Positions 1 to 55,454 of a stretch of DNA of 55,454 nucleotides are shown one piece after another. A program made the translations under genes and the position numbers. The notes beneath the pieces were generated by a model. That model worked only from the letters and a program-made list of their open reading frames with translations. It made no database searches and was not told where the DNA came from. Location of the stretch: the NCBI GenBank assembly GCA_949297215.1, contig CASFRV010000013.1:1-55454 (forward strand), in the 5' to 3' direction. Position 1 is the stretch's first letter, and each line of letters begins with the position of its first letter. The stretch is from an uncultured Bacteroidales bacterium. GTDB taxonomy: Bacteria; Bacteroidota; Bacteroidia; Bacteroidales; Bacteroidaceae.

Positions 1-584
1 GCGGCCCGCTCGCGCCGGCAGACGTAGGGCGGATTGCTCACAACGACGTCGAACGAGCACCCCGTGGGCGGCGGCGCCAGCAGGTCGCGGCGACGGAAGC
101 GCACCCGGGCCCCGCAGGCGTCGGCGTTGGCGCGGGCCACGGCCAGAGCGGCCTCGGACAGGTCCCACGCCTCGACGCTTGCGCCGGCCAGCCCCCGTGC
201 CAGCGCCACGGCGATGCAGCCGCTGCCCGTACCGGCGTCGAGCACGCGCAGCGTGCGGCCGGCCTCGGCGCGGAGCACGCGGTCGACGATTTCCTCGGTC
301 TCGGGGCGGGGGATGAGCACGTCGGGCGTGACGCGCAGGCGCAGGCCGCAAAAGCTGCACGACCCGAGCACATACTGCACCGGCTCGCCCGCCGCCAGCC
401 GCGCCACGAGGGCGTCGAGCCGCTCCTGCTCGGCTGCTGTGAGGGCCCGCGCCGTGCCGGCATAGAGCTCCGTGCGCCCGATGCCGAAGGCCTCTTCGAG
501 CACGAGCAGGGCCACCGCCCGCGCCTCGCGCGCGTCGTATTCGGACGGAAGCGCGTCAACAATCTGTCTGTAAAGCCTGTCCAT
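1..584 (-). CDS. prmC: Release factor glutamine methyltransferase PrmC, 3' part outside window
   Basis: Reading leftwards from the ATG at 584-582 gives MDRLYRQIVDALPSEYDARE and an open frame to the window edge, so the C-terminus is missing. PrmC (HemK family) methylates the glutamine of the GGQ motif in release factors RF1 and RF2 in the cytoplasm. The visible part holds the N-terminal helical domain, then the Rossmann methyltransferase domain with the SAM-binding stretch LDAGTGSGCIAVALA and the catalytic NPPY motif near residue 187. It lies head to head with ribD across a 659-bp repeat-filled gap; I recall ribD and prmC being neighbours in Bacteroides too. A TATTTTTG box just upstream is a possible -10-type element. 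Overlapping frames here are antisense or shifted shadows. Confidence 0.93.
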   Translation of the reverse strand, partial: MDRLYRQIVDALPSEYDAREARAVALLVLEEAFGIGRTELYAGTARALTAAEQERLDALVARLAAGEPVQYVLGSCSFCGLRLRVTPDVLIPRPETEEIVDRVLRAEAGRTLRVLDAGTGSGCIAVALARGLAGASVEAWDLSEAALAVARANADACGARVRFRRRDLLAPPPTGCSFDVVVSNPPYVCRRERA

Positions 585-671
585 GAATATTCCTCTTTTT
601 TTCGGGCGCAAAAATACAAAAGTTATTCGGCTCGCAGCGAGGATGCTGCGACGAGGCTGGATGTCCGCTGC

Positions 672-783
672 GTAGAGACGCGATTCATCGCGTCTCTCAC
701 GTCCCGGATGGCCCACACGCGGGAAGAATGCCGGGGCGGGGCGCAGCCCCGAGCGGGGGAGACGCGATGAATCGCGTCTCTAC
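672..783 (-). repeat. Module A copy 1 (palindrome-bounded repeat)
   Basis: It starts with GTAGAGACGCGATTCATCGC and ends with the inverted copy of the same palindrome (ATGAATCGCGTCTCTAC). Orientation is judged from the inner GTCCCGGATGGCC, which is the reverse complement of the inner sequence in the copies at 33854 and 50110. Length 112 bp. Confidence 0.85.
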
Positions 784-829
784 GTGGCGGACTGCCCATG
801 CGGCGGGGAATGTGTACCGCGAGGCATGA

Positions 830-1048
830 CGGCCTCGAAGAGGCCGGGCTATGAGTAGCCTCGGGTGGAGCGCAGCGTAACCCGAGGTGGGGCGGCGGGT
901 GGTGAAGTCGGCCTCGAAGAGGTCGCTATGCCCGTGGTGGCAGGTGGCATAGACGCCTCTTCGAGGCTCTCTTCGTTATGCGTGTGCGTACCGCGGGTTC
1001 CGCTTCGCTCCACCCGCGGCTACTGATAGGTCGGCCTCTTCGAGGCCG
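830..1048 (-). repeat. Module C copy 1 (219-bp nested palindrome)
   Basis: Bounded on both sides by CGGCCTC(GAA/TTC)GAGGCCG palindromes in inverted orientation. Inside are a CCTCGGGT...ACCCGAGG hairpin (partly decayed, GGAGCGCAGCGTA loop), inner GCCTCGAAGAGG palindromes facing each other, and a CCGCGGGT...ACCCGCGG hairpin. It runs in the opposite direction to the three other copies. Confidence 0.85.
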
Positions 1049-1243
1049 GCCGTGCGGCTGCGGTGATGGCAGCGAGGCTGGATGAATCGCGTCTCTACGT
1101 GGCGGACTGCCCGTGCGGCGGGAAAGATATCCGCGAAGCCTCCGCCCCACCCTGCCGCGCACAGATTTTGCGCCGCGCGCTTGCCCGTTTTCGCAGAAAA
1201 GGATAGCTTTACCGCCGAAAACTGCTTATAAAACCTGCATGAC

Positions 1244-2236
1244 ATGACCACACGCGAAGAAGACGAGAAATGGATGCGCCGCTGCCTCCACCTGGCGCGC
1301 GGCGGCACCGAACACGCGGCGCCCAACCCCTTGGTGGGCGCCGTCATCGTTCACCGCGGCCGCATCATCGGCGAGGGCTGCCACGTGCGCTGCGGCGAGG
1401 GACACGCCGAGGTGAACGCCCTGCGCGCAGTGAAGCCGGAGGACCGCCCGCTGCTCCGCGAGAGCACCATCTACGTGAGCCTCGAACCCTGCGCCCACTA
1501 CGGACGCACGCCGCCCTGCGCGCGCCTCATCGCCGAGGTGGGCATCGGGCGCGTCGTGGTGGGCTGCATCGACCCCTTTGCTCGCGTGCAGGGCCGCGGC
1601 GTGGCCATACTGCGCGAGGCGGGGGCCGAGGTAGTGACGGGCGTGCTCGAGGACGAATGCCGCGCGCTGAACCGTCGCTTCTTCACCGTGCAGGAGCTCG
1701 GGCGGCCCTTTGTCACGCTGAAATGGGCCCGCTCGGCCGACGGCTTCCTGGACCGCCGGCGCTCGCCCCACGAGGCACCGGCACGGCTCTCCACACCGCT
1801 GAGCTGCCTGCACGCCCACCGGCTGCGCTCACTGCACGAGGCCATCGCCGTGGGCCACACGACGCTCACGGCCGACCGCCCGCGGCTCGACGTGCGCCAC
1901 TGGGACGGCCCTTCGCCCCGCCGCTTCGTGGTGGGGCAGCCCGCTCCGGGCGAGCTGCCCGAGGGATTCCGCGCCGCCGAAAGCCCCGAGGCCCTGCTCC
2001 GCCTGCTGCAAGCCGAGGGGGTGCAGACGCTGCTTGTCGAGGGGGGCCGCCGCACGCTGCAATCGTTCCTCGACGCCGGCCTGTGGGACGAGGCGTGGGA
2101 GGAAACGGCCACCCTCGTGCTGGGCGACGGCGTGGCGGCACCCGTCGTTCCGCCCGGCGCCGTGCGTACGGCCCTGACGCGCCTGGGGGCTGCCTTTACG
2201 CGCTATCGCAACCCGCGGCCTGCGGGCATGGATTGA
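1244..2236 (+). CDS. ribD: Bifunctional riboflavin biosynthesis deaminase/reductase RibD
   Basis: RibD carries out two cytoplasmic steps of riboflavin synthesis: deamination of diaminohydroxy-phosphoribosylaminopyrimidine, then NADPH reduction of the ribosyl side chain. The N-terminal cytidine-deaminase fold (about 1-145) has zinc ligands in H54-A-E56 and in the PCAHYGRTPPC stretch (C83, C92). The C-terminal half (about 150-330) is the reductase domain, seen in TLKWARSADGFLD and LLVEGGRRTLQSFLDAGLWD. At 330 residues it is slightly short for the family because the last strands are compact. The start MTTREEDEKWMRRCL fits the usual RibD N-terminus. It converges on murI with a hairpin between them. 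Confidence 0.95.
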   Translation: MTTREEDEKWMRRCLHLARGGTEHAAPNPLVGAVIVHRGRIIGEGCHVRCGEGHAEVNALRAVKPEDRPLLRESTIYVSLEPCAHYGRTPPCARLIAEVGIGRVVVGCIDPFARVQGRGVAILREAGAEVVTGVLEDECRALNRRFFTVQELGRPFVTLKWARSADGFLDRRRSPHEAPARLSTPLSCLHAHRLRSLHEAIAVGHTTLTADRPRLDVRHWDGPSPRRFVVGQPAPGELPEGFRAAESPEALLRLLQAEGVQTLLVEGGRRTLQSFLDAGLWDEAWEETATLVLGDGVAAPVVPPGAVRTALTRLGAAFTRYRNPRPAGMD

Positions 2237-2273
2237 AGGGCGCTCTCCCTCCTCCACCTCACGGCACAAAACA

Positions 2274-2326
2274 ATCCGCCCCATTGAGAGCCTGCCCACA
2301 GCGGGGCGGCCCTCAATGGGGCGGAT
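2274..2326 (-). terminator. Convergent terminator hairpin between ribD and murI
   Basis: A 15-bp perfect stem (ATCCGCCCCATTGAG at 2274-2288, CTCAATGGGGCGGAT at 2312-2326). On the minus strand it is followed by TGTTTTGTG, a weak U-tract, so it best serves murI; it may also stop ribD. Confidence 0.6.
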
Positions 2327-2354
2327 GTCGGTTGTCGCGGCAGCCGCGAGGGGC

Positions 2355-3203
2355 TCAGAGCACGATGCTCTCCACCTCGACGCGCTCGTGCATGAAGAGG
2401 GCGGCGCTCTCGCGAAACTTGTCGGCGTTTTCCGTCGTCAGGTAGCGGCACGTGCCGCCCTGCGAGCAGGCTGCCTCCATCTCGGGGTGACGCCTGAGAT
2501 AGTCGGTGAGGCTGGCGGCCACATATTCGCCCTGCGGGATGATGCGCACGCCGGGGGGCGTGTATTTCACGATTTTGGACATGAGCAGGGGGTAGTGGGT
2601 GCAGCCCAGGATGAGGGCGTCGATCTGCGGGTCGAGGCGCAGGATGCCCTCGATGCGCTTGCGCACGAAATAGTCGGCCCCGGGCGAGTCGAACTCGTAG
2701 TTTTCGACCAGCGGCACCCACATGGGGCAGGCCAGGCCCGTCACGGTGATGTCGGGGAAGAGCTTGTGAATTTCCAGCGTGTAGGAGCCCGAGTTGACCG
2801 TCCCGGCGGTGGCCAGCAGGCCCACGTGGCGCGTGCGGGTGAGGGCGCCGATGGCCTCGACCGTGGGCCGTATGACGCCCAGCACACGGCGCGAGGGGTC
2901 GATGCGGGCCAGGTCGTTCTGCTGGATGGTGCGCAAGGCCTTGGCCGAGGCCGTGTTGCACGCCAGGATGACCAGGCGGCAGCCGCGGGCAAAGAGGGCC
3001 TCGACGGCTTGGAGCGTGTACTCGTAGACCACCTCGAACGAACGCGGCCCATAGGGCGCCCGGGCGTTGTCGCCCAGGTAGAGATAGTCGTAACGGGGCA
3101 GGTATTGACGTATCTGGCGGAGGATGGTGAGGCCGCCGTAGCCCGAATCGAACACGCCGATGGGGCCCGCCGAGGGGACAGCGGAAACAGCAGGTGCGGT
3201 CAT
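2355..3203 (-). CDS. murI: Glutamate racemase MurI
   Basis: Cofactor-independent racemase that makes D-glutamate for peptidoglycan in the cytoplasm. The two catalytic cysteines are visible: C82 in ACNTASA and C201 in GCTHYPLL. The N-terminal IGVFDSGYGGLT and YLGDNARAPYG substrate-binding motifs are intact, and 282 residues is a normal length. Its start overlaps the stop of the OmpH gene by 4 bp, so the two are translationally coupled; pairing of OmpH chaperones with murI is common in Bacteroidales. A terminator hairpin follows the stop. Confidence 0.96.
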   Translation of the reverse strand: MTAPAVSAVPSAGPIGVFDSGYGGLTILRQIRQYLPRYDYLYLGDNARAPYGPRSFEVVYEYTLQAVEALFARGCRLVILACNTASAKALRTIQQNDLARIDPSRRVLGVIRPTVEAIGALTRTRHVGLLATAGTVNSGSYTLEIHKLFPDITVTGLACPMWVPLVENYEFDSPGADYFVRKRIEGILRLDPQIDALILGCTHYPLLMSKIVKYTPPGVRIIPQGEYVAASLTDYLRRHPEMEAACSQGGTCRYLTTENADKFRESAALFMHERVEVESIVL

Positions 3204-3775
3204 GGCTCGGGAGCGTCTAAGGGTCGGACGGGTGTGGCCGGGCGCGGCTCAAGCGGCTGCACGCGCTGCAACTTGGCCCGGACGAAAGGCATGGCATCTT
3301 CGCAGAGCGCAGGCGCCACAAAGGGAAACGAGGGTACGTCGGTGTTGATGATGAGCTCGTAGCCGCGCTCCTTGCCCACGGCGTCGAGCGCCGTGCGCAG
3401 GATGCCAAGCACGGGGCGGCAAAGGTCGCGCTCGGCGGCTGCCAGAAGGCTGTCGGCGGCGTGGCGGAAGTGGAGCCCCTTTTCCATGGCCTCCTGCAAG
3501 TCGCGCTGGCGCTTGAGCATGATGTTTTGCGGAAAGTCTTTCTGCCCTTCGAGAAACTCGGTGAACATGCGCTTGAACGACTCCTCGTTGTAGCGCGCCT
3601 CGGCCTCATACTTCTGCCTCAGCCCGGCCATCTTGCGCTGCACCTCGACGTATTCGGGCATCTGGTGGAGCAGGCTGTCGTAGCTCACGAGACCATACTT
3701 GGCCTGCGCCCGGGCCGACACGGCCGCCACGACCGAAAACAGGGCCAGCAGGCCCGCAATGCATAGCTTCTTCAT
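3200..3775 (-). CDS. ompH: Periplasmic OmpH/Skp-family chaperone
   Basis: A 191-residue Skp-like protein expected to hold unfolded outer-membrane proteins in the periplasm. It has a signal peptide with predicted cleavage at SARA|Q24, a short beta strand (KYGLVSYDSLL), then a charged helical stretch rich in K, E, R and Q (about 45-110) that would form the tentacle coiled coil, and a C-terminal strand region (ELIINTDVPSFPFVAP). The proline-rich tail after residue 170 (PLEPRPATPVRPLDAPEP) is an extra feature. The stop overlaps murI by 4 bp. Confidence 0.85.
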   Translation of the reverse strand: MKKLCIAGLLALFSVVAAVSARAQAKYGLVSYDSLLHQMPEYVEVQRKMAGLRQKYEAEARYNEESFKRMFTEFLEGQKDFPQNIMLKRQRDLQEAMEKGLHFRHAADSLLAAAERDLCRPVLGILRTALDAVGKERGYELIINTDVPSFPFVAPALCEDAMPFVRAKLQRVQPLEPRPATPVRPLDAPEP

Positions 3776-3805
3776 GTGTTGATGTCGTTAGGACGTATGC
3801 TGCAT

Positions 3806-3851
3806 AAAAACACAGCGGCGGAGGCGCACTGACGTGCACCCCCGCCGCTGT
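3806..3851 (-). terminator. Intrinsic terminator after the secreted FKBP gene
   Basis: Stem ACAGCGGCGG (3812-3821) pairs with CCGCCGCTGT (3842-3851); on the minus strand it runs into GTTTTTATG. It separates the FKBP trio from ompH-murI. Confidence 0.75.
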
Positions 3852-3871
3852 TTCATACGTTGCGTTTCGTG

Positions 3872-4750
3872 TTATTTCTTAATACTGAGCAGCTCCACGC
3901 GGAAGATGAGGGTGGAGTTGGCCGGTATCTGCTGATTGTCGCGCTCGCCGTAAGCCAGCTCGGCGGGGATGACGATTTCCCACAGCGACCCGACGGGCAT
4001 CATCTTCAAGGCCTCGGTCCAACCCGCGATGACTTCGTTGACGCGGAACGTGGCAGGACGCTTGCGCTGGTAGGAAGAATCGAAAATGGTGCCGTCGATG
4101 AGCCGTCCCTCGTAGTGGACTTCGACACGGCTCGTGTCGGTGGGCAGCTCGCCCGTACCCTTCGACAGAACGGAGTATTGCAGACCGCTCTTCGTCGTCT
4201 TGACGCCCTTTTGCTTGGCGTGCCGGGCCAGATAGTCGGCGTTGGCTTTCTTGTAGACGCCCTTGTAGTAGTTGAACTGACGCTCGGCGAGCTTGAGGGC
4301 CGAGTCGGGCGTGAGGCCCTTGGCCGTGCCGAGCAGTCCGTCGCACAGGCCGCGCGTAAACTCGGCGTACTGCGTGTAGGTGGTGTCCTCGGAACCCGTG
4401 GCCTGCTTGTTGAGCATGGGCACAACCTGGCGGCGGTTCATCTCGGCAATGCGCAGACCTGCGGCAAAGGCCATGGCCCGCTTGGCTTCAGCCTCGGAAA
4501 CGTTGGCGGCAAGGCCCTTGGCCACGTCGGCAATGTAGGCCGTGTCGATGCCCTCGCGCATGACGAGGTATTGCTTCAAGCTTCCGCTCTGCGAGAGGCC
4601 CATGGCGTAGCTGAACGAGTCGGCCGGCACGGGCTGCACGTCCGTCGCGAGCGGTTTGGCGGGCGCATGCTTCTTACGCGTGCTGCGCTGAGCCGAGGCC
4701 GAGCCGCAGAGCAGCGCCAACGCGAGAAGATATACGAGTTTCTGTTTCAT
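3872..4750 (-). CDS. Secreted FKBP-type peptidyl-prolyl isomerase
   Basis: Third gene of a three-FKBP array. A signal peptide ends at SASA|Q21, so the enzyme should be periplasmic. Residues about 40-165 form the helical N-terminal dimerisation region of Mip/FkpA-type FKBPs ([16 protein letters not shown], then ELxRR-type helices); residues about 190-292 are the FKBP domain with [19 protein letters not shown], the VIAGWTEAL helix and [20 protein letters not shown]. It would speed proline cis-trans isomerisation of exported proteins. The gap to the preceding FKBP gene is 43 bp and a strong terminator follows. Confidence 0.9.
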
Positions 4751-4793
4751 GATGGTTTGACGTGTAGGGATGAATTGAACGTGCGGCCGCGGC

Positions 4794-5681
4794 TCAGTTG
4801 CCGATGGCCACCAGTTTCACCTTGAAGATGAGGGCGGCAAACGGAGGGATGTTGCCGTAAGGCTGACCGCCCTCGCCGTATGCCTGGTCGTAGGGGATGT
4901 ACACTTCCCACTCCGAACCGACGGGCATGTGCGTCAGGGCTATCTGCCAGCCGGGGATAACGTTGGAGATGGAGAACGTGGTGGGCTTGCCTTCGTTGCG
5001 CTCGGACGAGTCGAACACGGTGCCGTCGACGAGACGGCCCTCATACGTCACCTGCACGGTGTCGGTCGGGGCGGGCATCTCGCCCGTGCCCGTGGTAATC
5101 ACCTTGTAGAGCACACCGTTTTGCAGCTTCTGTACGTCTTTCTCCTTGGCTTTCTTGGCCATGAACTGCTCGCTTTCGGCCTTTTCCTTCTTGTAGCGCT
5201 CGGTCTGGGCCTTCTTGTAGAGCTTCTGCATGTGCTCGTCGGCCACGCCGTTGGCCTCCATCGGGCCAATCACCTTGCCGTCGATTTTCAGCGCGCTGCG
5301 ATCGTTAAGGCCGGCGCCAAGTCCTGCCAGAATGTTCTTACGGCTCAGCTCCTGCGTGCTGTCGGGGAACAGATTGCGGTCGATGTTCTGCAACTGGGCG
5401 TTGAGCTGCATGCCACTCATGATGCCCATGTAGCGGGCCATCTTGGCCTTGTCGTCTTCGGCCAGGAGGCCTTCGCGCATACCTTTGACAAACTCGTCCA
5501 TATATGCGGAGTCGACCTGCATCTGCGGCATCATGCCTTTGATATAGGCCGAGTAGGAAAGACCGAGGGCGTAGGAAAGCGTGTCGGTCTCGCTCTTCAT
5601 GTTGCTCTTGGGCGCACCGTTGTTGCAGGCGCTCAGGAGGGCTGTGGCGGCAACGGCCGCCATGATGAAAATCTTCTTCAT
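4794..5681 (-). CDS. Lipoprotein FKBP-type peptidyl-prolyl isomerase
   Basis: I start this gene at the ATG at 5681-5679 ([20 protein letters not shown]); the longer frame upstream overlaps the previous gene and has no signal. The lipobox LSAC puts the lipidated cysteine at C19. After it come the helical N-terminal FKBP region ([18 protein letters not shown]) and a C-terminal FKBP domain ([58 protein letters not shown]). The residues after C19 (NNGAPKS) lack the acidic run seen in likely surface lipoproteins here, so a periplasm-facing isomerase is more probable. Central gene of the FKBP trio, 34 bp after the first. Confidence 0.9.
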
Positions 5682-5715
5682 ATTGCGAATGTTTTTATTG
5701 TCGGATGGAGAATGG

Positions 5716-6306
5716 TCAGACCACTTCGATGAGTTCAACGTCGAAGATGAGGGCTGCATAGGGAGGGATGCTCTGGCCGGCGCCCTGCGAGCCGTATGCC
5801 AGGCCGAAGGGGATGAAGAAGCGGTACTTGGCTCCTTCTGCCATGAGTTGCAAACCTTCGGTCCAGCCGCGGATGACACCGTTGAGGGGGAAGGTGGCGG
5901 GCTCGCCGCGGCGGTAGGACGAGTCGAACACGGTGCCGTCGATGAGCGTGCCCTCGTAGTGACACTTCACGCGGTCGGTGGCTTTGGGCTTGCGTCCGTT
6001 GCCTTCGCGCAGGACTGTATATTGCAGGCCGCTGGGCAGGACGACGACGCCGTCCTTTTGGGCGTTCTCAGCCAGGAAGCGTTCGCCGGCCTCGCGGGCG
6101 GCTTTGCTCAGTTCGGCCTCGCGGGCTTGCAGAAACTCGGCCACCGTGCGTTGCGCATCGGCCCCGTCCATCTGTGTTTCGCCCCCGGCAAGCACGGCGC
6201 CAATGGCTGCTGCGAAATCTGCTCCGTCGAGAGCGTCGGCGCCCACGCCCATACTTTTGAGGTTCTGGCCTATCACCATGCCCAGTGCGTAGCTCAGTTT
6301 GTTCAT
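5716..6306 (-). CDS. Cytoplasmic FKBP-type peptidyl-prolyl isomerase (FklB-like)
   Basis: The start at 6306-6304 gives MNKLSYALGMVIGQNLKSMG, the usual FklB-type N-terminus with no signal peptide; the upstream extension is not credible. Residues 1-85 are the dimerisation helices and about 95-196 the FKBP catalytic domain ([60 protein letters not shown]). It likely acts on cytoplasmic proteins. First gene of the three-FKBP array; a TAATTTTG box at 6361-6354 upstream could be the -7 element. Confidence 0.9.
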   Translation of the reverse strand: MNKLSYALGMVIGQNLKSMGVGADALDGADFAAAIGAVLAGGETQMDGADAQRTVAEFLQAREAELSKAAREAGERFLAENAQKDGVVVLPSGLQYTVLREGNGRKPKATDRVKCHYEGTLIDGTVFDSSYRRGEPATFPLNGVIRGWTEGLQLMAEGAKYRFFIPFGLAYGSQGAGQSIPPYAALIFDVELIEVV

Positions 6307-6462
6307 GTCAAAATAAATGGTTTCAGAAACGTTTAAAATGAATGGATTGCGCGCAAAATTACAACTTTTCTTCCATTGCATCGGCGCAGGCCCGCCGGAA
6401 AAAGCCTGCGCGGCGGGGCTTTTACGTTTTTTTGCCCCGGCTCTCGGTTCTGCGGTACGAAA

Positions 6463-6482
6463 AAGGCCCGCATGCGGGCCTT
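6463..6482 (-). terminator. Intrinsic terminator of upp
   Basis: A perfect 20-base palindrome AAGGCCCGCATGCGGGCCTT, followed on the minus strand by TTTCG, so the stem reads directly into a T-run of five. It lies about 30 bases after the upp stop. Confidence 0.85.
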
Positions 6483-6501
6483 ATATATATAATATGGTGT
6501 G
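6480..6501 (-). repeat. AT-rich recurring motif, copy after upp
   Basis: The minus strand reads CACACCATATTA followed by TATATATAAG. The same 22 bases occur at 17614-17635 before nadA. Here it sits between the upp stop and its terminator. Confidence 0.6.
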
Positions 6502-6510
6502 GTGCGGGCC

Positions 6511-7167
6511 TCAGAGCTTGGAGCCGAAGGAGAGGTCGCCCGCGTCGCCGAGGCCGGGCACGATGTAGGCGCGGTCGTTGAGGGCGGGATCGACGGCGGC
6601 GCACCAGAGGGTGACGTCGTCCGTCGGGAAGACGCGCTGCAAATGGGCGATGCCCTCCTCGGCGGCTATGGCCACGCAGATGTGCATACGGTCGGGGCGG
6701 CCGCCCGTCGTGACGAACGACTTATAGGCCAGCTCGATGCTGCCGCCCGTGGCCAGCATGGGGTCGACCATGAGGAAGGTGGAGCCGTCGAGGCGGGGCG
6801 AAGCGATGTATTCGAGGTGGATTTTCAAGTCGTCCTTGCTGCCTTCTTCGCGATAGGCGGCCACGAAGGCCGAGTCGGCGCCTTCGAACACGTCGAGGAA
6901 GCCCTCGTGGAAGGCCAGGCCGGCGCGCAGCACGGTGCCCACGACGATGCGGTCGTCATAGGTGGGCGTATCTTTGGTGCCGAGGGGCGTCTGTATGGTT
7001 TTGACCGAATAGCGCAGCGTGCGGCTCAGCTCGTAGGCCATGGCCCGGCCGATGCGCGTCAGGTTGTGGCGGAACAGCGCGCGGTTCTGCTGGTAGTTGA
7101 CGTCGCGCAGCTGCGCCATGAAGGTGTTGATGGCCGTGTTGTCGGCCCCCAGATTGATGACTTTCAT
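6511..7167 (-). CDS. upp: Uracil phosphoribosyltransferase Upp
   Basis: Salvage enzyme that makes UMP from uracil and PRPP in the cytoplasm. At 218 residues it is full length. The PRPP-binding loop is in FLMVDPMLATGGSI (about 145-158), and the uracil-binding C-terminal segment with Y-I-V-P-G-L-G-D-A-G-D is at about 198-208. The N-terminal region (RALFRHNLTRIGRAMAYELS) matches the UPRTase arm. It is a single-gene unit: a promoter with TTTG and TAATTTTG boxes lies upstream and a palindromic terminator downstream. Confidence 0.96.
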   Translation of the reverse strand: MKVINLGADNTAINTFMAQLRDVNYQQNRALFRHNLTRIGRAMAYELSRTLRYSVKTIQTPLGTKDTPTYDDRIVVGTVLRAGLAFHEGFLDVFEGADSAFVAAYREEGSKDDLKIHLEYIASPRLDGSTFLMVDPMLATGGSIELAYKSFVTTGGRPDRMHICVAIAAEEGIAHLQRVFPTDDVTLWCAAVDPALNDRAYIVPGLGDAGDLSFGSKL

Positions 7168-7210
7168 GAAAATATGCGGGTTGTTTTGTTTTTCCTTGCC
7201 GTAATCTGTG

Positions 7211-7242
7211 CAAAATTACGACAAACGCCCCATGCGGCCAAA
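7211..7242 (-). promoter_or_regulatory. Bacteroidetes-type promoter of upp
   Basis: On the minus strand TTTG (7242-7239), a 20-base spacer, and TAATTTTG (7218-7211) match the -33/-7 pattern TTTG-N19-21-TAnnTTTG. The -7 box ends 43 bases before the start codon. Confidence 0.65.
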
Positions 7243-7244
7243 CG

Positions 7245-7298
7245 CAAAAACGTCTCTTTCGCCCGCAGCTCCGAAACGGAGCGGACGAAAGAGACGTT
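7245..7298 (-). terminator. Terminator of the T9SS operon after gldN
   Basis: Stem AACGTCTCTTTCG (7249-7261) pairs with CGAAAGAGACGTT (7286-7298), with an inner CTCCG/CGGAG helix; on the minus strand it continues into TTTTTGCG. Confidence 0.8.
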
Positions 7299-7331
7299 GC
7301 CCGGCAGCCCCGGCCGGCGGACGGGGGCGCG

Positions 7332-8390
7332 TCAGTGGCGCTGGCGGCGCACGCTGTACGTGCCGCGCGAGCGGGTCGACGAGCTGCGCTGCTGCTTGGT
7401 GGCCTTGGTCTTGGTGCGCGTTTTCTTGGCGCTCACGCCGCCCGACGAGCGGCGGGTCGACGTGCCGCGGCGTCGCGTGGCCTTGGGCGCCTCGGCTTCC
7501 TTGTCGTCGACGGCCGTGGCCACCGAGTCGGTGGCGGCGGGCGGCACAGAGTCCTTGCCCCACACGTGTTTCTCGAAGTCGGCCAGCTCCTTCTCGATGC
7601 GTTTCTGCTCTTTCACCACGGTGGTGTCGCCCTCGGTCTCGGCGATGAGCAGTTTGTCCTGCAAGTTGGTCGTTTTGTAGATGGTTCCCTTGTAGAGGTT
7701 GAGGGTGAAGTAGTCGTCGGCCGAAATCATGGCTGCGTTGTTCACGCTGCTGCCCATGAGCATGAGCTTGGCCAGGTAGGGCGCCGCTTCTTCATACTTT
7801 ACCCAGAACATGGGATACTTTGCGTCCATGCCGCCGAAGTCGTCGCCGCGCTTGAGCACGGGGCAGATGGCCGTCACCTTTGTCTGGAACGTAGCGGTGT
7901 GCTGGTTATAGTAGACGCTCTCCTTAACGAAGTAGGACCGCACCTCGTCGGAGGGCAGGTCGGCGTCGTTCACGCGGATGCGCCCGTCTTTCGACTCGTA
8001 GAGAATCTGATAGCGGTCCATGAGCGCCTTGCCCTTGATGGTGTTGTCGTCGGAGAAGTCTTCGTTGCCGTCGAGCTTGTAGTCGTAGGCCTTGATGTTG
8101 CCGCGCAGCACGAGCTTGAAGAGCGAGACGAAGAGGTTTTCGCGTCCGTTCTGCGGGGTGGAGGGATAATAGAGCGTGGCGTTCTCCTCTTTCGTCAGGT
8201 CGATCTCGCGGTAGATGTCGCGGCGCCACACGGCGTCGTCGGGCATCGGGACGGCCGTCGGGAAGTCGCGGTGGGCCGAGGCCACGGGCGTTTTGCTTTC
8301 TTTTTCCTGCTGTGCCTTGCGGCGAGCGGGTGGCTGTGCCGTAGCGGCCAGCGTGGCGAGACACAGGAGGGTGAGTATGATGCGTTTCAT
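7332..8390 (-). CDS. gldN: Type IX secretion protein GldN/PorN
   Basis: Last gene of the T9SS core operon. GldN is a periplasmic protein that binds the GldK lipoprotein and forms the ring-shaped part of the translocon at the outer membrane. A signal peptide ends at LAATA|Q19. The body carries family landmarks: AVWRRDIYREIDLTKEENA (about 53-71), YDYKLDGNEDFS, VRSYFVKESVYYNQHTATFQ and WVKYEEAAPYLAK. Unusual is the C-terminal tail of about 75 residues, which is almost all K, R, S, T, A and G (ATRRRGTSTRRSSGGVSAKK) and looks disordered and strongly basic. The gap to gldM is 58 bp. Confidence 0.93.
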   Translation of the reverse strand: MKRIILTLLCLATLAATAQPPARRKAQQEKESKTPVASAHRDFPTAVPMPDDAVWRRDIYREIDLTKEENATLYYPSTPQNGRENLFVSLFKLVLRGNIKAYDYKLDGNEDFSDDNTIKGKALMDRYQILYESKDGRIRVNDADLPSDEVRSYFVKESVYYNQHTATFQTKVTAICPVLKRGDDFGGMDAKYPMFWVKYEEAAPYLAKLMLMGSSVNNAAMISADDYFTLNLYKGTIYKTTNLQDKLLIAETEGDTTVVKEQKRIEKELADFEKHVWGKDSVPPAATDSVATAVDDKEAEAPKATRRRGTSTRRSSGGVSAKKTRTKTKATKQQRSSSTRSRGTYSVRRQRH

Positions 8391-8448
8391 TGTCGGATGT
8401 TTTATGCTTATGGGGCCGTGGCCCGCGGGTGGTGCTTGGGGTTGGGTG

Positions 8449-10002
8449 TCAGTTGACGATAACTTCCGTGGCTGTGGGCAGGGTGCGCTCGATGCCGTCG
8501 GGGCCCACGGCGCGCACGGAGGTGATGTAGAAGCGCTGGCCGCGCCGCAGCGAGCGCATCAGGTCGCGCTGTGCCTGGGTGAAGCCGGGGCCGGCCGACA
8601 CCTCGGGACGGGCGTTGCCCATGCGGTCGAAGAAGACGGTCTGGAAGCCCAGCACGCGGAAGGGGATGTTGAGCAGTCCGTCGTCGATGGCGGCGCTGAT
8701 GCCCTGAGCGCCGAGCAGCTTGCTCTTGGCCAGGCGGCCGCCGCGGAAGCGCTCGTCGCCCATGGCCACGAAGGCCGTCGGGTCGGGCAGCTTGCGCACC
8801 TTGAAGGTGTACTGCCCCATCGTCTGGCGCCGGCCGTTCACCTCGCCCGTCACGGTGAAGGTGACGTCGCTGCCCACGGCCGTGGGGCGGGCTATATACT
8901 TGCCCTCGCCGCGCGCCGTGAGGCTGCCGCCCGTCATGCTCACGCTGATTTTGTCGGGGGCTATGCCCGAGGCCGACACGCTCACGGGGTTTTCGAAGCC
9001 CGCATAGAGCACGTTCATCAGGTCGGCCGCCACGGTGGCGCCCGTGGGCGGGGCGATGACGTTGTAGCGCTGCGTAAACTCGCGGCGTATGATGTCGCCC
9101 GCGGCGTTGGGCATGAGGATGTAGCCCGAGAAGGAGTATTGGCCCGGGCCGCCCACGCGGAAGGTGTAGCGTCCGTCGGCGGCGATGCGCCGTCCGTTCA
9201 CGTAGATTTCGGGGCGCTGCGTCGTGTCGACGGCAGCCATGAAGATGCGCGACGAGAACGTCTCGCCCGGCAGGAGCGTGGTGGCCTCGGGCAGCACGTA
9301 GGCGTTGAGCTCGTTCACGCGGATGTCTTTCAGGTCGATGTTGGAGATGAGCGTGTGGAGCACCTCGTTTTCGGCCTTGCGCACGTCGCCTTGCAGCTTC
9401 GAGAGCATGGTGACGGCGGCGATGGCGGGCATTTCCTCAAACATGTACGACTCCCAGTTGCGTCCCATGTAGTCGGCCTTGCGGGGCACGTCGGTGCTCA
9501 GGTTCGAGGCGATGATGGCGCGCTGTTTGGGGTCGGTCACGAAGCGCAGTATCCCGTCGCGATAGCGGTTGATGGCGTCGTAGAGCACGCGGCCCTGCCC
9601 CCTGACGGGTGCCAGCATGACGTGGCTCGCGGCTTCCAGGTCTTCCTGGTTCTGCAAGTCGTCGGGCGTGCCGTCGCGGCCGTCGGCCTCGCGGGCGATG
9701 GCCCATTTCAGGCGGTCGGCCAGGTGGTAGAGCGAGTCGGACATGGCGCGCACCTGCGCGGCGCGGTCGTACCACGGCTTCACCTTGGCGGGGTTGGCTT
9801 TGAGCTGGCGGGCCAGGTCGGCATAGATGGCTTCGTTCTCTTTCATCGCGTTGCCCGTCGTGCGGCGCAGGCTTTCGCCCATCAGCGTGAAGCCTTTGAG
9901 CACGTCGCTCGACACGTTGAGCGCGAGCATGGCCATCAGCAAGATGTACATCAGGTTGATCATCTTCTGACGCGGCGAGACGGGTCTTTTCTTTACAGCC
10001 AT
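8449..10002 (-). CDS. gldM: Type IX secretion motor protein GldM/PorM
   Basis: GldM is the long periplasmic shaft of the proton-driven T9SS/gliding motor. One transmembrane helix near the N-terminus (about 14-33, INLMYILLMAMLALNVS) anchors it to the inner membrane, and the N-terminal signature MAVKKRPVSPRQKMINLMYI is typical. The remaining 480 residues make the four periplasmic domains: a helical D1 to about residue 220, then beta-rich domains (YVLPEATTLLPGETFSSRIF, VSVSASGIAPDKISVSMTGG). At 517 residues it is normal. It lies between gldL (51 bp upstream) and gldN, as in other Bacteroidetes. Confidence 0.95.
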   Translation of the reverse strand: MAVKKRPVSPRQKMINLMYILLMAMLALNVSSDVLKGFTLMGESLRRTTGNAMKENEAIYADLARQLKANPAKVKPWYDRAAQVRAMSDSLYHLADRLKWAIAREADGRDGTPDDLQNQEDLEAASHVMLAPVRGQGRVLYDAINRYRDGILRFVTDPKQRAIIASNLSTDVPRKADYMGRNWESYMFEEMPAIAAVTMLSKLQGDVRKAENEVLHTLISNIDLKDIRVNELNAYVLPEATTLLPGETFSSRIFMAAVDTTQRPEIYVNGRRIAADGRYTFRVGGPGQYSFSGYILMPNAAGDIIRREFTQRYNVIAPPTGATVAADLMNVLYAGFENPVSVSASGIAPDKISVSMTGGSLTARGEGKYIARPTAVGSDVTFTVTGEVNGRRQTMGQYTFKVRKLPDPTAFVAMGDERFRGGRLAKSKLLGAQGISAAIDDGLLNIPFRVLGFQTVFFDRMGNARPEVSAGPGFTQAQRDLMRSLRRGQRFYITSVRAVGPDGIERTLPTATEVIVN

Positions 10003-10023
10003 TCTTCTTTACGGGTGCTTGTG

Positions 10024-10043
10024 CTTATATATAATAGGCGTGT
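10024..10043 (-). repeat. AT-rich recurring motif before gldM
   Basis: The minus strand reads ACACGCCTATTATATATAAG, about 20 bases ahead of the gldM start and within the gldL-gldM gap. Compare 17614, 25981, 41307 and 43801. Confidence 0.55.
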
Positions 10044-10053
10044 CGCGGCGCGG

Positions 10054-11034
10054 TCATTCGGCGGCTGCGCCGGCGGCGTTCTTCATGTTGACGGTGAGGG
10101 CCTTGATCATGCGGCCATACACGCCGTTGAGCTCTTCGATCTGGGCGGCCAGGCGCTGTGTCTGCTCGTTGATCTGGTCGATGGTGCCCACCTGCGAACT
10201 GAGCCCCTTGAGCTGCAGCTCGTAGATGCGGTTGATGCCCGTGAGCGTGCGGCCCAGCATCTCCATCTCCTCGCTGTCGCGGGCCAGGCGGCCGCTCTGC
10301 TCGTCCACCTTTTGGAGCGTGTCGGTCAGGGCTTGCAGCTTGGCGATGTAGGTCTGCGTGGCCTCTTCCATCTCGGGCGAGAGCACGGCCTGGGCGCGGC
10401 GCAGGAGCTCGTCGTTGGCCAGGCGGATGATTTCGGCCAGGCGGGCGGCGTCCACGTCGACGGGCGGCAGCTGCTGCATGGCCGGTCCGGCCGGCTGCGC
10501 GGCGCCCTGCGGCGTGGCGGCTGCGGCCTGTGCTGCGGGCGCGGCCGTGCCTGCACCGGGGGCCGTGGCGGGTGCGCCCCCGCCGGCGGTGATGAAGATG
10601 CCTCCACCCATGACGCCCCCTGCGGCGGGCGCGGCCGTGGCGGCGGCAGCCGGGGCGGCGGTGGCGGGAGCGTCGCCGGCGGTTTCGGACGCGTCGGCTG
10701 CGTCGTTGTCAGCGTCGGTTTCCTCCTCGTCGTCCTCGTCGGTCAGGCCCAGGCGGGCGGCTATCTGCTCGTCGGTCTCATAGTCGGGCGGAAGCTCCTT
10801 GCCGACCTCCGTCTTGTCGAAGGGCCGGTCGAAGGCCGAGAGGAAAAACACGATGACCTCCGTGCCCATACCGATGAAAAGCATGAGGTTGCCGCCCGGC
10901 AGGTGGGTGAGCTTGAAGAGAGCACCGAGAATCACGATCGACGCACCCCAGCTGTAAGCATAGTTGAGGAACGTCTGGCCCGGCACGCTGTCCATCCAGT
11001 GTTGCAGGCGCACTACAAAGTTTATCTTGGGCAT
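10054..11034 (-). CDS. gldL: Type IX secretion motor protein GldL/PorL
   Basis: GldL is the inner-membrane stator-like partner of GldM and converts proton flow into motion. Two transmembrane helices lie in the first 70 residues (about 24-43 and 48-68), with a lysine (K41) and a glutamate (E59) inside or at the edge of them, which fits proton-path residues known in this family. The cytoplasmic part ends in helical repeats (ELLRRAQAVLSPEMEEATQT, LARDSEEMEMLGRTLTGINR). Odd: residues about 110-185 are a low-complexity A/G/P/T/D insert that separates the membrane part from the helical tail. The start MPKINFVVRLQHWMDSVPG is standard. Confidence 0.93.
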   Translation of the reverse strand: MPKINFVVRLQHWMDSVPGQTFLNYAYSWGASIVILGALFKLTHLPGGNLMLFIGMGTEVIVFFLSAFDRPFDKTEVGKELPPDYETDEQIAARLGLTDEDDEEETDADNDAADASETAGDAPATAAPAAAATAAPAAGGVMGGGIFITAGGGAPATAPGAGTAAPAAQAAAATPQGAAQPAGPAMQQLPPVDVDAARLAEIIRLANDELLRRAQAVLSPEMEEATQTYIAKLQALTDTLQKVDEQSGRLARDSEEMEMLGRTLTGINRIYELQLKGLSSQVGTIDQINEQTQRLAAQIEELNGVYGRMIKALTVNMKNAAGAAAE

Positions 11035-11066
11035 ATCGTTTTGCTTTTAGGGTCGGGGTGATGATG

Positions 11067-12500
11067 TCATTTCTTGTCCTTGCTCGTGGTGACGGCCTTG
11101 GAGCGCACGCAGCGGAAGCCGATGTAGGAGCGCGGCTGGTTCTGATACTCCCAGGTGCGCCATGCCGAGCGGATGTAGGACACGGGGTCTTTCCACGAGC
11201 CGCCGCGCACGCTCTTGCGCTTGAGCACGTAGGGGTCTTCCTTGGCGGCGTCGTAGCGGAGCTGGGGGTTGACGTCGCTCATGGCCGCCACGCCCGCCTC
11301 GGTATAGACGGTGCTGGTCCACTCGGCCACGTTGCCCGCCATGTCGAAGAGGCCGTTGCTGTTGGCTCCGTAGATGCCGGCCTGCGAGGTGATGAGGTTG
11401 CCGTCCTCGGTGTAGTTGCCCTCGTCGGGCTTGAAGTTGGCATAGAAGCACCCCTTGTCGTTGGTCATGTCCTTGCCGCTCCACGGGAAGGGGTTGCCCT
11501 CCTTGCCGCGGGCCGCATATTCCCACTCGATTTCCGTCGGCAGGCGGTAGCGCTGTATGTAGCGGGCCTGGGCGCCCAGGCCGCGCAGCAGATACTCCGT
11601 GCGCCAGGCGCAGAAGGCCTTGGCCTGCTCCCACGTGACGCCCACGACGGGATAGTCGTTATACGAGGGCGAGGAGAAATAGAGGCGCATGTAGGCCTCG
11701 TTGTTGGCGTTGGGAAAGTCGTTGACCCAGCACGTCGTGTCGGGATAGACGGGCACGATGTAGGTGTTCAGGAAGTCGTAGAGGCTCGACAGGGGCCGCT
11801 CGATGGTTTGCGTCACGACCTGCCCGTTGTCGTCCACGTAGGCCGTGTCTTTCGATATCATGACCACCTCTTCGGGGTCGGCGGGGCGGTCGGTGTTCAG
11901 GTTGCGCTCGGCGGGGTTCAGGCGGTATTTGCGCAGGGCGGCCTTCTCGTAGTCGAATATCTCGTAGCGGTAGAGCATCTGGCTGGCGTCGAGCATGAGG
12001 GTGCCGTCGATGGGGTGACGCTTGTAGACGCTCATGATGGCGCGCTCCTGGTCCTCGGTGGGCTTGCGCCAGGGGATGGGCTTGGCCCAGTTGAGATGGG
12101 GCGTCACGGGGTCGCCGTTGCGGTCCACCTCGATTTTAAACGTCTCGTCGCCGCCATACGATGGGTCGGCCAGACGTTCGCGGATGATGGAGTCGCGCAC
12201 CCACTCCACAAACTGGCGGTACATCGAGTTGGTCACTTCCGTCTGGTCCATCCAGAAGCCGTCGACCGATATTTCACGGCTCGGCACGACGGTGCCCCAG
12301 AGCGAGTCGTTCTCTTCGAGCCCCACTTTCAGATAGCCGCGCCTGACCTCCACCATGCCGTAGGGCACGGGCTCGGTAAAGGAGGCTCCGCGCTGCCCCG
12401 TGACCTCGCCGCCGTTCGACATGGCACGGCTCCCGCCGAAGCAGGACGTGAGCAGCAGGCCGGCCGCCAGGGCTGCGATGAGGGTTGTTGCTTTATTCAT
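11067..12500 (-). CDS. gldK: Type IX secretion lipoprotein GldK/PorK
   Basis: Outer-membrane lipoprotein that with GldN forms the periplasmic ring of the translocon. The lipobox LLTSC gives lipidated C20. From about residue 45 to 470 it has the formylglycine-generating-enzyme (sulfatase-modifying) fold typical of GldK: VSREISVDGFWMDQTEVTNS near the start, PVVGVTWEQAKAFCAWRTEY, RLPTEIEWEYAARG, and WTSTVYTE...RGGSWKDPVSYIRSA near the end, finishing with SYIGFRCVRS. The fold is kept for structure, not for enzyme activity, in GldK. It sits 61 bp after porP and 32 bp before gldL. Confidence 0.95.
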   Translation of the reverse strand: MNKATTLIAALAAGLLLTSCFGGSRAMSNGGEVTGQRGASFTEPVPYGMVEVRRGYLKVGLEENDSLWGTVVPSREISVDGFWMDQTEVTNSMYRQFVEWVRDSIIRERLADPSYGGDETFKIEVDRNGDPVTPHLNWAKPIPWRKPTEDQERAIMSVYKRHPIDGTLMLDASQMLYRYEIFDYEKAALRKYRLNPAERNLNTDRPADPEEVVMISKDTAYVDDNGQVVTQTIERPLSSLYDFLNTYIVPVYPDTTCWVNDFPNANNEAYMRLYFSSPSYNDYPVVGVTWEQAKAFCAWRTEYLLRGLGAQARYIQRYRLPTEIEWEYAARGKEGNPFPWSGKDMTNDKGCFYANFKPDEGNYTEDGNLITSQAGIYGANSNGLFDMAGNVAEWTSTVYTEAGVAAMSDVNPQLRYDAAKEDPYVLKRKSVRGGSWKDPVSYIRSAWRTWEYQNQPRSYIGFRCVRSKAVTTSKDKK

Positions 12501-12561
12501 TGTCTGTTGCTGGTTTCTTTATCTGTGTTGGTGCGCCGCGCCGGGCTGCGCCGGGCCGTCG

Positions 12562-13554
12562 TCAGAGGAAGCGCACGCTGCGGTGCAGGTTTTTCCCCTT
12601 TTTCCCCAGGTTCAGGTCGAGGCGGTAGCCCAGCGTAATCTCGTGGTTGCCGCTTTCCAGGCCGATGCCCTCGGTGTTGGCCTCGTACGAATAGCTGATG
12701 TCCACCCCGTGAAAGGCGCCGCCCACGAGGAGCGTCACCGAATGGAGGGGGCTGTACGAGGCGCCGCCGTAGAAGCGCTTCTTGCCGTTCTCGAAGATGA
12801 AGCGGGCCGTGATGTCGCTGCGGAAGTTTCCCGCCGCATAGCGCAACATGACGGAGGGCGCTATCTTAAATAACGGGTTTCGCGTGCGGATATTGTATCC
12901 CGCCGTCAAATTAAGCAGCGGGTCGACCTTCCGCTCGTTCGTTTCGCCCAGATAGATGGTGGGCGCCGTCAGGTGCAGGCCCGAAAACGTGGCATACCAC
13001 GGCCCCCGGGCATAGTAGAGACCCGCCGAAACGTCAAACTTCGAGCCCGACACCTCCGACGAGGGGAAGCCCGGGTCGTTGGCATCGCCCAGGTCGGCCC
13101 GCGAGCCGTCCACGCTCTCGTTGAGCATGTCGGCCTCCACGCCGATGCTGAGCTGCCCGCCAAAGAGCTTCAGGTGGTAGGCATACTGCACGGCGAAGCG
13201 CTTGCTCGAAAAGAGGCCGATCTCGTCGTTCAGGAACATGGCGCCCACGCCGTGTCGCGTCTTGCCAATCTGAAAGGCCATGTTGGCCCCGGCATACATC
13301 GTGCCGCCGGCGTCCTCAAAGCCCGTGGCATGGGCCTGATAGGCCGCGTTGATGTTCAGCTGGGGCGTGCGGCCCACGGCAGCGGGGTTATACTGCTGCT
13401 CCACATCCCAATAGTGGACAAAGGCCGGGTCATACTGCCCCCGGGCCTCGCCGCCGTCCCCCAGCCACAGCGCAGCCGCCGCGACGCACGCAAGCAGCCG
13501 CACGGCCCGCGGCCGCCGGCAGAAGCGTTGGAGACGGAATGGAGCTTTCGTCAT
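12562..13554 (-). CDS. porP: PorP/SprF-family T9SS outer-membrane protein
   Basis: First gene of the T9SS operon. PorP/SprF proteins are outer-membrane beta barrels that link the translocon or cell-surface cargo to the T9SS motor. The signal peptide is long (R-rich n-region, cleavage EARG|Q40). Family signs are DPAFVHYWDVEQQYNPAAVG near the mature N-terminus, repeated amphipathic strands, and a C-terminal strand EITLGYRLDLNL. At 330 residues it is typical. The alternative name SprF applies to the Flavobacterium paralogue; the position before gldK supports PorP. A strong promoter lies at 13630-13660. Confidence 0.92.
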   Translation of the reverse strand: MTKAPFRLQRFCRRPRAVRLLACVAAAALWLGDGGEARGQYDPAFVHYWDVEQQYNPAAVGRTPQLNINAAYQAHATGFEDAGGTMYAGANMAFQIGKTRHGVGAMFLNDEIGLFSSKRFAVQYAYHLKLFGGQLSIGVEADMLNESVDGSRADLGDANDPGFPSSEVSGSKFDVSAGLYYARGPWYATFSGLHLTAPTIYLGETNERKVDPLLNLTAGYNIRTRNPLFKIAPSVMLRYAAGNFRSDITARFIFENGKKRFYGGASYSPLHSVTLLVGGAFHGVDISYSYEANTEGIGLESGNHEITLGYRLDLNLGKKGKNLHRSVRFL

Positions 13555-13629
13555 GCCTGCACGTATTTGTCTGCTATTAATAACTCACGGGCCCCGCGGT
13601 TTATTGTGCAGTTCCCGTTTTTTGCCAAA

Positions 13630-13660
13630 CAAATTTACGGCAACACGCGGGGAGAGCAAA
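13630..13660 (-). promoter_or_regulatory. Promoter of the T9SS operon
   Basis: The minus strand reads TTTG (13660-13657), a 19-base spacer, then TAAATTTG (13637-13630): an exact fit to TTTG-N19-TAnnTTTG. The -7 box ends 75 bases upstream of the porP start, leaving a leader of about 70 bases. Confidence 0.78.
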
Positions 13661-13750
13661 GCGAAAACGCCATTTTTTTCGCCTCGCACGCCGCGCCCCG
13701 CCCCCTTCGGCCGCCCCGACACGCCCCCGCACAGCCCGCCGCGAAGCCCT

Positions 13751-14111
13751 GTGCGCTATATGGCACTGTGTTAATGCGGACAGCGACCGATGGTCGCGTT
13801 TTAGCGATTTTTCCGCGCTTCCATGCGGCGTTTTCGTGCATCCGTGCGGCGGTCCGAGCGATCCATCCCATGGAAATCCATCTCCATCCCATCGATTCGC
13901 CGATCCATCCCATGGAATTTCACATCTAAGGCCTGTTTTCGGAGGAAAATTCGGGGCGATTTGTGCCATATAGTGGCGAAAATCACATTTTCGGCCGTCT
14001 CTACGGCGGGATATCGCAGAGATATGTCTGAAAATGAAGCATTTACATTTTTCGCTCATTTGCGAGTAAGAGGGGGAGCGCGCGAAAATAATCGATTCTG
14101 CGTGTTAAAAA
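13751..14111 (+). repeat. Module B copy 1 (361 bp)
   Basis: Begins GTGCGCTATATGGCA and ends CGTGTTAAAAA, as do copies at 34450-34772 and 50939-51299. In the middle are tandem CCATCCCATGGA palindromes and GTGCCATATAG, the inverse of the start. This copy is more diverged than the other two (for example TGGCACTGTGTTAATG against TGGCAAACCGTTAATG). Confidence 0.8.
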
Positions 14112-14224
14112 GTCGGGGTGCGGCAGCACTGACGGCCCCGAGCGAGCCGACTGAAAAAAATGCGGCGCGGCGCTTTCTCATTCCGCCCGTTTCTGCTACC
14201 TTTCGCCCCAAAAACCTAAGACTG

Positions 14225-16231
14225 ATGAAGCTTTCCTCACTGCTGCTCTGCGCGGCCCTGCTCACGGCGGCCGTACCCCGCGACGCCCGGGCCGGGGACG
14301 GGCCCGTCCGCTTCGCCACCGACCCCACGACGGGGGCCATCGCCTCGCTCACCCTCGCGGGCGACACGACGGGCATGAACTGGATGCTGCGCACCGACGG
14401 CAGCCAGTATGCATGGGTCACGTCCAAATATGGCTGGGGCCTGGGCTATTTCACGGCCGGTGGCCGCACCCTTTCGTGGCACACGCCTGAGAGCGTGGCC
14501 GACGGCGGGCGGCGCGTTGTCTACACGGCGGGCGGCGTGCGCGTCGAGGTGGAGCGCAGCGAGGCCGGGGGAGGCTTTGCGGAGCGCTACACCTTTGTCA
14601 ACGAGGGCGCTATGCCCGTGCGCCTCACCGACCTGGGCATCTACACGCCCTTCAACGACAACTATCCCGACGCCCGCACCTGCCTGAGGGAGCGCTGCCA
14701 CGCCCACATCTGGCCGGGCGGCGCGGCGGCCTGGGTGGAGGCGCGGCGCATGAGCGGCCGGGGCACCGAGGTGGGCCTGATGCTCACGCAGGGCAACGTC
14801 GTCGACTACGACATCTGGGAGCGCGGACCCGAGCGGGCCAACTCCAACTTCCGCGGCGTCGTGGCCCTCTGCCCGGCCGACACCACGCTGGGCCCGGGCG
14901 GCCGCATGACGGTGGGCTGGCGCGTCTTTGCCTGCGACGGGCCCGAGGGCTTCCGCCGCAGCGTGCTCCGCTACGGCGGCACCCTGGCCGAGGCCGACCG
15001 CTACGTGGCCACCGTGGGCGACACGGTGCGCGTCGCGCTGCGCACGGCCCGCGGCACGCGCCACCGCGACGTGCGCATCGGCCGCACGGGCGACCACACC
15101 GTGGCGCTCGACCTGGGCGGCGGGCGGCAAACCTGCGTGCGCCTGCTGGGCATACCCGCCCCCGAGGAGCTCGTGGCGCGGCGCGTGGCCTTCATCCTGG
15201 ACCACCAGCAGATGAACGACACGGCCGACGCACGCTACGGGGCCTTCATGGTGTACGACAACGAGACCGGCCGCATCTACCTGAACGACGACGACCGTGC
15301 CAGCCACGACACCGACGAGGGGCGCGAGCGCGTGGGCATGGGCCTGCTCCTGGCCAAATGGTGCATGCTCCACCCCGACGCAAGGCTGCGCAGGGCCCTC
15401 GTGCGCTACGCCGCCTTCGTGCGCCGCGAGCTGCAAACGGCCGACTACACCACCTACTCGCAGACGGGCCGCCGCGGCTACCACCGCGGATACAACTACC
15501 CGTGGGTGGCCGACTTCTACTTTCACATGTACGACCTCACGGGCGACGCCCGCTATGCGGCCGACGGCTACGGCACGCTCTGCGCCTTCTTCCGCCACTT
15601 CGGCTACGGCTTCTATGCCATCGACATTCCCGTGCTCGAAAGCATGAAGGCACTGGAACGGGCGGGCATGAGCGCCGAACGCGACACGCTGCTGGCCCAC
15701 TACCGCCGCACGGCCGCACGCTTTGCGGAGACGGGCCCCCTCTTTCCGCGCCACGAGGTGAACTACGAGCAGAGCATCGTGGCTCCGGCCGTGGCCTTCA
15801 TGGCCGAGATGTACCTGCAAACGGCCGACACGGCCTGCCTGGCCTACGTGCGCCGGCTGATGCCCGCCCTCGAAGCCTTTGCCGGCAGCCAGCCCGCCTA
15901 CAACCTCAACGGCATCGCCATACGCCACTGGGACGGCTACTGGTTTGGCAAACGGCCGCTCTATGGCGACACCTTCCCCCACTATTGGAGCACGCTGAAC
16001 GCCGTGGCCTACTATTACTACGCCCGCTGCGGCGGAGGCGACGACTACCTGCGCCGCGCCCGCGCCATCGTGCGCGGCAACCTGTGCCTCTTTGCCCCCG
16101 ACGGGCGGGCCTCGTGCGCCTATCTGGCCCCGCGCCGCGTCGACGGGCGCCCCGGCCACTACTACGACCCCTTTGCCAACGACCAGGACTGGGCCCTGGC
16201 CTTCTACCTGCTGGTGGAGCACGGCATATAG
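14225..16231 (+). CDS. Secreted six-hairpin (alpha/alpha) glycosidase-like protein
   Basis: I start at 14225 (MKLSSLLLCAALLTAAVPRD), because the upstream extension runs through module B. The signal peptide ends about DARA|G24. Residues 25-290 look like a beta-sandwich (PVRFATDPTTGAIASLTL, MNWMLRTDGSQYAW); residues about 330-668 look like an alpha-helical toroid with repeated aromatic helices (RGYNYPWVADFYFHMYDLTG, YGDTFPHYWSTLNAVAYYYY). This layout is shared by several (alpha/alpha)6 glycosidases and by DUF5695-type proteins. I cannot assign a substrate or catalytic acid. It has no SusC/SusD partner here. Its +1 residue is glycine, unlike most exported proteins in this window. Confidence 0.7.
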   Translation: MKLSSLLLCAALLTAAVPRDARAGDGPVRFATDPTTGAIASLTLAGDTTGMNWMLRTDGSQYAWVTSKYGWGLGYFTAGGRTLSWHTPESVADGGRRVVYTAGGVRVEVERSEAGGGFAERYTFVNEGAMPVRLTDLGIYTPFNDNYPDARTCLRERCHAHIWPGGAAAWVEARRMSGRGTEVGLMLTQGNVVDYDIWERGPERANSNFRGVVALCPADTTLGPGGRMTVGWRVFACDGPEGFRRSVLRYGGTLAEADRYVATVGDTVRVALRTARGTRHRDVRIGRTGDHTVALDLGGGRQTCVRLLGIPAPEELVARRVAFILDHQQMNDTADARYGAFMVYDNETGRIYLNDDDRASHDTDEGRERVGMGLLLAKWCMLHPDARLRRALVRYAAFVRRELQTADYTTYSQTGRRGYHRGYNYPWVADFYFHMYDLTGDARYAADGYGTLCAFFRHFGYGFYAIDIPVLESMKALERAGMSAERDTLLAHYRRTAARFAETGPLFPRHEVNYEQSIVAPAVAFMAEMYLQTADTACLAYVRRLMPALEAFAGSQPAYNLNGIAIRHWDGYWFGKRPLYGDTFPHYWSTLNAVAYYYYARCGGGDDYLRRARAIVRGNLCLFAPDGRASCAYLAPRRVDGRPGHYYDPFANDQDWALAFYLLVEHGI

Positions 16232-16369
16232 GCCGCGGGGCTTCCGGGGCGTCCCGCCCCGAAACGGCGGGGGCGCTCTGCTTCAAGGAAAAAGGCGGCA
16301 ACGGGCTGCGGAGAAAAGCGTTTTTTTTCGTAATATTGCACCCTAATCACCTAAGCTCGACGAAGAAAC

Positions 16370-17572
16370 ATGCTGACGCTCGACCTCGTTTACAAAGCTA
16401 CGACCGTGCTGTCGGGACTGGTGCGCCACACGTCGCTCATCCACACCGACAAGCTCAACCCGCTGTGCGACGTCTACCTGAAGCCCGAGAACCTGCAAGT
16501 GACGGGCTCGTTCAAGGTGCGCGGCGCCAGCTTCAAGATTGCCTCGCTCAGCGACGAGGAGAAGGCGCGCGGCGTCATTGCCTGCTCGGCCGGCAACCAC
16601 GCTCAGGGCGTGGCCCTGGCGGCACGGCGCTACGGCATACCCTCGCTCATCTGCATGCCCGAGGGCGCACCCATCAGCAAGGTGGAGGCCACGCGCGAAC
16701 TGGGAGCCGAGATACGCCTGGTCGAGGGCGTCTACGACGATGCCTACCGCGAAGCCATCAGGCTCAACCGGGAGAGGGGCATGACGTTTATCCATCCTTT
16801 CGACGACGAAATGGTCATCGCCGGGCAGGGCTCGGTGGGCATGGAGATACTGACGGACCTGCCCGAGGTGGACGTAATCGTCGTGCCCATCGGCGGAGGC
16901 GGACTGGCCAGCGGCGTGGCCTATGCCGTCAAGGCGCTCAAACCCGAGGTGAAGGTGGTGGGCGTACAGGCCGAGGGAGCCGCGAGCATGCTCACCAGCC
17001 GCGACCACAACCAGATCGAATGCCTGCCATCGGTGCTCACCATCGCCGACGGTATCGCCGTGAAAGAGCCCGGCGAGCACACGTTTGCTCTCTGCCAGCA
17101 GTATGTAGACGAAGTGGTGAGCGTGAGCGAGGACGAAATCTGCGCAGCCATACTGGCCCTCATCGAGCACCACAAACTCATTGCCGAGGGGGCGGGAGCC
17201 GTGAGCGTGGCGGCAGCCATGTTCAACAAAACGGAGGTGGCCGGGAAGCACGTGTGCTGCATCGTGAGCGGTGGCAACATCGACGTGACCATCCTGAGCC
17301 GCGTTATCAACCGCGGACTCATGAAGGGCGGCCGCACCACGGAAATGCTCATCGAAATGCCCGACCGCCCGGGCTCGCTGCTCGGCCTGTGCCGCGTCAT
17401 CGTGCGCTTCGGCGCCAACATCATCTCGGTGCACCACGAGCGCAACGGCGAGAGCCCCGACGTCAACTCGTGCAACCTGCGCATCGTGCTCGAAACGCGC
17501 AATGCCGACCACATACGCGAGATACACCGGGCCATCGAGGCCGCGGGATACATCATCCTGATGGAGAAATAA
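16370..17572 (+). CDS. ilvA: Threonine dehydratase with ACT domain
   Basis: PLP enzyme that turns threonine into 2-oxobutyrate, the first step to isoleucine. K49 in GSFKVRGA is the PLP Schiff-base lysine; SAGNHAQG (about 74-81) and the glycine loop PIGGGGLASG bind the cofactor. The catalytic domain runs to about residue 320 and a single ACT domain follows (about 326-400, MLIEMPDRPGSLLGLCRVIV), which fits allosteric control. The short 400-residue form with one ACT domain is usual in Bacteroidales. The product is single-copy here and followed by a terminator. Biosynthetic (ilvA) against catabolic (tdcB) use cannot be settled from sequence alone. Confidence 0.93.
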   Translation: MLTLDLVYKATTVLSGLVRHTSLIHTDKLNPLCDVYLKPENLQVTGSFKVRGASFKIASLSDEEKARGVIACSAGNHAQGVALAARRYGIPSLICMPEGAPISKVEATRELGAEIRLVEGVYDDAYREAIRLNRERGMTFIHPFDDEMVIAGQGSVGMEILTDLPEVDVIVVPIGGGGLASGVAYAVKALKPEVKVVGVQAEGAASMLTSRDHNQIECLPSVLTIADGIAVKEPGEHTFALCQQYVDEVVSVSEDEICAAILALIEHHKLIAEGAGAVSVAAAMFNKTEVAGKHVCCIVSGGNIDVTILSRVINRGLMKGGRTTEMLIEMPDRPGSLLGLCRVIVRFGANIISVHHERNGESPDVNSCNLRIVLETRNADHIREIHRAIEAAGYIILMEK

Positions 17573-17590
17573 ACGACAACATGCATCTGC

Positions 17591-17613
17591 GCCGGGCCGG
17601 AGCCCGGCCTTTT
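17591..17613 (+). terminator. Intrinsic terminator after ilvA
   Basis: Stem GCCGGGC (17591-17597), loop CGGA, GCCCGGC (17602-17608), followed by CTTTTC. It separates ilvA from the nadA operon. Confidence 0.7.
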
Positions 17614-17635
17614 CACACCATATTATATATATAAG
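17614..17635 (+). repeat. AT-rich recurring motif before nadA
   Basis: CACACCATATTA followed by TATATATAAG, ending 3 bases before the nadA ATG. It is identical over 22 bases to the copy after upp (6480-6501, other strand). Confidence 0.6.
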
Positions 17636-17638
17636 CAC

Positions 17639-18634
17639 ATGGACATCAAAAGCAGCTGGAAAGAGAAAGGATACGTCGACGAACCCGTGCCTGCGGGCAT
17701 CGACCTGCGGGCCGAGATAGACCGCCTGCGCCGCGAGCGCAACGCCGTCATCATGGCCCACTACTACACGGAGGGCTGCCTGCAAGACCTGGCCGACTTT
17801 GTGGGCGACAGCCTGGCGCTGGCCCAGAAGGCCGCCCGCACCGAGGCCGACGTCATCGTGATGTGCGGCGTCCACTTCATGGGCGAGACGTGCAAGATCC
17901 TCTGCCCCGGAAAAACCGTCATCGTGCCCGACCTGAACGCCTCGTGCTCGCTGGCCGAAAGCTGCCCCGCCGACCGCTTCGAGGCCTTTGTCAAGGCACA
18001 CCCCGGCCACACGGTCGTTTCGTACGTGAACACGAGCGCGGCCGTCAAGGCCCTGACCGACGTGGTGGTCACCTCGGGCAACGCCCGCCAGATCGTGGAG
18101 AGCCTGCCGGAGGACACGCCCATCGTCTTCGGCCCCGACCGCAACCTGGGGGCCTACATCAGCAGCGTCACGGGGCGGCCGATGGTGCTGTGGGACGGCG
18201 CCTGCCACGTGCACGAGCGCTTCTCGGTGGAAAAGCTCGTGGAGCTGCGCCGCCAATACCCGGGAGCCAAGGTGCTCGTGCACCCCGAATGCAAAGGCGC
18301 CGTGGTGCGCCTGGCCGACGTGGTGGGCTCGACGGCCGCCCTGCTGAAATATGCCCGCGAGAGCGGGGAACAGACGTTCCTCGTCGTGACCGAGAGCGGT
18401 ATCCTGCACGAAATGCGCCGCCTCTGCCCCGACAAGGAGTTCATCCCCGTGCCGCCCGACGAGCCGGGCTGTGCCTGCAACGAATGTGCCTACATGCGCC
18501 TCATCACGCTCGAAAAGCTCTACAACTCGCTGCGCTATATCTGGCCCGTCGTCGAGGTGCCCGCCGAGGTGGCCGCACGCGCCGTGAAACCCATCGAACG
18601 GATGCTCGACATATCGGCGCGCCTGGGGCTCTGA
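17639..18634 (+). CDS. nadA: Quinolinate synthase NadA
   Basis: NadA condenses iminoaspartate with dihydroxyacetone phosphate to quinolinate in de novo NAD synthesis and needs a 4Fe-4S cluster. At 331 residues it has the three pseudo-repeated domains and the cluster cysteines in SCSLAESC (about 103-109), HPECKG and PGCACNECAYM. The substrate motif MAHYYTEGCLQDLADFVGDS is at about 39-58. It heads an operon with the M28 gene (44 bp) and sufE, whose product supplies sulfur for cluster assembly. The partner enzyme NadB is encoded at 31991-33580; I see no nadC here. Confidence 0.96.
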   Translation: MDIKSSWKEKGYVDEPVPAGIDLRAEIDRLRRERNAVIMAHYYTEGCLQDLADFVGDSLALAQKAARTEADVIVMCGVHFMGETCKILCPGKTVIVPDLNASCSLAESCPADRFEAFVKAHPGHTVVSYVNTSAAVKALTDVVVTSGNARQIVESLPEDTPIVFGPDRNLGAYISSVTGRPMVLWDGACHVHERFSVEKLVELRRQYPGAKVLVHPECKGAVVRLADVVGSTAALLKYARESGEQTFLVVTESGILHEMRRLCPDKEFIPVPPDEPGCACNECAYMRLITLEKLYNSLRYIWPVVEVPAEVAARAVKPIERMLDISARLGL

Positions 18635-18678
18635 GAGGGCCGGCGACGGCCATACATCACGCAACAATCATTGAAAGC

Positions 18679-19686
18679 ATGAACATACAAACCATCCTGA
18701 CGGCTGCCGCGGCCCTGCTGCTGGCGGGCAGCCTCATCGCCTGCAACGGACAGAAAGACAACGCCGCGGGCGAAACCGACACCAGCGCCGACACGGCCAC
18801 GGCCGTGCAGTTTTCGGCCGACTCGGCCATGGCCTACGTGCGGGCTCAGTGCGACTTCGGGCCGCGCGTGCCCAATACGGAGGCCCACCGCCGCTGTGGC
18901 GACTACATCGCCGCGAAATTCCGCAGCTTCGGCCTCGACGTGACCGAGCAGCGCGCCACCTTTACGGGCTGGGACGGCACGCGCCTGGACGGCCGCAACA
19001 TCATTGCCGCCTACCGCCCCGAGGAAAAGGAACGCGTCATCGTCTGCGCTCACTGGGACAGCCGCCCCTGGGCCGACGCCGACCCCGACTCGTCGCGCCA
19101 CCGCGAACCCGTCATGGCGGCCAACGACGGTGCCAGCGGCGTGGCCGTGCTGCTCGAAACGGCACGCAAGCTGGCCGAGCTGAAACCCGCCGTGGGCGTC
19201 GACCTCATCTGCTTTGACGCCGAAGACTACGGAGCACCCTACTGGGGCACGGCACCCGAGGACGGCAGCGACTGGTGCCTGGGCTCGCAACACTGGGCGG
19301 CCCATCCCCACAAGCCGGGCTACACGGCCCGCTACGGCATCCTGCTCGACATGGTGGGCGGACGCGACGCCCGCTTCTGCCACGAGGGCTTCTCGCTGCA
19401 ATATGCCCAGGACGTCGTGGCCAAGGTGTGGAGCGCCGCCGAGACGGCCGGCGCAGCCGACTACTTCCTGAACGCCAGCGGCGGATATGCCGTGGACGAC
19501 CACAAGCCGATGAACGAGGTGGCCGGCATCCCCACCATCGACATCATACCCTACGTGCCGTCGGCCCCCAGCTCGTTCGGTGCCACCTGGCACACCACGG
19601 CCGACACGCCCGACAACATCGACCCCGCCACACTGCGCGCCGTGGGACAGACCATCCTGCAAGTGCTGGCCGACGAAACAAAATAA
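18679..19686 (+). CDS. M28-family glutaminyl-peptide cyclotransferase-like lipoprotein
   Basis: Starts at 18679 (MNIQTILTAAAALLLAGSLI), with lipidated C22 in the lipobox. The M28 fold carries the single-zinc set expected of glutaminyl cyclases: H in VCAHWDSRPW, D in AANDGASGVAVLLE, E in CFDAEDYG, and H in TWHTTADTPDNI. WDSRPWAD and NDGASGVA are strongly QC-like. Glutaminyl cyclase turns N-terminal glutamine of exported proteins into pyroglutamate; in Bacteroidetes many signal-peptidase I substrates start with Q, and several in this window do. The residues after C22 (NGQKDN) do not look like a surface signal, so I place it facing the periplasm. A plain aminopeptidase remains possible. Middle gene of nadA-M28-sufE. 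Confidence 0.85.
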   Translation: MNIQTILTAAAALLLAGSLIACNGQKDNAAGETDTSADTATAVQFSADSAMAYVRAQCDFGPRVPNTEAHRRCGDYIAAKFRSFGLDVTEQRATFTGWDGTRLDGRNIIAAYRPEEKERVIVCAHWDSRPWADADPDSSRHREPVMAANDGASGVAVLLETARKLAELKPAVGVDLICFDAEDYGAPYWGTAPEDGSDWCLGSQHWAAHPHKPGYTARYGILLDMVGGRDARFCHEGFSLQYAQDVVAKVWSAAETAGAADYFLNASGGYAVDDHKPMNEVAGIPTIDIIPYVPSAPSSFGATWHTTADTPDNIDPATLRAVGQTILQVLADETK

Positions 19687-19708
19687 AGACAACGCTAAGA
19701 AAAGAAAC

Positions 19709-20152
19709 ATGCAAACCATAGAAGAAACACAGGCCGAGGTGATCGGCGAATTTGCCGAACTGGACGACTGGATGGACCGCTACCAGCTGCTCATCGACCT
19801 GGGCGAAGAGAGCGAAACCCTGAGCGAGGACGACAAGACGGACGACAACCTCATCGATGGCTGCCAGAGCCGCGTGTGGCTGACGTGCCGCGAGGAGGAG
19901 GGACGCCTCGTGTTCCACGCCGAGAGCGACGCCCTCATCGTAAAGGGCATCGTGACGCTGCTCATCCGCGTGGTGAGCGGGCACACGCCGCAGGAGATTC
20001 TGGACGCCGACCTCCACTTCATCAGCGACATCGGCCTGACCGAGCACCTCTCGCCCACGCGCAGCAACGGCCTGCTGGCCATGGTGAAGCAAATGCGCAT
20101 GTATGCACTGGCCTACAAGGCCAAAGACGAAGAGCGGGCGGCACAGGGCTGA
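19709..20152 (+). CDS. sufE: SufE-family cysteine desulfurase sulfur acceptor
   Basis: Starts at 19709 (MQTIEETQAEVIGEFAELDD), 22 bp after the M28 gene. SufE takes persulfide sulfur from SufS and passes it to the SufBCD scaffold. The catalytic cysteine C52 is in LIDGCQSRVWL, preceded by the SufE helix MDRYQLLIDLG and followed by GIVTLLIRVVSGHTPQEIL; the end SPTRSNGLLAMVKQMRMYAL is typical. At 147 residues it is full length. Its place behind nadA may tie cluster supply to an Fe-S enzyme. Confidence 0.93.
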   Translation: MQTIEETQAEVIGEFAELDDWMDRYQLLIDLGEESETLSEDDKTDDNLIDGCQSRVWLTCREEEGRLVFHAESDALIVKGIVTLLIRVVSGHTPQEILDADLHFISDIGLTEHLSPTRSNGLLAMVKQMRMYALAYKAKDEERAAQG

Positions 20153-20174
20153 CGCCGCAGCTACCCTCTTTGAG

Positions 20175-20213
20175 AAGCCCGCACTCCCGCAACGGAACGG
20201 CGGGCTTTTCCGT
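20175..20213 (+). terminator. Intrinsic terminator after sufE
   Basis: AAGCCCGC (20175-20182) pairs with GCGGGCTT (20200-20207), followed by TTCCGTTT. Confidence 0.75.
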
Positions 20214-20250
20214 TTAAAACAACCATCTCACCCACTTAAAACACAACGCT

Positions 20251-21081
20251 ATGAAATTCTTTAAGAAGAAGGTCGTAACCATCGAAGAGACCGTTACGAC
20301 GAAACACGAAAAGCACGAAGAGAAGAAAAAGACCGAAAAACAGGGGATGGACGCCGTGGCTCCCAAGCACCTGGGCAAGCTCGACATGGTCATCGCCTTC
20401 GACACGACCGGCTCGATGGCTGCCTACATCGACGCCGTGCGCCACGAGGTGGCCCAGCTCATACCGCGCCTGTTCAAGGACAACGACGACCTGCGCCTGG
20501 GCATCGTGGCCTTTGGCGACTATTGCGACATGGAGGACGCCCATAACTATGGCAATGCCTACCAATGCATCGCGCCAACCAACAACGAAAACGACCTGAT
20601 CAAGTTTGTGCGCGAGTCGAAGGACACGAGCGGGGGCGACGGCGACGAGTTTTACGAACTGGTGATCAAGCGCATCGTCGAGGAAACGCCCTGGCGCGAA
20701 GGCTCCACCCGCTCGATCCTCCTCATTGCCGACGCCAACCCCCACCCGCTGGGCTATACGTATGAGAACTATCTCGGCGGGGGCAACCAGATAGACTGGC
20801 GCGAAGAGGCCCGTAAGGCGGCCTCGATGAAAATAAAGATCGACACGGTGACCATCACGGACGCTGCGTGGTACAAAGAGCTGTCGGCCATGACGAACGG
20901 CGTGAGCGTGCCGTTCCATAGCGGCGAAAAAACGGCCCGCCTCGTCGAAGCCGCCGTGTCGTCGCGCGGCACGATGAAAGCACGCGCAAGGTTCGACACG
21001 ATGATGGCCGAATGCGCCGACGAGGAGATGAAAGAGGTTTACAACACGTACAAGAAAGAACGCGACAGGCTGGACATGTGA
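20251..21081 (+). CDS. Cytoplasmic von Willebrand factor A domain protein
   Basis: 276 residues with no signal peptide or membrane segment. After a short lysine/glutamate-rich, probably coiled N-terminus (about 5-32) comes a VWA domain: a complete MIDAS start DTTGS at 51-55, a candidate second MIDAS residue in SKDTSGGDGDEF, and TRSILLIADANPHP as a core strand. VWA domains bind partner proteins through a metal ion. No AAA/MoxR, chelatase or toxin partner lies next to it, so I do not assign a role. It begins 99 bp after sufE behind a terminator and ends at a bidirectional terminator. Confidence 0.85.
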   Translation: MKFFKKKVVTIEETVTTKHEKHEEKKKTEKQGMDAVAPKHLGKLDMVIAFDTTGSMAAYIDAVRHEVAQLIPRLFKDNDDLRLGIVAFGDYCDMEDAHNYGNAYQCIAPTNNENDLIKFVRESKDTSGGDGDEFYELVIKRIVEETPWREGSTRSILLIADANPHPLGYTYENYLGGGNQIDWREEARKAASMKIKIDTVTITDAAWYKELSAMTNGVSVPFHSGEKTARLVEAAVSSRGTMKARARFDTMMAECADEEMKEVYNTYKKERDRLDM

Positions 21082-21116
21082 CCAACGGCCGGCGCTGCCC
21101 GGCGCTGCATGCTGAC

Positions 21117-21153
21117 AAAAAGCCTCCCCGGCCATGACGGCGCGGGGAGGCTT
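21117..21153. terminator. Bidirectional terminator between VWA gene and hydrolase
   Basis: AAGCCTCCCCG (21120-21130) pairs with CGGGGAGGCTT (21143-21153). The minus strand runs into TTTTTGTC; the plus side has CGTTTG. It lies between convergent genes. Confidence 0.8.
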
Positions 21154-21177
21154 CGTTTGTGTGGCAGCAGCCGGGCC

Positions 21178-22257
21178 CTACTCCATGTTTTCCTTGTAGA
21201 ACTGCTCAATGCGGTCGAAGGGAATCTTCGCCAAGTTGTCGTACAAATCGGTGTGGCTGGCACCGGGCACGATGACCAGCTCCTTATTATCTCCACGGAG
21301 CTTTTTGAAAGCGTCTTCGCCCATATAGCGCGAATGAGCCTTCTCGCCGTGGAGCACCATGACGGCTCCCTGTATCTCGCCGGCGTAGGCGAGCAGCGGG
21401 GCGTTGATGAAGGAGAGGGCCGACGTCGTGTTCCAACCGTTGTTGGAGTTGAGCGAGCGGGCGTGATAGCCGCGCGGCGTTTTATAATAGGCGTAGTAGT
21501 CCTTGACAAACTGCGGAGCGTCATCGGGCAGCGGGTCGACCACGCCGCCGGCCCGGGCATAAGAGCCGTTGCGATAGTCGGCCGTGCGCTGTGCAGCCAG
21601 CTGTGCGCGCATGTGGCCGCGGGCCTCGGCGTTGTCGCCGGCATCGAAATAGCCGTTGGTGGTGCAGCGGTTGATGTCGTACATAGTGGAGGCCACGGTG
21701 GCCTTGATGCGCGGATCGAGGGCGGCCGCGTTGATGGCAAAGCCACCCCAGCCACAGATGCCGAGAATGCCGATGCGCGCAGCATCAACGTCGGGACGCG
21801 TCGAGAGATAGTCGACCGCCGCACAGAAGTCCTCTGTGTTCAGGTCGGGCGAGGCCACGTAGCGGGGCTGCCCGCCGCTCTCGCCCGTAAACGAGGGGTC
21901 GAAGGCGATCGTGAGGAAGCCGCGCTCGGCCAGCGTCTGGGCATAAAGCCCGGAAGCCTGCTCTTTCACGGCTCCGAAGGGACCGCATACGGCTATGGCG
22001 GGCAAGGGAGCCGAAGCCCCCTTGGGCACGTAGACATCGGCAGCCAGCGTGATGCCGAAACGGTTGTGGAACGTCACCTTCATGTGGTCCACCTTGTCAC
22101 TCTTCGGGAACGTCTTGTCCCATTCCTGCGTGAGGTTCAGTTTTTCTTCCATAATGCTGTTGTTGTTTGTGGTCGTTTGCTCCTGGGCTCCGAGGCTGCC
22201 TGCACCGGCGGCACAGGCCAACGCCGCGAGACACCATGTTCTGAACAGTTGTTTCAT
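21178..22257 (-). CDS. Secreted alpha/beta hydrolase (dienelactone-hydrolase-like)
   Basis: A signal peptide ends at GSLGA|Q25. The mature part has an alpha/beta hydrolase core: PAIAVCGPFGAVKEQASGLY, TIAFDPSFTGESGG, the nucleophile elbow GILGICGWGGFA, and a catalytic-histidine motif PGASHTDLYD near the C-terminus. The elbow residue is cysteine (C168), not serine; dienelactone hydrolases use cysteine, so this may be functional. Residues 175-290 form a lid-like insert (TNGYFDAGDNAEARGHMRAQ). Substrate unknown. It lies 115 bp downstream of an AraC regulator gene on the same strand, which may control it. Confidence 0.82.
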   Translation of the reverse strand: MKQLFRTWCLAALACAAGAGSLGAQEQTTTNNNSIMEEKLNLTQEWDKTFPKSDKVDHMKVTFHNRFGITLAADVYVPKGASAPLPAIAVCGPFGAVKEQASGLYAQTLAERGFLTIAFDPSFTGESGGQPRYVASPDLNTEDFCAAVDYLSTRPDVDAARIGILGICGWGGFAINAAALDPRIKATVASTMYDINRCTTNGYFDAGDNAEARGHMRAQLAAQRTADYRNGSYARAGGVVDPLPDDAPQFVKDYYAYYKTPRGYHARSLNSNNGWNTTSALSFINAPLLAYAGEIQGAVMVLHGEKAHSRYMGEDAFKKLRGDNKELVIVPGASHTDLYDNLAKIPFDRIEQFYKENME

Positions 22258-22308
22258 TGCTTTCTACGTTGAATGGTTTCTCCTTCGTTACCTGCCGCAA
22301 AAATACGC

Positions 22309-22341
22309 AGAAAGCCCCGCGGCAACTTTGCCGTGGGGCTC
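22309..22341 (-). terminator. Probable terminator after the first AraC gene
   Basis: AGCCCCGCGGC (22313-22323) pairs with GCCGTGGGGCT (22330-22340), with one G-T type mismatch; the minus strand continues TTTCTGCG. It overlaps the area where the hydrolase promoter (TATTTTTG at 22305-22298) would need its upstream box. Confidence 0.55.
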
Positions 22342-22372
22342 AAACTACATGTCTGAAAAGGTCAGCCGACGC

Positions 22373-23230
22373 TCAGGAGGTCACCGCCGTGGGCGGAATG
22401 CCATAGACCTGCTTGAAAAGGCGGGAAAAATGGGAAGGACTCTTGAAACCGACCTGCGCACAGACGTCGGCTATCTTCTGCCGCCCGCCGCGCATGAGCT
22501 CGTAGGCTGCATCGAGGCGCCTGCGGATGAGCCATTTCTCGGGCGTCAGGTCGCTCACCTTCTTAAAGTCGCGCTTGAACGTGGCTAAGCTGCGGCCCGT
22601 GTAATGGGCCAGTTCGTCCATCGTCAGTTCGTACATGTAGTTACGGTTCATGAAGTCGAGGATGTCGATCTTCCACGGTTCGCTGAAATCGAAGAGCAGG
22701 GCCGCAAAGGACGGGTCGGCATGCAGCAGCGCCAGCAGGCCTTCCTGCAACTTTAAATGCATGAAATCGTCCTGCGGACGGACGGTGCGGTCGAAGTAGG
22801 GCGTCAACGAGGCCAGAAGGCTGGCCAGCTCGGCCGAGGGAGGCAGCTTGACGATGCCGGCAGCAGGCTTTCCCGGGCGGGCATCCCTGTACTTGCCAAA
22901 ACAGGCGTGCATCTCGCGCAGAAACTGCCGCGTGAACTTCATAAATATGCCGCAATAACGCTCACCTTCGTACGGCCGCTTGTACATATCGATGCGGTGG
23001 TCGCGCGGGATGAAGACGCATTCGCCCTTTCCCACGTGGATTTGCCGACGGCCGTCGTCGAGCACCATCTCGCCCGAACGGACGAAATTGAGCGCATAGT
23101 CGTGCGCACGGTGGCTACACACCTCCGTGCTGTCATAGAAAAAGCTGTAAAACACGTCGCCATAGTTGAAAATCATCTTCAAAGGCTCTTCGGCGACCGT
23201 CTGTTCAGTATTGTTCGGGATGGTCTTCAT
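22373..23230 (-). CDS. AraC-family transcriptional regulator
   Basis: 285 residues. The N-terminal part (about 15-150) looks like a cupin sensor domain (NFVRSGEMVLDDGRRQIHVG, KGECVFIPRDHRIDMYKRPY). The C-terminal part (about 190-285) holds the two helix-turn-helix units: MDELAHYTGRSLATFKRDFK and IADVCAQVGFKSPSHFSRLF, ending KQVYGIPPTAV. It follows the uridine-kinase-like gene by 18 bp and precedes the secreted hydrolase. Ligand unknown; control of the hydrolase is inferred from position only. Confidence 0.92.
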   Translation of the reverse strand: MKTIPNNTEQTVAEEPLKMIFNYGDVFYSFFYDSTEVCSHRAHDYALNFVRSGEMVLDDGRRQIHVGKGECVFIPRDHRIDMYKRPYEGERYCGIFMKFTRQFLREMHACFGKYRDARPGKPAAGIVKLPPSAELASLLASLTPYFDRTVRPQDDFMHLKLQEGLLALLHADPSFAALLFDFSEPWKIDILDFMNRNYMYELTMDELAHYTGRSLATFKRDFKKVSDLTPEKWLIRRRLDAAYELMRGGRQKIADVCAQVGFKSPSHFSRLFKQVYGIPPTAVTS

Positions 23231-23248
23231 GGGGAGGCGTGGGAAAGG

Positions 23249-24910
23249 TCAGTATTTAAACGTGCTGCCACCAAGAAACTCGCGCAGGAGCGAGGTGGGC
23301 GGCAGGCCCTTGGTGGAAATGGGCTTCAAGTACGAAAGAAATTTACGCAAGCGGTAGGCCTCGCTGTACTCGGGCACGTTCTCGGGCACCTGTTCGAGCA
23401 GCGGGAGCGCCTGCGAGCGCAAGGCCGCCAACTCGAAGAGCAGGGCCGTGTTGACCATCTCGTCGGCCTGCTCCTGATAGGGGAAAATCCAACGCTCCTC
23501 GCCCGCCCGCACCGACGGCCACTGACGGATGGTGGCCTCGGCCGAATGGCCGCGGTATTTATAGTCGCGCACGATGCGCCGCAACAGGCGGTTGTCGGTT
23601 GTGGGGATGTAGTTGTGGTCGTCCAAAAGGATGGTGGTCAGGGCCGAGGCGTATATCTTATACTTCCGCTCGTCGGGTATTTCAGCCGTGAGCGAGGGGT
23701 TAAGGGCATGAATGCCTTCCAAAATCAAGATGGTCCGCGGCGTCAGACGCAGCCGCCTCCCGCTCGTTTCGCTCCGCCCCGTCTGAAAGTTGTAGCGCGG
23801 CAACTCGACCTCCCCGCCCGCGAGCAAGGCGTTGATGTGACTATTGAACAAGGGGATGTCCATGGCCTCGATGTTCTCGTAGTCGTAGTTGCCCTCAGCG
23901 TCGCGGGGCGTCTTCACACGGTCGACGAAATAGTCGTCGAGCGAGATGGGCTCGGGCTTCAGACCACTGGCCATGAGCTGCACGCTGAGCCGCTTGGAAA
24001 AGGTGGTCTTCCCGCTGGATGACGGCCCGGCTATGAGCACCACCTTCAGCTGCGGGTTGGCATGTATCTTGTCGGCGATGCGGCTGATTTTCTTTTCCTG
24101 CAACGCCTCCGACACGTTGATGAGGTCGTTCGTATGCCCCTTGTCACACTCCTCGTTGAACTCGCCGATTGTCGTCACGCCCAAGATTTCCTGCCAACGG
24201 TGCTGCTCGCGGAAAACGTCGAACATCTTGGGCTGTTCGCGCATGGGGCGCAGACGGTCGGGATGGGCCGGGTCGGGCAGGCGCAGGAGCAAACCCTCGT
24301 CGTAAGGAACTACGTCGAACAGATAAAGCTGGCTGGTCTGAATGAGCAGCGAGCCATAAAAATAATCGGCCAGGCCGTCCAGCGTATAATAGGTTGTATA
24401 AAGCGAACCATAGCCTTCGAGCAGCTTTGCCTTGTCCTCCAAGCCCGAGGAACGGAACAGACGCACGGCTTCCTCCGTGGGACAGGTGATGCGATGGAAC
24501 GGCAGGTCAGCTTTCACAATCTCGTGCATGCGCTGCCGCAAGGCATCGACCAGGGCGGGCGTCACTCCGCCGTCGATAAACACGCGGCAGTAGTAACCGT
24601 TCGACACCGGCGTGTCGATGCGCAGACGGGCCAACGGATAAAGGTCGTGCAGCGCCTTGTAGAGCACAAAGAAAAGCGAACGCGTGTAGGTGCGCAAGCC
24701 CGAGGGCGACGTGATGTCGAGAAACTCCACGTCCTTATCGTTGAAGAACATGAAGTGCAGGCCTTCCACCTTGTTGTTCACCTTGGCGCTCGTGGCTCCG
24801 TGCGGCATGTCGAGCTCGAGCATCTCATAAACCTCTTCGAGCGTGAAGCCCATGGGCACCTTGTGCTTCTTACCCGTATTCTTACAACGTATCGTGACGG
24901 TCTTTCCCAT
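23249..24910 (-). CDS. Uridine-kinase-like nucleoside kinase with TGS-like N-terminus
   Basis: 553 residues in three parts: a TGS-like domain (about 1-63, VTIRCKNTGKKHKVPMGFTL), a region resembling the second additional domain of threonyl/alanyl-tRNA synthetases (about 65-235, HRITCPTEEAVRLF), and a C-terminal P-loop phosphoribulokinase/uridine-kinase domain (from about 285; Walker A GPSSSGKTTFSKRL; SLDDYFVDRVKTPRD; ILILEGIHALNPSL). This architecture is well conserved in Bacteroidetes and Firmicutes and is annotated as nucleoside kinase. Whether the substrate is uridine is not clear. A TAAATTTG box upstream is a possible -7 element. Confidence 0.9.
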   Translation of the reverse strand: MGKTVTIRCKNTGKKHKVPMGFTLEEVYEMLELDMPHGATSAKVNNKVEGLHFMFFNDKDVEFLDITSPSGLRTYTRSLFFVLYKALHDLYPLARLRIDTPVSNGYYCRVFIDGGVTPALVDALRQRMHEIVKADLPFHRITCPTEEAVRLFRSSGLEDKAKLLEGYGSLYTTYYTLDGLADYFYGSLLIQTSQLYLFDVVPYDEGLLLRLPDPAHPDRLRPMREQPKMFDVFREQHRWQEILGVTTIGEFNEECDKGHTNDLINVSEALQEKKISRIADKIHANPQLKVVLIAGPSSSGKTTFSKRLSVQLMASGLKPEPISLDDYFVDRVKTPRDAEGNYDYENIEAMDIPLFNSHINALLAGGEVELPRYNFQTGRSETSGRRLRLTPRTILILEGIHALNPSLTAEIPDERKYKIYASALTTILLDDHNYIPTTDNRLLRRIVRDYKYRGHSAEATIRQWPSVRAGEERWIFPYQEQADEMVNTALLFELAALRSQALPLLEQVPENVPEYSEAYRLRKFLSYLKPISTKGLPPTSLLREFLGGSTFKY

Positions 24911-25027
24911 AATCAGTGAGGTATTTTTCAGTGTTACGTCACAAATTTACGCCTTTATACCCCGCTGTCCGCTCCGAAGCATAATAATAAAACGTAAAAC
25001 AACGAAGAATGCAAACAGATACAGCCC

Positions 25028-25081
25028 TCAAAAACAAAATATCAGCGGGACAGCCAATTCATCCATGCTCGTCCCGCTGAT
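25028..25081 (-). terminator. Terminator after the DUF2795 gene
   Basis: ATCAGCGGGAC (25041-25051) pairs with GTCCCGCTGAT (25071-25081); the minus strand continues ATTTTGTTTTTGAGG. It ends the three-gene unit at 25113-26622. Confidence 0.85.
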
Positions 25082-25112
25082 TTCATCAAATGTCGCCCCC
25101 TTTCGAAGGCCA

Positions 25113-25334
25113 TTAATATTCGTCCTCGTTGAACAGGAAGTCGTCTTTGTCGGGATAGTCGGGCCATACGTCCTCGATGGTTTCGTAGATTTCCCCTTCG
25201 TCTTCCAGTTCTTGGAGGTTTTCTACCACCTCCATGGGGGCTCCTGAGCGCATGGCGTAGTCGATGAGCTCGTCTTTGGTGGCCGGCCAGGGAGCGTCCT
25301 CCAATTTTGAAGCCAATTCAAGTGTCCAATACAT
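25113..25334 (-). CDS. Small DUF2795-type protein
   Basis: The start at 25334-25332 gives MYWTLELASKLEDAPWPATK, 73 residues. It has the LxxLPWPATKxELIDYAxRxGxP-like helix pair of DUF2795 (here LEDAPWPATKDELIDYAMRS) followed by a very acidic C-terminus (YETIEDVWPDYPDKDDFLFN). Function unknown; the helical part resembles the small DUF2795 proteins widespread in Bacteroidetes. It follows the adenosyltransferase gene by 81 bp. The longer upstream frame is not needed. Confidence 0.85.
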   Translation of the reverse strand: MYWTLELASKLEDAPWPATKDELIDYAMRSGAPMEVVENLQELEDEGEIYETIEDVWPDYPDKDDFLFNEDEY

Positions 25335-25415
25335 AGATATGAGAATTTTAGGGTTTTGTCTGTGTTTTAATTTGATTCTCCTTTTTTGAAAGTGGGGCAA
25401 AAATAGTTCTTTTAT

Positions 25416-25979
25416 TCATAAGTCGGCTTCTTTCGCCCATTTTATTTCGGCTGTTTCGTAAAATTGGTTTAATCGAAGCGCCAGGACGTAGAAATAGTCC
25501 GACAGACGGTTGAGGAAGATGCCTGCCGGGCCCGGCAGCTGGGTGCCGGCGGCCGTGCAAAGGCTGCGCTCGGCCCGGCGGCACACGGTGCGGCACACAT
25601 GAGCCAGCGCTGCCGGCCTGCTGCCGCCGGGCAGCACAAAGGCCGCCGCTCTTTCGCCTGCTGCGGCCTGCGCCAGGTCGATGCGCTGTTCGAGGGAGGC
25701 GACGGCCTCGGTCAGCACGCGGCCACCGTCGGTGGCGAAGCCGGCCACCATGGCGCCCACATGCAGCAGTTTGTGCTGCACGCCGTGCAGAAAGCTGCGT
25801 TCTTCCTCGTCCACAGCAGTGGCCAGCAGGCCTATAAAGCTGTTCAACTCGTCCACGTCGCCGCAGGCTGCCACGCACGCGTCGTCTTTGCGCACGCGGC
25901 GGCCGTCGGAAAGCCCGGTGGTGGCGTCGTCGCCCGTGCGGGTGTAGATACGCGGAAGGGGGGAGCGTTGGGTTGTCAT
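25416..25979 (-). CDS. PduO-type ATP:cob(I)alamin adenosyltransferase
   Basis: Adds the 5'-deoxyadenosyl group to cob(I)alamin to make coenzyme B12 in the cytoplasm. The ATP-binding N-terminal motif is RIYTRTGDDATTGL (about 10-23); further landmarks are DVDELNSFIG (about 41-50), VLPGGSRPAALAHVCRTVCR and the C-terminal LNRLSDYFYVLAL. At 187 residues it is a normal helical-bundle enzyme. It would act on the cobalamin brought in by the BtuB system at the right end of this window. It begins 25 bp after the methyltransferase-like gene. Confidence 0.93.
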   Translation of the reverse strand: MTTQRSPLPRIYTRTGDDATTGLSDGRRVRKDDACVAACGDVDELNSFIGLLATAVDEEERSFLHGVQHKLLHVGAMVAGFATDGGRVLTEAVASLEQRIDLAQAAAGERAAAFVLPGGSRPAALAHVCRTVCRRAERSLCTAAGTQLPGPAGIFLNRLSDYFYVLALRLNQFYETAEIKWAKEADL

Positions 25980-25980
25980 G

Positions 25981-26001
25981 CTGTATTATATAATAGGAGT
26001 G
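25981..26001 (-). repeat. AT-rich recurring motif before the adenosyltransferase
   Basis: The minus strand reads CACTCCTATTATATAATACA followed by G, ending 1 base before the ATG of the adenosyltransferase gene. Confidence 0.5.
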
Positions 26002-26004
26002 ATG

Positions 26005-26622
26005 TCAGAAATAGTTGACGATGTAGTCCTGCTTGTTCAGTCGCTTCCAAAAGAAAGCGATGCCAAAGTCGTAAAGGTCGAACGTTACGCGCACGCGGCT
26101 GTCGGCTTTCAGGCGGCGCCACGCTTCGCGACCCGCCTGCGAGGCATATATACCGGCCAGCACGAGCATCGTGTGCTCTGCGGCGCGGGGCAGCACCGCG
26201 CGCACCACCTCGTCGAGCGCGGTGCCGGGGGCTGCATAGATCAGACCGGGAGCTTCGCGGCCTTGCAACGCTTCTTCCAGCGCTGCGGCCGACGCTTCGC
26301 GCACTTGCCTGCACGCACAACGGCGCCCGGCTTGCAGATAGCTGAGCGACAGCGGAGCCACAGGGCCCGCCACGAGCATCCACGCCGCCCGGCTCGCATT
26401 GGCCAGCCGCAGGAGCAGGCGGTCGTCTTTTTCGCGCAGCACCGTGCCTTCTCTGCGGGCATGGCGCGACAGGGGGGCGTAGGCATAATAGGCTCCGCGC
26501 TCGTAGACGACGCCCGTCACGAAGGAAAAGGCAAATGGCGACTGGATGCCATAGCCACGGCGGTGGCGGAAACGCAACAGCCACCGCCACACACGACGCG
26601 GAGAAAAGCACTGACGGCTCAT
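26005..26622 (-). CDS. Short, degenerate methyltransferase-like protein
   Basis: I choose the start at 26622-26620 (MSRQCFSPRRVWRWLLRFRH), 205 residues. The N-terminal RHRRGYGIQSPFAFSFVTGV and the C-terminal FDLYDFGIAFFWKRLNKQDY match the two ends of a Bacteroidetes protein family that I remember as SAM-dependent methyltransferase-like. The glycine-rich SAM loop and acidic residue expected between these ends are not visible, and the protein is short, so it may have lost catalysis. It heads the unit with the adenosyltransferase and DUF2795 genes; the joint placement does not by itself imply a B12 role. Confidence 0.65.
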   Translation of the reverse strand: MSRQCFSPRRVWRWLLRFRHRRGYGIQSPFAFSFVTGVVYERGAYYAYAPLSRHARREGTVLREKDDRLLLRLANASRAAWMLVAGPVAPLSLSYLQAGRRCACRQVREASAAALEEALQGREAPGLIYAAPGTALDEVVRAVLPRAAEHTMLVLAGIYASQAGREAWRRLKADSRVRVTFDLYDFGIAFFWKRLNKQDYIVNYF

Positions 26623-26806
26623 GAGGAGCGAAATTACAATAAAATCGGACACGCCTCCCCTCTTTTTCTCTTTTTCTGTCGGACAAAGCCCGCGGACGGT
26701 CTTTGTCGACGCGCCTGCTGCGTTTTGTTCTGTCAACTCTGATTTTCAAACCATCGGCAAAATCTTTAAATAAGGTTAGCGCCCGACAGTTTCTCCCGGC
26801 CGATGC

Positions 26807-26836
26807 TTGCAGCGGGTGGCAGAATGCGTATCTTTG
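26807..26836 (+). promoter_or_regulatory. Promoter of a candidate small RNA
   Basis: TTG (26807-26809), a 19-base spacer and TATCTTTG (26829-26836) fit the Bacteroidetes promoter pattern. No gene lies downstream on this strand before a terminator 40 bases later. Confidence 0.7.
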
Positions 26837-26840
26837 CACT

Positions 26841-26903
26841 GTGTTTTTCATAGTATTAGATTTAAGGTTAACAAGGTTGGGATACAGCGGTATCCCTTTT
26901 TTT
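26841..26903 (+). ncRNA. Candidate small RNA of about 60 nt
   Basis: A promoter (26807-26836) is followed by a short AT-rich stretch holding TAGTATTAGATTTAAGGTTA, then a hairpin GGGATAC (26879-26885), loop AGCG, GTATCCC (26890-26896) and seven T at 26897-26903. Promoter plus terminator with no room for a normal gene suggests a free transcript. I have a memory of very similar AGATTTAAGGTTAACAA sequences before terminators in other Bacteroidales genomes, but cannot check it. It could instead be a leader or attenuator whose downstream gene has been lost. Frames across it are weak. Confidence 0.6.
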
Positions 26904-26978
26904 ATGCCCTGACGTCAGCCGGCCGCCTAGGCCGAGGGCTTCTACGGCCGCTCCGCACGGGCAGCCGGCCGCTACCCA

Positions 26979-27026
26979 AAAAGTCATCCCGCCTCTTCAT
27001 GCCGAAGGGGCGGGATGATCTTTTTC
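26979..27026. terminator. Bidirectional terminator after rpsO
   Basis: TCATCCCGCC (26985-26994) pairs with GGCGGGATGA (27010-27019), with A5 on the left and T5 on the right, so it can stop rpsO on the minus strand and read-through of the small RNA on the plus strand. Confidence 0.85.
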
Positions 27027-27073
27027 GTGGCGACCGTTGCTCAGAGCGTGGCTCTGCGGCAGCCTTTTCCTCT

Positions 27074-27343
27074 TTACTTGCGGAGGCCGAGCGACTTCAC
27101 AAGCGCACGATAGCGCTCGATGTCGCGGCTCTTCAAATAGTTGAGCAGAGCGCGGCGCTTACCCACAAGCTTTACCAGAGAGCGTTCGGTCGTATGATCT
27201 TTACGGTTCGCTCTCATGTGCTCCGTCAGATGGGAAATACGGTAGGAAAACAAAGCCACCTGGCTCTCAACGGAACCGGTGTCCGAGTTAGACTTTCCGT
27301 ACTGTCCAAAGATCTCTTTCTTCTTCTCAGAATCTAAGTACAT
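27074..27343 (-). CDS. rpsO: 30S ribosomal protein S15
   Basis: S15 binds 16S rRNA early in assembly of the small subunit. The 89-residue length and the helical motif set KSNSDTGSVESQVALFSYRI, HLTEHMRANRKDHTTERSLV and KRRALLNYLKSRDIERYRAL are diagnostic. It is a single-gene unit with its own promoter (27391-27421) and a strong terminator; no pnp gene is next to it, unlike in enterobacteria. Confidence 0.98.
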   Translation of the reverse strand: MYLDSEKKKEIFGQYGKSNSDTGSVESQVALFSYRISHLTEHMRANRKDHTTERSLVKLVGKRRALLNYLKSRDIERYRALVKSLGLRK

Positions 27344-27390
27344 TGTGTTGTGAAATTAAGATATTAAGCTGTGCCTCGAATAAGGCGGTG

Positions 27391-27421
27391 CAAAGATACG
27401 GCGTTTCGCCCGGCCGGCCAA
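27391..27421 (-). promoter_or_regulatory. Promoter of rpsO
   Basis: The minus strand reads TTG (27421-27419), a 20-base spacer and TATCTTTG (27398-27391), 47 bases before the start codon. Confidence 0.7.
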
Positions 27422-27655
27422 GTCTTACACGCGAAAATATGCCGTAAGGATACGAATTTCACGGTCTTACGGCCGTTCTGCTCCTTTTCTGCTCCCTTCC
27501 TGCGCTGCTTTTCCCCCTGCATAATGCGACAGAAAGGCTTCATCTTTTTTCATCGGGCCGGCTCCGCCCGGGGGCTGCGCAGCGCACCGCCCGACGATTT
27601 TCCATAACTTTGCAGACGCGGCGGCTCGCTCCGCACATACGAAAGCTTCGACCCG
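27422..27655. other. Divergent intergenic region, rpsO / MBL hydrolase
   Basis: With the rpsO promoter this makes a gap of 312 bases. A TAACTTTG box at 27605-27612 could be the -7 element of the MBL gene, but I see no good upstream box. No gene or further repeat is visible. Confidence 0.5.
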
Positions 27656-28747
27656 ATGAAACACAAAAAGATGAGAACGACCCTGCTGATTGTTCTGATT
27701 GCCATGGCCGTGCTGGCCGTAGCGGCCTGCATCGTGCTCCGCCGGCCCGTCTTTGGCGACACGCCCGGCGGCGAACGGCTGGCGCGCATGATGCGCTCGC
27801 CTGCCTGGCGCGACGGCCGGTTCCACAACCGCCTGCCCACGCCCGTCATGACCGATTCGGGCGGCGGCGTCCTGGCTAATATGTACGAGTTTCTCTTTGT
27901 CTCCCGGCCGGACGTCACGCCGCTCGCCCCGCTGACCATGGTGAAGCGCGACCTCAGCCGCCTCCCGGCCGACCGCGACCTCTACGTATGGTTCGGCCAT
28001 TCGTCCTATCTGCTTTCGCTCCGCGGAACGTCCGTCCTCGTCGACCCCACGCTTTGCACGGCGGCCCCCTTTTCCTTTGCCAACCGCGCCTTCGCCGGCA
28101 CCGACCGCTACCGCCCGGCCGACATGCCCGCCGTCATCGACTACCTCGTCATCACGCACGACCATTACGACCATCTCGACTATGAAACCGTGCGGCAGCT
28201 CCGTCCCCGCGTGCGCCGCGTGATATGTCCGTTGGGCGTCGGGGCCCACTTTGAGCGCTGGGGCTTCCGCCCCGACCGCATCACCGAGCTCGACTGGGAC
28301 GAAACGGCCACCGGCCCCGACGGCATGCGCTTCCACTGCCTCACGGCGCGCCATTTCTCGGGCCGCACGCTGCGCCGCAACACAACGCTTTGGGCCTCGT
28401 TCCTTGTCGAAACGGAGGGCATGCGCATCTTCATCGGCGGCGACAGCGGCTACGGCCCCCACTTCCAGCAGATCGGCGCACGCTTTGGGAGCATCGACCT
28501 GGCCATCCTCGAAAACGGGCAGTACGACAGCCGCTGGCCCCACATCCACACCCTGCCCCACCAGCTGGGCCGCGAGGCCGTGGAGCTGCGCGCCCGCCAG
28601 GTCATCACGGTGCACCACTCCAAGTATGCCCTGGCCCGCCATCCGTGGGACGAACCGCTGCGCAACGAGCTCCGCGCCCGCGATGCCTACAGCCTACACC
28701 TCATCGTGGCCCGCCTGGGCGACATCACCCCGCTCCGCCTCCGCTGA
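27656..28747 (+). CDS. Membrane-anchored metallo-beta-lactamase-fold hydrolase
   Basis: 363 residues. A hydrophobic N-terminal segment (about 8-28) looks like a membrane anchor or uncleaved signal; AVAAC could also be read as a lipobox. The MBL fold has the metal motif THDHYDHLD (H168, H170, D172, H173), then TARHFSGRT and GGDSGYG carrying further metal ligands, and VHHSKYALA near the end. The pattern VWFGHSSYLLSLRGTSVLVD matches the UlaG/NAPE-PLD-like branch, which cleaves phosphodiester or lactone substrates. Substrate unknown. It stands alone on the plus strand. Confidence 0.85.
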   Translation: MKHKKMRTTLLIVLIAMAVLAVAACIVLRRPVFGDTPGGERLARMMRSPAWRDGRFHNRLPTPVMTDSGGGVLANMYEFLFVSRPDVTPLAPLTMVKRDLSRLPADRDLYVWFGHSSYLLSLRGTSVLVDPTLCTAAPFSFANRAFAGTDRYRPADMPAVIDYLVITHDHYDHLDYETVRQLRPRVRRVICPLGVGAHFERWGFRPDRITELDWDETATGPDGMRFHCLTARHFSGRTLRRNTTLWASFLVETEGMRIFIGGDSGYGPHFQQIGARFGSIDLAILENGQYDSRWPHIHTLPHQLGREAVELRARQVITVHHSKYALARHPWDEPLRNELRARDAYSLHLIVARLGDITPLRLR

Positions 28748-28935
28748 AACGGTCGAGCGCGGCGCTTTTTTTCACAGCCCCACCGCAAAAAACAGGAACA
28801 AGCGCACCTCTTCTTTTTAAGAAATCGTAACTTTGCTACGTGTGGCAGCGGCAATTTTGCCTCTATGCGTCTCTTCGCGGCACCTTCTCCGCCGCCACCC
28901 ACCGCAACATCCCACTCTTTAAAACAACTGTACCG

Positions 28936-29538
28936 ATGAAAAAAACTTTTTTCCTGCTGCTGGCCCTCATGCTGCTGGCCGGCTGCGAAAGCAAGCGAAC
29001 CTGCCCGCTGTGCATGGGCGCGGGCACCGTCGAGATCTTTGGCGAGGACCTGACATGCAGCCTTTGCGACGGCGAGAAGGAGGTGAGCGAGGACGACTAC
29101 GAGCGCTTCATGGAAACGAGCAACTCCGTGCGCGAAAGCCTGCGCGACCTTCCCTCCCGGGACGACGCCACGGAGCCCTGCCCCTTCTGCGGTGGCCAAG
29201 GCTCCTCCTACGGCTCCACCTGCGGCTACTGTGGCGGCTCGGGCCGCGTTGCTCCCGACGCTGCTGCCCGCGGCGGCCACGTGGTGGGCGGCGGTTCCGT
29301 CCGCGACTTCGGCGGAGGCTCTTCCGACGACGCCTCTTCCTCCTCCGACGACCGCGCATCCTCGGGCCCGCGCGACCGTCTGTGCCCCACCTGCGGCGGC
29401 AGCTCGCGCTGCCCCGTGTGCAACGGTGCGGGCGAATCGACCTCCTACGGCGGCACGCCCCGCGTCTGCCAGTTCTGCTACGGCCAGGGCGAATGCCCCA
29501 AGTGCATGGGCCACGGCACCATCCCCGACGGCGTCTGA
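28936..29538 (+). CDS. Lipoprotein with eight CxxC (DnaJ-zinc-finger-like) motifs
   Basis: Starts at 28936 (MKKTFFLLLALMLLAGCESK) with lipidated C17. The 200-residue protein contains eight CxxC motifs: CPLCMGAG, CSLCDGEK, CPFCGGQG, CGYCGGSG, CPTCGGSS, CPVCNGAG, CQFCYGQG and CPKCMGHG. They resemble the CxxCxGxG zinc repeats of DnaJ, which pair to bind two zinc ions; here four pairs are possible. A Gly/Ser/Asp linker (about 98-145) separates the first two pairs from the last two. No J domain is present. Such a cysteine-rich protein outside the cytoplasm would need reducing conditions or bound zinc. A TAACTTTG box lies at 28828-28835. Function unknown. Confidence 0.85.
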   Translation: MKKTFFLLLALMLLAGCESKRTCPLCMGAGTVEIFGEDLTCSLCDGEKEVSEDDYERFMETSNSVRESLRDLPSRDDATEPCPFCGGQGSSYGSTCGYCGGSGRVAPDAAARGGHVVGGGSVRDFGGGSSDDASSSSDDRASSGPRDRLCPTCGGSSRCPVCNGAGESTSYGGTPRVCQFCYGQGECPKCMGHGTIPDGV

Positions 29539-29573
29539 GTCCCCGACCGGGCCCAAAGCCCCACAAACACGCC

Positions 29574-29624
29574 AGCGTGCGGCACATCCCGTCTCTTCCC
29601 GACGGCGTGCCGCACGCTGTTTTT
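29574..29624 (+). terminator. Intrinsic terminator after the CxxC lipoprotein
   Basis: AGCGTGCGGCAC (29574-29585) pairs with GTGCCGCACGCT (29607-29618), followed by GTTTTT. Confidence 0.85.
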
Positions 29625-29740
29625 CTTTCCTGCCCAGCCCGGCTCAGCCCGGCTGTTTCGTCTACAAAGGGCAGATACAATTGTCTTTCAGCCTTTTATC
29701 ACAAATATCAATCGTGGTAATTACGCGTAATCCACCGCCC

Positions 29741-29819
29741 CACCAAATTTTCAGGCCGCAATTTGTCAATATCCACCAAATTTTTTCGGCCGATTTGTCG
29801 GTATCCACCAAATTTTACC
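29741..29819. repeat. 32-33 bp tandem repeat, about 2.5 units
   Basis: CACCAAATTTT starts at 29741, 29774 and 29806 (spacing 33 and 32). Between them, CAGGCCGCAATTTGTCAATA and TTCGGCCGATTTGTCGGTAT are variants of one unit. It lies in the gap between the convergent lipoprotein and GH2 genes, about 110 bases from the GH2 stop. The gap (29539-29926) otherwise holds only the terminator and no gene. Confidence 0.7.
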
Positions 29820-29926
29820 GCTTGCAGGCCGCTCTTTGTGCCTCCGCACCGGCCTGCTGCCCGTGCTCGCCGCAGGCCCGTCGGGGCTCGTCTGCTGCCC
29901 GCCGTCTGTCCCGGCTCCTCCCGCCC

Positions 29927-31975
29927 TCAGCGGTCGGTTTCCAGGTGGCATTCGTAGCTGTCGGTGCGGCGGTTTTTGCCCCGGCCGGCCACGACGCTCA
30001 CCACGTAGCGGCCGGGAGCGAGGCGCACGCCCGTCCACGTGGCGGTGCATAGCGAGTCGGCCGCGACGCGGCCCATGCTGCGACCGTTGACGAAGAGCTC
30101 GGCCTCGCCCAGGTTGGTAAACGCGCGGAACGTCTGCACGGGCCGCGTGCGCCGCGTGCAGCGCCGCTCGGCCAGATAGAGCACGGGCTCGTCGTCGCGC
30201 CAGTTGGCTTTGTAGAAATAGAAGGCATCCTTGCGCACGCGGCGGTCGAACGTCACCAGGCCCTTGTCGTTGATGCCCGGGCGGTCGCCCTCGCGGCGGT
30301 GGGCCGCGCCGAAGTCGAACAGGTTCCACACGAACGAGCCCCACACAAAGGGCCGTGCCGACAGTTCGCGCCAGTTGTCCATGTGGTACTGCGTCTGCCA
30401 GTTTTCCGGGTGCCACCACCCCGCCGCGGCGGGCCGTGCCAGCGTGTCCTGCTGGTGGTAGATGCTGGCCCCGGCGCCATATTCGCTGATGGCGATGGGC
30501 AGCTGCGGGTGGGCCCGGTGCATGCGGTCGAGCCAGCGACCCAGCTGTGCGGGCGAGCCCCCGTACCAGCCGTCATAGCGGTTCCAGGCCATCAGGTCGG
30601 TCACGAAGTTGAGCGCCCCGTCCGTGTTCGACGCCGCCGTGGTGGGCCGCGTGGGGTCCTCGCGGTGGGCCAGCTCGTTCAGCTCGCGTATGTAGGGCAC
30701 GGGGTCGTCGCCGCGCATGGAGAGCTCGTTGAAGAGGCCCCACATGCAGATGGACGGGTGGTTGCCGTGCTGGCGTATGAGCTCGATGAGCTGCCGCCGG
30801 CCTTCCTCCTTGAACTCGGGCAGGTCGGCAAAGCCCTCATCGCTGTATCCGCCCGGCCCCACAAAGGGTATCTCGGCCCAGACAATCAGGCCCAGGCTGT
30901 CGGCCAGGTCATAGAAGCGCTCGGCCTGCGGATAGTGGGCCAGGCGCACGGCGTTGGCCCCCATCTCCACCATGATGGCCGCGTCCTCGGCGTGGTGCTC
31001 GGGGCGCAGGGCGTTGCCCACCTCGCTGCGGTCCTGGTGGCGGCACACGCCGCGCAGCTGCACGTGGCGTCCGTTCAGGAAGAAGCCCCGCTGCGCATCG
31101 ACGCTCACCGAGCGCAGGCCCAGCGGGCGGCAGATGCTGTCCACCCGCCGTCCGTCGCGCCAGAGCGTCAGTTCGGCGCGATACATGAAGGGGTCTCGCC
31201 GCCCGTCCCACAGGTGGGGGCGGTCGATGCCCAGAGCCAGCGTGTCGGCCGCGCCGTCCGTCCGTGCCGACAGGCGCAGGCTGCGTTCGGCCCGGGCCAC
31301 CTCGCGTCCGCCGTCGGTCACGCGCAGGCGCACCGTCACGTCGGCCGCCTCATCCAGCGCGTTGTCGAGCCTCACGATGGCCCTCACGTCGGCCCGGCTG
31401 TGGCTCACGCTGTCCTGCACGAGGCGCAGGCCGCACGAGCCGTGGTCGAGCAGCGAGATGCACGTGGCGTCGGTCGTCACGAGGTGTACGTCGCGGTAGA
31501 GGCCGCCGTAGAAGTTGAAGTCGCCCACGAGCGGCATGAGCGTCAGGTCCTCGGCGTTGTTCACGCGCACGAGCAGGTCGTTGTCGGCCCCATAGCGCAC
31601 CCGGTCGGTGATTTCCACGGCAAAAGCGCCGTAGCCCCCGCGGTGGCGGCCCGCATGGCGGCCGTTCACGAAGACGTCGGCCACGTTGCCCGCCCCTTCG
31701 AAGCGCAGGAAGAGGCGGCGCCCCTGCCAGGCGGCCGGCACGTGGAGCTTTTTCCCGTAGTTGCCCATGCCGCGCTTATAGTCCTTGCGGCCCGTCAGGG
31801 CGTCGTCGGCGTTCCACGTATGGGGCAGGTCCACGCGGCGTCCCGCCGTTCGCTCCACGTCGTGGCCAAAGCGGAAATGCCAGTTGTCGTTCAGCAGCAC
31901 GTCATGCCGCTGTGCGGCGACGGGCAGCGTAAGGGCGGCCCCGAGCAGCAGGGCCGGCAGGAAGCGGAGTCTCAT
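29927..31975 (-). CDS. Secreted glycoside hydrolase family 2 enzyme (beta-galactosidase-like)
   Basis: 682 residues. Signal peptide cleaved at PVAA|Q22. The GH2 order is present: sugar-binding jelly roll (about 25-170, WHFRFGHDVERTAGRRVDLP), immunoglobulin-like domain (about 180-290), and TIM barrel (from about 295, FLNGRHVQLRGVCRHQDRSE). The acid/base glutamate is E417 in MWGLFNELS and the nucleophile E498 in IAISEYGAG. A short C-terminal beta domain ends the protein (FTNLGEAELFVNGRSMGRVA). Beta-galactosidase is the likeliest activity but beta-glucuronidase or mannosidase cannot be excluded. No SusC/D pair is adjacent. It begins 15 bp after nadB. Confidence 0.88.
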   Translation of the reverse strand: MRLRFLPALLLGAALTLPVAAQRHDVLLNDNWHFRFGHDVERTAGRRVDLPHTWNADDALTGRKDYKRGMGNYGKKLHVPAAWQGRRLFLRFEGAGNVADVFVNGRHAGRHRGGYGAFAVEITDRVRYGADNDLLVRVNNAEDLTLMPLVGDFNFYGGLYRDVHLVTTDATCISLLDHGSCGLRLVQDSVSHSRADVRAIVRLDNALDEAADVTVRLRVTDGGREVARAERSLRLSARTDGAADTLALGIDRPHLWDGRRDPFMYRAELTLWRDGRRVDSICRPLGLRSVSVDAQRGFFLNGRHVQLRGVCRHQDRSEVGNALRPEHHAEDAAIMVEMGANAVRLAHYPQAERFYDLADSLGLIVWAEIPFVGPGGYSDEGFADLPEFKEEGRRQLIELIRQHGNHPSICMWGLFNELSMRGDDPVPYIRELNELAHREDPTRPTTAASNTDGALNFVTDLMAWNRYDGWYGGSPAQLGRWLDRMHRAHPQLPIAISEYGAGASIYHQQDTLARPAAAGWWHPENWQTQYHMDNWRELSARPFVWGSFVWNLFDFGAAHRREGDRPGINDKGLVTFDRRVRKDAFYFYKANWRDDEPVLYLAERRCTRRTRPVQTFRAFTNLGEAELFVNGRSMGRVAADSLCTATWTGVRLAPGRYVVSVVAGRGKNRRTDSYECHLETDR

Positions 31976-31990
31976 ATATGGCGTTCGTTG

Positions 31991-33580
31991 TCAGTTCTGG
32001 TCGTAAGCGTGCTTGGGATAGTCCAGCGTGTAGTGCAGTCCGCGGCTCTCCTTGCGCTCGATGGCCTGTCGCGTGATGAGGTAGCCCACGTTGATCATGT
32101 TGCGCAGCTCGCAGATGTCCTTCGTAGCCTTCACGCGCTTGAAGAGCTCCTCCGTCTCCTCGTACAGCAGGTCGAGGCGCGTCCAGGCGCGGTGCAGGCG
32201 CAGGTTGCTGCGCACGATGCCCACGTAGGCCGACATGATCTGTCCCACCTCGCGCACGTCCTGAGCGATGAGCACCTTTTCTTCGTTCGTCATCGTGCCC
32301 TCGTCGTCCCATTCGGGCACGGCCGTGTTGAAGGCATATTCGTCGATGTGGGCCACGCTGTGGCGGGCGGCCGCCTCGGCATACACCACGGCCTCGATGA
32401 GCGAGTTGCTCGCCAGCCGGTTGCCGCCGTGGAGCCCCGTGCATGAGCACTCGCCGATGGCATACAGCCGGCGGATGCTCGAACAGCCGTCCAGGTTCAC
32501 CTTGATGCCGCCGCACAGATAGTGGGCGCAGGGCATCACGGGGATATATTCTTTCGTAATGTCGATACCAATCGAGAGGCACTTGGCGTAGATGTTCGGG
32601 AAGTGGTGCTTCGTTTCCTCCGGGTCTTTGTGCGTCACGTCCAGGCACACGTGGTCCAGGCCGTGTATCTTCATCTCCTTGTCGATGGCGCGCGCCACGA
32701 CGTCGCGCGGAGCCAGCGAGAGGCGCCGGTCGTACTTCTGCATAAACTCCTCGCCGTTGGGCAGGCGCAGGATGCCGCCGTAGCCGCGCATGGCCTCGGT
32801 GATGAGGTAGGCGGGATGCGTCTCGCCGGGATGGTAGAGGGCCGTGGGGTGAAACTGTATGAACTCCATGTCCTGCACCGTGGCCTTGGCGCGGTAGGCC
32901 ATAGCGATGCCGTCGCCCGTGGCGATGTTGGGGTTCGTCGTGGCGGCATACACGGCACCGCAGCCGCCCGTGGCCAGCACCGTCACGCGCGAGAGGAACG
33001 TATCAATCTTCTTCGTGTCGGGGTCCAGGATGTAGGCGCCGAAGCACTCGATGTCGGGCGTGCGGCGCGTCACCTCCACGCCCAGGTGGTGCTGCGTGAT
33101 GATTTCCACGGCGAAGTGGTTTTCAAGCACCGTGATGCCCGGCGTGGCGCGCACGGCCTCCATCAGTCCGCGCTGTATCTCGAAGCCCGTATCGTCGGCG
33201 TGGTGCAGGATGCGAAACTCCGAATGGCCGCCCTCGCGGTGCAAGTCGAAGTCGCCCTGCTCGTTCTTGTCGAAGCGCACGCCCCATTTCAGCAGATTTC
33301 TGATGCCCTCGGGAGCGCGCGTCACCACCTGCCGCACGGCCGCCGGGTCGCTGATGTAGTCGCCCGCGATGATCGTGTCGCGTATGTGCTTGTCGAAATT
33401 ATCCACTTCGAGGTTCGTCACCGAAGCCACGCCCCCCTGAGCCTTGGCCGTGTTGGCCTCCTCCATAGTCGTCTTGCACACCAGGGCCACTTTCCCCTTG
33501 CCCGAGGCAGCCACCTGCAAAGCGTAGCTCATGCCCGCCACGCCCGAGCCGATTATCAGAAAATCGAATTTGCGTATCAT
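31991..33580 (-). CDS. nadB: L-aspartate oxidase NadB
   Basis: FAD enzyme that oxidises L-aspartate to iminoaspartate for quinolinate synthesis. The N-terminal dinucleotide loop is FLIIGSGVAGMSYAL (about 7-21); KAQGGVASV is the conserved substrate-side motif; the FAD region continues at VLATGGCGAVYAATTNP, and GIKVNLDGCSSIRRLYAIGE near residue 365 is diagnostic. The C-terminal helical domain (about 425-529) ends HYTLDYPKHAYDQN. It works with NadA, encoded separately at 17639-18634. The next gene, a GH2 enzyme 15 bp downstream, is functionally unrelated. Confidence 0.96.
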   Translation of the reverse strand: MIRKFDFLIIGSGVAGMSYALQVAASGKGKVALVCKTTMEEANTAKAQGGVASVTNLEVDNFDKHIRDTIIAGDYISDPAAVRQVVTRAPEGIRNLLKWGVRFDKNEQGDFDLHREGGHSEFRILHHADDTGFEIQRGLMEAVRATPGITVLENHFAVEIITQHHLGVEVTRRTPDIECFGAYILDPDTKKIDTFLSRVTVLATGGCGAVYAATTNPNIATGDGIAMAYRAKATVQDMEFIQFHPTALYHPGETHPAYLITEAMRGYGGILRLPNGEEFMQKYDRRLSLAPRDVVARAIDKEMKIHGLDHVCLDVTHKDPEETKHHFPNIYAKCLSIGIDITKEYIPVMPCAHYLCGGIKVNLDGCSSIRRLYAIGECSCTGLHGGNRLASNSLIEAVVYAEAAARHSVAHIDEYAFNTAVPEWDDEGTMTNEEKVLIAQDVREVGQIMSAYVGIVRSNLRLHRAWTRLDLLYEETEELFKRVKATKDICELRNMINVGYLITRQAIERKESRGLHYTLDYPKHAYDQN

Positions 33581-33672
33581 TTCTTCCTCTGTTTAGAAGC
33601 TTGTTTCCACACATATATAAGGAACGCGCGCGCGAGGCACGGCCGTTAGCCGCACGCCCCGCGGCGCCTTTG

Positions 33673-33810
33673 CAAAGATAGTGCAAGGCGAGAGAAATGA
33701 GAAGGAAAAGCTTACTTTTCCTTCCATTCCCGAGCCGCAGCCTATCTTGGGCGAAGCCAAAGTTGTGCAAGGCGAGTGGAGAGGAAAGGAAAACTTCGTT
33801 TTTCTTTCCC
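33673..33810. repeat. GCAAGGCGAGAG / CTATCTTGGGC palindromic repeats
   Basis: Contains GTGCAAGGCGAGAGAA, AAGGAAAAGCTTACTTTTCC (a hairpin), CCTATCTTGGGCGAAGCCAA (33741-33760), and a second GTGCAAGGCGAGTGGA. The same units lie at 55168-55310. CAAAGATA at 33673-33680 reads TATCTTTG on the minus strand and could double as the nadB -7 box. Confidence 0.7.
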
Positions 33811-33853
33811 GCTGCCGAGCCGCACAGCGCGCAGCTCATCACCCGTCCGCCAC

Positions 33854-33966
33854 GTAGAGACGCGATTCATCGCGTCTCACCCGCTCGGGGCGCAGCCCCG
33901 CCACGACATCCCTCCCCACGGTGTGGCCATCCGGGACGTGAGAGACGCAGGGTATCGCGTATCTAC
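33854..33966 (+). repeat. Module A copy 2
   Basis: 113 bp, starting GTAGAGACGCGATTCATCGC; the right palindrome has decayed (ACGCAGGGTATCGCGTATCT in place of ACGCGATGAATCGCGTCTCT). Confidence 0.85.
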
Positions 33967-34027
33967 GCAGGCAAATTCCCATGCGGCAGAAGATCCGCCG
34001 CGACGTAAGACACACCGCGAGGCCTGC

Positions 34028-34297
34028 GCCCCCATAGGGGGCGAACCTGCGGAAAGGAAGCATCAGGATATGTGGACCCCATGGGGGTCCAACTTCCCAT
34101 TACCGCGGGTAGGCCGCAGGCACACCCGCGGAGCAGCGAGGCTGCCGCCCGTCCAATGGTCACCACGGAGAAGCCCGCGGTCCGCACGACCGCGGCATGA
34201 AGTTCGACCCCCATGGGGTCGGATTAGTGGAGGAGTTCCTGTCCGCAGGTGGCTTCGCTCACCCGCGGTTATAGAAAGTGCGACCCCTATGGGGTCG
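34028..34297 (+). repeat. Module D copy 1 (270 bp, internal deletion)
   Basis: Bounded by CGCCCCCATAGGGGGCG and CGACCCCTATGGGGTCG. It carries inner GGACCCCATGGGGGTCC and CGACCCCCATGGGGTCG palindromes. It lacks 31 bases found in the copy at 50283-50583, and the loss falls between two GGCGA direct repeats. Confidence 0.8.
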
Positions 34298-34449
34298 ACA
34301 GCCTCGCTGCCGACACACCGTCGCCCCGCCCGCGGAAAACCGCCACCGCATGAAATCATCACACGCTCCCGCCACGGCGGCAGACAGCGCATAGCACTGG
34401 CGGCCTCTTCGAGGCCGTCAGCCTCACGGCCTTCCTCCTCCCGCCGCGT

Positions 34450-34772
34450 GTGCGCTATATGGCAAACCGTTAATGCGGACAGCGACCGACGCCCGCCTTC
34501 CAGCGTTATTTCCGCGCGTCTATGCAGCTTTTCTGTGCGTCCATGCGGCCGCCCCGTCGCTCCATCCCATGGATTTCCATTTCCATCCAAGGCCACTTTT
34601 CAGCGGAAAATGGAGGGCGATTTGTGACATATAGCGGCGAAATTCGCGTTTTTGGGCGTACCTGCGGCCGAGCGTCGCATGGATGTGTCTGAAAATGAGA
34701 TGCTTCGGATTTTCGCGTATTTGCGAGCGACGGAGTAGCCGCGCGAAAATAATCGATTCTCCGTGTTAAAAA
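34450..34772 (+). repeat. Module B copy 2 (323 bp, internal deletion)
   Basis: Same ends as the other copies, and near-identical to the one at 50939-51299 except for loss of 38 bases within the CCATCCCATGGA tandem part. Confidence 0.85.
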
Positions 34773-34813
34773 CCCGCGCTGCGGACAGGTGATAGAGCAT
34801 TCCGCAGCACAAG

Positions 34814-35033
34814 CGGCCTCGAAGAGGCCGACCTATCAGTAACCGCGGGTGGAGCGCAGCGGAACCCGCGGTACGGCCCCACTCTACGAAGATAGCCTCG
34901 AAGAGGCGTCTATGCCACCTGCCGACACCGGGCATAGCGACCTCTTCGAGGCCGACATCTCCACCCGTCACCCCACCTCGGGTTCCGCTGCGCTCCACCC
35001 GAGGTTACTAATAGCCCGGCCTCTCCGAGGCCG
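34814..35033 (+). repeat. Module C copy 2 (220 bp)
   Basis: Starts CGGCCTCGAAGAGGCCG and ends with its inverse (one base changed, CTCTCCGAG). The left hairpin is CCGCGGGT...ACCCGCGG, the right CCTCGGGT...ACCCGAGG. Confidence 0.88.
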
Positions 35034-35095
35034 TCATGCCTCGCGGCTCCCCCTCCCGCCCGCCACACACCACATCGCCTTGCTTCGCGGCCGAT

Positions 35096-35137
35096 ATAAA
35101 AAGGAAGCTTCCGGGGACCGTAACCCGGAAGCTTCTT
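35096..35137 (-). terminator. Terminator of the fimbrial/T9SS-cargo operon
   Basis: GAAGCTTCCGGG (35104-35115) pairs with CCCGGAAGCTTC (35124-35135); the minus strand continues CTTTTTATATCGG. It lies 170 bases past the stop of the 1557-residue protein. Confidence 0.85.
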
Positions 35138-35306
35138 GGTGCGGACAATCGTTGGAGAGATTAGAAACTTATAAAAAAACGTCCGCACCTTTCGTGGTTC
35201 TTTCCTTTGGGCGGGGCCCGGCCGGGCCGTCGTCGGGGCGGCCGGGCCCGCTGCTGTCATCGTGTGTGCAAAAGGAAAGCTCAGTTATCCCGTTGTTGTT
35301 GTGTTC

Positions 35307-38300
35307 TCAGCGGGCCAGCAGTTTGAAGGTGCGCTGCGTGCCGTCTTCGAGCGTCACGGTGAGCACCTGCACGCCGCCCCGCAGCTGCAAGCTCGTTTCA
35401 TTTGTACCGATGCCCGTGCGGCGCGCCAGCGTGCGTCCGTCGGCAGCCGTCAGCGTGAGGGCGCCGATGGGCTGCGCCGTGCTGCGCACGGTGGCCGTGC
35501 GGCCCGCCAGCGTGACGTAGACGTCGGTCAGCGCTTCCTGTGCATCGGCAGTCGCTGCCGTCGTGGCCAGCGCAAAGCGGCCCAGCGTGATGCCTCCGGC
35601 CGGCAGGGCGGGCACGTCGTCCAGGGCATAGACGGCCCCCGTGGCACGGTCTATCAGGCGGTATTGGGCCATGTCGGTGTCCTCGGTCGCCTCGAAGCGG
35701 AAGCGGAGCGTGTCGGCCCCGGTGGCCAGCAGGCCCAGCTCCGTCACGTCGGCTGTGGGCAGGATGTCGCAGGCCGTGCCGTCCGTCAGGCCGAAGAGGG
35801 CCAGCGGCGTGCGCTCTTCGCTGTCGAGCAGGGTGCGCACGGCAGCGGCACCCGGCGCCAGCAGCATCGAGGCCGTGGCCCCGCGGCTCTCCACGACGAC
35901 GCGCAGCGTGCCGGCGGGGGGCGCGGCGTTGGAGGCGGCCGGCAGCAGCGTCGCGTCGGTCAGCGTCACGTCGGCCTGCGTCGCTGCCTCATCCATCACC
36001 ACGACGAAGGCCTCCATCGGGTTCACACAGACGGCCGCCGGGTCGGTGGCCAGGCCGTCGCGGCTCACGGTGACAGCCGTCTCTCCGTCGCGCAGCAGGC
36101 GCACGGCCGCCACGTCGGTGTTTTCCTCGAAGAAGGGAGCCAGATAGATGCGGCCCATCGTGGGGTTGCCCATGAGGAAGTCGGTCGTGGCCGCCTCGGC
36201 CGTCATGTGCAGCGTCAGGGGCATCACGCCCGTGTAGACCGTGCGGTGCTCCGTGGCTTCCAGTCCGTCGGTGCGGGTGTAGTCCATGGCGATGTTGGCC
36301 TCGGCCGGTGCCTCGTAGCCAAAGCGGTATATCTCGCCGGCCTCGCCGCGGTCCACCGTGTTGCTCACGGCGAGCTGCTGGCCGTCGTAGTCGCTGTAAT
36401 AGCTGTACGTCGTGTGCGTCTTGGGGAAGCGGAAGCGGAAGCCCTGCGTGGCGGGCAGCGCGCCGTTGTCGACCCAGAGCGAGAAAGCCCCTGCGCGGCC
36501 TTCGGCGGCATAATCGTGGGCCACGTGGTTGAAGTGGCGCGACCATTGTCCTTCGCTCACGCCCGCCACGGTGGTCTCATCGCCGTCGTAGAGGCGCCCG
36601 GGCGCCGAGGCGGCCCAGATGCGCTGGAACACCTGCGGGTCGAAGCGGTTCTCGGGCGTGTTCGCGGGCGTCAGCTCCGTGAAGTAGGCAGCCGTGTGCG
36701 TGCCCTGCATGGCGGCGGGGATGAAGAAGTCGCCCGTGTACATGTGTTTGAGCGGTGCCGCGAGCCAGTAGTAGCGGTTGGGCAAGAGCTCGGCCTCCAC
36801 CCATGCGCGGCGGTAGTTGAGGCGCTGCGGGGCGTCCACGGCGGCGCGCGGCTCAAAGTGGATGTCGCGACAGCCATAGAGGTCGGCCTCCTGCGGCAGG
36901 AGCGTGCCGTCGTCGGCGGTCTGCACGGGCGGCACGAGCACGGGATAGGCCGTGGCGTCGCTCGGTATGACCACGTCGGTGCAGAGATAGGGCGAGCCGT
37001 TGGTCCAGTTGCTCCACTCGTTCCAGTCGGTGCTCACGGGCTGCTTTTTCCACGTGGTCTGCGTGGGATGCACGGAGTATGACGACGAGGTCACCATGTT
37101 GCCGCTGCCGTCGTAGAACATCATCGTGAAGCGTCCGGCCTGCTTCGTCTGGTAGGTGCGCGAGAAGTAGCCTTCGGTATCGGTCTTGATGTCATCATCC
37201 ACGCCCTGCTCGGGCATCGAGATGGTGTAGTCGGCATCGCTCACGCCCCGGCCGCTCACGGTAATCATGTCGCCCACGCACACGGAGGCCACGTCGAGCT
37301 CGCTGATGGACTGGAAGCACGACTCGGGGTCCTGGCAGTCGGGGATGCCGTCGTTGTCGATGTCGCCGCGCAGGAACAGGCCGTAGAAGCTCTGGATGTC
37401 GAGCGCGCCCACGATGGAGGCTATCTCGATGCGCACCTCGTCGTAACGCTTCTTGGGCTGCATGATGAGATAGTTCTTGTCGCCGTAGCCAATGACGTTC
37501 ACGCCCAGGATGCCCCACTCGGTAAACTCGTCGCCCGTGGGCTGCCCGCGGTAGTAGGTGCGCACGGTGAGCCAGTTGCCCACGTTGACGCCGGCCACGT
37601 ACGTCTTGTTGTCGACGACGATGCCCAGCTGGTGGCGGAAGTCGAGCGTGCGGCCCATGTTGATGGCGATGATTTTTCCGCTGCCCACGCCCACGGTGTT
37701 GGCGATGGTCATGGGCGTGTCGAAGCTCGTGTCGAGCAGGTAGCTCAGGTTGTCAACCACGCCGGCCACCTGCACGCCGCCGGCCACCTGCGTGGCGTCG
37801 CCGTTGAGGGTCGACTGCGTCGTCGAGGTCGAAACGATCTCGCTGCTGCACCCCAGCGGGTCGCCACACTTGTCGGAGGCTTTCTCGATGAAGGGGTAGT
37901 ATATCTTCATGTTGGCGATGTCGAGGTTGAGCACGCCGGCGCGCCAGAGCGACATTTCGTCAAACCGTATGGGGTTGCCGTCGTCGTCGTGCGTGGGCAC
38001 GGCCGTGCTGAAGCGCATCTTCTGCACGCTGTTGGAGTTGCCCAGGCCCACCGATATGGCGTCCGACTCGTCGATGACGCCCTCGAACACCTTTTCGCCG
38101 TTGTGGTAAAGGCGTATCAGGAAGAAGCTCAACAGGTCGACGCCGAGGCCCTCCGTGGTATATTCCACGACGAAGCCCACTCGCTGCGTTTCAGCCCCGG
38201 CGGCCGCGCCGTCGAAGATGAGGCCGTCCGTGCGCTTCACGCCCACGATGCCGAGGTTGCCGGCCACGGTGAGGCCGGCCGTATAGGAGGCATAGTTGGC

Positions 38301-39980
38301 AAAGGGGTCTTTCGTCTCGTCGGTGGCCACGCCGTCCAGCACGTTTTCGGCGTCTTGCAGGTCGGAGATGGAGAGCAGCGAGCCGCTGCCGTCCTTGATT
38401 TCCGACGAAAGCTCATATTGCGCGTCGCCGGGCAGGCCGGTGTTCACCAGGGGCGTGCCGCAGGCCGTCGCTCCGGCCTCGGTGCCCAGCTCGTCGCCCA
38501 CGTTGATCACCACGTCTTCCGAGCATCCGTCGGCGGCCGTGGCCGTGAAGACGTAGACGCCGTGCACCTCGTTCAGGTGGGTCACGTAGCCGCCGTCGGT
38601 CACCTGCACGGCAGCGCCCTCGGGCGCGCTCTTCAGGCTCCAAGTCACGCTCAGCTCGGGGTTGGCTTCGAGCTGGAAGGTGTTCTGCTCGTCGCACACG
38701 TTGGTGTTGAGCGTCGGGTTGATGGGGCAGTGGTGGGCCACGTCGGGCTTTTCGCGCACGAAGACGTGGTCGACGCCGATGGCGCCCACGCGCACCGACA
38801 GCACGGTGTGGAAGCGCAGCTCGGCGCGCGAGAAGGCCACGCCCGACGTGGTCGAGGCCACGCCGTTGCCGCCGCCCGCCACCGTGAGGCCCACGGCGCT
38901 GGCCGAGAGCGTGGTGCGCTGCACCTCGTTGTCGTCGCGGTCGAAGAGCACGATGTCTATCCACGAGCCCACGTCGAGGGCCAGCACGTTGCCCATGTTG
39001 TAGACGAAGCCTATCTCCGTGCCGGCGGGGAATACCTCTTCGTTGTCGTCCTTATGCTTGAGCGAAATCTTCACGCCGCCCTGGTAGCCCACCGAGAGGA
39101 TGGGCGTGAGGGCCACGAGGTCGGTGGCGACGTTGATGGTTTCGTCCACGAGTTTCTCAATGGAGTTTTGGTCGATGGGGAAGGGCAGGCCCAGCAGCAC
39201 GGGATTCCAGCCCCAGCGGCCGTCGAGCTCCACATCGCCCGGGCCATACTGGTCGCCAATGGGGTCGTAGGCCGCGATGCGCTGGCGCGTCAGGGCCGTT
39301 TCGCGGGGCGCGCCCACAAAGGCATACTTGATGCGCGTGGAGCCGCCCACCGAGAGGTTCACGCCGCCGCCCACCACGAGGCCTATCTCGTCGAAGTCCT
39401 TGCCGGGGCTCGTCTTGACGGTGAGATAGACGCAGGCTTCGTCGGAGCCGGGGATGGTGATGAGCGAGAGGCTCACGCCCGAGCCGCCGTCGCCCGTAGG
39501 CGTCAGCCCTTCCTGCTTCACCCCGTCCAGATAGGTGTATATCTGCAAGGCCTTGATGACGTCGAGCGAGAGCAGGCCGCCACCCGACGAGGCCACCATG
39601 CAGAAGCCCGCCTGCGTGCCGCCCTTGTAGACGTGCTCCACGTCGCGAACGCTGATGAAGGGGTCGGCGCCCACGCTGGCTCCCACAATCTCGGGGAAGG
39701 TGGCGTAGTTTTCCAGGTCTTCGTCGGTCAGGTTGTTCAGGCCGTCGACCCAGGTGCCCACGCTCACGGCCGACACCACGCGGTTGACAACGCACGAGGT
39801 GCCCACCAGGGCGCGGCGGTTCGCCATGTAGAAGGGGGCGTCAGGGTCGGTCTGCTGGTAGATGGGCCGGCGGTCGTCCGTCACGCTCCCCCCTTCGTCC
39901 TGCGCCTGCGCCGGGACGGCCGGGCAGGCCAGCAGCATGACTGCCGGCAGGATGTATCGGAAAAGGTGCTTTATCTTCAT
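35307..39980 (-). CDS. Large T9SS-secreted surface protein, likely fimbria-associated adhesin
   Basis: 1557 residues. Signal peptide ends at PAQA|Q27. The N-terminal two thirds are beta-rich and repeated: several domains share patterns such as VGTWVDGLNN, VGSWIDIVLFDRD and VGNWLTVRTYYR, each with a nearby VDxxxYVAGV-like strand. A calcium-loop motif DIDNDGIPDCQDPESC lies mid-protein, then a DWNEWSNWTNGSPYLCTDVV segment seen in other Bacteroidetes surface proteins. The last ~75 residues (YVTLAGRTATVRSTAQPIGA through RTFKLLAR) look like a type A T9SS C-terminal signal. It is last in the fimbrial operon, 16 bp after the previous gene, much as Mfa5 is in the P. gingivalis mfa cluster, but no VWA domain is visible. 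Adhesin role is inferred. Confidence 0.75.
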   Translation of the reverse strand: MKIKHLFRYILPAVMLLACPAVPAQAQDEGGSVTDDRRPIYQQTDPDAPFYMANRRALVGTSCVVNRVVSAVSVGTWVDGLNNLTDEDLENYATFPEIVGASVGADPFISVRDVEHVYKGGTQAGFCMVASSGGGLLSLDVIKALQIYTYLDGVKQEGLTPTGDGGSGVSLSLITIPGSDEACVYLTVKTSPGKDFDEIGLVVGGGVNLSVGGSTRIKYAFVGAPRETALTRQRIAAYDPIGDQYGPGDVELDGRWGWNPVLLGLPFPIDQNSIEKLVDETINVATDLVALTPILSVGYQGGVKISLKHKDDNEEVFPAGTEIGFVYNMGNVLALDVGSWIDIVLFDRDDNEVQRTTLSASAVGLTVAGGGNGVASTTSGVAFSRAELRFHTVLSVRVGAIGVDHVFVREKPDVAHHCPINPTLNTNVCDEQNTFQLEANPELSVTWSLKSAPEGAAVQVTDGGYVTHLNEVHGVYVFTATAADGCSEDVVINVGDELGTEAGATACGTPLVNTGLPGDAQYELSSEIKDGSGSLLSISDLQDAENVLDGVATDETKDPFANYASYTAGLTVAGNLGIVGVKRTDGLIFDGAAAGAETQRVGFVVEYTTEGLGVDLLSFFLIRLYHNGEKVFEGVIDESDAISVGLGNSNSVQKMRFSTAVPTHDDDGNPIRFDEMSLWRAGVLNLDIANMKIYYPFIEKASDKCGDPLGCSSEIVSTSTTQSTLNGDATQVAGGVQVAGVVDNLSYLLDTSFDTPMTIANTVGVGSGKIIAINMGRTLDFRHQLGIVVDNKTYVAGVNVGNWLTVRTYYRGQPTGDEFTEWGILGVNVIGYGDKNYLIMQPKKRYDEVRIEIASIVGALDIQSFYGLFLRGDIDNDGIPDCQDPESCFQSISELDVASVCVGDMITVSGRGVSDADYTISMPEQGVDDDIKTDTEGYFSRTYQTKQAGRFTMMFYDGSGNMVTSSSYSVHPTQTTWKKQPVSTDWNEWSNWTNGSPYLCTDVVIPSDATAYPVLVPPVQTADDGTLLPQEADLYGCRDIHFEPRAAVDAPQRLNYRRAWVEAELLPNRYYWLAAPLKHMYTGDFFIPAAMQGTHTAAYFTELTPANTPENRFDPQVFQRIWAASAPGRLYDGDETTVAGVSEGQWSRHFNHVAHDYAAEGRAGAFSLWVDNGALPATQGFRFRFPKTHTTYSYYSDYDGQQLAVSNTVDRGEAGEIYRFGYEAPAEANIAMDYTRTDGLEATEHRTVYTGVMPLTLHMTAEAATTDFLMGNPTMGRIYLAPFFEENTDVAAVRLLRDGETAVTVSRDGLATDPAAVCVNPMEAFVVVMDEAATQADVTLTDATLLPAASNAAPPAGTLRVVVESRGATASMLLAPGAAAVRTLLDSEERTPLALFGLTDGTACDILPTADVTELGLLATGADTLRFRFEATEDTDMAQYRLIDRATGAVYALDDVPALPAGGITLGRFALATTAATADAQEALTDVYVTLAGRTATVRSTAQPIGALTLTAADGRTLARRTGIGTNETSLQLRGGVQVLTVTLEDGTQRTFKLLAR

Positions 39981-39996
39981 GATGTTTTCGTTAGGT

Positions 39997-41304
39997 TCAA
40001 TCGAGTTCTGTTCCTTGGGTAATGGTGCTCATGTCGCCTTGGAAGACGTACTTGTGGTTGCGACGCAGGTAGAACACGTCGCCCTGCACGTCGGGCGCGA
40101 TGACGCCCGTGGCCGCCTCGGCCGAAGAAATGTTTGCCACGCTCAGCTGATAGTTGTAACTGCGGTTGTGTTCCACTCCCAAGACGCTGAAATGATAGTA
40201 ACAGCGCAGAGCGAACCTGGTTTTCGTGGGGAGCATGTAGGCCGTCAGGACCATTTCTTCGCCGTCGGCGGCCGTCTGGTCGTGAGCGGCCACAAGGGTG
40301 TATTGCGAGTAGTCGGGCGTGTTGCCGGGGGCGCCGGGCGCCTGGGGCAGGAAGTCGTCGTAGCTTGCGAGGCCCACGCCGGTGCGCACGTTGTTGGCAA
40401 CGATGAACGCAGAGGTGAGCGGGCGATTGGCAGTAACGAACTCGCGATCGCGGGCCGTGATGTGCATCTCCACTTTGGCCACACCACGGTAGAGCGTGCC
40501 CGTCAGGGGCGTGTCGGAGACGTACTCTCCCGTTTCAGAGTTGAACTCGACATACTTGATGATGGGGTCGTCGCTCCCGGCGGCGTGGCAGTAGCCGTAG
40601 AAGAACTGTGGCGTATAGACCAGGCGGCCACCGTCGCCCACCTTGATGTGCTCGCGGTTGGCATTTGCAGCAACGGTTCCGCCCCAATAGTTTTTCCAAT
40701 CCTGCGGGTCGGCCTCCGTGAGCGTGGCCATAAAGCTGTCGTAGGTGAGGCCGTCGGCCAGGTTCAGGCTGAAGAGGCCGGCCTCGCCGGCGGGGAGCAG
40801 GCCGTTCGAGGGGCTCAGCTCGCGCGTGGACGAATAGGCGATGCCCACCACGCGATACTCGTAGCCGTAGCGCTTGGTGATGGTGCCCTTGGCGTAGAAG
40901 CGGTCGTCAGCTCCCGTGCCGTCGCCCACTTGGATGACCTCCCACGTGTAGTCGTTCGAGGGGTCGTAGACGAAGGGGGCGTTGTTGGCGCTGCCGTCGC
41001 CACCCACGGCGGCATCGGTGCTGCGGCGCCGGAAGGTGACGATGCGCACGCGGTCGGTGCCCACGGTTTCGGCCCATCCGTCCACGTCGAGCGCGGGCGG
41101 ACTGGGCACGTCGCGGCTTTCGGGCGCTTCGTCGTCGCCCGTGGTCCAGGTGCGGGCCAGATCGATGGTGAGGGGCACGGCCACCGTTTCGCCCTCGCTG
41201 CCACCGCCGGGCACGGCTGCCTCGTCGTCGGCCGAGCAGCCCGTCCAGAGCAGCAGGGCGGCGGCCGGCAGCAGGGCCCGTAGCGTATTGCGTAAGATGT
41301 TCAT
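39997..41304 (-). CDS. Fimbrial accessory lipoprotein (435 aa)
   Basis: Lipobox LLLWTGC gives lipidated C23, followed by SADDEAA, an acidic run like that of surface-exported lipoproteins in this phylum. The rest is beta-rich with FimA/Mfa-like features (DRVRIVTFRRRSTDAAVGGD, RYGYEYRVVGIAYSST, YRGVAKVEMHITARDREF). I cannot place it in a named subfamily; by position it resembles the minor accessory subunits FimC-FimE or Mfa3-Mfa4 of Porphyromonas. It is 25 bp after the 450-residue gene and 16 bp before the T9SS-cargo gene. Ends SHAxxT-free; no donor-strand-type end is clear. Confidence 0.7.
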   Translation of the reverse strand: MNILRNTLRALLPAAALLLWTGCSADDEAAVPGGGSEGETVAVPLTIDLARTWTTGDDEAPESRDVPSPPALDVDGWAETVGTDRVRIVTFRRRSTDAAVGGDGSANNAPFVYDPSNDYTWEVIQVGDGTGADDRFYAKGTITKRYGYEYRVVGIAYSSTRELSPSNGLLPAGEAGLFSLNLADGLTYDSFMATLTEADPQDWKNYWGGTVAANANREHIKVGDGGRLVYTPQFFYGYCHAAGSDDPIIKYVEFNSETGEYVSDTPLTGTLYRGVAKVEMHITARDREFVTANRPLTSAFIVANNVRTGVGLASYDDFLPQAPGAPGNTPDYSQYTLVAAHDQTAADGEEMVLTAYMLPTKTRFALRCYYHFSVLGVEHNRSYNYQLSVANISSAEAATGVIAPDVQGDVFYLRRNHKYVFQGDMSTITQGTELD

Positions 41305-41306
41305 GG

Positions 41307-41326
41307 CTTATTATATAATGTGTGTG
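41307..41326 (-). repeat. AT-rich recurring motif before an accessory gene
   Basis: The minus strand reads CACACACATTATATAATAAG, ending 2 bases before the ATG of the 435-residue lipoprotein gene. Confidence 0.5.
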
Positions 41327-41329
41327 CGT

Positions 41330-42682
41330 TTACTTTATTTGGTAATGGTGCTCTCCGTCGAAACTGGTGTCGACGCCGAGGCCCTCGTTGGCATGCTCGA
41401 AGTTGGGCTCGACCTCTATTTCCACGTCGACGGTGCTCGTTTCGGCAGCCACGTTCTCAAACTTGCCGTGCATCGTTACGAGCACGTTGGCATACGAGTA
41501 GAAGCAGTTGTGCTCGCCGCGGTTGTCGTAGACGTAGAGGCTGCCCGAGCCGTCCTCGGCTTTCAGGCCGTCGCCCACGTTGTAGACGGCGGCGTCGGCG
41601 CCCGTTAGGAAGTAACTCTTGGCAGGCAGCAGGTCGAAGTCGCGATAGTCTTTTCCCGCCTCGGGCTGGTTGGCCGAGCCGTCGGCGGCCTGTTCGTCGG
41701 CCTCCCTGTCGGAACGCATGCGCACGCGCAGCTTCATCTTCATGCCCACCTCGCTGGGCAGGAAGAAGGCCGAGAGCGTGGCTTCATCCTGCCCTTCGGC
41801 CAGGTCGACCGAAGCCACCACCGTTTCGCCCTCCGCGACGTTCGCCTTGTCCGTGACGGCAGTCACGGGGTAGTAGGTCCCATGGTTGCCCGAGAGGCCC
41901 ATCACCCGGGGCACGTTGGCCACCACCAGGTCAAGGCCTTCCACGCTTGCCGGGATGTCGGTCACCGAGAGGTCGAAGCGGCTCACGGCGCGGAAGATGC
42001 GGCCGCCCACGGTGGCCGTACCGCTGTTTCCTCCAAACTTGTAATACCAAAACATATCTGGGTCGTCGTCGTAACGTTCGCCGTCGACCGTGTTGGCCAG
42101 GACGCGCAGGATGCCGTAGTAGAGCTCGGGCGTTTTCTGTCCGTCGGGGATGGTGAGCGTCGAGTTGAGCCGTCCGTTCACCTGCGTCTCAAAGCGCCCG
42201 GCGGCTCTGTCGGCCTCGGTGTAGGCGAGTGCCGCTGTCAGAAGATATTCGTAGTTGTGTTCGCTACTGATGTCCAGTACCACTTCCGAATAACGGTCGC
42301 GTCCCGACGTGGACAGCTCCTTGGTCGTGATGCTTTCCAGCGAAAAATCGCTATACCCGGGATAGCTCGTTGTGTAGCCTTGGTCGACGTGCCAGACGAC
42401 GACGTCTACCCGGTCGGCCCGGCAGATGCCTTCGTTGTGGTCGTCGGGCTGCGTGTCGTAGTCGGGCTCTCCCGCCTCGCCGACGGGGGGCACGTAGCGC
42501 GTGGCGGGAGCTGAGGGCTTTCCCAGCCCGCTGCCCGTCACGTAGATGCCTGCCGTTTCGCCCGGCAGGGGGCTGTTGTCGCCGGGGGTGGGCGGCATGA
42601 GGTCGTCGTCGGCCGTACAGCCCGCGAGCAGCAGGGCCGCGGGCAGCAGGGGGAGCATGATATATCTGTACAGTCGTTTCAT
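41330..42682 (-). CDS. Fimbrial accessory lipoprotein (450 aa)
   Basis: Lipobox LLLAGC gives lipidated C22, followed by the acidic TADDDLM typical of surface lipoproteins. The beta-rich body has the tail-end feel of Mfa-type subunits: RADRVDVVVWHVDQGYTTSY, YEYLLTAALAYTEAD, RAVSRFDLSVTDIPASVEGL and VASVDLAEGQDEATLSAFFL. It lies 15 bp after the minor fimbrillin gene, so it is cotranscribed. I infer a minor subunit or assembly factor of the same fimbria; sequence alone does not give its place in the fibre. Confidence 0.7.
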   Translation of the reverse strand: MKRLYRYIMLPLLPAALLLAGCTADDDLMPPTPGDNSPLPGETAGIYVTGSGLGKPSAPATRYVPPVGEAGEPDYDTQPDDHNEGICRADRVDVVVWHVDQGYTTSYPGYSDFSLESITTKELSTSGRDRYSEVVLDISSEHNYEYLLTAALAYTEADRAAGRFETQVNGRLNSTLTIPDGQKTPELYYGILRVLANTVDGERYDDDPDMFWYYKFGGNSGTATVGGRIFRAVSRFDLSVTDIPASVEGLDLVVANVPRVMGLSGNHGTYYPVTAVTDKANVAEGETVVASVDLAEGQDEATLSAFFLPSEVGMKMKLRVRMRSDREADEQAADGSANQPEAGKDYRDFDLLPAKSYFLTGADAAVYNVGDGLKAEDGSGSLYVYDNRGEHNCFYSYANVLVTMHGKFENVAAETSTVDVEIEVEPNFEHANEGLGVDTSFDGEHHYQIK

Positions 42683-42697
42683 TGTCGCTGTGTTTTT

Positions 42698-43798
42698 TTA
42701 GTAGTCAAAATCAATGTCCACGTTGGCTTGCCAGTCGCCGTCCACATAGAGCCAGCTGTCGCCCGGCTCTCCGTCGAGGTCTTCGGGCTTGTCGATGTCC
42801 TTGTTCTTGCGGCCGATGCTGTAATAGGCGTTGGCGCGCAGGGCGTATTGGCGTGTGCCGTCGGGCAGGAGGGCGTTTTTGCGGCCATACTCCGTGCCGT
42901 CGGCCTTGTACATGACGATTTGCAGCGTGGTTGCCTCGTCGCCCGCGCCTTCGGCCGGTGCAGGGGCTTCGAGAGGCAGCACGTAGGCGCCCAGGAGGAG
43001 CGAGCCCGGCTCTTTCGTATAGGTGGTGCCGTCGTCGAGCGTCACGCTTTCGGCCTTCAGGTCGTCGTCGGTCCAGCCCTCGAAGCGCAGCAGCACCTGC
43101 GAGCCCGCGAGCGAGCCTGTGGCGTAGGTGTTGGTGGCGGCCAGCGGCATCGCGTTGTGCTGGTTCGTTCCGTCGGGGAGCACCACGTCGATGCGCGTCA
43201 CCTCTTTGGGGATGTGGTTGAAGTAGGCCAGCACGCCCGCCACGCGGCGTCGCAGCTCGACGACGGCTTCGTTGTGGAGCCGCGCGCCCAGCAGGGCCTC
43301 GGTCTGCCCGGTGAAAAACTCGGCGTGTGCCATGTCCGCTTGCGTGCCTTGCAGCACCATCTGCGCCTCGGCGAGCGTGGCGGGCGTGGCGAGCCGATAG
43401 GCCGATGCCGACACGTCGTCGAGCCCCACGGCCACGACGGTGTAGGGCTGTTCCGCCTCGCTATCGGCCCGTGGGGGGATGTACGATTGCAGCGTGTAGA
43501 CAGCCGTGTCGCCCCGCGTGGGCAGGGCCGCCCAACGGGCGATGGTTTCGTCGGCCACGCAGGGTGCCGCGCCGTCCGTCCCGTCGAACACGAGGATGCG
43601 CGCCGACGTGACGTGGTGCATCGGGTCGTCCGAGACGAGCGAGGAGCGCATGGCGGGGCCGCCCGTGTGCTGCGTCACGAACTTCACCGTGAGCTGCGTG
43701 CCGTCGCCGGCCACGGGGCCCGCCACCTCCTGCTCGTTGCCGCAGGCCGAAGCCAGCAGCGCCAAGAGCGCCAGGGCGCATATGGATAAGCGTTTCAT
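42698..43798 (-). CDS. Minor fimbrillin, paralogue of the major subunit
   Basis: The start at 43798-43796 gives MKRLSICALALLALLASACG; lipobox ASAC, C19. It shares clear blocks with the major fimbrillin upstream: RRRVAGVLAYFNHIPKEV against NRRVAGFLAYFKNIPTKV, and ANAYYSIGRKNK against VNHFYSIGHKTS. The C-terminal strand (SWLYVDGDWQANVDIDFDY) stands where the major subunit has its presumed polymerisation strand. 366 residues. The residues after C19 (GNEQE) are less acidic than in the other subunits. Likely a minor or tip-proximal fimbrial subunit. A terminator and an AT-rich motif separate it from the major subunit gene. Confidence 0.78.
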   Translation of the reverse strand: MKRLSICALALLALLASACGNEQEVAGPVAGDGTQLTVKFVTQHTGGPAMRSSLVSDDPMHHVTSARILVFDGTDGAAPCVADETIARWAALPTRGDTAVYTLQSYIPPRADSEAEQPYTVVAVGLDDVSASAYRLATPATLAEAQMVLQGTQADMAHAEFFTGQTEALLGARLHNEAVVELRRRVAGVLAYFNHIPKEVTRIDVVLPDGTNQHNAMPLAATNTYATGSLAGSQVLLRFEGWTDDDLKAESVTLDDGTTYTKEPGSLLLGAYVLPLEAPAPAEGAGDEATTLQIVMYKADGTEYGRKNALLPDGTRQYALRANAYYSIGRKNKDIDKPEDLDGEPGDSWLYVDGDWQANVDIDFDY

Positions 43799-43800
43799 GT

Positions 43801-43820
43801 CAGTATATATATAATGGTGT
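43801..43820 (-). repeat. AT-rich recurring motif before the minor fimbrillin gene
   Basis: The minus strand reads ACACCATTATATATATACTG, ending 2 bases before the ATG. Confidence 0.55.
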
Positions 43821-44185
43821 ACTTGATCTTTCGAATGGATGGTTTCCGATGGGCGCATGGTCCACCGCGGACAGCCTTTCCGTGCGTGCGGGAGCGCCCT
43901 GTCTGTCCCCGGCCGGCGGGCGAGGCGTCGCGTAGCGTCTGCTGCGCCTGCCGGGATGGTTGCGGTCTGTTGTTTTCAGCGGCCTTCGCCTTGGCCGTTA
44001 TGGGTTTGCCGCCGTCGGGCGGCAGGTTTTCATCGTTTCGGTGGCAGGCAGCGCCGTGGCGGCCTGTCGGTTTGTTGTCGATTGCGTCTGTTTTTGAAAG
44101 AAACACCCCGGGCGGGCCATCGCCCGGCCCGGGGTGTAGTGTTGCCCCTGCCCTTCCGGGAAGGACATGTGAGAGGGTGTGTGCG
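43821..44185. other. Spacer between major and minor fimbrillin genes
   Basis: Together with the motif at 43801 this is the only long gap (387 bases) inside the fimbrial operon. It holds the terminator at 44094-44137. The remaining 270 bases show no gene; no -33/-7 promoter pair is evident for the downstream genes, so read-through or an unseen promoter must drive them. Confidence 0.5.
44094..44137 (-). terminator. Terminator after the major fimbrillin gene
   Basis: ACACCCCGGGC (44103-44113) pairs with GCCCGGGGTGT (44127-44137); the minus strand continues TTCTTTC. A second short palindrome CTTCCCGGAAG lies closer to the stop. It may lower expression of the downstream subunit genes. Confidence 0.75.
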
Positions 44186-45373
44186 TTAGTCGACGACCAT
44201 GTCGTAAACCACGTCCCATGCGTCGCTCAGGCTCAGGGTGATTTCGTCCTCGTTGCCCAGGTCTACGGGTTTATCGGGATCGGGGGTACCGGGATCGGGA
44301 CCTTCCGTGCCAGAGGACGACGTCTTATGGCCGATGCTATAGAAGTGGTTGACGCAGATGTCGTAGCTTGTTTCATACGACGTCGGCATCTTCACCGTGT
44401 ACGTCTTCACTACCTCATCAGCGCCCGTGCCGGCAGCCATGAGTTCCACGCGCAGCGTGTTCTTACCCGACACCTTGCCGAACGGTACGATGAAGCCACC
44501 GTCGAGCACCGAGTTTTCTACCTTGTTAGCGTCCGTCGTGAACGTATAAGACTCGTCCGAGGGAGCGCCACCGTTCCAGTTCGTGGCATCAGACATCGCG
44601 AACTCGCAGAGTACGTTCTCCTCAGCGGGAGATTTAGCATCGAGGCCGTTCACCGTGGCGCTGCTGGCATTGGCAGTGTAGCTGGCAAGCGTACCGCCGA
44701 TGATGTCGTACTTCGTGGCCTTGTTGCTGGCTACGACGCGGACCGACTTCACCACATCGTCGCCCACTTTCGTGGGGATGTTCTTGAAATAGGCCAGGAA
44801 GCCGGCCACGCGACGGTTCATCGTCAGCGTCTTGCTGGGATCGGCCGTCACTTTGCCTTCGGCATCCACCGTGAGGTCGAGCTCACCGGCGAACACTTCT
44901 TCAATATCGCCCGTGCTCTGCGTGGCCGTCCAGTTGATAGTGGTAGAGGGAGTGCCTTCGTCGAACGATACGGCTGTGCTCGTGTTGTTATAGCCGCGGG
45001 CAACGAGCTTGTAGCTGCCCTGTGCAAGGTGCTTGAGGGTGACGTTGGCCGTCTTGGTACCCTGCGACCACGTTACGTCCTGCTCGTAGATGGTCTGGCC
45101 GTTCTCCGTTTCACTGACGAGGGAGTAGTTGCCATCGGCGAGGCGATAGAGCTTCACCACCACCTTGTCTACGTTGTTAGCAGCCTCGGAAGAGGTGACG
45201 GGGCGGGCTTCGCGCGAAGCCATGCCGCTACCGCCGGGGTTGAGGGCGAGCGTGATGACGTTGTCGCCGCTACCGATGGACATACCTGCCTGCAGGTCGT
45301 CGTCGCTGCTGCACGAAGCCACCGTAAAGAGGCTCATGGCAGCCAAACCAAGGACTAAAAAGTTCTTTTTCAT
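44186..45373 (-). CDS. Major fimbrillin (FimA/Mfa1-like) lipoprotein
   Basis: The start at 45373-45371 gives MKKNFLVLGLAAMSLFTVAS; lipidated C21, then SSDDDLQ. In this family the lipoprotein precursor reaches the surface, a protease removes the N-terminal strand, and subunits polymerise through a C-terminal donor strand. Family features: DKVVVKLYRLADGNYSLVSE, NRRVAGFLAYFKNIPTKV and YDICVNHFYSIGHK, then a Gly/Pro/Asp linker and a last strand ITLSLSDAWDVVYDMVVD. The gene is visibly less GC-rich than its neighbours and uses more A/T-ending codons, which fits very high expression. A terminator follows. It is the best candidate for the shaft subunit. Confidence 0.83.
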   Translation of the reverse strand: MKKNFLVLGLAAMSLFTVASCSSDDDLQAGMSIGSGDNVITLALNPGGSGMASREARPVTSSEAANNVDKVVVKLYRLADGNYSLVSETENGQTIYEQDVTWSQGTKTANVTLKHLAQGSYKLVARGYNNTSTAVSFDEGTPSTTINWTATQSTGDIEEVFAGELDLTVDAEGKVTADPSKTLTMNRRVAGFLAYFKNIPTKVGDDVVKSVRVVASNKATKYDIIGGTLASYTANASSATVNGLDAKSPAEENVLCEFAMSDATNWNGGAPSDESYTFTTDANKVENSVLDGGFIVPFGKVSGKNTLRVELMAAGTGADEVVKTYTVKMPTSYETSYDICVNHFYSIGHKTSSSGTEGPDPGTPDPDKPVDLGNEDEITLSLSDAWDVVYDMVVD

Positions 45374-45457
45374 TGTTGGTTGGTTTTGGTTGATAAATTG
45401 AGTTGATTTTAAAAAAGGTGCTTGATGTTGTTGGCTCCGCAACTGGCGCGCCGCCGC

Positions 45458-46363
45458 TCAGTCGACGATGAGGTCGTTCACGCGGTTCCAGGTGTCGTCC
45501 ACGAGGACGTACACCTCGAAGTCGCCTCCGGTGTAGACGTAGCGCACGACGGATATTTCGTTGCGGCGCAGGTCGATGCTTGTGGCGGGCGGGCACAGGA
45601 CGGGCGCGGTGCGCTCGGGCGAGTCGTAGTAGCTGACGGTGAGCGTGGCGGGCCGGGCGTCGAACGAGGGGGCTGCCCACGTGTCGGTGACCACGCGCGG
45701 GGCGGGCTGCCACGCCTCCTGCACGCTCAGGGCCGTCGTGCCGCTGTATGCCAGGGCGCTCGTGACGCCGGCGGCCACCCCGTCGACGCGGCGCTCCGAC
45801 CGGCACACGTCCTCGGGCAGGCCGACGCTCTCGACCAGGAGCTTGCCCTTGACGCGGCGCAGGCCCACGGCGAAGCGGGCGTGCGTGGCGTCGTAGTGCA
45901 TGAGCGCCTCGGCCTGGTAGACGTCGTAGCCCTCGGTGCCGCCGTGGTGGAGGGCATAGGCCCCGAAGGTGCCTGCGGCCTCGATGCCCTGCTCGTCGGC
46001 CATGCCGCCCCACGCGGTGATGCGGTAGGTGCCAAAGGGCAGGTCGGCCGGCAGCTCGACAGCGGGCACCGCCTCGTCGGCGGCGGGGCGCCACAGGTGC
46101 TGCTCGGCCACGACGCGGCCCGTGGCTTCGTCGGTGATGCGGTAGGAGAGCGTGGCGACGTAGGCCGCAAAGGGCTGGCTCTCGTCCACGCGGCGGTCCA
46201 GGCCGATGGCCTCCACGTCGTCGATGTTGGCATAGTTCTTATCGACCACTTCAAACTCGACGCGCAGGGGCGGACAGGGGGGCACGTCGTCGCGTATGCA
46301 CGCCGAGAAGAGCAGGCCGGCGGCCGTGAGCAGCAGGGGAAGTATGGGGTTGCGTTCAGTCAT
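45458..46363 (-). CDS. FimB/Mfa2-family fimbrial anchor lipoprotein
   Basis: The start at 46363-46361 gives MTERNPILPLLLTAAGLLFS; lipobox FSAC, C22, then IRDDVPPCPPLRVEFEVVD. The lipid cysteine followed by CPxL and a beta strand is a hallmark of FimB/Mfa2 proteins, which stay lipid-anchored in the outer membrane and end fimbrial growth. 301 residues is usual for the family. The C-terminal FEVYVLVDDTWNRVNDLIVD resembles that of the major subunit. The start overlaps the end of the DUF3868-like gene by 8 bp, so translation is probably coupled; the major subunit gene follows after 84 bp. Confidence 0.83.
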   Translation of the reverse strand: MTERNPILPLLLTAAGLLFSACIRDDVPPCPPLRVEFEVVDKNYANIDDVEAIGLDRRVDESQPFAAYVATLSYRITDEATGRVVAEQHLWRPAADEAVPAVELPADLPFGTYRITAWGGMADEQGIEAAGTFGAYALHHGGTEGYDVYQAEALMHYDATHARFAVGLRRVKGKLLVESVGLPEDVCRSERRVDGVAAGVTSALAYSGTTALSVQEAWQPAPRVVTDTWAAPSFDARPATLTVSYYDSPERTAPVLCPPATSIDLRRNEISVVRYVYTGGDFEVYVLVDDTWNRVNDLIVD

Positions 46364-48176
46364 TGTGGGTCGTGGTTTCGTTCTTTTCTTCGGGGAAGAG
46401 GGCCGTCCAGCGCGCGTCGGCACGATAGGGCATGAAGTCGGTCTCGATGCGTGCGCGGCATGCCAGGGCGGCGTCGGCTGCGGCCCTGCCCAGATGGGTA
46501 AAGAGCTCGTCGGCCCGACCCAGGCGGGCGGCCACGAGGGCGCGCACATACTCGTCGCGGGGGCTCTCGTCGGTGCGGCGGCTCATGACGGCTGCGGCCT
46601 CGTCGGTGCGGCCGGTGCTGAGGGCCACGATGGCGGTGTTGAGGTCGGCGTCGTAGGGGCGCAGCAGCTCCCACGCCTCGGCCAGGCGGCGCTGCTTGGC
46701 GCGCACCAGGCCCAGGTTGTAGCGGGCCTGCGGCAGCGTGTCGGCGGCAGCTGTGAGCAGCTCGACGGCGCGTTCGTAGTTGTCCTTGTATATATAGGTG
46801 GCGGCAAGGGTGTTGAGGGCTTCGGGGGTGTGGCTCTCCATCGATGCCAGCACGCGCTCAGCCTCGTCGGCAGCTCCGCGGCGCAGCAGCAGGACGGCCA
46901 GGTTGTTGGCCGCCACGGCCGACTGCGGGAAGTAGTGGAGGATGGTGCGGTACACCTGTTCCTTCTCAGCAGGGTCGGTCTTGAGGGTGGAGACGCGCAG
47001 AAGCTCCTCTTCGTTGAAGGCGTCGGGGCGCTTGTCGTACATGGCGAGCAGCTCGGCGTCGGTGGTGAAGCTGCGTATGCGGTAGGCATAGACATACTCC
47101 ACGTTGCGGTCTTTCTGCAAGTAGCGGTCGGCGATGCGCCGCCAGCAGGGCAGGCGGCGTATGTGGCGCTCCTGCACGTCGTCGTTGGCGTCGGCATAGC
47201 GCGTCAGGACGTCGCGCACGGCAGCCGAGTCGGCATCGCCGGCTGCGGCCATGGCGCTCACCACGGGCTCCCAACCCTCGGGGCGCGAGTCGATGGCAAA
47301 GGCCGCGCGCTGGCGGGGCGTGAGGTGGAGCTGCTCTTGCAGCCAGGCGGCGGCCGAGCGGGCGCGGTTGCGCGCCAGGGGCGTGTTGAACGAGAGGGGG
47401 CCGTCGGCCGAGGCCAGACCGTAGATGCTCACCGAGGTGAGCTCGGCCAGCGTGTCGTCGACGATGGGGCGCAGCGTGGCGAGCATCGAGTCGAGCTCGG
47501 CGCGGTTGCGGCCCATCGAGGGGCGTATGTCGTAGCGGTTGATGACAAACTGCAAGCGGGCCACGCCGCGCCCCTCGCGCACCTTGGGACGGACGACAAA
47601 CTCGGGCTCGATCCAGTTGAGGCGGAGCTCCTTTTTCTCCTCGATGAGCGAGACGGGGTCGTTGACGACGGCCATGAGCACCGAGCCCTCGCCCTCGCAC
47701 GTGCCACAGCCGTCGACGGTGAGGTGGCCGGTGAGGCGGGCACCGTGGTGCTCGCCGCGGGGCAGCACGAGGGTGTCGGTGTAGTGGAGCACGTAGTCGG
47801 CCCCGTCGCGCCGGGCCGTCTCGACGCGGCCGGTGTAGGGGTCGGACGTGCCATCGAGCGCGGCGCTGCGGCGCAGCTTCTTGGCATAGACGGTGCCGTC
47901 GACGGCCACAGGGTCGTACTGCCAGAGGGGTCCCGTGCTGTCGGAGAGCTGGGGCAGCAGCAGCAGCCGCGAGCGGCGCGACAGCACGCTGCGCGGCACG
48001 CGCAGACGCACGTCGACGACGGCGCGGTTCAAGCTGTCGGGGCTCACGACGGCCACCCGGGGCTCCACGCTCACCGTGGCGCGGCGCGTGGAGCACGACG
48101 AGGCGCCCATGCCAAGGAGGGCGGCTGCGGCAGCAGCCAGGGGGAGATATGGCGATAAAAGCTTCTTGTTCTTCAT
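46356..48176 (-). CDS. DUF3868/OmpA-like TPR lipoprotein of the fimbrial cluster
   Basis: 606 residues with lipobox SSC (C28). Residues about 30-115 match the DUF3868 pattern (VDVRLRVPRSVLSRRSRLLL, PLWQYDPVAVDGTVYAKKLR). Residues about 205-290 are OmpA-like (LQFVINRYDIRPSMGRNRAE, SVSIYGLASADGPLSFNTPL, LARNRARSAAAWLQEQ), which suggests peptidoglycan contact. The C-terminal half (about 385-590) is TPR-like helices (AVAANNLAVLLLRRGAADEA, ALNTLAATYIYKDNYERAVE). DUF3868 and DUF3575 proteins often accompany FimB/Mfa2 clusters in Bacteroidales; their exact role is not known to me. It is 25 bp after the DUF3575 gene. Confidence 0.78.
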   Translation of the reverse strand: MKNKKLLSPYLPLAAAAAALLGMGASSCSTRRATVSVEPRVAVVSPDSLNRAVVDVRLRVPRSVLSRRSRLLLLPQLSDSTGPLWQYDPVAVDGTVYAKKLRRSAALDGTSDPYTGRVETARRDGADYVLHYTDTLVLPRGEHHGARLTGHLTVDGCGTCEGEGSVLMAVVNDPVSLIEEKKELRLNWIEPEFVVRPKVREGRGVARLQFVINRYDIRPSMGRNRAELDSMLATLRPIVDDTLAELTSVSIYGLASADGPLSFNTPLARNRARSAAAWLQEQLHLTPRQRAAFAIDSRPEGWEPVVSAMAAAGDADSAAVRDVLTRYADANDDVQERHIRRLPCWRRIADRYLQKDRNVEYVYAYRIRSFTTDAELLAMYDKRPDAFNEEELLRVSTLKTDPAEKEQVYRTILHYFPQSAVAANNLAVLLLRRGAADEAERVLASMESHTPEALNTLAATYIYKDNYERAVELLTAAADTLPQARYNLGLVRAKQRRLAEAWELLRPYDADLNTAIVALSTGRTDEAAAVMSRRTDESPRDEYVRALVAARLGRADELFTHLGRAAADAALACRARIETDFMPYRADARWTALFPEEKNETTTHND

Positions 48177-48201
48177 CTTGACGGGGAAGGATTGGGAGGG
48201 G

Positions 48202-48762
48202 TTAGAACAGATAGGTGAACGTGAGGCCCAGGCGCGTCAGGCCGAAATAGTCCTTACGCCGCGGGGTGGAACATTTCTCGCAGACGGCGCGTTCCGACTC
48301 GTCGTACCACAGACGGGCGTAGCCCGCGCCCACCTCGACGCCCATGTTCCAATGGGGCGAGATGATCCAGTCGTAGCCGTAGCTGATGCCCCCGCCGGCC
48401 AGGTAGCCGTCGTAGCGCTTGTCGTCGAAGCCGCCGAAATATTGCGCGGCGTGCAGGTGCAGGCCCACGTAGTGGCCCTCGAAGCGCTCGCAGAACCAGT
48501 ATTTCACCTCGGGCTGCGCCAGCCAGAAGCGCATCTTCTTGTCGTCCTTGAAGGTCCAGGGGTTGTAGGCGGCCGAGAGGTCCACCGTCCAGCGCGGCGC
48601 CAGCCCTATCTCGACACCCACGTTGGGCGTTGTGGTCAGCCAGTAGAGGGCGTTGGTGCGCAGCCCCACGATCTGAGCCGCAGCCCGGGGTGCCCAGGCT
48701 GCCAGCAGGCAAAACAGCGCCCCCGCAAGGGCGCGGCCGATGTATATGTCTTTGATTTTCAT
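48202..48762 (-). CDS. DUF3575 outer-membrane beta-barrel protein
   Basis: The start at 48762-48760 gives MKIKDIYIGRALAGALFCLL; signal peptide ends at RAAA|Q30. The 156-residue mature part looks like an 8-strand barrel: LRTNALYWLTTTPNVGVEIG, WTVDLSAAYNPWTFKDDKKM, EVKYWFCERFEGHYVGLHLH, GISYGYDWIISPHWNMGVEV, ending LGLTFTYLF. These strands are the DUF3575 signature. A CEKCxTP pair sits in a probable extracellular loop (about 164-170). It opens the fimbrial structural operon, and a TACTTTTG box at 48791-48784 upstream may be its -7 element. Confidence 0.83.
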   Translation of the reverse strand: MKIKDIYIGRALAGALFCLLAAWAPRAAAQIVGLRTNALYWLTTTPNVGVEIGLAPRWTVDLSAAYNPWTFKDDKKMRFWLAQPEVKYWFCERFEGHYVGLHLHAAQYFGGFDDKRYDGYLAGGGISYGYDWIISPHWNMGVEVGAGYARLWYDESERAVCEKCSTPRRKDYFGLTRLGLTFTYLF

Positions 48763-48870
48763 TAATCTCTCTGATTTCTTGTGCAAAAGTACGGCCCGAA
48801 CGCCCAAGCGCTGTTATGAAAAAGTTGCAACAAATTATGATTTTCTATTAATCGGCGCAGGCCCCGCCGA

Positions 48871-48890
48871 CACACCTTATATATATATAC
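48871..48890 (+). repeat. AT-rich recurring motif between AraC and DUF3575 genes
   Basis: CACACCTTATATATATATAC on the plus strand, i.e. antisense to the fimbrial genes; it lies 24 bases past the AraC stop. Confidence 0.45.
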
Positions 48891-48913
48891 GCACGCGCGC
48901 GAGGCGCGGCCGC

Positions 48914-49780
48914 TCAGAACCCCTCGGCGCGCAGCTGCGTGGGCGTCTTGCCGAAGACGCGCTTGCAGAAGTTGGAAAAATAGGCGAGCGAGGAAAAACC
49001 GTTCTCGAAGCTGATTTCGTCGAAGCTGAGCGAGGTGGTCTTCAGCTGGCGCACGATGCGCTCGGCCTTGCGGTCGAGGAGCCACTGCCCGGCCGTTTCG
49101 TGAAACGTCTGCTTAAACTTGCGCTGGAACGTGGCGGTGCTCAGGTTCAGGCGCGCGGCCAGGGTGGCCACGTCGCAGTCGGCCCGGGCATAGGCTTCGA
49201 GCACCTGGCGGCGGAAGTCGTGGTCGATGCCGAGCAACGGGCGGAACAGGGCGGCCAGCTCCTCCTTGCTGTAATAGGCGCGGGCGAGCTGGAAAAACTC
49301 AATGCGCTTCAACTCATGATAGTGGACGCACGAAAGGCCGTCATCGAGACAATGCATCGTGAGGTCGAGAAACTCGCGCAGACGCGGACGGATGGGGAGC
49401 GTGAAATGGGGATCGACGGGCAGCGAGGCGCCCTGCGTGTCGCGCAGCAGGCTTTCGAGCGTGTAGATGTTGCACAGCTGCGGCGCACCCACAAAAGCCA
49501 TCGTCATGACGAGCGAGGGGGACGCCTGGTGGCCCGTGAAAAGCGTGCCGGGCTCCACAAGGAAAAACCGACCCGCGGGAACGGTAAACGGCCGGCCTGC
49601 GCCATAACGGATGAGCACCTCGCCATCGACGACGAAAACCATCAGCGAACGCTCAAGCCGCGCGCGCGCCGGAGGCGATTCGCGTTGCAGGTGATACACC
49701 TTGAACGTTGCCGTCGACTTTTCAGCGTAATGGTAACATGTTTTGTGCTCTTCCTGATAAAATAAGCGCATGACAAACAA
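48914..49780 (-). CDS. AraC-family regulator at the head of the fimbrial cluster
   Basis: 288 residues. The N-terminal half (about 20-150) looks like a cupin-type sensor (SLMVFVVDGEVLIRYGAGRP, VPAGRFFLVEPGTLFTGHQA). The C-terminal half has the AraC double HTH: VATLAARLNLSTATFQRKFK and FDEISFENGFSSLAYFSNFC, ending KRVFGKTPTQLRAEGF. It is on the same strand as, and 151 bp upstream of, the DUF3575 gene, so it is well placed to control the fimbrial operon; that is inference from position. The upstream TACTTTTG at 49855-49848 is a possible -7 box. Confidence 0.9.
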   Translation of the reverse strand: MFVMRLFYQEEHKTCYHYAEKSTATFKVYHLQRESPPARARLERSLMVFVVDGEVLIRYGAGRPFTVPAGRFFLVEPGTLFTGHQASPSLVMTMAFVGAPQLCNIYTLESLLRDTQGASLPVDPHFTLPIRPRLREFLDLTMHCLDDGLSCVHYHELKRIEFFQLARAYYSKEELAALFRPLLGIDHDFRRQVLEAYARADCDVATLAARLNLSTATFQRKFKQTFHETAGQWLLDRKAERIVRQLKTTSLSFDEISFENGFSSLAYFSNFCKRVFGKTPTQLRAEGF

Positions 49781-50109
49781 TCATCAGGTCCGTACAATAC
49801 ATTCTTAATTTCTCGTTTCGGCCGCAAGGCCTCCGCTGTCTTCATAGCAAAAGTAAGGGATTTCGTTGGAAAAATGAAGTTTTAAAATTACCCCCCCAGA
49901 TTTTACAATTTATTAACGCGGAATTTTCTATCTGATAAGCCCGCTTTGCAAAAAAGCATGCCCGGCACCACGCCGCCGGCCGCCGGCGACGGGGGCGCAG
50001 CGGGGGCAAGGGGGAAATCTGCCACGCAAAGACGCGGAGTATCGCGTATCTGCGCGGCGAGCATCCAGCCTCGCGGCCACCACCTCCCGCCGCATGGGAA
50101 ATCCGCCAC

Positions 50110-50222
50110 GTAGAGACGCGATTCATCGCGTCTCACCCGCTCGGGGCAAAGCCCCGCCACGACATTCTTCCCCGCCGCGGGGTCATCCGGGACGTGAGAG
50201 ACGCGATGAATCGCGTCTCTAC
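50110..50222 (+). repeat. Module A copy 3 (113 bp, intact)
   Basis: Both bounding palindromes are intact: GTAGAGACGCGATTCATCGC at the left, and its exact inverse ending CGCGTCTCTAC at the right. Inside are CTCGGGGCAAAGCCCCG-type and CCCCGCCGCGGGG short hairpins. Confidence 0.88.
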
Positions 50223-50282
50223 GCAGGCAAATTCCCATGCGGCAGAAGGTCCGCCGCGACGTAAGACACACCGCGAGGCCTG

Positions 50283-50583
50283 CGCCCCCATAGGGGGCGA
50301 ATTTTCTATAACCGCAGGTGAGCCAAAGGCGAACCTGCGGAAAGGAAGCATATAGATATGTGGACCCCATGGGGGTCCAACGTCGATTACCGCGGGTAGG
50401 CCGCAGGCACACCCGCGGAGCAGCGAGGCTGCCGAACGTCCAATGGTCACCACGGAGCAGCCCGCCGTCCGCACGACGTCGGCGTGAAGTTCGACCCCCA
50501 TGGGGTCGGAGTGGTGTGTGGGTCCTGTCCGCAGGTGGCTTCGCTCACCTGCGGTTATAGAAAGTGCGACCCCTATGGGGTCG
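50283..50583 (+). repeat. Module D copy 2 (301 bp, complete)
   Basis: CGCCCCCATAGGGGGCG starts and CGACCCCTATGGGGTCG ends it. Next inward, CTATAACCGCAGGTGAGC (left) and GCTCACCTGCGGTTATAG (right) are exact inverses, each starting a hairpin closed by AACCTGCGG or CCGCAGGTGG. Further inward are GGACCCCATGGGGGTCC and CGACCCCCATGGGGTCG. Confidence 0.85.
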
Positions 50584-50686
50584 ACAGCCTTGCTGCCGAC
50601 ACACCGTCGCCCCGCCCGCTGAAAACCGCCACCGCATGAAATCATCACACGCTCCCGCCACGGCGGCAGACACCGCATAGCACGGT

Positions 50687-50905
50687 CGGCCTCGAAGAGG
50701 CCAAGCTATTAGTAACCGCGGGTGGAGCGTAGCGGAACCCGCGGTATGCGCACACATACCCAAAAGAGCCTCGAAGAGGCGTCTATGCCACCTGCCAACA
50801 CCAGGCATAGCGACCTCTTCGAGGCCGACATCATCACCCGCCACCCACCTCGGGTTCAGCTGCGCTCCACCCGAGGTTACGCATAGCCCGGCCTCTTCGA
50901 GGCCG
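50687..50905 (+). repeat. Module C copy 3 (219 bp)
   Basis: Bounded by CGGCCTCGAAGAGGCC and CGGCCTCTTCGAGGCCG; left hairpin CCGCGGGT...ACCCGCGG with loop GGAGCGTAGCGGA, right hairpin CCTCGGGT...ACCCGAGG. This copy is inserted between modules D and B, where R3 has none. Confidence 0.88.
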
Positions 50906-50938
50906 TCATGCCTCGCTGCCTTCCCCCTCCCGCCGCCT

Positions 50939-51299
50939 GTGCGCTATATGGCAAACCGTTAATGCGGACAGCGACCGACGCCCGCCTTCCAGCGTTATTT
51001 CCGCGCGTCCATGCGGTTTTTTTGTGCGTCCATGCGGCTGCCCCGTCGCTCCATCCCATGGATTTCCATTTCCATCCCATGGATCGGCCGATCCATCCCA
51101 TGCAATTTCCCATCCAAGGCCACTTTTCAGAGGAAAATGGAGGGCGATTTGTGCCATATAGCGGCGAAATTCGCGTTTTCGGGCGTCCTCGCGGCGGGGC
51201 TTCGCAGGGATGTGTCTGAATATGAGATGCTTCGGATTTTCGCGTATTTGCGAGTGACGGAGCAGCCGCGCGAAAATAATCGATTCTCCGTGTTAAAAA
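50939..51299 (+). repeat. Module B copy 3 (361 bp, complete)
   Basis: Runs from GTGCGCTATATGGCAAACCG to CCGTGTTAAAAA. The central part has three CCATCCCATG units around ATCGGCCGAT. Short frames here (HPMDFHFHPMD-like) simply translate that repeat. Confidence 0.85.
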
Positions 51300-51340
51300 C
51301 CCGCGCTGCGGACAGGTGATAGGGCATTCCGCAGCACAAG

Positions 51341-51559
51341 CGGCCTCGAAGAGGCCGACCTATCAGTAACCGCGGGTGGAGCAAAGCGGAACCCGCGGTA
51401 CGGACCCACCCTACGAAGATAGCCTCGAAGAGGCGTCTATGCCACAGACCGCCACGGGCATAGCGACCTCTTCGAGGCCGACATCACCACCATCCGCCCC
51501 ACCTCGGGTTCCGCTGCGCTCCACCCGAGGTTACGCATAGCCCGGCCTCTTCGAGGCCG
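51341..51559 (+). repeat. Module C copy 4 (219 bp)
   Basis: The cleanest copy: outer palindromes exact, left hairpin CCGCGGGT...ACCCGCGG with loop GGAGCAAAGCGGA, right hairpin CCTCGGGT...ACCCGAGG, inner GCCTCGAAGAGGCGTCTATG facing CATAGCGACCTCTTCGAGGC. Confidence 0.9.
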
Positions 51560-51675
51560 TCAGCCTCGCGGCCTTCTCTCCGCCTGTACGGCACACGCGC
51601 CGCAGGCCTCGCGGCCATCTGTCCCCAGCCTCGCGGCCCCCTCCCCCACTCCTATGCTTGCCGGGGCGAGGGGAT

Positions 51676-51712
51676 AAACGAAAGCCGGGGCGCACCGTTG
51701 TGCGCCCCGGCT
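51676..51712 (-). terminator. Terminator of the btuB-btuG unit
   Basis: AGCCGGGGCGCAC (51683-51695) pairs with GTGCGCCCCGGCT (51700-51712), loop CGTT; the minus strand continues TTCGTTTATC. Confidence 0.8.
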
Positions 51713-51746
51713 GTTGGCTCGCGGGATGGCGGGGTTGGGCCGTCTG

Positions 51747-52826
51747 TCAGTTGAAGATGACGGCGCAGGGGTGAACGCCTGCGTCGTAGCGGCTGACGAG
51801 GCGGCCGGCGACGTCGTAGCGGTAGACGTAGCCGGGCAGGGTGTAGCCCGTGATGGTGGCTTGCGAGCAGACGTAGAGGTCGCCGTTGGCGGGGTTGACG
51901 TCGATGTCGGTGGGGGCGGGGGGCAGCGTGCCGCCGTTGGCCAGATAGGCCTCGTTGGTCACCTGTCCCGTCGTGGTGTCGTAGGTCTTATACGTCGTGA
52001 CGGCCGTGGCGGGCGTTGTCGACCAGTCGGTCACGTTGTCGAGCACGTAGAGCGTGGTGCCGCGTGCGGCAATGCTGGTGCCGGGGCCGACGTCGGTCAC
52101 CCGGTCGTCGGGCGCAATCTTCTGCACAAGGGCGGGCGTGGCGCCATAGTCGCCCATGCACACCACGAAGACGTTGCCCGCGGCGTCGGCCACGACGGAA
52201 CCGGGGTTGAGGCCCACGGCGATGTCCTTCACCTTGGTGAACGAGGCCATGTCGACCTTGGCCACGCGCTTGCCGTTGGCATATCCGCCGGCGTAGTTGT
52301 AGCCGTCGGATATGGCCACGTACAGGAAGCCGTTGGCCGCGGCGATGCGCATGGGGTTGGGGCCCATGGCGATGCGTCCCGTCACGCTGAGCGTCGTCGT
52401 GTCGATGCGCGAAAGATAGCCATCGTTGTTCGACACGTAGATGCATCCCCCGGCGGCGCAGATGCCCTCGGGGTCGGTCGTGGGGATTTGGGCCTCGATC
52501 TGCATCGTCGTGCGGTTGATGGCCCACACCAGGTCGGAGCCGTAGACAGCTATGTAGAGGCGCGAGCCATAGGCCACGCCGTCCTGGGGCGTGTCGCCCA
52601 GACTCTGGCCGTTGGCGGCGGCGAAGACCGACGGGGCGTACGTGCCCTCGGCAAAGTTGATGGCGTCGAGCGAACCGTCGATGACGCCCATGTTGCCTTG
52701 GTTCAGGACAAAGGCTCCGAGCGTGCCCTCCTCGTAACGGGTGGGGGTGAAGGTTTCGTCGTCGGAGCAGGAGGCCGCAGCCAGGCCTGCGAGCAGCACG
52801 AGGGCTGCGGTTTTCAGTGGTTTCAT
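51747..52826 (-). CDS. btuG: BtuG-like cobalamin-binding surface lipoprotein (beta-propeller)
   Basis: The start at 52826-52824 gives MKPLKTAALVLLAGLAAASC; C20 is lipidated and followed by SDDETF, an acidic surface-export-like run. The 340-residue mature part has YncE/DUF5074-type propeller blades: GGCIYVSNNDGYLSRIDTTT, GFLYVAISDGYNYAGG, AGNVFVVCMGDYGA and NGDLYVCSQATITGYTLPG. BtuG proteins of Bacteroides sit on BtuB and capture B12 at the cell surface. The match rests on fold, lipoprotein type and position directly behind btuB under a cobalamin riboswitch. Length (359) fits BtuG2-like proteins. Confidence 0.85.
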   Translation of the reverse strand: MKPLKTAALVLLAGLAAASCSDDETFTPTRYEEGTLGAFVLNQGNMGVIDGSLDAINFAEGTYAPSVFAAANGQSLGDTPQDGVAYGSRLYIAVYGSDLVWAINRTTMQIEAQIPTTDPEGICAAGGCIYVSNNDGYLSRIDTTTLSVTGRIAMGPNPMRIAAANGFLYVAISDGYNYAGGYANGKRVAKVDMASFTKVKDIAVGLNPGSVVADAAGNVFVVCMGDYGATPALVQKIAPDDRVTDVGPGTSIAARGTTLYVLDNVTDWSTTPATAVTTYKTYDTTTGQVTNEAYLANGGTLPPAPTDIDVNPANGDLYVCSQATITGYTLPGYVYRYDVAGRLVSRYDAGVHPCAVIFN

Positions 52827-52884
52827 ATGCGTTTGTTTGGGGTTGAATGGGTTGCGTAAACGGTGCAAGGGCGTTCCCTTTCCG

Positions 52885-54894
52885 CTACCAGCCGATGGTG
52901 GCCGAGAGCTTCCAGGCGCGGCCCGGCATGGGGTAGCGGCGGACGATTTCGTACTGCTTGTCGAAGGCGTTGACCAGGTCGGCACGCAGGTCGATGCGGC
53001 AGCGCCCGGCGCGGAGCGTGCGGTAGACGGCGGCGCCGGCCTCGACGTAGCCCGGCAGGCGGGTGGTGGCCACGTGCTCGTTGGTGGCCCAGCGTGCCGA
53101 GGCCGCCGTGGCGTGAACGACGAGGCCGAACCACGGGTTTTCCCATGCCAGCGATGCCGAGCCCGAGTGGACGGGCATGTAGGCGGGCTGCTTGCCGTAG
53201 GAGGCCGTGGCGCGATCGGTGCGGTCGGCGCCGCGTTGCAGCGTGTAGCCGGCCGACAGGTAGAGGGCGTGACCCCGCGCCGGGCGCCACGTGGCGTCGA
53301 GCGAGGCGTCGGCTCCGCCAATGCGCACGCGGCCCATGTTGAACGTTTGCCAGATGAAGAGATTGACGGGGATGCCCGTGATGCGGTCGGCCACGCGGTT
53401 CAGGTAGCCGTCGGCCGCAAGGCGCAGGCTCAGCGGGCCGTCGGCCGCGCCGTGCGTCCACGTGAAGCCCGCCCCCAGCTGGCGCGTCGTCTCGGGCCGC
53501 AGGTCCTGCGAGCCATAGTGATAGTAGTAGCACTCGGTGAACGTAGCCGTGCGGAACAGCTCCTTATAATAGGCCCTCAGGACGAGGCCGCCGCGCCCCG
53601 GGCGCCAGGCCAGCGCGAGCGAGGGCGAGAGGCGCCGGGCGTTGCGCGCAGGCGTCTGGCCCGCCGCGGCATGGTTGGCAAAGACGGCGCCCATGAGCCG
53701 CGCCGTGGCTGCAAAGCCGCCCGCGGCATAGCGCAGCGAAAGGGCGGGCTGCCAGCTGTGGCGCTCCACGCGGCGCGTGCCGTCGAGGTTGCTGCGCAGG
53801 CGCTCGAACGTATAGTCGGCCGCCAGCGCCGCCTGCCACGGCCCGCGGTGCAGGGCGGCGCCCGCCGTGGCGTAGGCCTCGTGGGTGCGGTAGCGCTGCA
53901 CGAGGGCGCCGCCCGGCCACTCGGCGCCGCGGTCGACGTAGCGCGTGCGGTCGGTGGCATACTTGCCCGCCGCCATGAGTTCCCAGCCGCGGCCCACGCG
54001 CTGCCGCCATGCCGTCTGGGCAAACACCTGCCTTTCGGCCAGGCGCTCCGAGGCGTCGTCGGTGTAGAGCTTCACGGCGCCCGGCAGGCGGCGGTGGCTG
54101 TCGTAGAAGTAGAGCTTCGAGCGCCACGTGCCCCCGCGGCGCGTGCGGTGGTTGGCCCCCAGCTCGGCGCGCCAGGCCTGCATGCGGCTGTTGGTGCGGT
54201 GCTCGCGGGTTTCCAGGATGCCGTTGCGCAGGCGGAAGGGATAGTCGTTGCGCCCGTAGTGGAAGTCGGCCGCCGCCGTGAGGGCCGTGCGCGGCGAGGC
54301 GCCCAGCGTGAGGAGCAGGGCCGGCGCCGCCGTGCCAAAGGCCGCCGCCGTGAGCGAGGCCCGTCCGTGCAGGCCGTGCGGAGCAGCGTCGGGCGCCGGG
54401 CCCCGCAGCTCCACCACGGCGGCCCCCAGCGTGCGCACGGGGGTGAGCAGGCGGCCGTCGTCGGCCACACGCAGGGCGATGGACGCCAGGTGGTCGGCGT
54501 CGAAGCGTCCCAGGTCGGTCTCGCCCTGACGGGCGGCGCCCACGGGCAGTCCGTCGTAGCTCACCACCGTATGCGCCGCCCCCAGGCCGCGCACCGAGAC
54601 GGTTTTCAGTCCGCCCGCCCCGCCATAGTCGCGCAGGTTGACGCCCGGCAGACGGCGCATGGCGTCGCCCGTGTCGGTCACGCCGCGCCGCAGCAGGGCT
54701 GTGCTGTCGAGCGTGTGGTGCGGCACGGCCAGGCGTTCGGGCAGCACCGCGCGCCGCACACTGACGCGTGCGGGCGCCAGCAGGCTGTCGGGCTGTTGGC
54801 CCGTCGGCGCGAAGGCATGCATCGGCATGGCGTGCCACCACGGCAGCAACGCCATGCCCGCCCGCCACAGGGCGGAAAGCAGGGTCGGCTTCAT
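52885..54894 (-). CDS. btuB: TonB-dependent cobalamin receptor BtuB
   Basis: The start at 54894-54892 gives MKPTLLSALWRAGMALLPWW. Outer-membrane receptor that imports B12 with TonB energy. After a weak signal-like segment (to about 29), the plug domain has MRRLPGVNLRDYGGAGGLKT and VSVRGLGAAHTVVSYDGLPV (about 79-120); the rest is a 22-strand barrel ending AWKLSATIGW, with YYKELFRTATFTECYYYHYG and DLRPETTRQLGAGF as TonB-receptor motifs. B12 specificity comes mostly from the riboswitch upstream and the btuG-like gene downstream (58 bp). The signal peptide is unusual, with W-rich core and no clear AxA end; a further-upstream start is possible but would enter the leader. Confidence 0.88.
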   Translation of the reverse strand: MKPTLLSALWRAGMALLPWWHAMPMHAFAPTGQQPDSLLAPARVSVRRAVLPERLAVPHHTLDSTALLRRGVTDTGDAMRRLPGVNLRDYGGAGGLKTVSVRGLGAAHTVVSYDGLPVGAARQGETDLGRFDADHLASIALRVADDGRLLTPVRTLGAAVVELRGPAPDAAPHGLHGRASLTAAAFGTAAPALLLTLGASPRTALTAAADFHYGRNDYPFRLRNGILETREHRTNSRMQAWRAELGANHRTRRGGTWRSKLYFYDSHRRLPGAVKLYTDDASERLAERQVFAQTAWRQRVGRGWELMAAGKYATDRTRYVDRGAEWPGGALVQRYRTHEAYATAGAALHRGPWQAALAADYTFERLRSNLDGTRRVERHSWQPALSLRYAAGGFAATARLMGAVFANHAAAGQTPARNARRLSPSLALAWRPGRGGLVLRAYYKELFRTATFTECYYYHYGSQDLRPETTRQLGAGFTWTHGAADGPLSLRLAADGYLNRVADRITGIPVNLFIWQTFNMGRVRIGGADASLDATWRPARGHALYLSAGYTLQRGADRTDRATASYGKQPAYMPVHSGSASLAWENPWFGLVVHATAASARWATNEHVATTRLPGYVEAGAAVYRTLRAGRCRIDLRADLVNAFDKQYEIVRRYPMPGRAWKLSATIGW

Positions 54895-54975
54895 CGGCAA
54901 ACGATGAGATGAGGGGTTATTGTTCCACAAGATGCCCGTGGCTCCTCCTCGGAAGCCACCGGGCCGCGACGACAA

Positions 54976-55155
54976 GGCGGCAGGTCTTCTGGCTCGTCCC
55001 CGCGAGGCACGCCTTCCCGGTTAGGCCGGGCCTAACCAGTGGCAGGAATACGTCGAGTGCCTGCGAAGAATGGGACATACAGCAGCGGGACTGCACAGGA
55101 ATCGCACCTGTTTCCCTTTTCATCGCGCGCAGAGGGCCATGCCCGCCCCGCGCGA
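54976..55155 (-). promoter_or_regulatory. Cobalamin riboswitch
   Basis: Read on the minus strand: GGGAAACAGGTGCGATTCCT (55116-55097) and GCAGTCCCGCTGCTG form the conserved core, GCCACTGG follows, and the B12 box GAGCCAGAAGACCTGCC lies at 54995-54979. The order and spacing match the AdoCbl riboswitch. It sits 80-260 bases before the btuB start, so B12 should repress btuB and btuG expression by masking the ribosome site or terminating transcription. Ends are approximate. Confidence 0.93.
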
Positions 55156-55454
55156 ACCGTTGTCGGGGGCAAAGTTAGTGCAAACGAGCGGAAAGAAAAA
55201 GTAAATCGCGCAGCGATTTACTTTTTCTCTCCCGAGTGCAGCCTATCTTGGGCGGAGCCAAAGATAGTGCAAGCCGAGAGAAAAGTAAAGAAAAACGGCG
55301 TTTTTCTTTCACGGGGCCGGATGTCCGCCTGCGTCATCGCCTGTCATTTCCTCTCTTAAGGCTGCACTCGGGAAGGCAGCCGTGAAAAACCGGCGGTTTT
55401 TCCCGTTGCTTCCACTCATTTGCACTAACTTTTCAGAAGTTAAGGCTGCACTCG
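55156..55454. repeat. Intergenic block R5 upstream of the riboswitch
   Basis: No gene is visible. CAAAGTTA at 55170-55177 reads TAACTTTG on the minus strand and could be the btuB -7 box. To the right come a 14-bp perfect hairpin (55196-55226), CTATCTTGGGC/GCCAAAGATAG palindrome (55243-55267), GTGCAAGCCGAGAG, and two direct copies of TTAAGGCTGCACTCG (55357-55371 and 55440-55454). These units match those before nadB (33673-33810). The block continues beyond the window. Confidence 0.75.
55196..55226. terminator. Terminator-like perfect hairpin
   Basis: AAAAAGTAAATCGC (55196-55209) and GCGATTTACTTTTT (55213-55226) pair fully around GCA, with A-run and T-run on the two sides. It could stop transcription on either strand, or be only a part of the repeat. 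Confidence 0.4.

Follow-up and report, generated by a model that had tools for sequence, protein, structure and literature searches.

Module C, a nested palindrome of about 219 bp that occurs four times in the window (the whole stretch of 55,454 nucleotides analyzed here), is probably a nonautonomous mobile element of the REP/BIME (REPIN) kind that is processed in trans by a Y1 HUH transposase, TnpA, of subclass 1.2. A preliminary description of the window had listed a REP/BIME-like mobile palindrome, moved by a transposase encoded elsewhere, among several options; this option is well supported by many genomic copies with GTA[AG]-tagged hairpins, by an IS200-like gene lying among related units, and by one site at which the repeats are present here and missing from a sister species.

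Copies, anatomy, and the fold that is kept

We searched both strands of the genome to which the window belongs (G000, an Alloprevotella-like MAG of 33 contigs and 2,400,461 bases) and, after filtering by length and identity, found Module C in at least 45 places; 100 matches were listed before filtering, and the element also matches itself in reverse. The count is a lower bound because a limited number of candidates was scored and shorter fragments were dropped by the filter. Forty of the 45 places hold full-length copies, three copies start at a contig start, one is truncated (C12), and one has an internal deletion (C11:393). Module C is scattered across many contigs, and neighboring copies in the same direction occur (e.g., C2:14115/14369 and C7:10990/11389). 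One of the 45 copies overlaps a gene predicted by a quick hexamer gene finder, whose strand calls are wrong in places (e.g., the gene after C21:8570), so that we make no claim on gene orientation around the copies. Within the window, GGCCTCGAAGAGGCC had 19 matches with up to two mismatches (0.25 expected) and the hairpin-2 core had 8 (0.01 expected). The conserved block extends slightly beyond the ends given in Table 1 (upstream CCGCaGCACGgG, downstream TCA.cC). All four positions and lengths in the preliminary description (219, 220, 219, and 219 bp) were confirmed, its outer palindromes, CTATxAGTA linker, and hairpins are present as described in the four copies, and its expectation of further copies in the genome was borne out.

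The left half of Module C reads hairpin 1, a linker with CTATCA, a foot GTA[AG], hairpin 2, and a spacer; the central hairpin and a second spacer follow, and then hairpin 2, foot, and hairpin 1 in inverted orientation. A foot of GTAG or GTAA precedes hairpin 2 on both arms of all 40 full copies. The tip of hairpin 2 is GC-NNN-GC, with a GNA triloop in 35 of 40 copies on each arm; DNA hairpins with GNA loops are specially stable.

Table 1 Module C copies, the parts of copy 1, and groups of beta-type units in the window
Feature	Position	Strand	Details
Module C copy 1	51341..51559	+	219 bp; a central hairpin between two inverted units of two hairpins each
Module C copy	50687..50905	+	219 bp
Module C copy	34814..35033	+	220 bp; within the 1171-bp stretch 33903-35073 (85 bp in G015)
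Module C copy	830..1048	-	219 bp
Left hairpin 1, CGGCCTC-GAA-GAGGCCG	51341..51357	+	Paired in 95.4% of cells, 40 copies
Left foot GTAA, adjoining the 5′ side of hairpin 2	51366..51369	+	GTAG in 22/40 copies, GTAA in 18/40
Left hairpin 2	51370..51398	+	Stem CCGCGGGT/ACCCGCGG, inner GGA/GGA mismatch, tip GC-AAA-GC in copy 1
Central hairpin	51422..51478	+	From fold and alignment
Right hairpin 2, stem CCTCGGGT/ACCCGAGG	51502..51530	-	Stem pairing in the 40-copy alignment
Right foot, GTAA on the minus strand	51531..51534	-	GTAA in 25/40 copies, GTAG in 15/40
Right hairpin 1	51543..51559	-	Paired in 96.1% of cells, 40 copies
Beta-unit group (GACCCC..GGGGTC hairpin 1), inverted arrangement	34027..34297	.	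From sequence; same type as around the transposase gene
Second group of beta-type units, start approximate	50312..50583	.	Match at 50312-50342 and sequence from 50400 on

As a single strand, Module C folds stably as DNA (z = -11.86) and very stably as RNA (z = -14.25), and the whole element is also able to fold back on itself. In the 40-copy alignment, the local hairpins were paired in 96.9% of cells, and 15 cells had changed on both sides against a mean of 3.3 in shuffled alignments, with 0 of 500 shuffles reaching 15; this answers the concern of the preliminary description that the stem changes might not be significant covariation. The long fold-back, in contrast, had 7 doubly changed cells against 7.8 in shuffles, and 246 of 500 shuffles reached 7. 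The shuffle count is not a probability because the copies are related; the contrast of two structures on one alignment is informative. Stem position 3 is G-C in 38/40, T-A in 1/40, and unpaired in 1/40 full copies on the left arm and T-A in 40/40 on the right; it pairs locally in 39/40 left and 40/40 right arms, while the cross-arm pairings are mismatched in 39/40 and 38/40. Covariation supports the local hairpins, not the long fold-back, which we rejected as a maintained structure because it showed no covariation above shuffles and is mismatched across the arms at stem position 3. The compensated stem of the preliminary description stands in that pairing is kept locally while the left and right stems differ; that difference is fixed between the arms, and the covariation from copy to copy is a separate matter.

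The Y1 transposase and its surroundings

G000 contains one full-length Y1 HUH transposase gene, C21:7468-7920, encoding 151 aa. We aligned this TnpA with 20 others; the HUH histidines, Tyr114, and Gln118 are invariant, and the Y---Q--HH motif is present in 21/21. The motif of the G000 enzyme, YIKNQKEHH, is identical to that printed for TnpA-Y1 subclass 1.2, which is described as having about 150 aa, DH[VI]H, YIKNQKEHH, low copy number, and Bacteroidetes hosts in the account of that subclass in PMC6006769; by comparison of motifs and description, the G000 enzyme shares its size, its motifs, its low copy number (a single full-length gene), and its Bacteroidetes host. Measured against NCBIfam cut-offs, which we applied to the G000 protein as first member of the alignment (the other 20 being judged by E value), this protein scored 86.9 bits with the IS200 model NF033573 (cut-off 55) but 23.7 bits with the RAYT model NF047646 (cut-off 80), and it has no Y---NP motif. 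At E up to 0.01 the IS200 model matched all 21 aligned proteins, and the RAYT model weakly matched 19/21 (best E = 2.9e-8), as expected from the shared superfamily. The solved ISDra2 and ISHp608 transposases are relatives by profile match. We rejected a RAYT (TnpA-REP) identity because the G000 protein falls below the RAYT cut-off, and the TnpA-REP that the preliminary description had proposed as partner gives way, on motif and NF047646 score, to an enzyme of another class. The genome of a sister species (G015) likewise has one TnpA gene (C26:6828-7175), whose product is 77% identical to that of G000; none of the other 19 aligned TnpAs exceeds 49% identity with the G000 protein. A partial Y1_Tnp match also appears at G000:C3:8051-8230 (model positions 37-102, frame reported as 1323 aa), and no frame of that length was found in the stretch read around it.

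The G000 gene has beta units on both sides (CGACCCC-TAT-GGGGTCG, a linker, and a hairpin with CCGCGGGT; 75 matches in G000), including, on one side, a tandem array with a 79-bp period. The units nearest the gene are mostly of the beta type, not Module C, and a Module C copy lies about 430 bp downstream. In G015, the Module C arm hits three single units at 81-83% (57 bp) that flank the TnpA gene within about 1 kb (C26:5991-6047, 6575-6631, and 7624-7680) and a fourth farther off on the same contig (C26:14350-14406). In their outer hairpin these units resemble the Module C variant CGGCCCCAAGGGGGCCG, and in their tip the beta type; because they share features of both, they tie Module C and the beta type together. 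The Y1 gene is flanked on both sides by Module C-arm units in G015 and by related beta units in G000, and the flanks of other TnpAs of the genus, where inspected, carry different units. Among 58 genomes of the genus, full-length Module C occurs in two, G000 and G015 (G003 has one 39-base match), and these are the two with the 77%-identical TnpAs.

Compared with the REP/BIME/REPIN repeats and their RAYT REPtrons (PMC2817692, PMC3116915, PMC6006769, and PMC8266576), Module C is alike in being a short, many-copy palindrome in inverted pairs and in having related units on both sides of a Y1 HUH gene of low copy number. The tag at its 5′ foot agrees in part with the GT[AG]G of those systems: it is GTAG in 22/40 left and 15/40 right feet and GTAA in the rest, half or more of the feet. 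Module C differs in having two-hairpin units and a length of 219 bp with a central hairpin. Its enzyme is not RAYT/class 2, and for this reason we do not file it under the RAYT/REP system. With IS200/IS605 (ISHp608, ISDra2) it shares the TnpA family by sequence, hairpins as probable substrates, and the absence of target duplication, but near-identical gene-carrying copies are missing here: G000 has one full-length gene and G015 has one gene, and noncoding units in G000 are many.

We infer that TnpA binds, cuts, and moves Module C, and infer likewise the strand and the replication context. A Module C unit present as single-stranded DNA, for example in the lagging-strand template, would fold into its local hairpins, and the Y1 HUH transposase would recognize hairpin 2 with its GTA[AG] 5′ foot and use it as a guide site. 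The single-gene TnpA (G000:C21:7468-7920) would then use its tyrosine to cut the element and join it again without duplicating the target, and such cutting and rejoining would scatter Module C between genes. Module C would in this way work like a BIME or REPIN with its REPtron.

Repeats at related genes in the genus, order, and phylum

Locally repeated 16-mers were found on both sides of the gene (1 kb each) at 15/22 genus loci, at 19/29 order loci, and at 11/29 phylum loci, the order and phylum loci being best-scoring matches rather than a random draw, against 0/20 random control stretches in each of the three sets; 18/29 phylum loci were without repeats on both sides. At least 50 repeated bases per kb occurred at 16/22 genus loci (controls: 1/20; a separate count gave the same 16/22 with 2/20 controls), 22/29 order loci (0/20), and 14/29 phylum loci (2/20), and 6/22 genus loci had fewer than 30. 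GC-rich stems numbered 2.77 per kb in the genus set, 2.28 in the order set, and 1.76 in the phylum set (controls: 0.55, 0.28, and 0.50). Part of this excess may reflect intergenic DNA, because the control stretches, picked manually at round coordinates of the genomes that hold the loci and without matching for intergenic content, are probably mostly coding. For the genus, 42 Y1 matches were listed and 30 loci fetched; the 22 of these that have the Y---Q--HH motif make up the count, and of the eight not counted two (L067 and L078) show repeats. L107 duplicates the gene of L051 and was removed, and in 3/29 order and 2/29 phylum loci, where the motif was not found, default positions served instead. 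Under a strict spacing rule, two-hairpin pairs were found in the flanks of 12/29 order loci and, weakly, 4/22 genus loci, against 0/20 controls each; that analysis has a baseline of 15 per kb from an artificial spacer, which is absent from the both-sided 16-mer count. A TAR foot occurred at 79/315 stem ends near order tnpA genes (shuffled: 32/318) and at 48/331 near genus genes (shuffled: 54/700), in a test framed after examples had been seen.

The units read alike in several families: GCCCTGAAAGGGC-GTAATATATCAGC-hairpin at L121, AAGCCCCGAAGGGGC-GCAACAACATAGC-CAGGGGTGAAGCCCCTGG at L114, and GCCCTGAAAGGGC-GGTATAACCTAG-CGATGGGCGAAGCCCATCG at L179. Outside G000 and G015, dispersed units were seen in G004 (33 matches, 13 at the gene) and G368 (39 matches, 4 at the gene), and the unit of G525 is nearly confined to its locus, with three of its four matches at the gene. 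We propose for subclass 1.2 a repeat plan of hairpin 1, a linker often ending in TAR, and hairpin 2. On balance we favor a broader reading, held less firmly than the one for Module C itself, in which subclass 1.2 Y1 enzymes have their own REP system across Bacteroidota, distinct from RAYT/class 2, with two-hairpin repeats around and beyond their genes as substrates and with Module C as an elaborated inverted-pair form in Alloprevotella. The subclass table of PMC6006769 gives "no" for REPs under subclass 1.2, which that account presents as generally without terminal IS200 structures, whereas many genes of this kind were found here amid repeated hairpins. The literature searched, largely without subscription papers, yielded no paper linking subclass 1.2 with REPs and no report of the present system. 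Class 3 and subclass 2.6 TnpA-Y1 have "atypical secondary structures" (PMC6006769): their low-copy Y1 genes are also flanked by atypical hairpins that are found at other places in the genome, and subclass 2.6 is mostly from Bacteroidetes, but their Y motifs, YIH[QN]NP and YV[VI][AENY]EQ, differ from that of G000.

REP systems are thought to arise by the taming of IS200-like transposases. A REP-like system on another branch, near IS200 itself, would if true mean that such taming was repeated or that the trait predates the RAYT lineage. Subclass 1.2, an orphan HUH subclass so far without a known substrate, would gain a directly testable one, and its small enzymes, which would cut and join at specific hairpins, are offered for comparison with TnpA-REP. 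The system would also account for part of the repeated intergenic DNA in Bacteroidota, where three contigs here begin inside Module C; the BrickBuilt MITEs of Porphyromonas gingivalis are similar, as summarized in PMC5771137, in being intergenic Bacteroidales repeats that break assemblies.

Two further kinds of locus were seen. At L078 (G073:C15:260872-261108), in the same genus, a Y1 gene whose YIARNP motif is class 2-like sits within an array of CGACGCGAGACGCGTCG palindromes; this locus is probably a REPtron of the ordinary kind. Two adjoining subclass 1.2-type tnpA genes are present in the single-contig genomes of L118 (G230:C1) and L122 (G248:C1).

Mobility and alternative explanations

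Where the window has 1171 bp (33903-35073, comprising the beta group, a different repeat, and Module C), G015 has 85 bp between the aligned flanks. This empty-site comparison, which the preliminary description had suggested, yielded presence and absence at one orthologous site, in a sister species, with the direction not proven and loss in G015 possible. In 39 copies, direct repeats of 2-9 bp at fixed offsets did not exceed those of permuted pairs; the lack of target duplication is what Y1 enzymes are expected to show.

Alternatively, slippage during replication, template switching, and gene conversion might both spread the palindromes and keep them palindromic with no transposase involved, in which case the Y1 gene would lie among them by coincidence or be tolerated there. 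Template switching could invert the hairpin-2 interiors that we found reversed in two left and three right arms and flip the one right outer loop found flipped (n = 40), and the neighboring copies in the same direction also fit this explanation. We nevertheless consider it unlikely, given that copies are scattered over many contigs, that the GTA[AG] tag is present in every full copy, and that the same kind of gene recurs among different repeats elsewhere at the two-sided frequencies given above.

Module C might also be a transcribed structural element (a terminator, an mRNA-stabilizing element, or a regulatory RNA) or a protein-binding DNA architecture site that is kept for its role. The stability of the RNA fold and the covariation of the local hairpins agree with such a role, but an Rfam 15 search of the window gave two matches, none of them on Module C at the family gathering score, the element is associated with a transposase, and full-length copies in just two of the 58 genomes of the genus give no indication of a role conserved in the host. 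We rate this explanation as quite improbable, and the structured RNA of the preliminary description thus keeps a small share of the probability and no Rfam family. A secondary host role has been reported for some REPs and is possible for Module C. The other mobile option of the preliminary description, a MITE, in its classical form with a DDE transposase acting on terminal inverted repeats, would match the overall inverted repeat, the nearly fixed length, and the scattered copies, but it is highly improbable and was rejected on the missing target duplication in 39 copies, the arms moreover carrying REP-type tags.

The repeats may also take part in rearrangements, because gene order relative to G015 breaks at the stretch that holds the copies at 50687 and 51341 (window 49974-51747). 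On its left this stretch is flanked by sequence that maps to G015:C7:41977, and on its right by sequence that maps to C7:77940; a partial Module C at G015 C7:41209-41321 lies beside the left-flank position.

Other repeats accompany Module C. A second dispersed repeat of about 360 bp lies upstream of two copies (window 50937-51299 and 34438-34790), has 36 matches over 200 bp in G015, and has no Rfam match. Short palindromic repeats, e.g., GAGACGCGATTCATCGCGTCTC, occur beside many Module C copies and in G015 (window 33673-33824 and 50090-50242). Elsewhere in the window are a FopS small RNA (RF04319, 26841-26906, plus strand) and a cobalamin riboswitch (RF00174, 54960-55176, minus strand).
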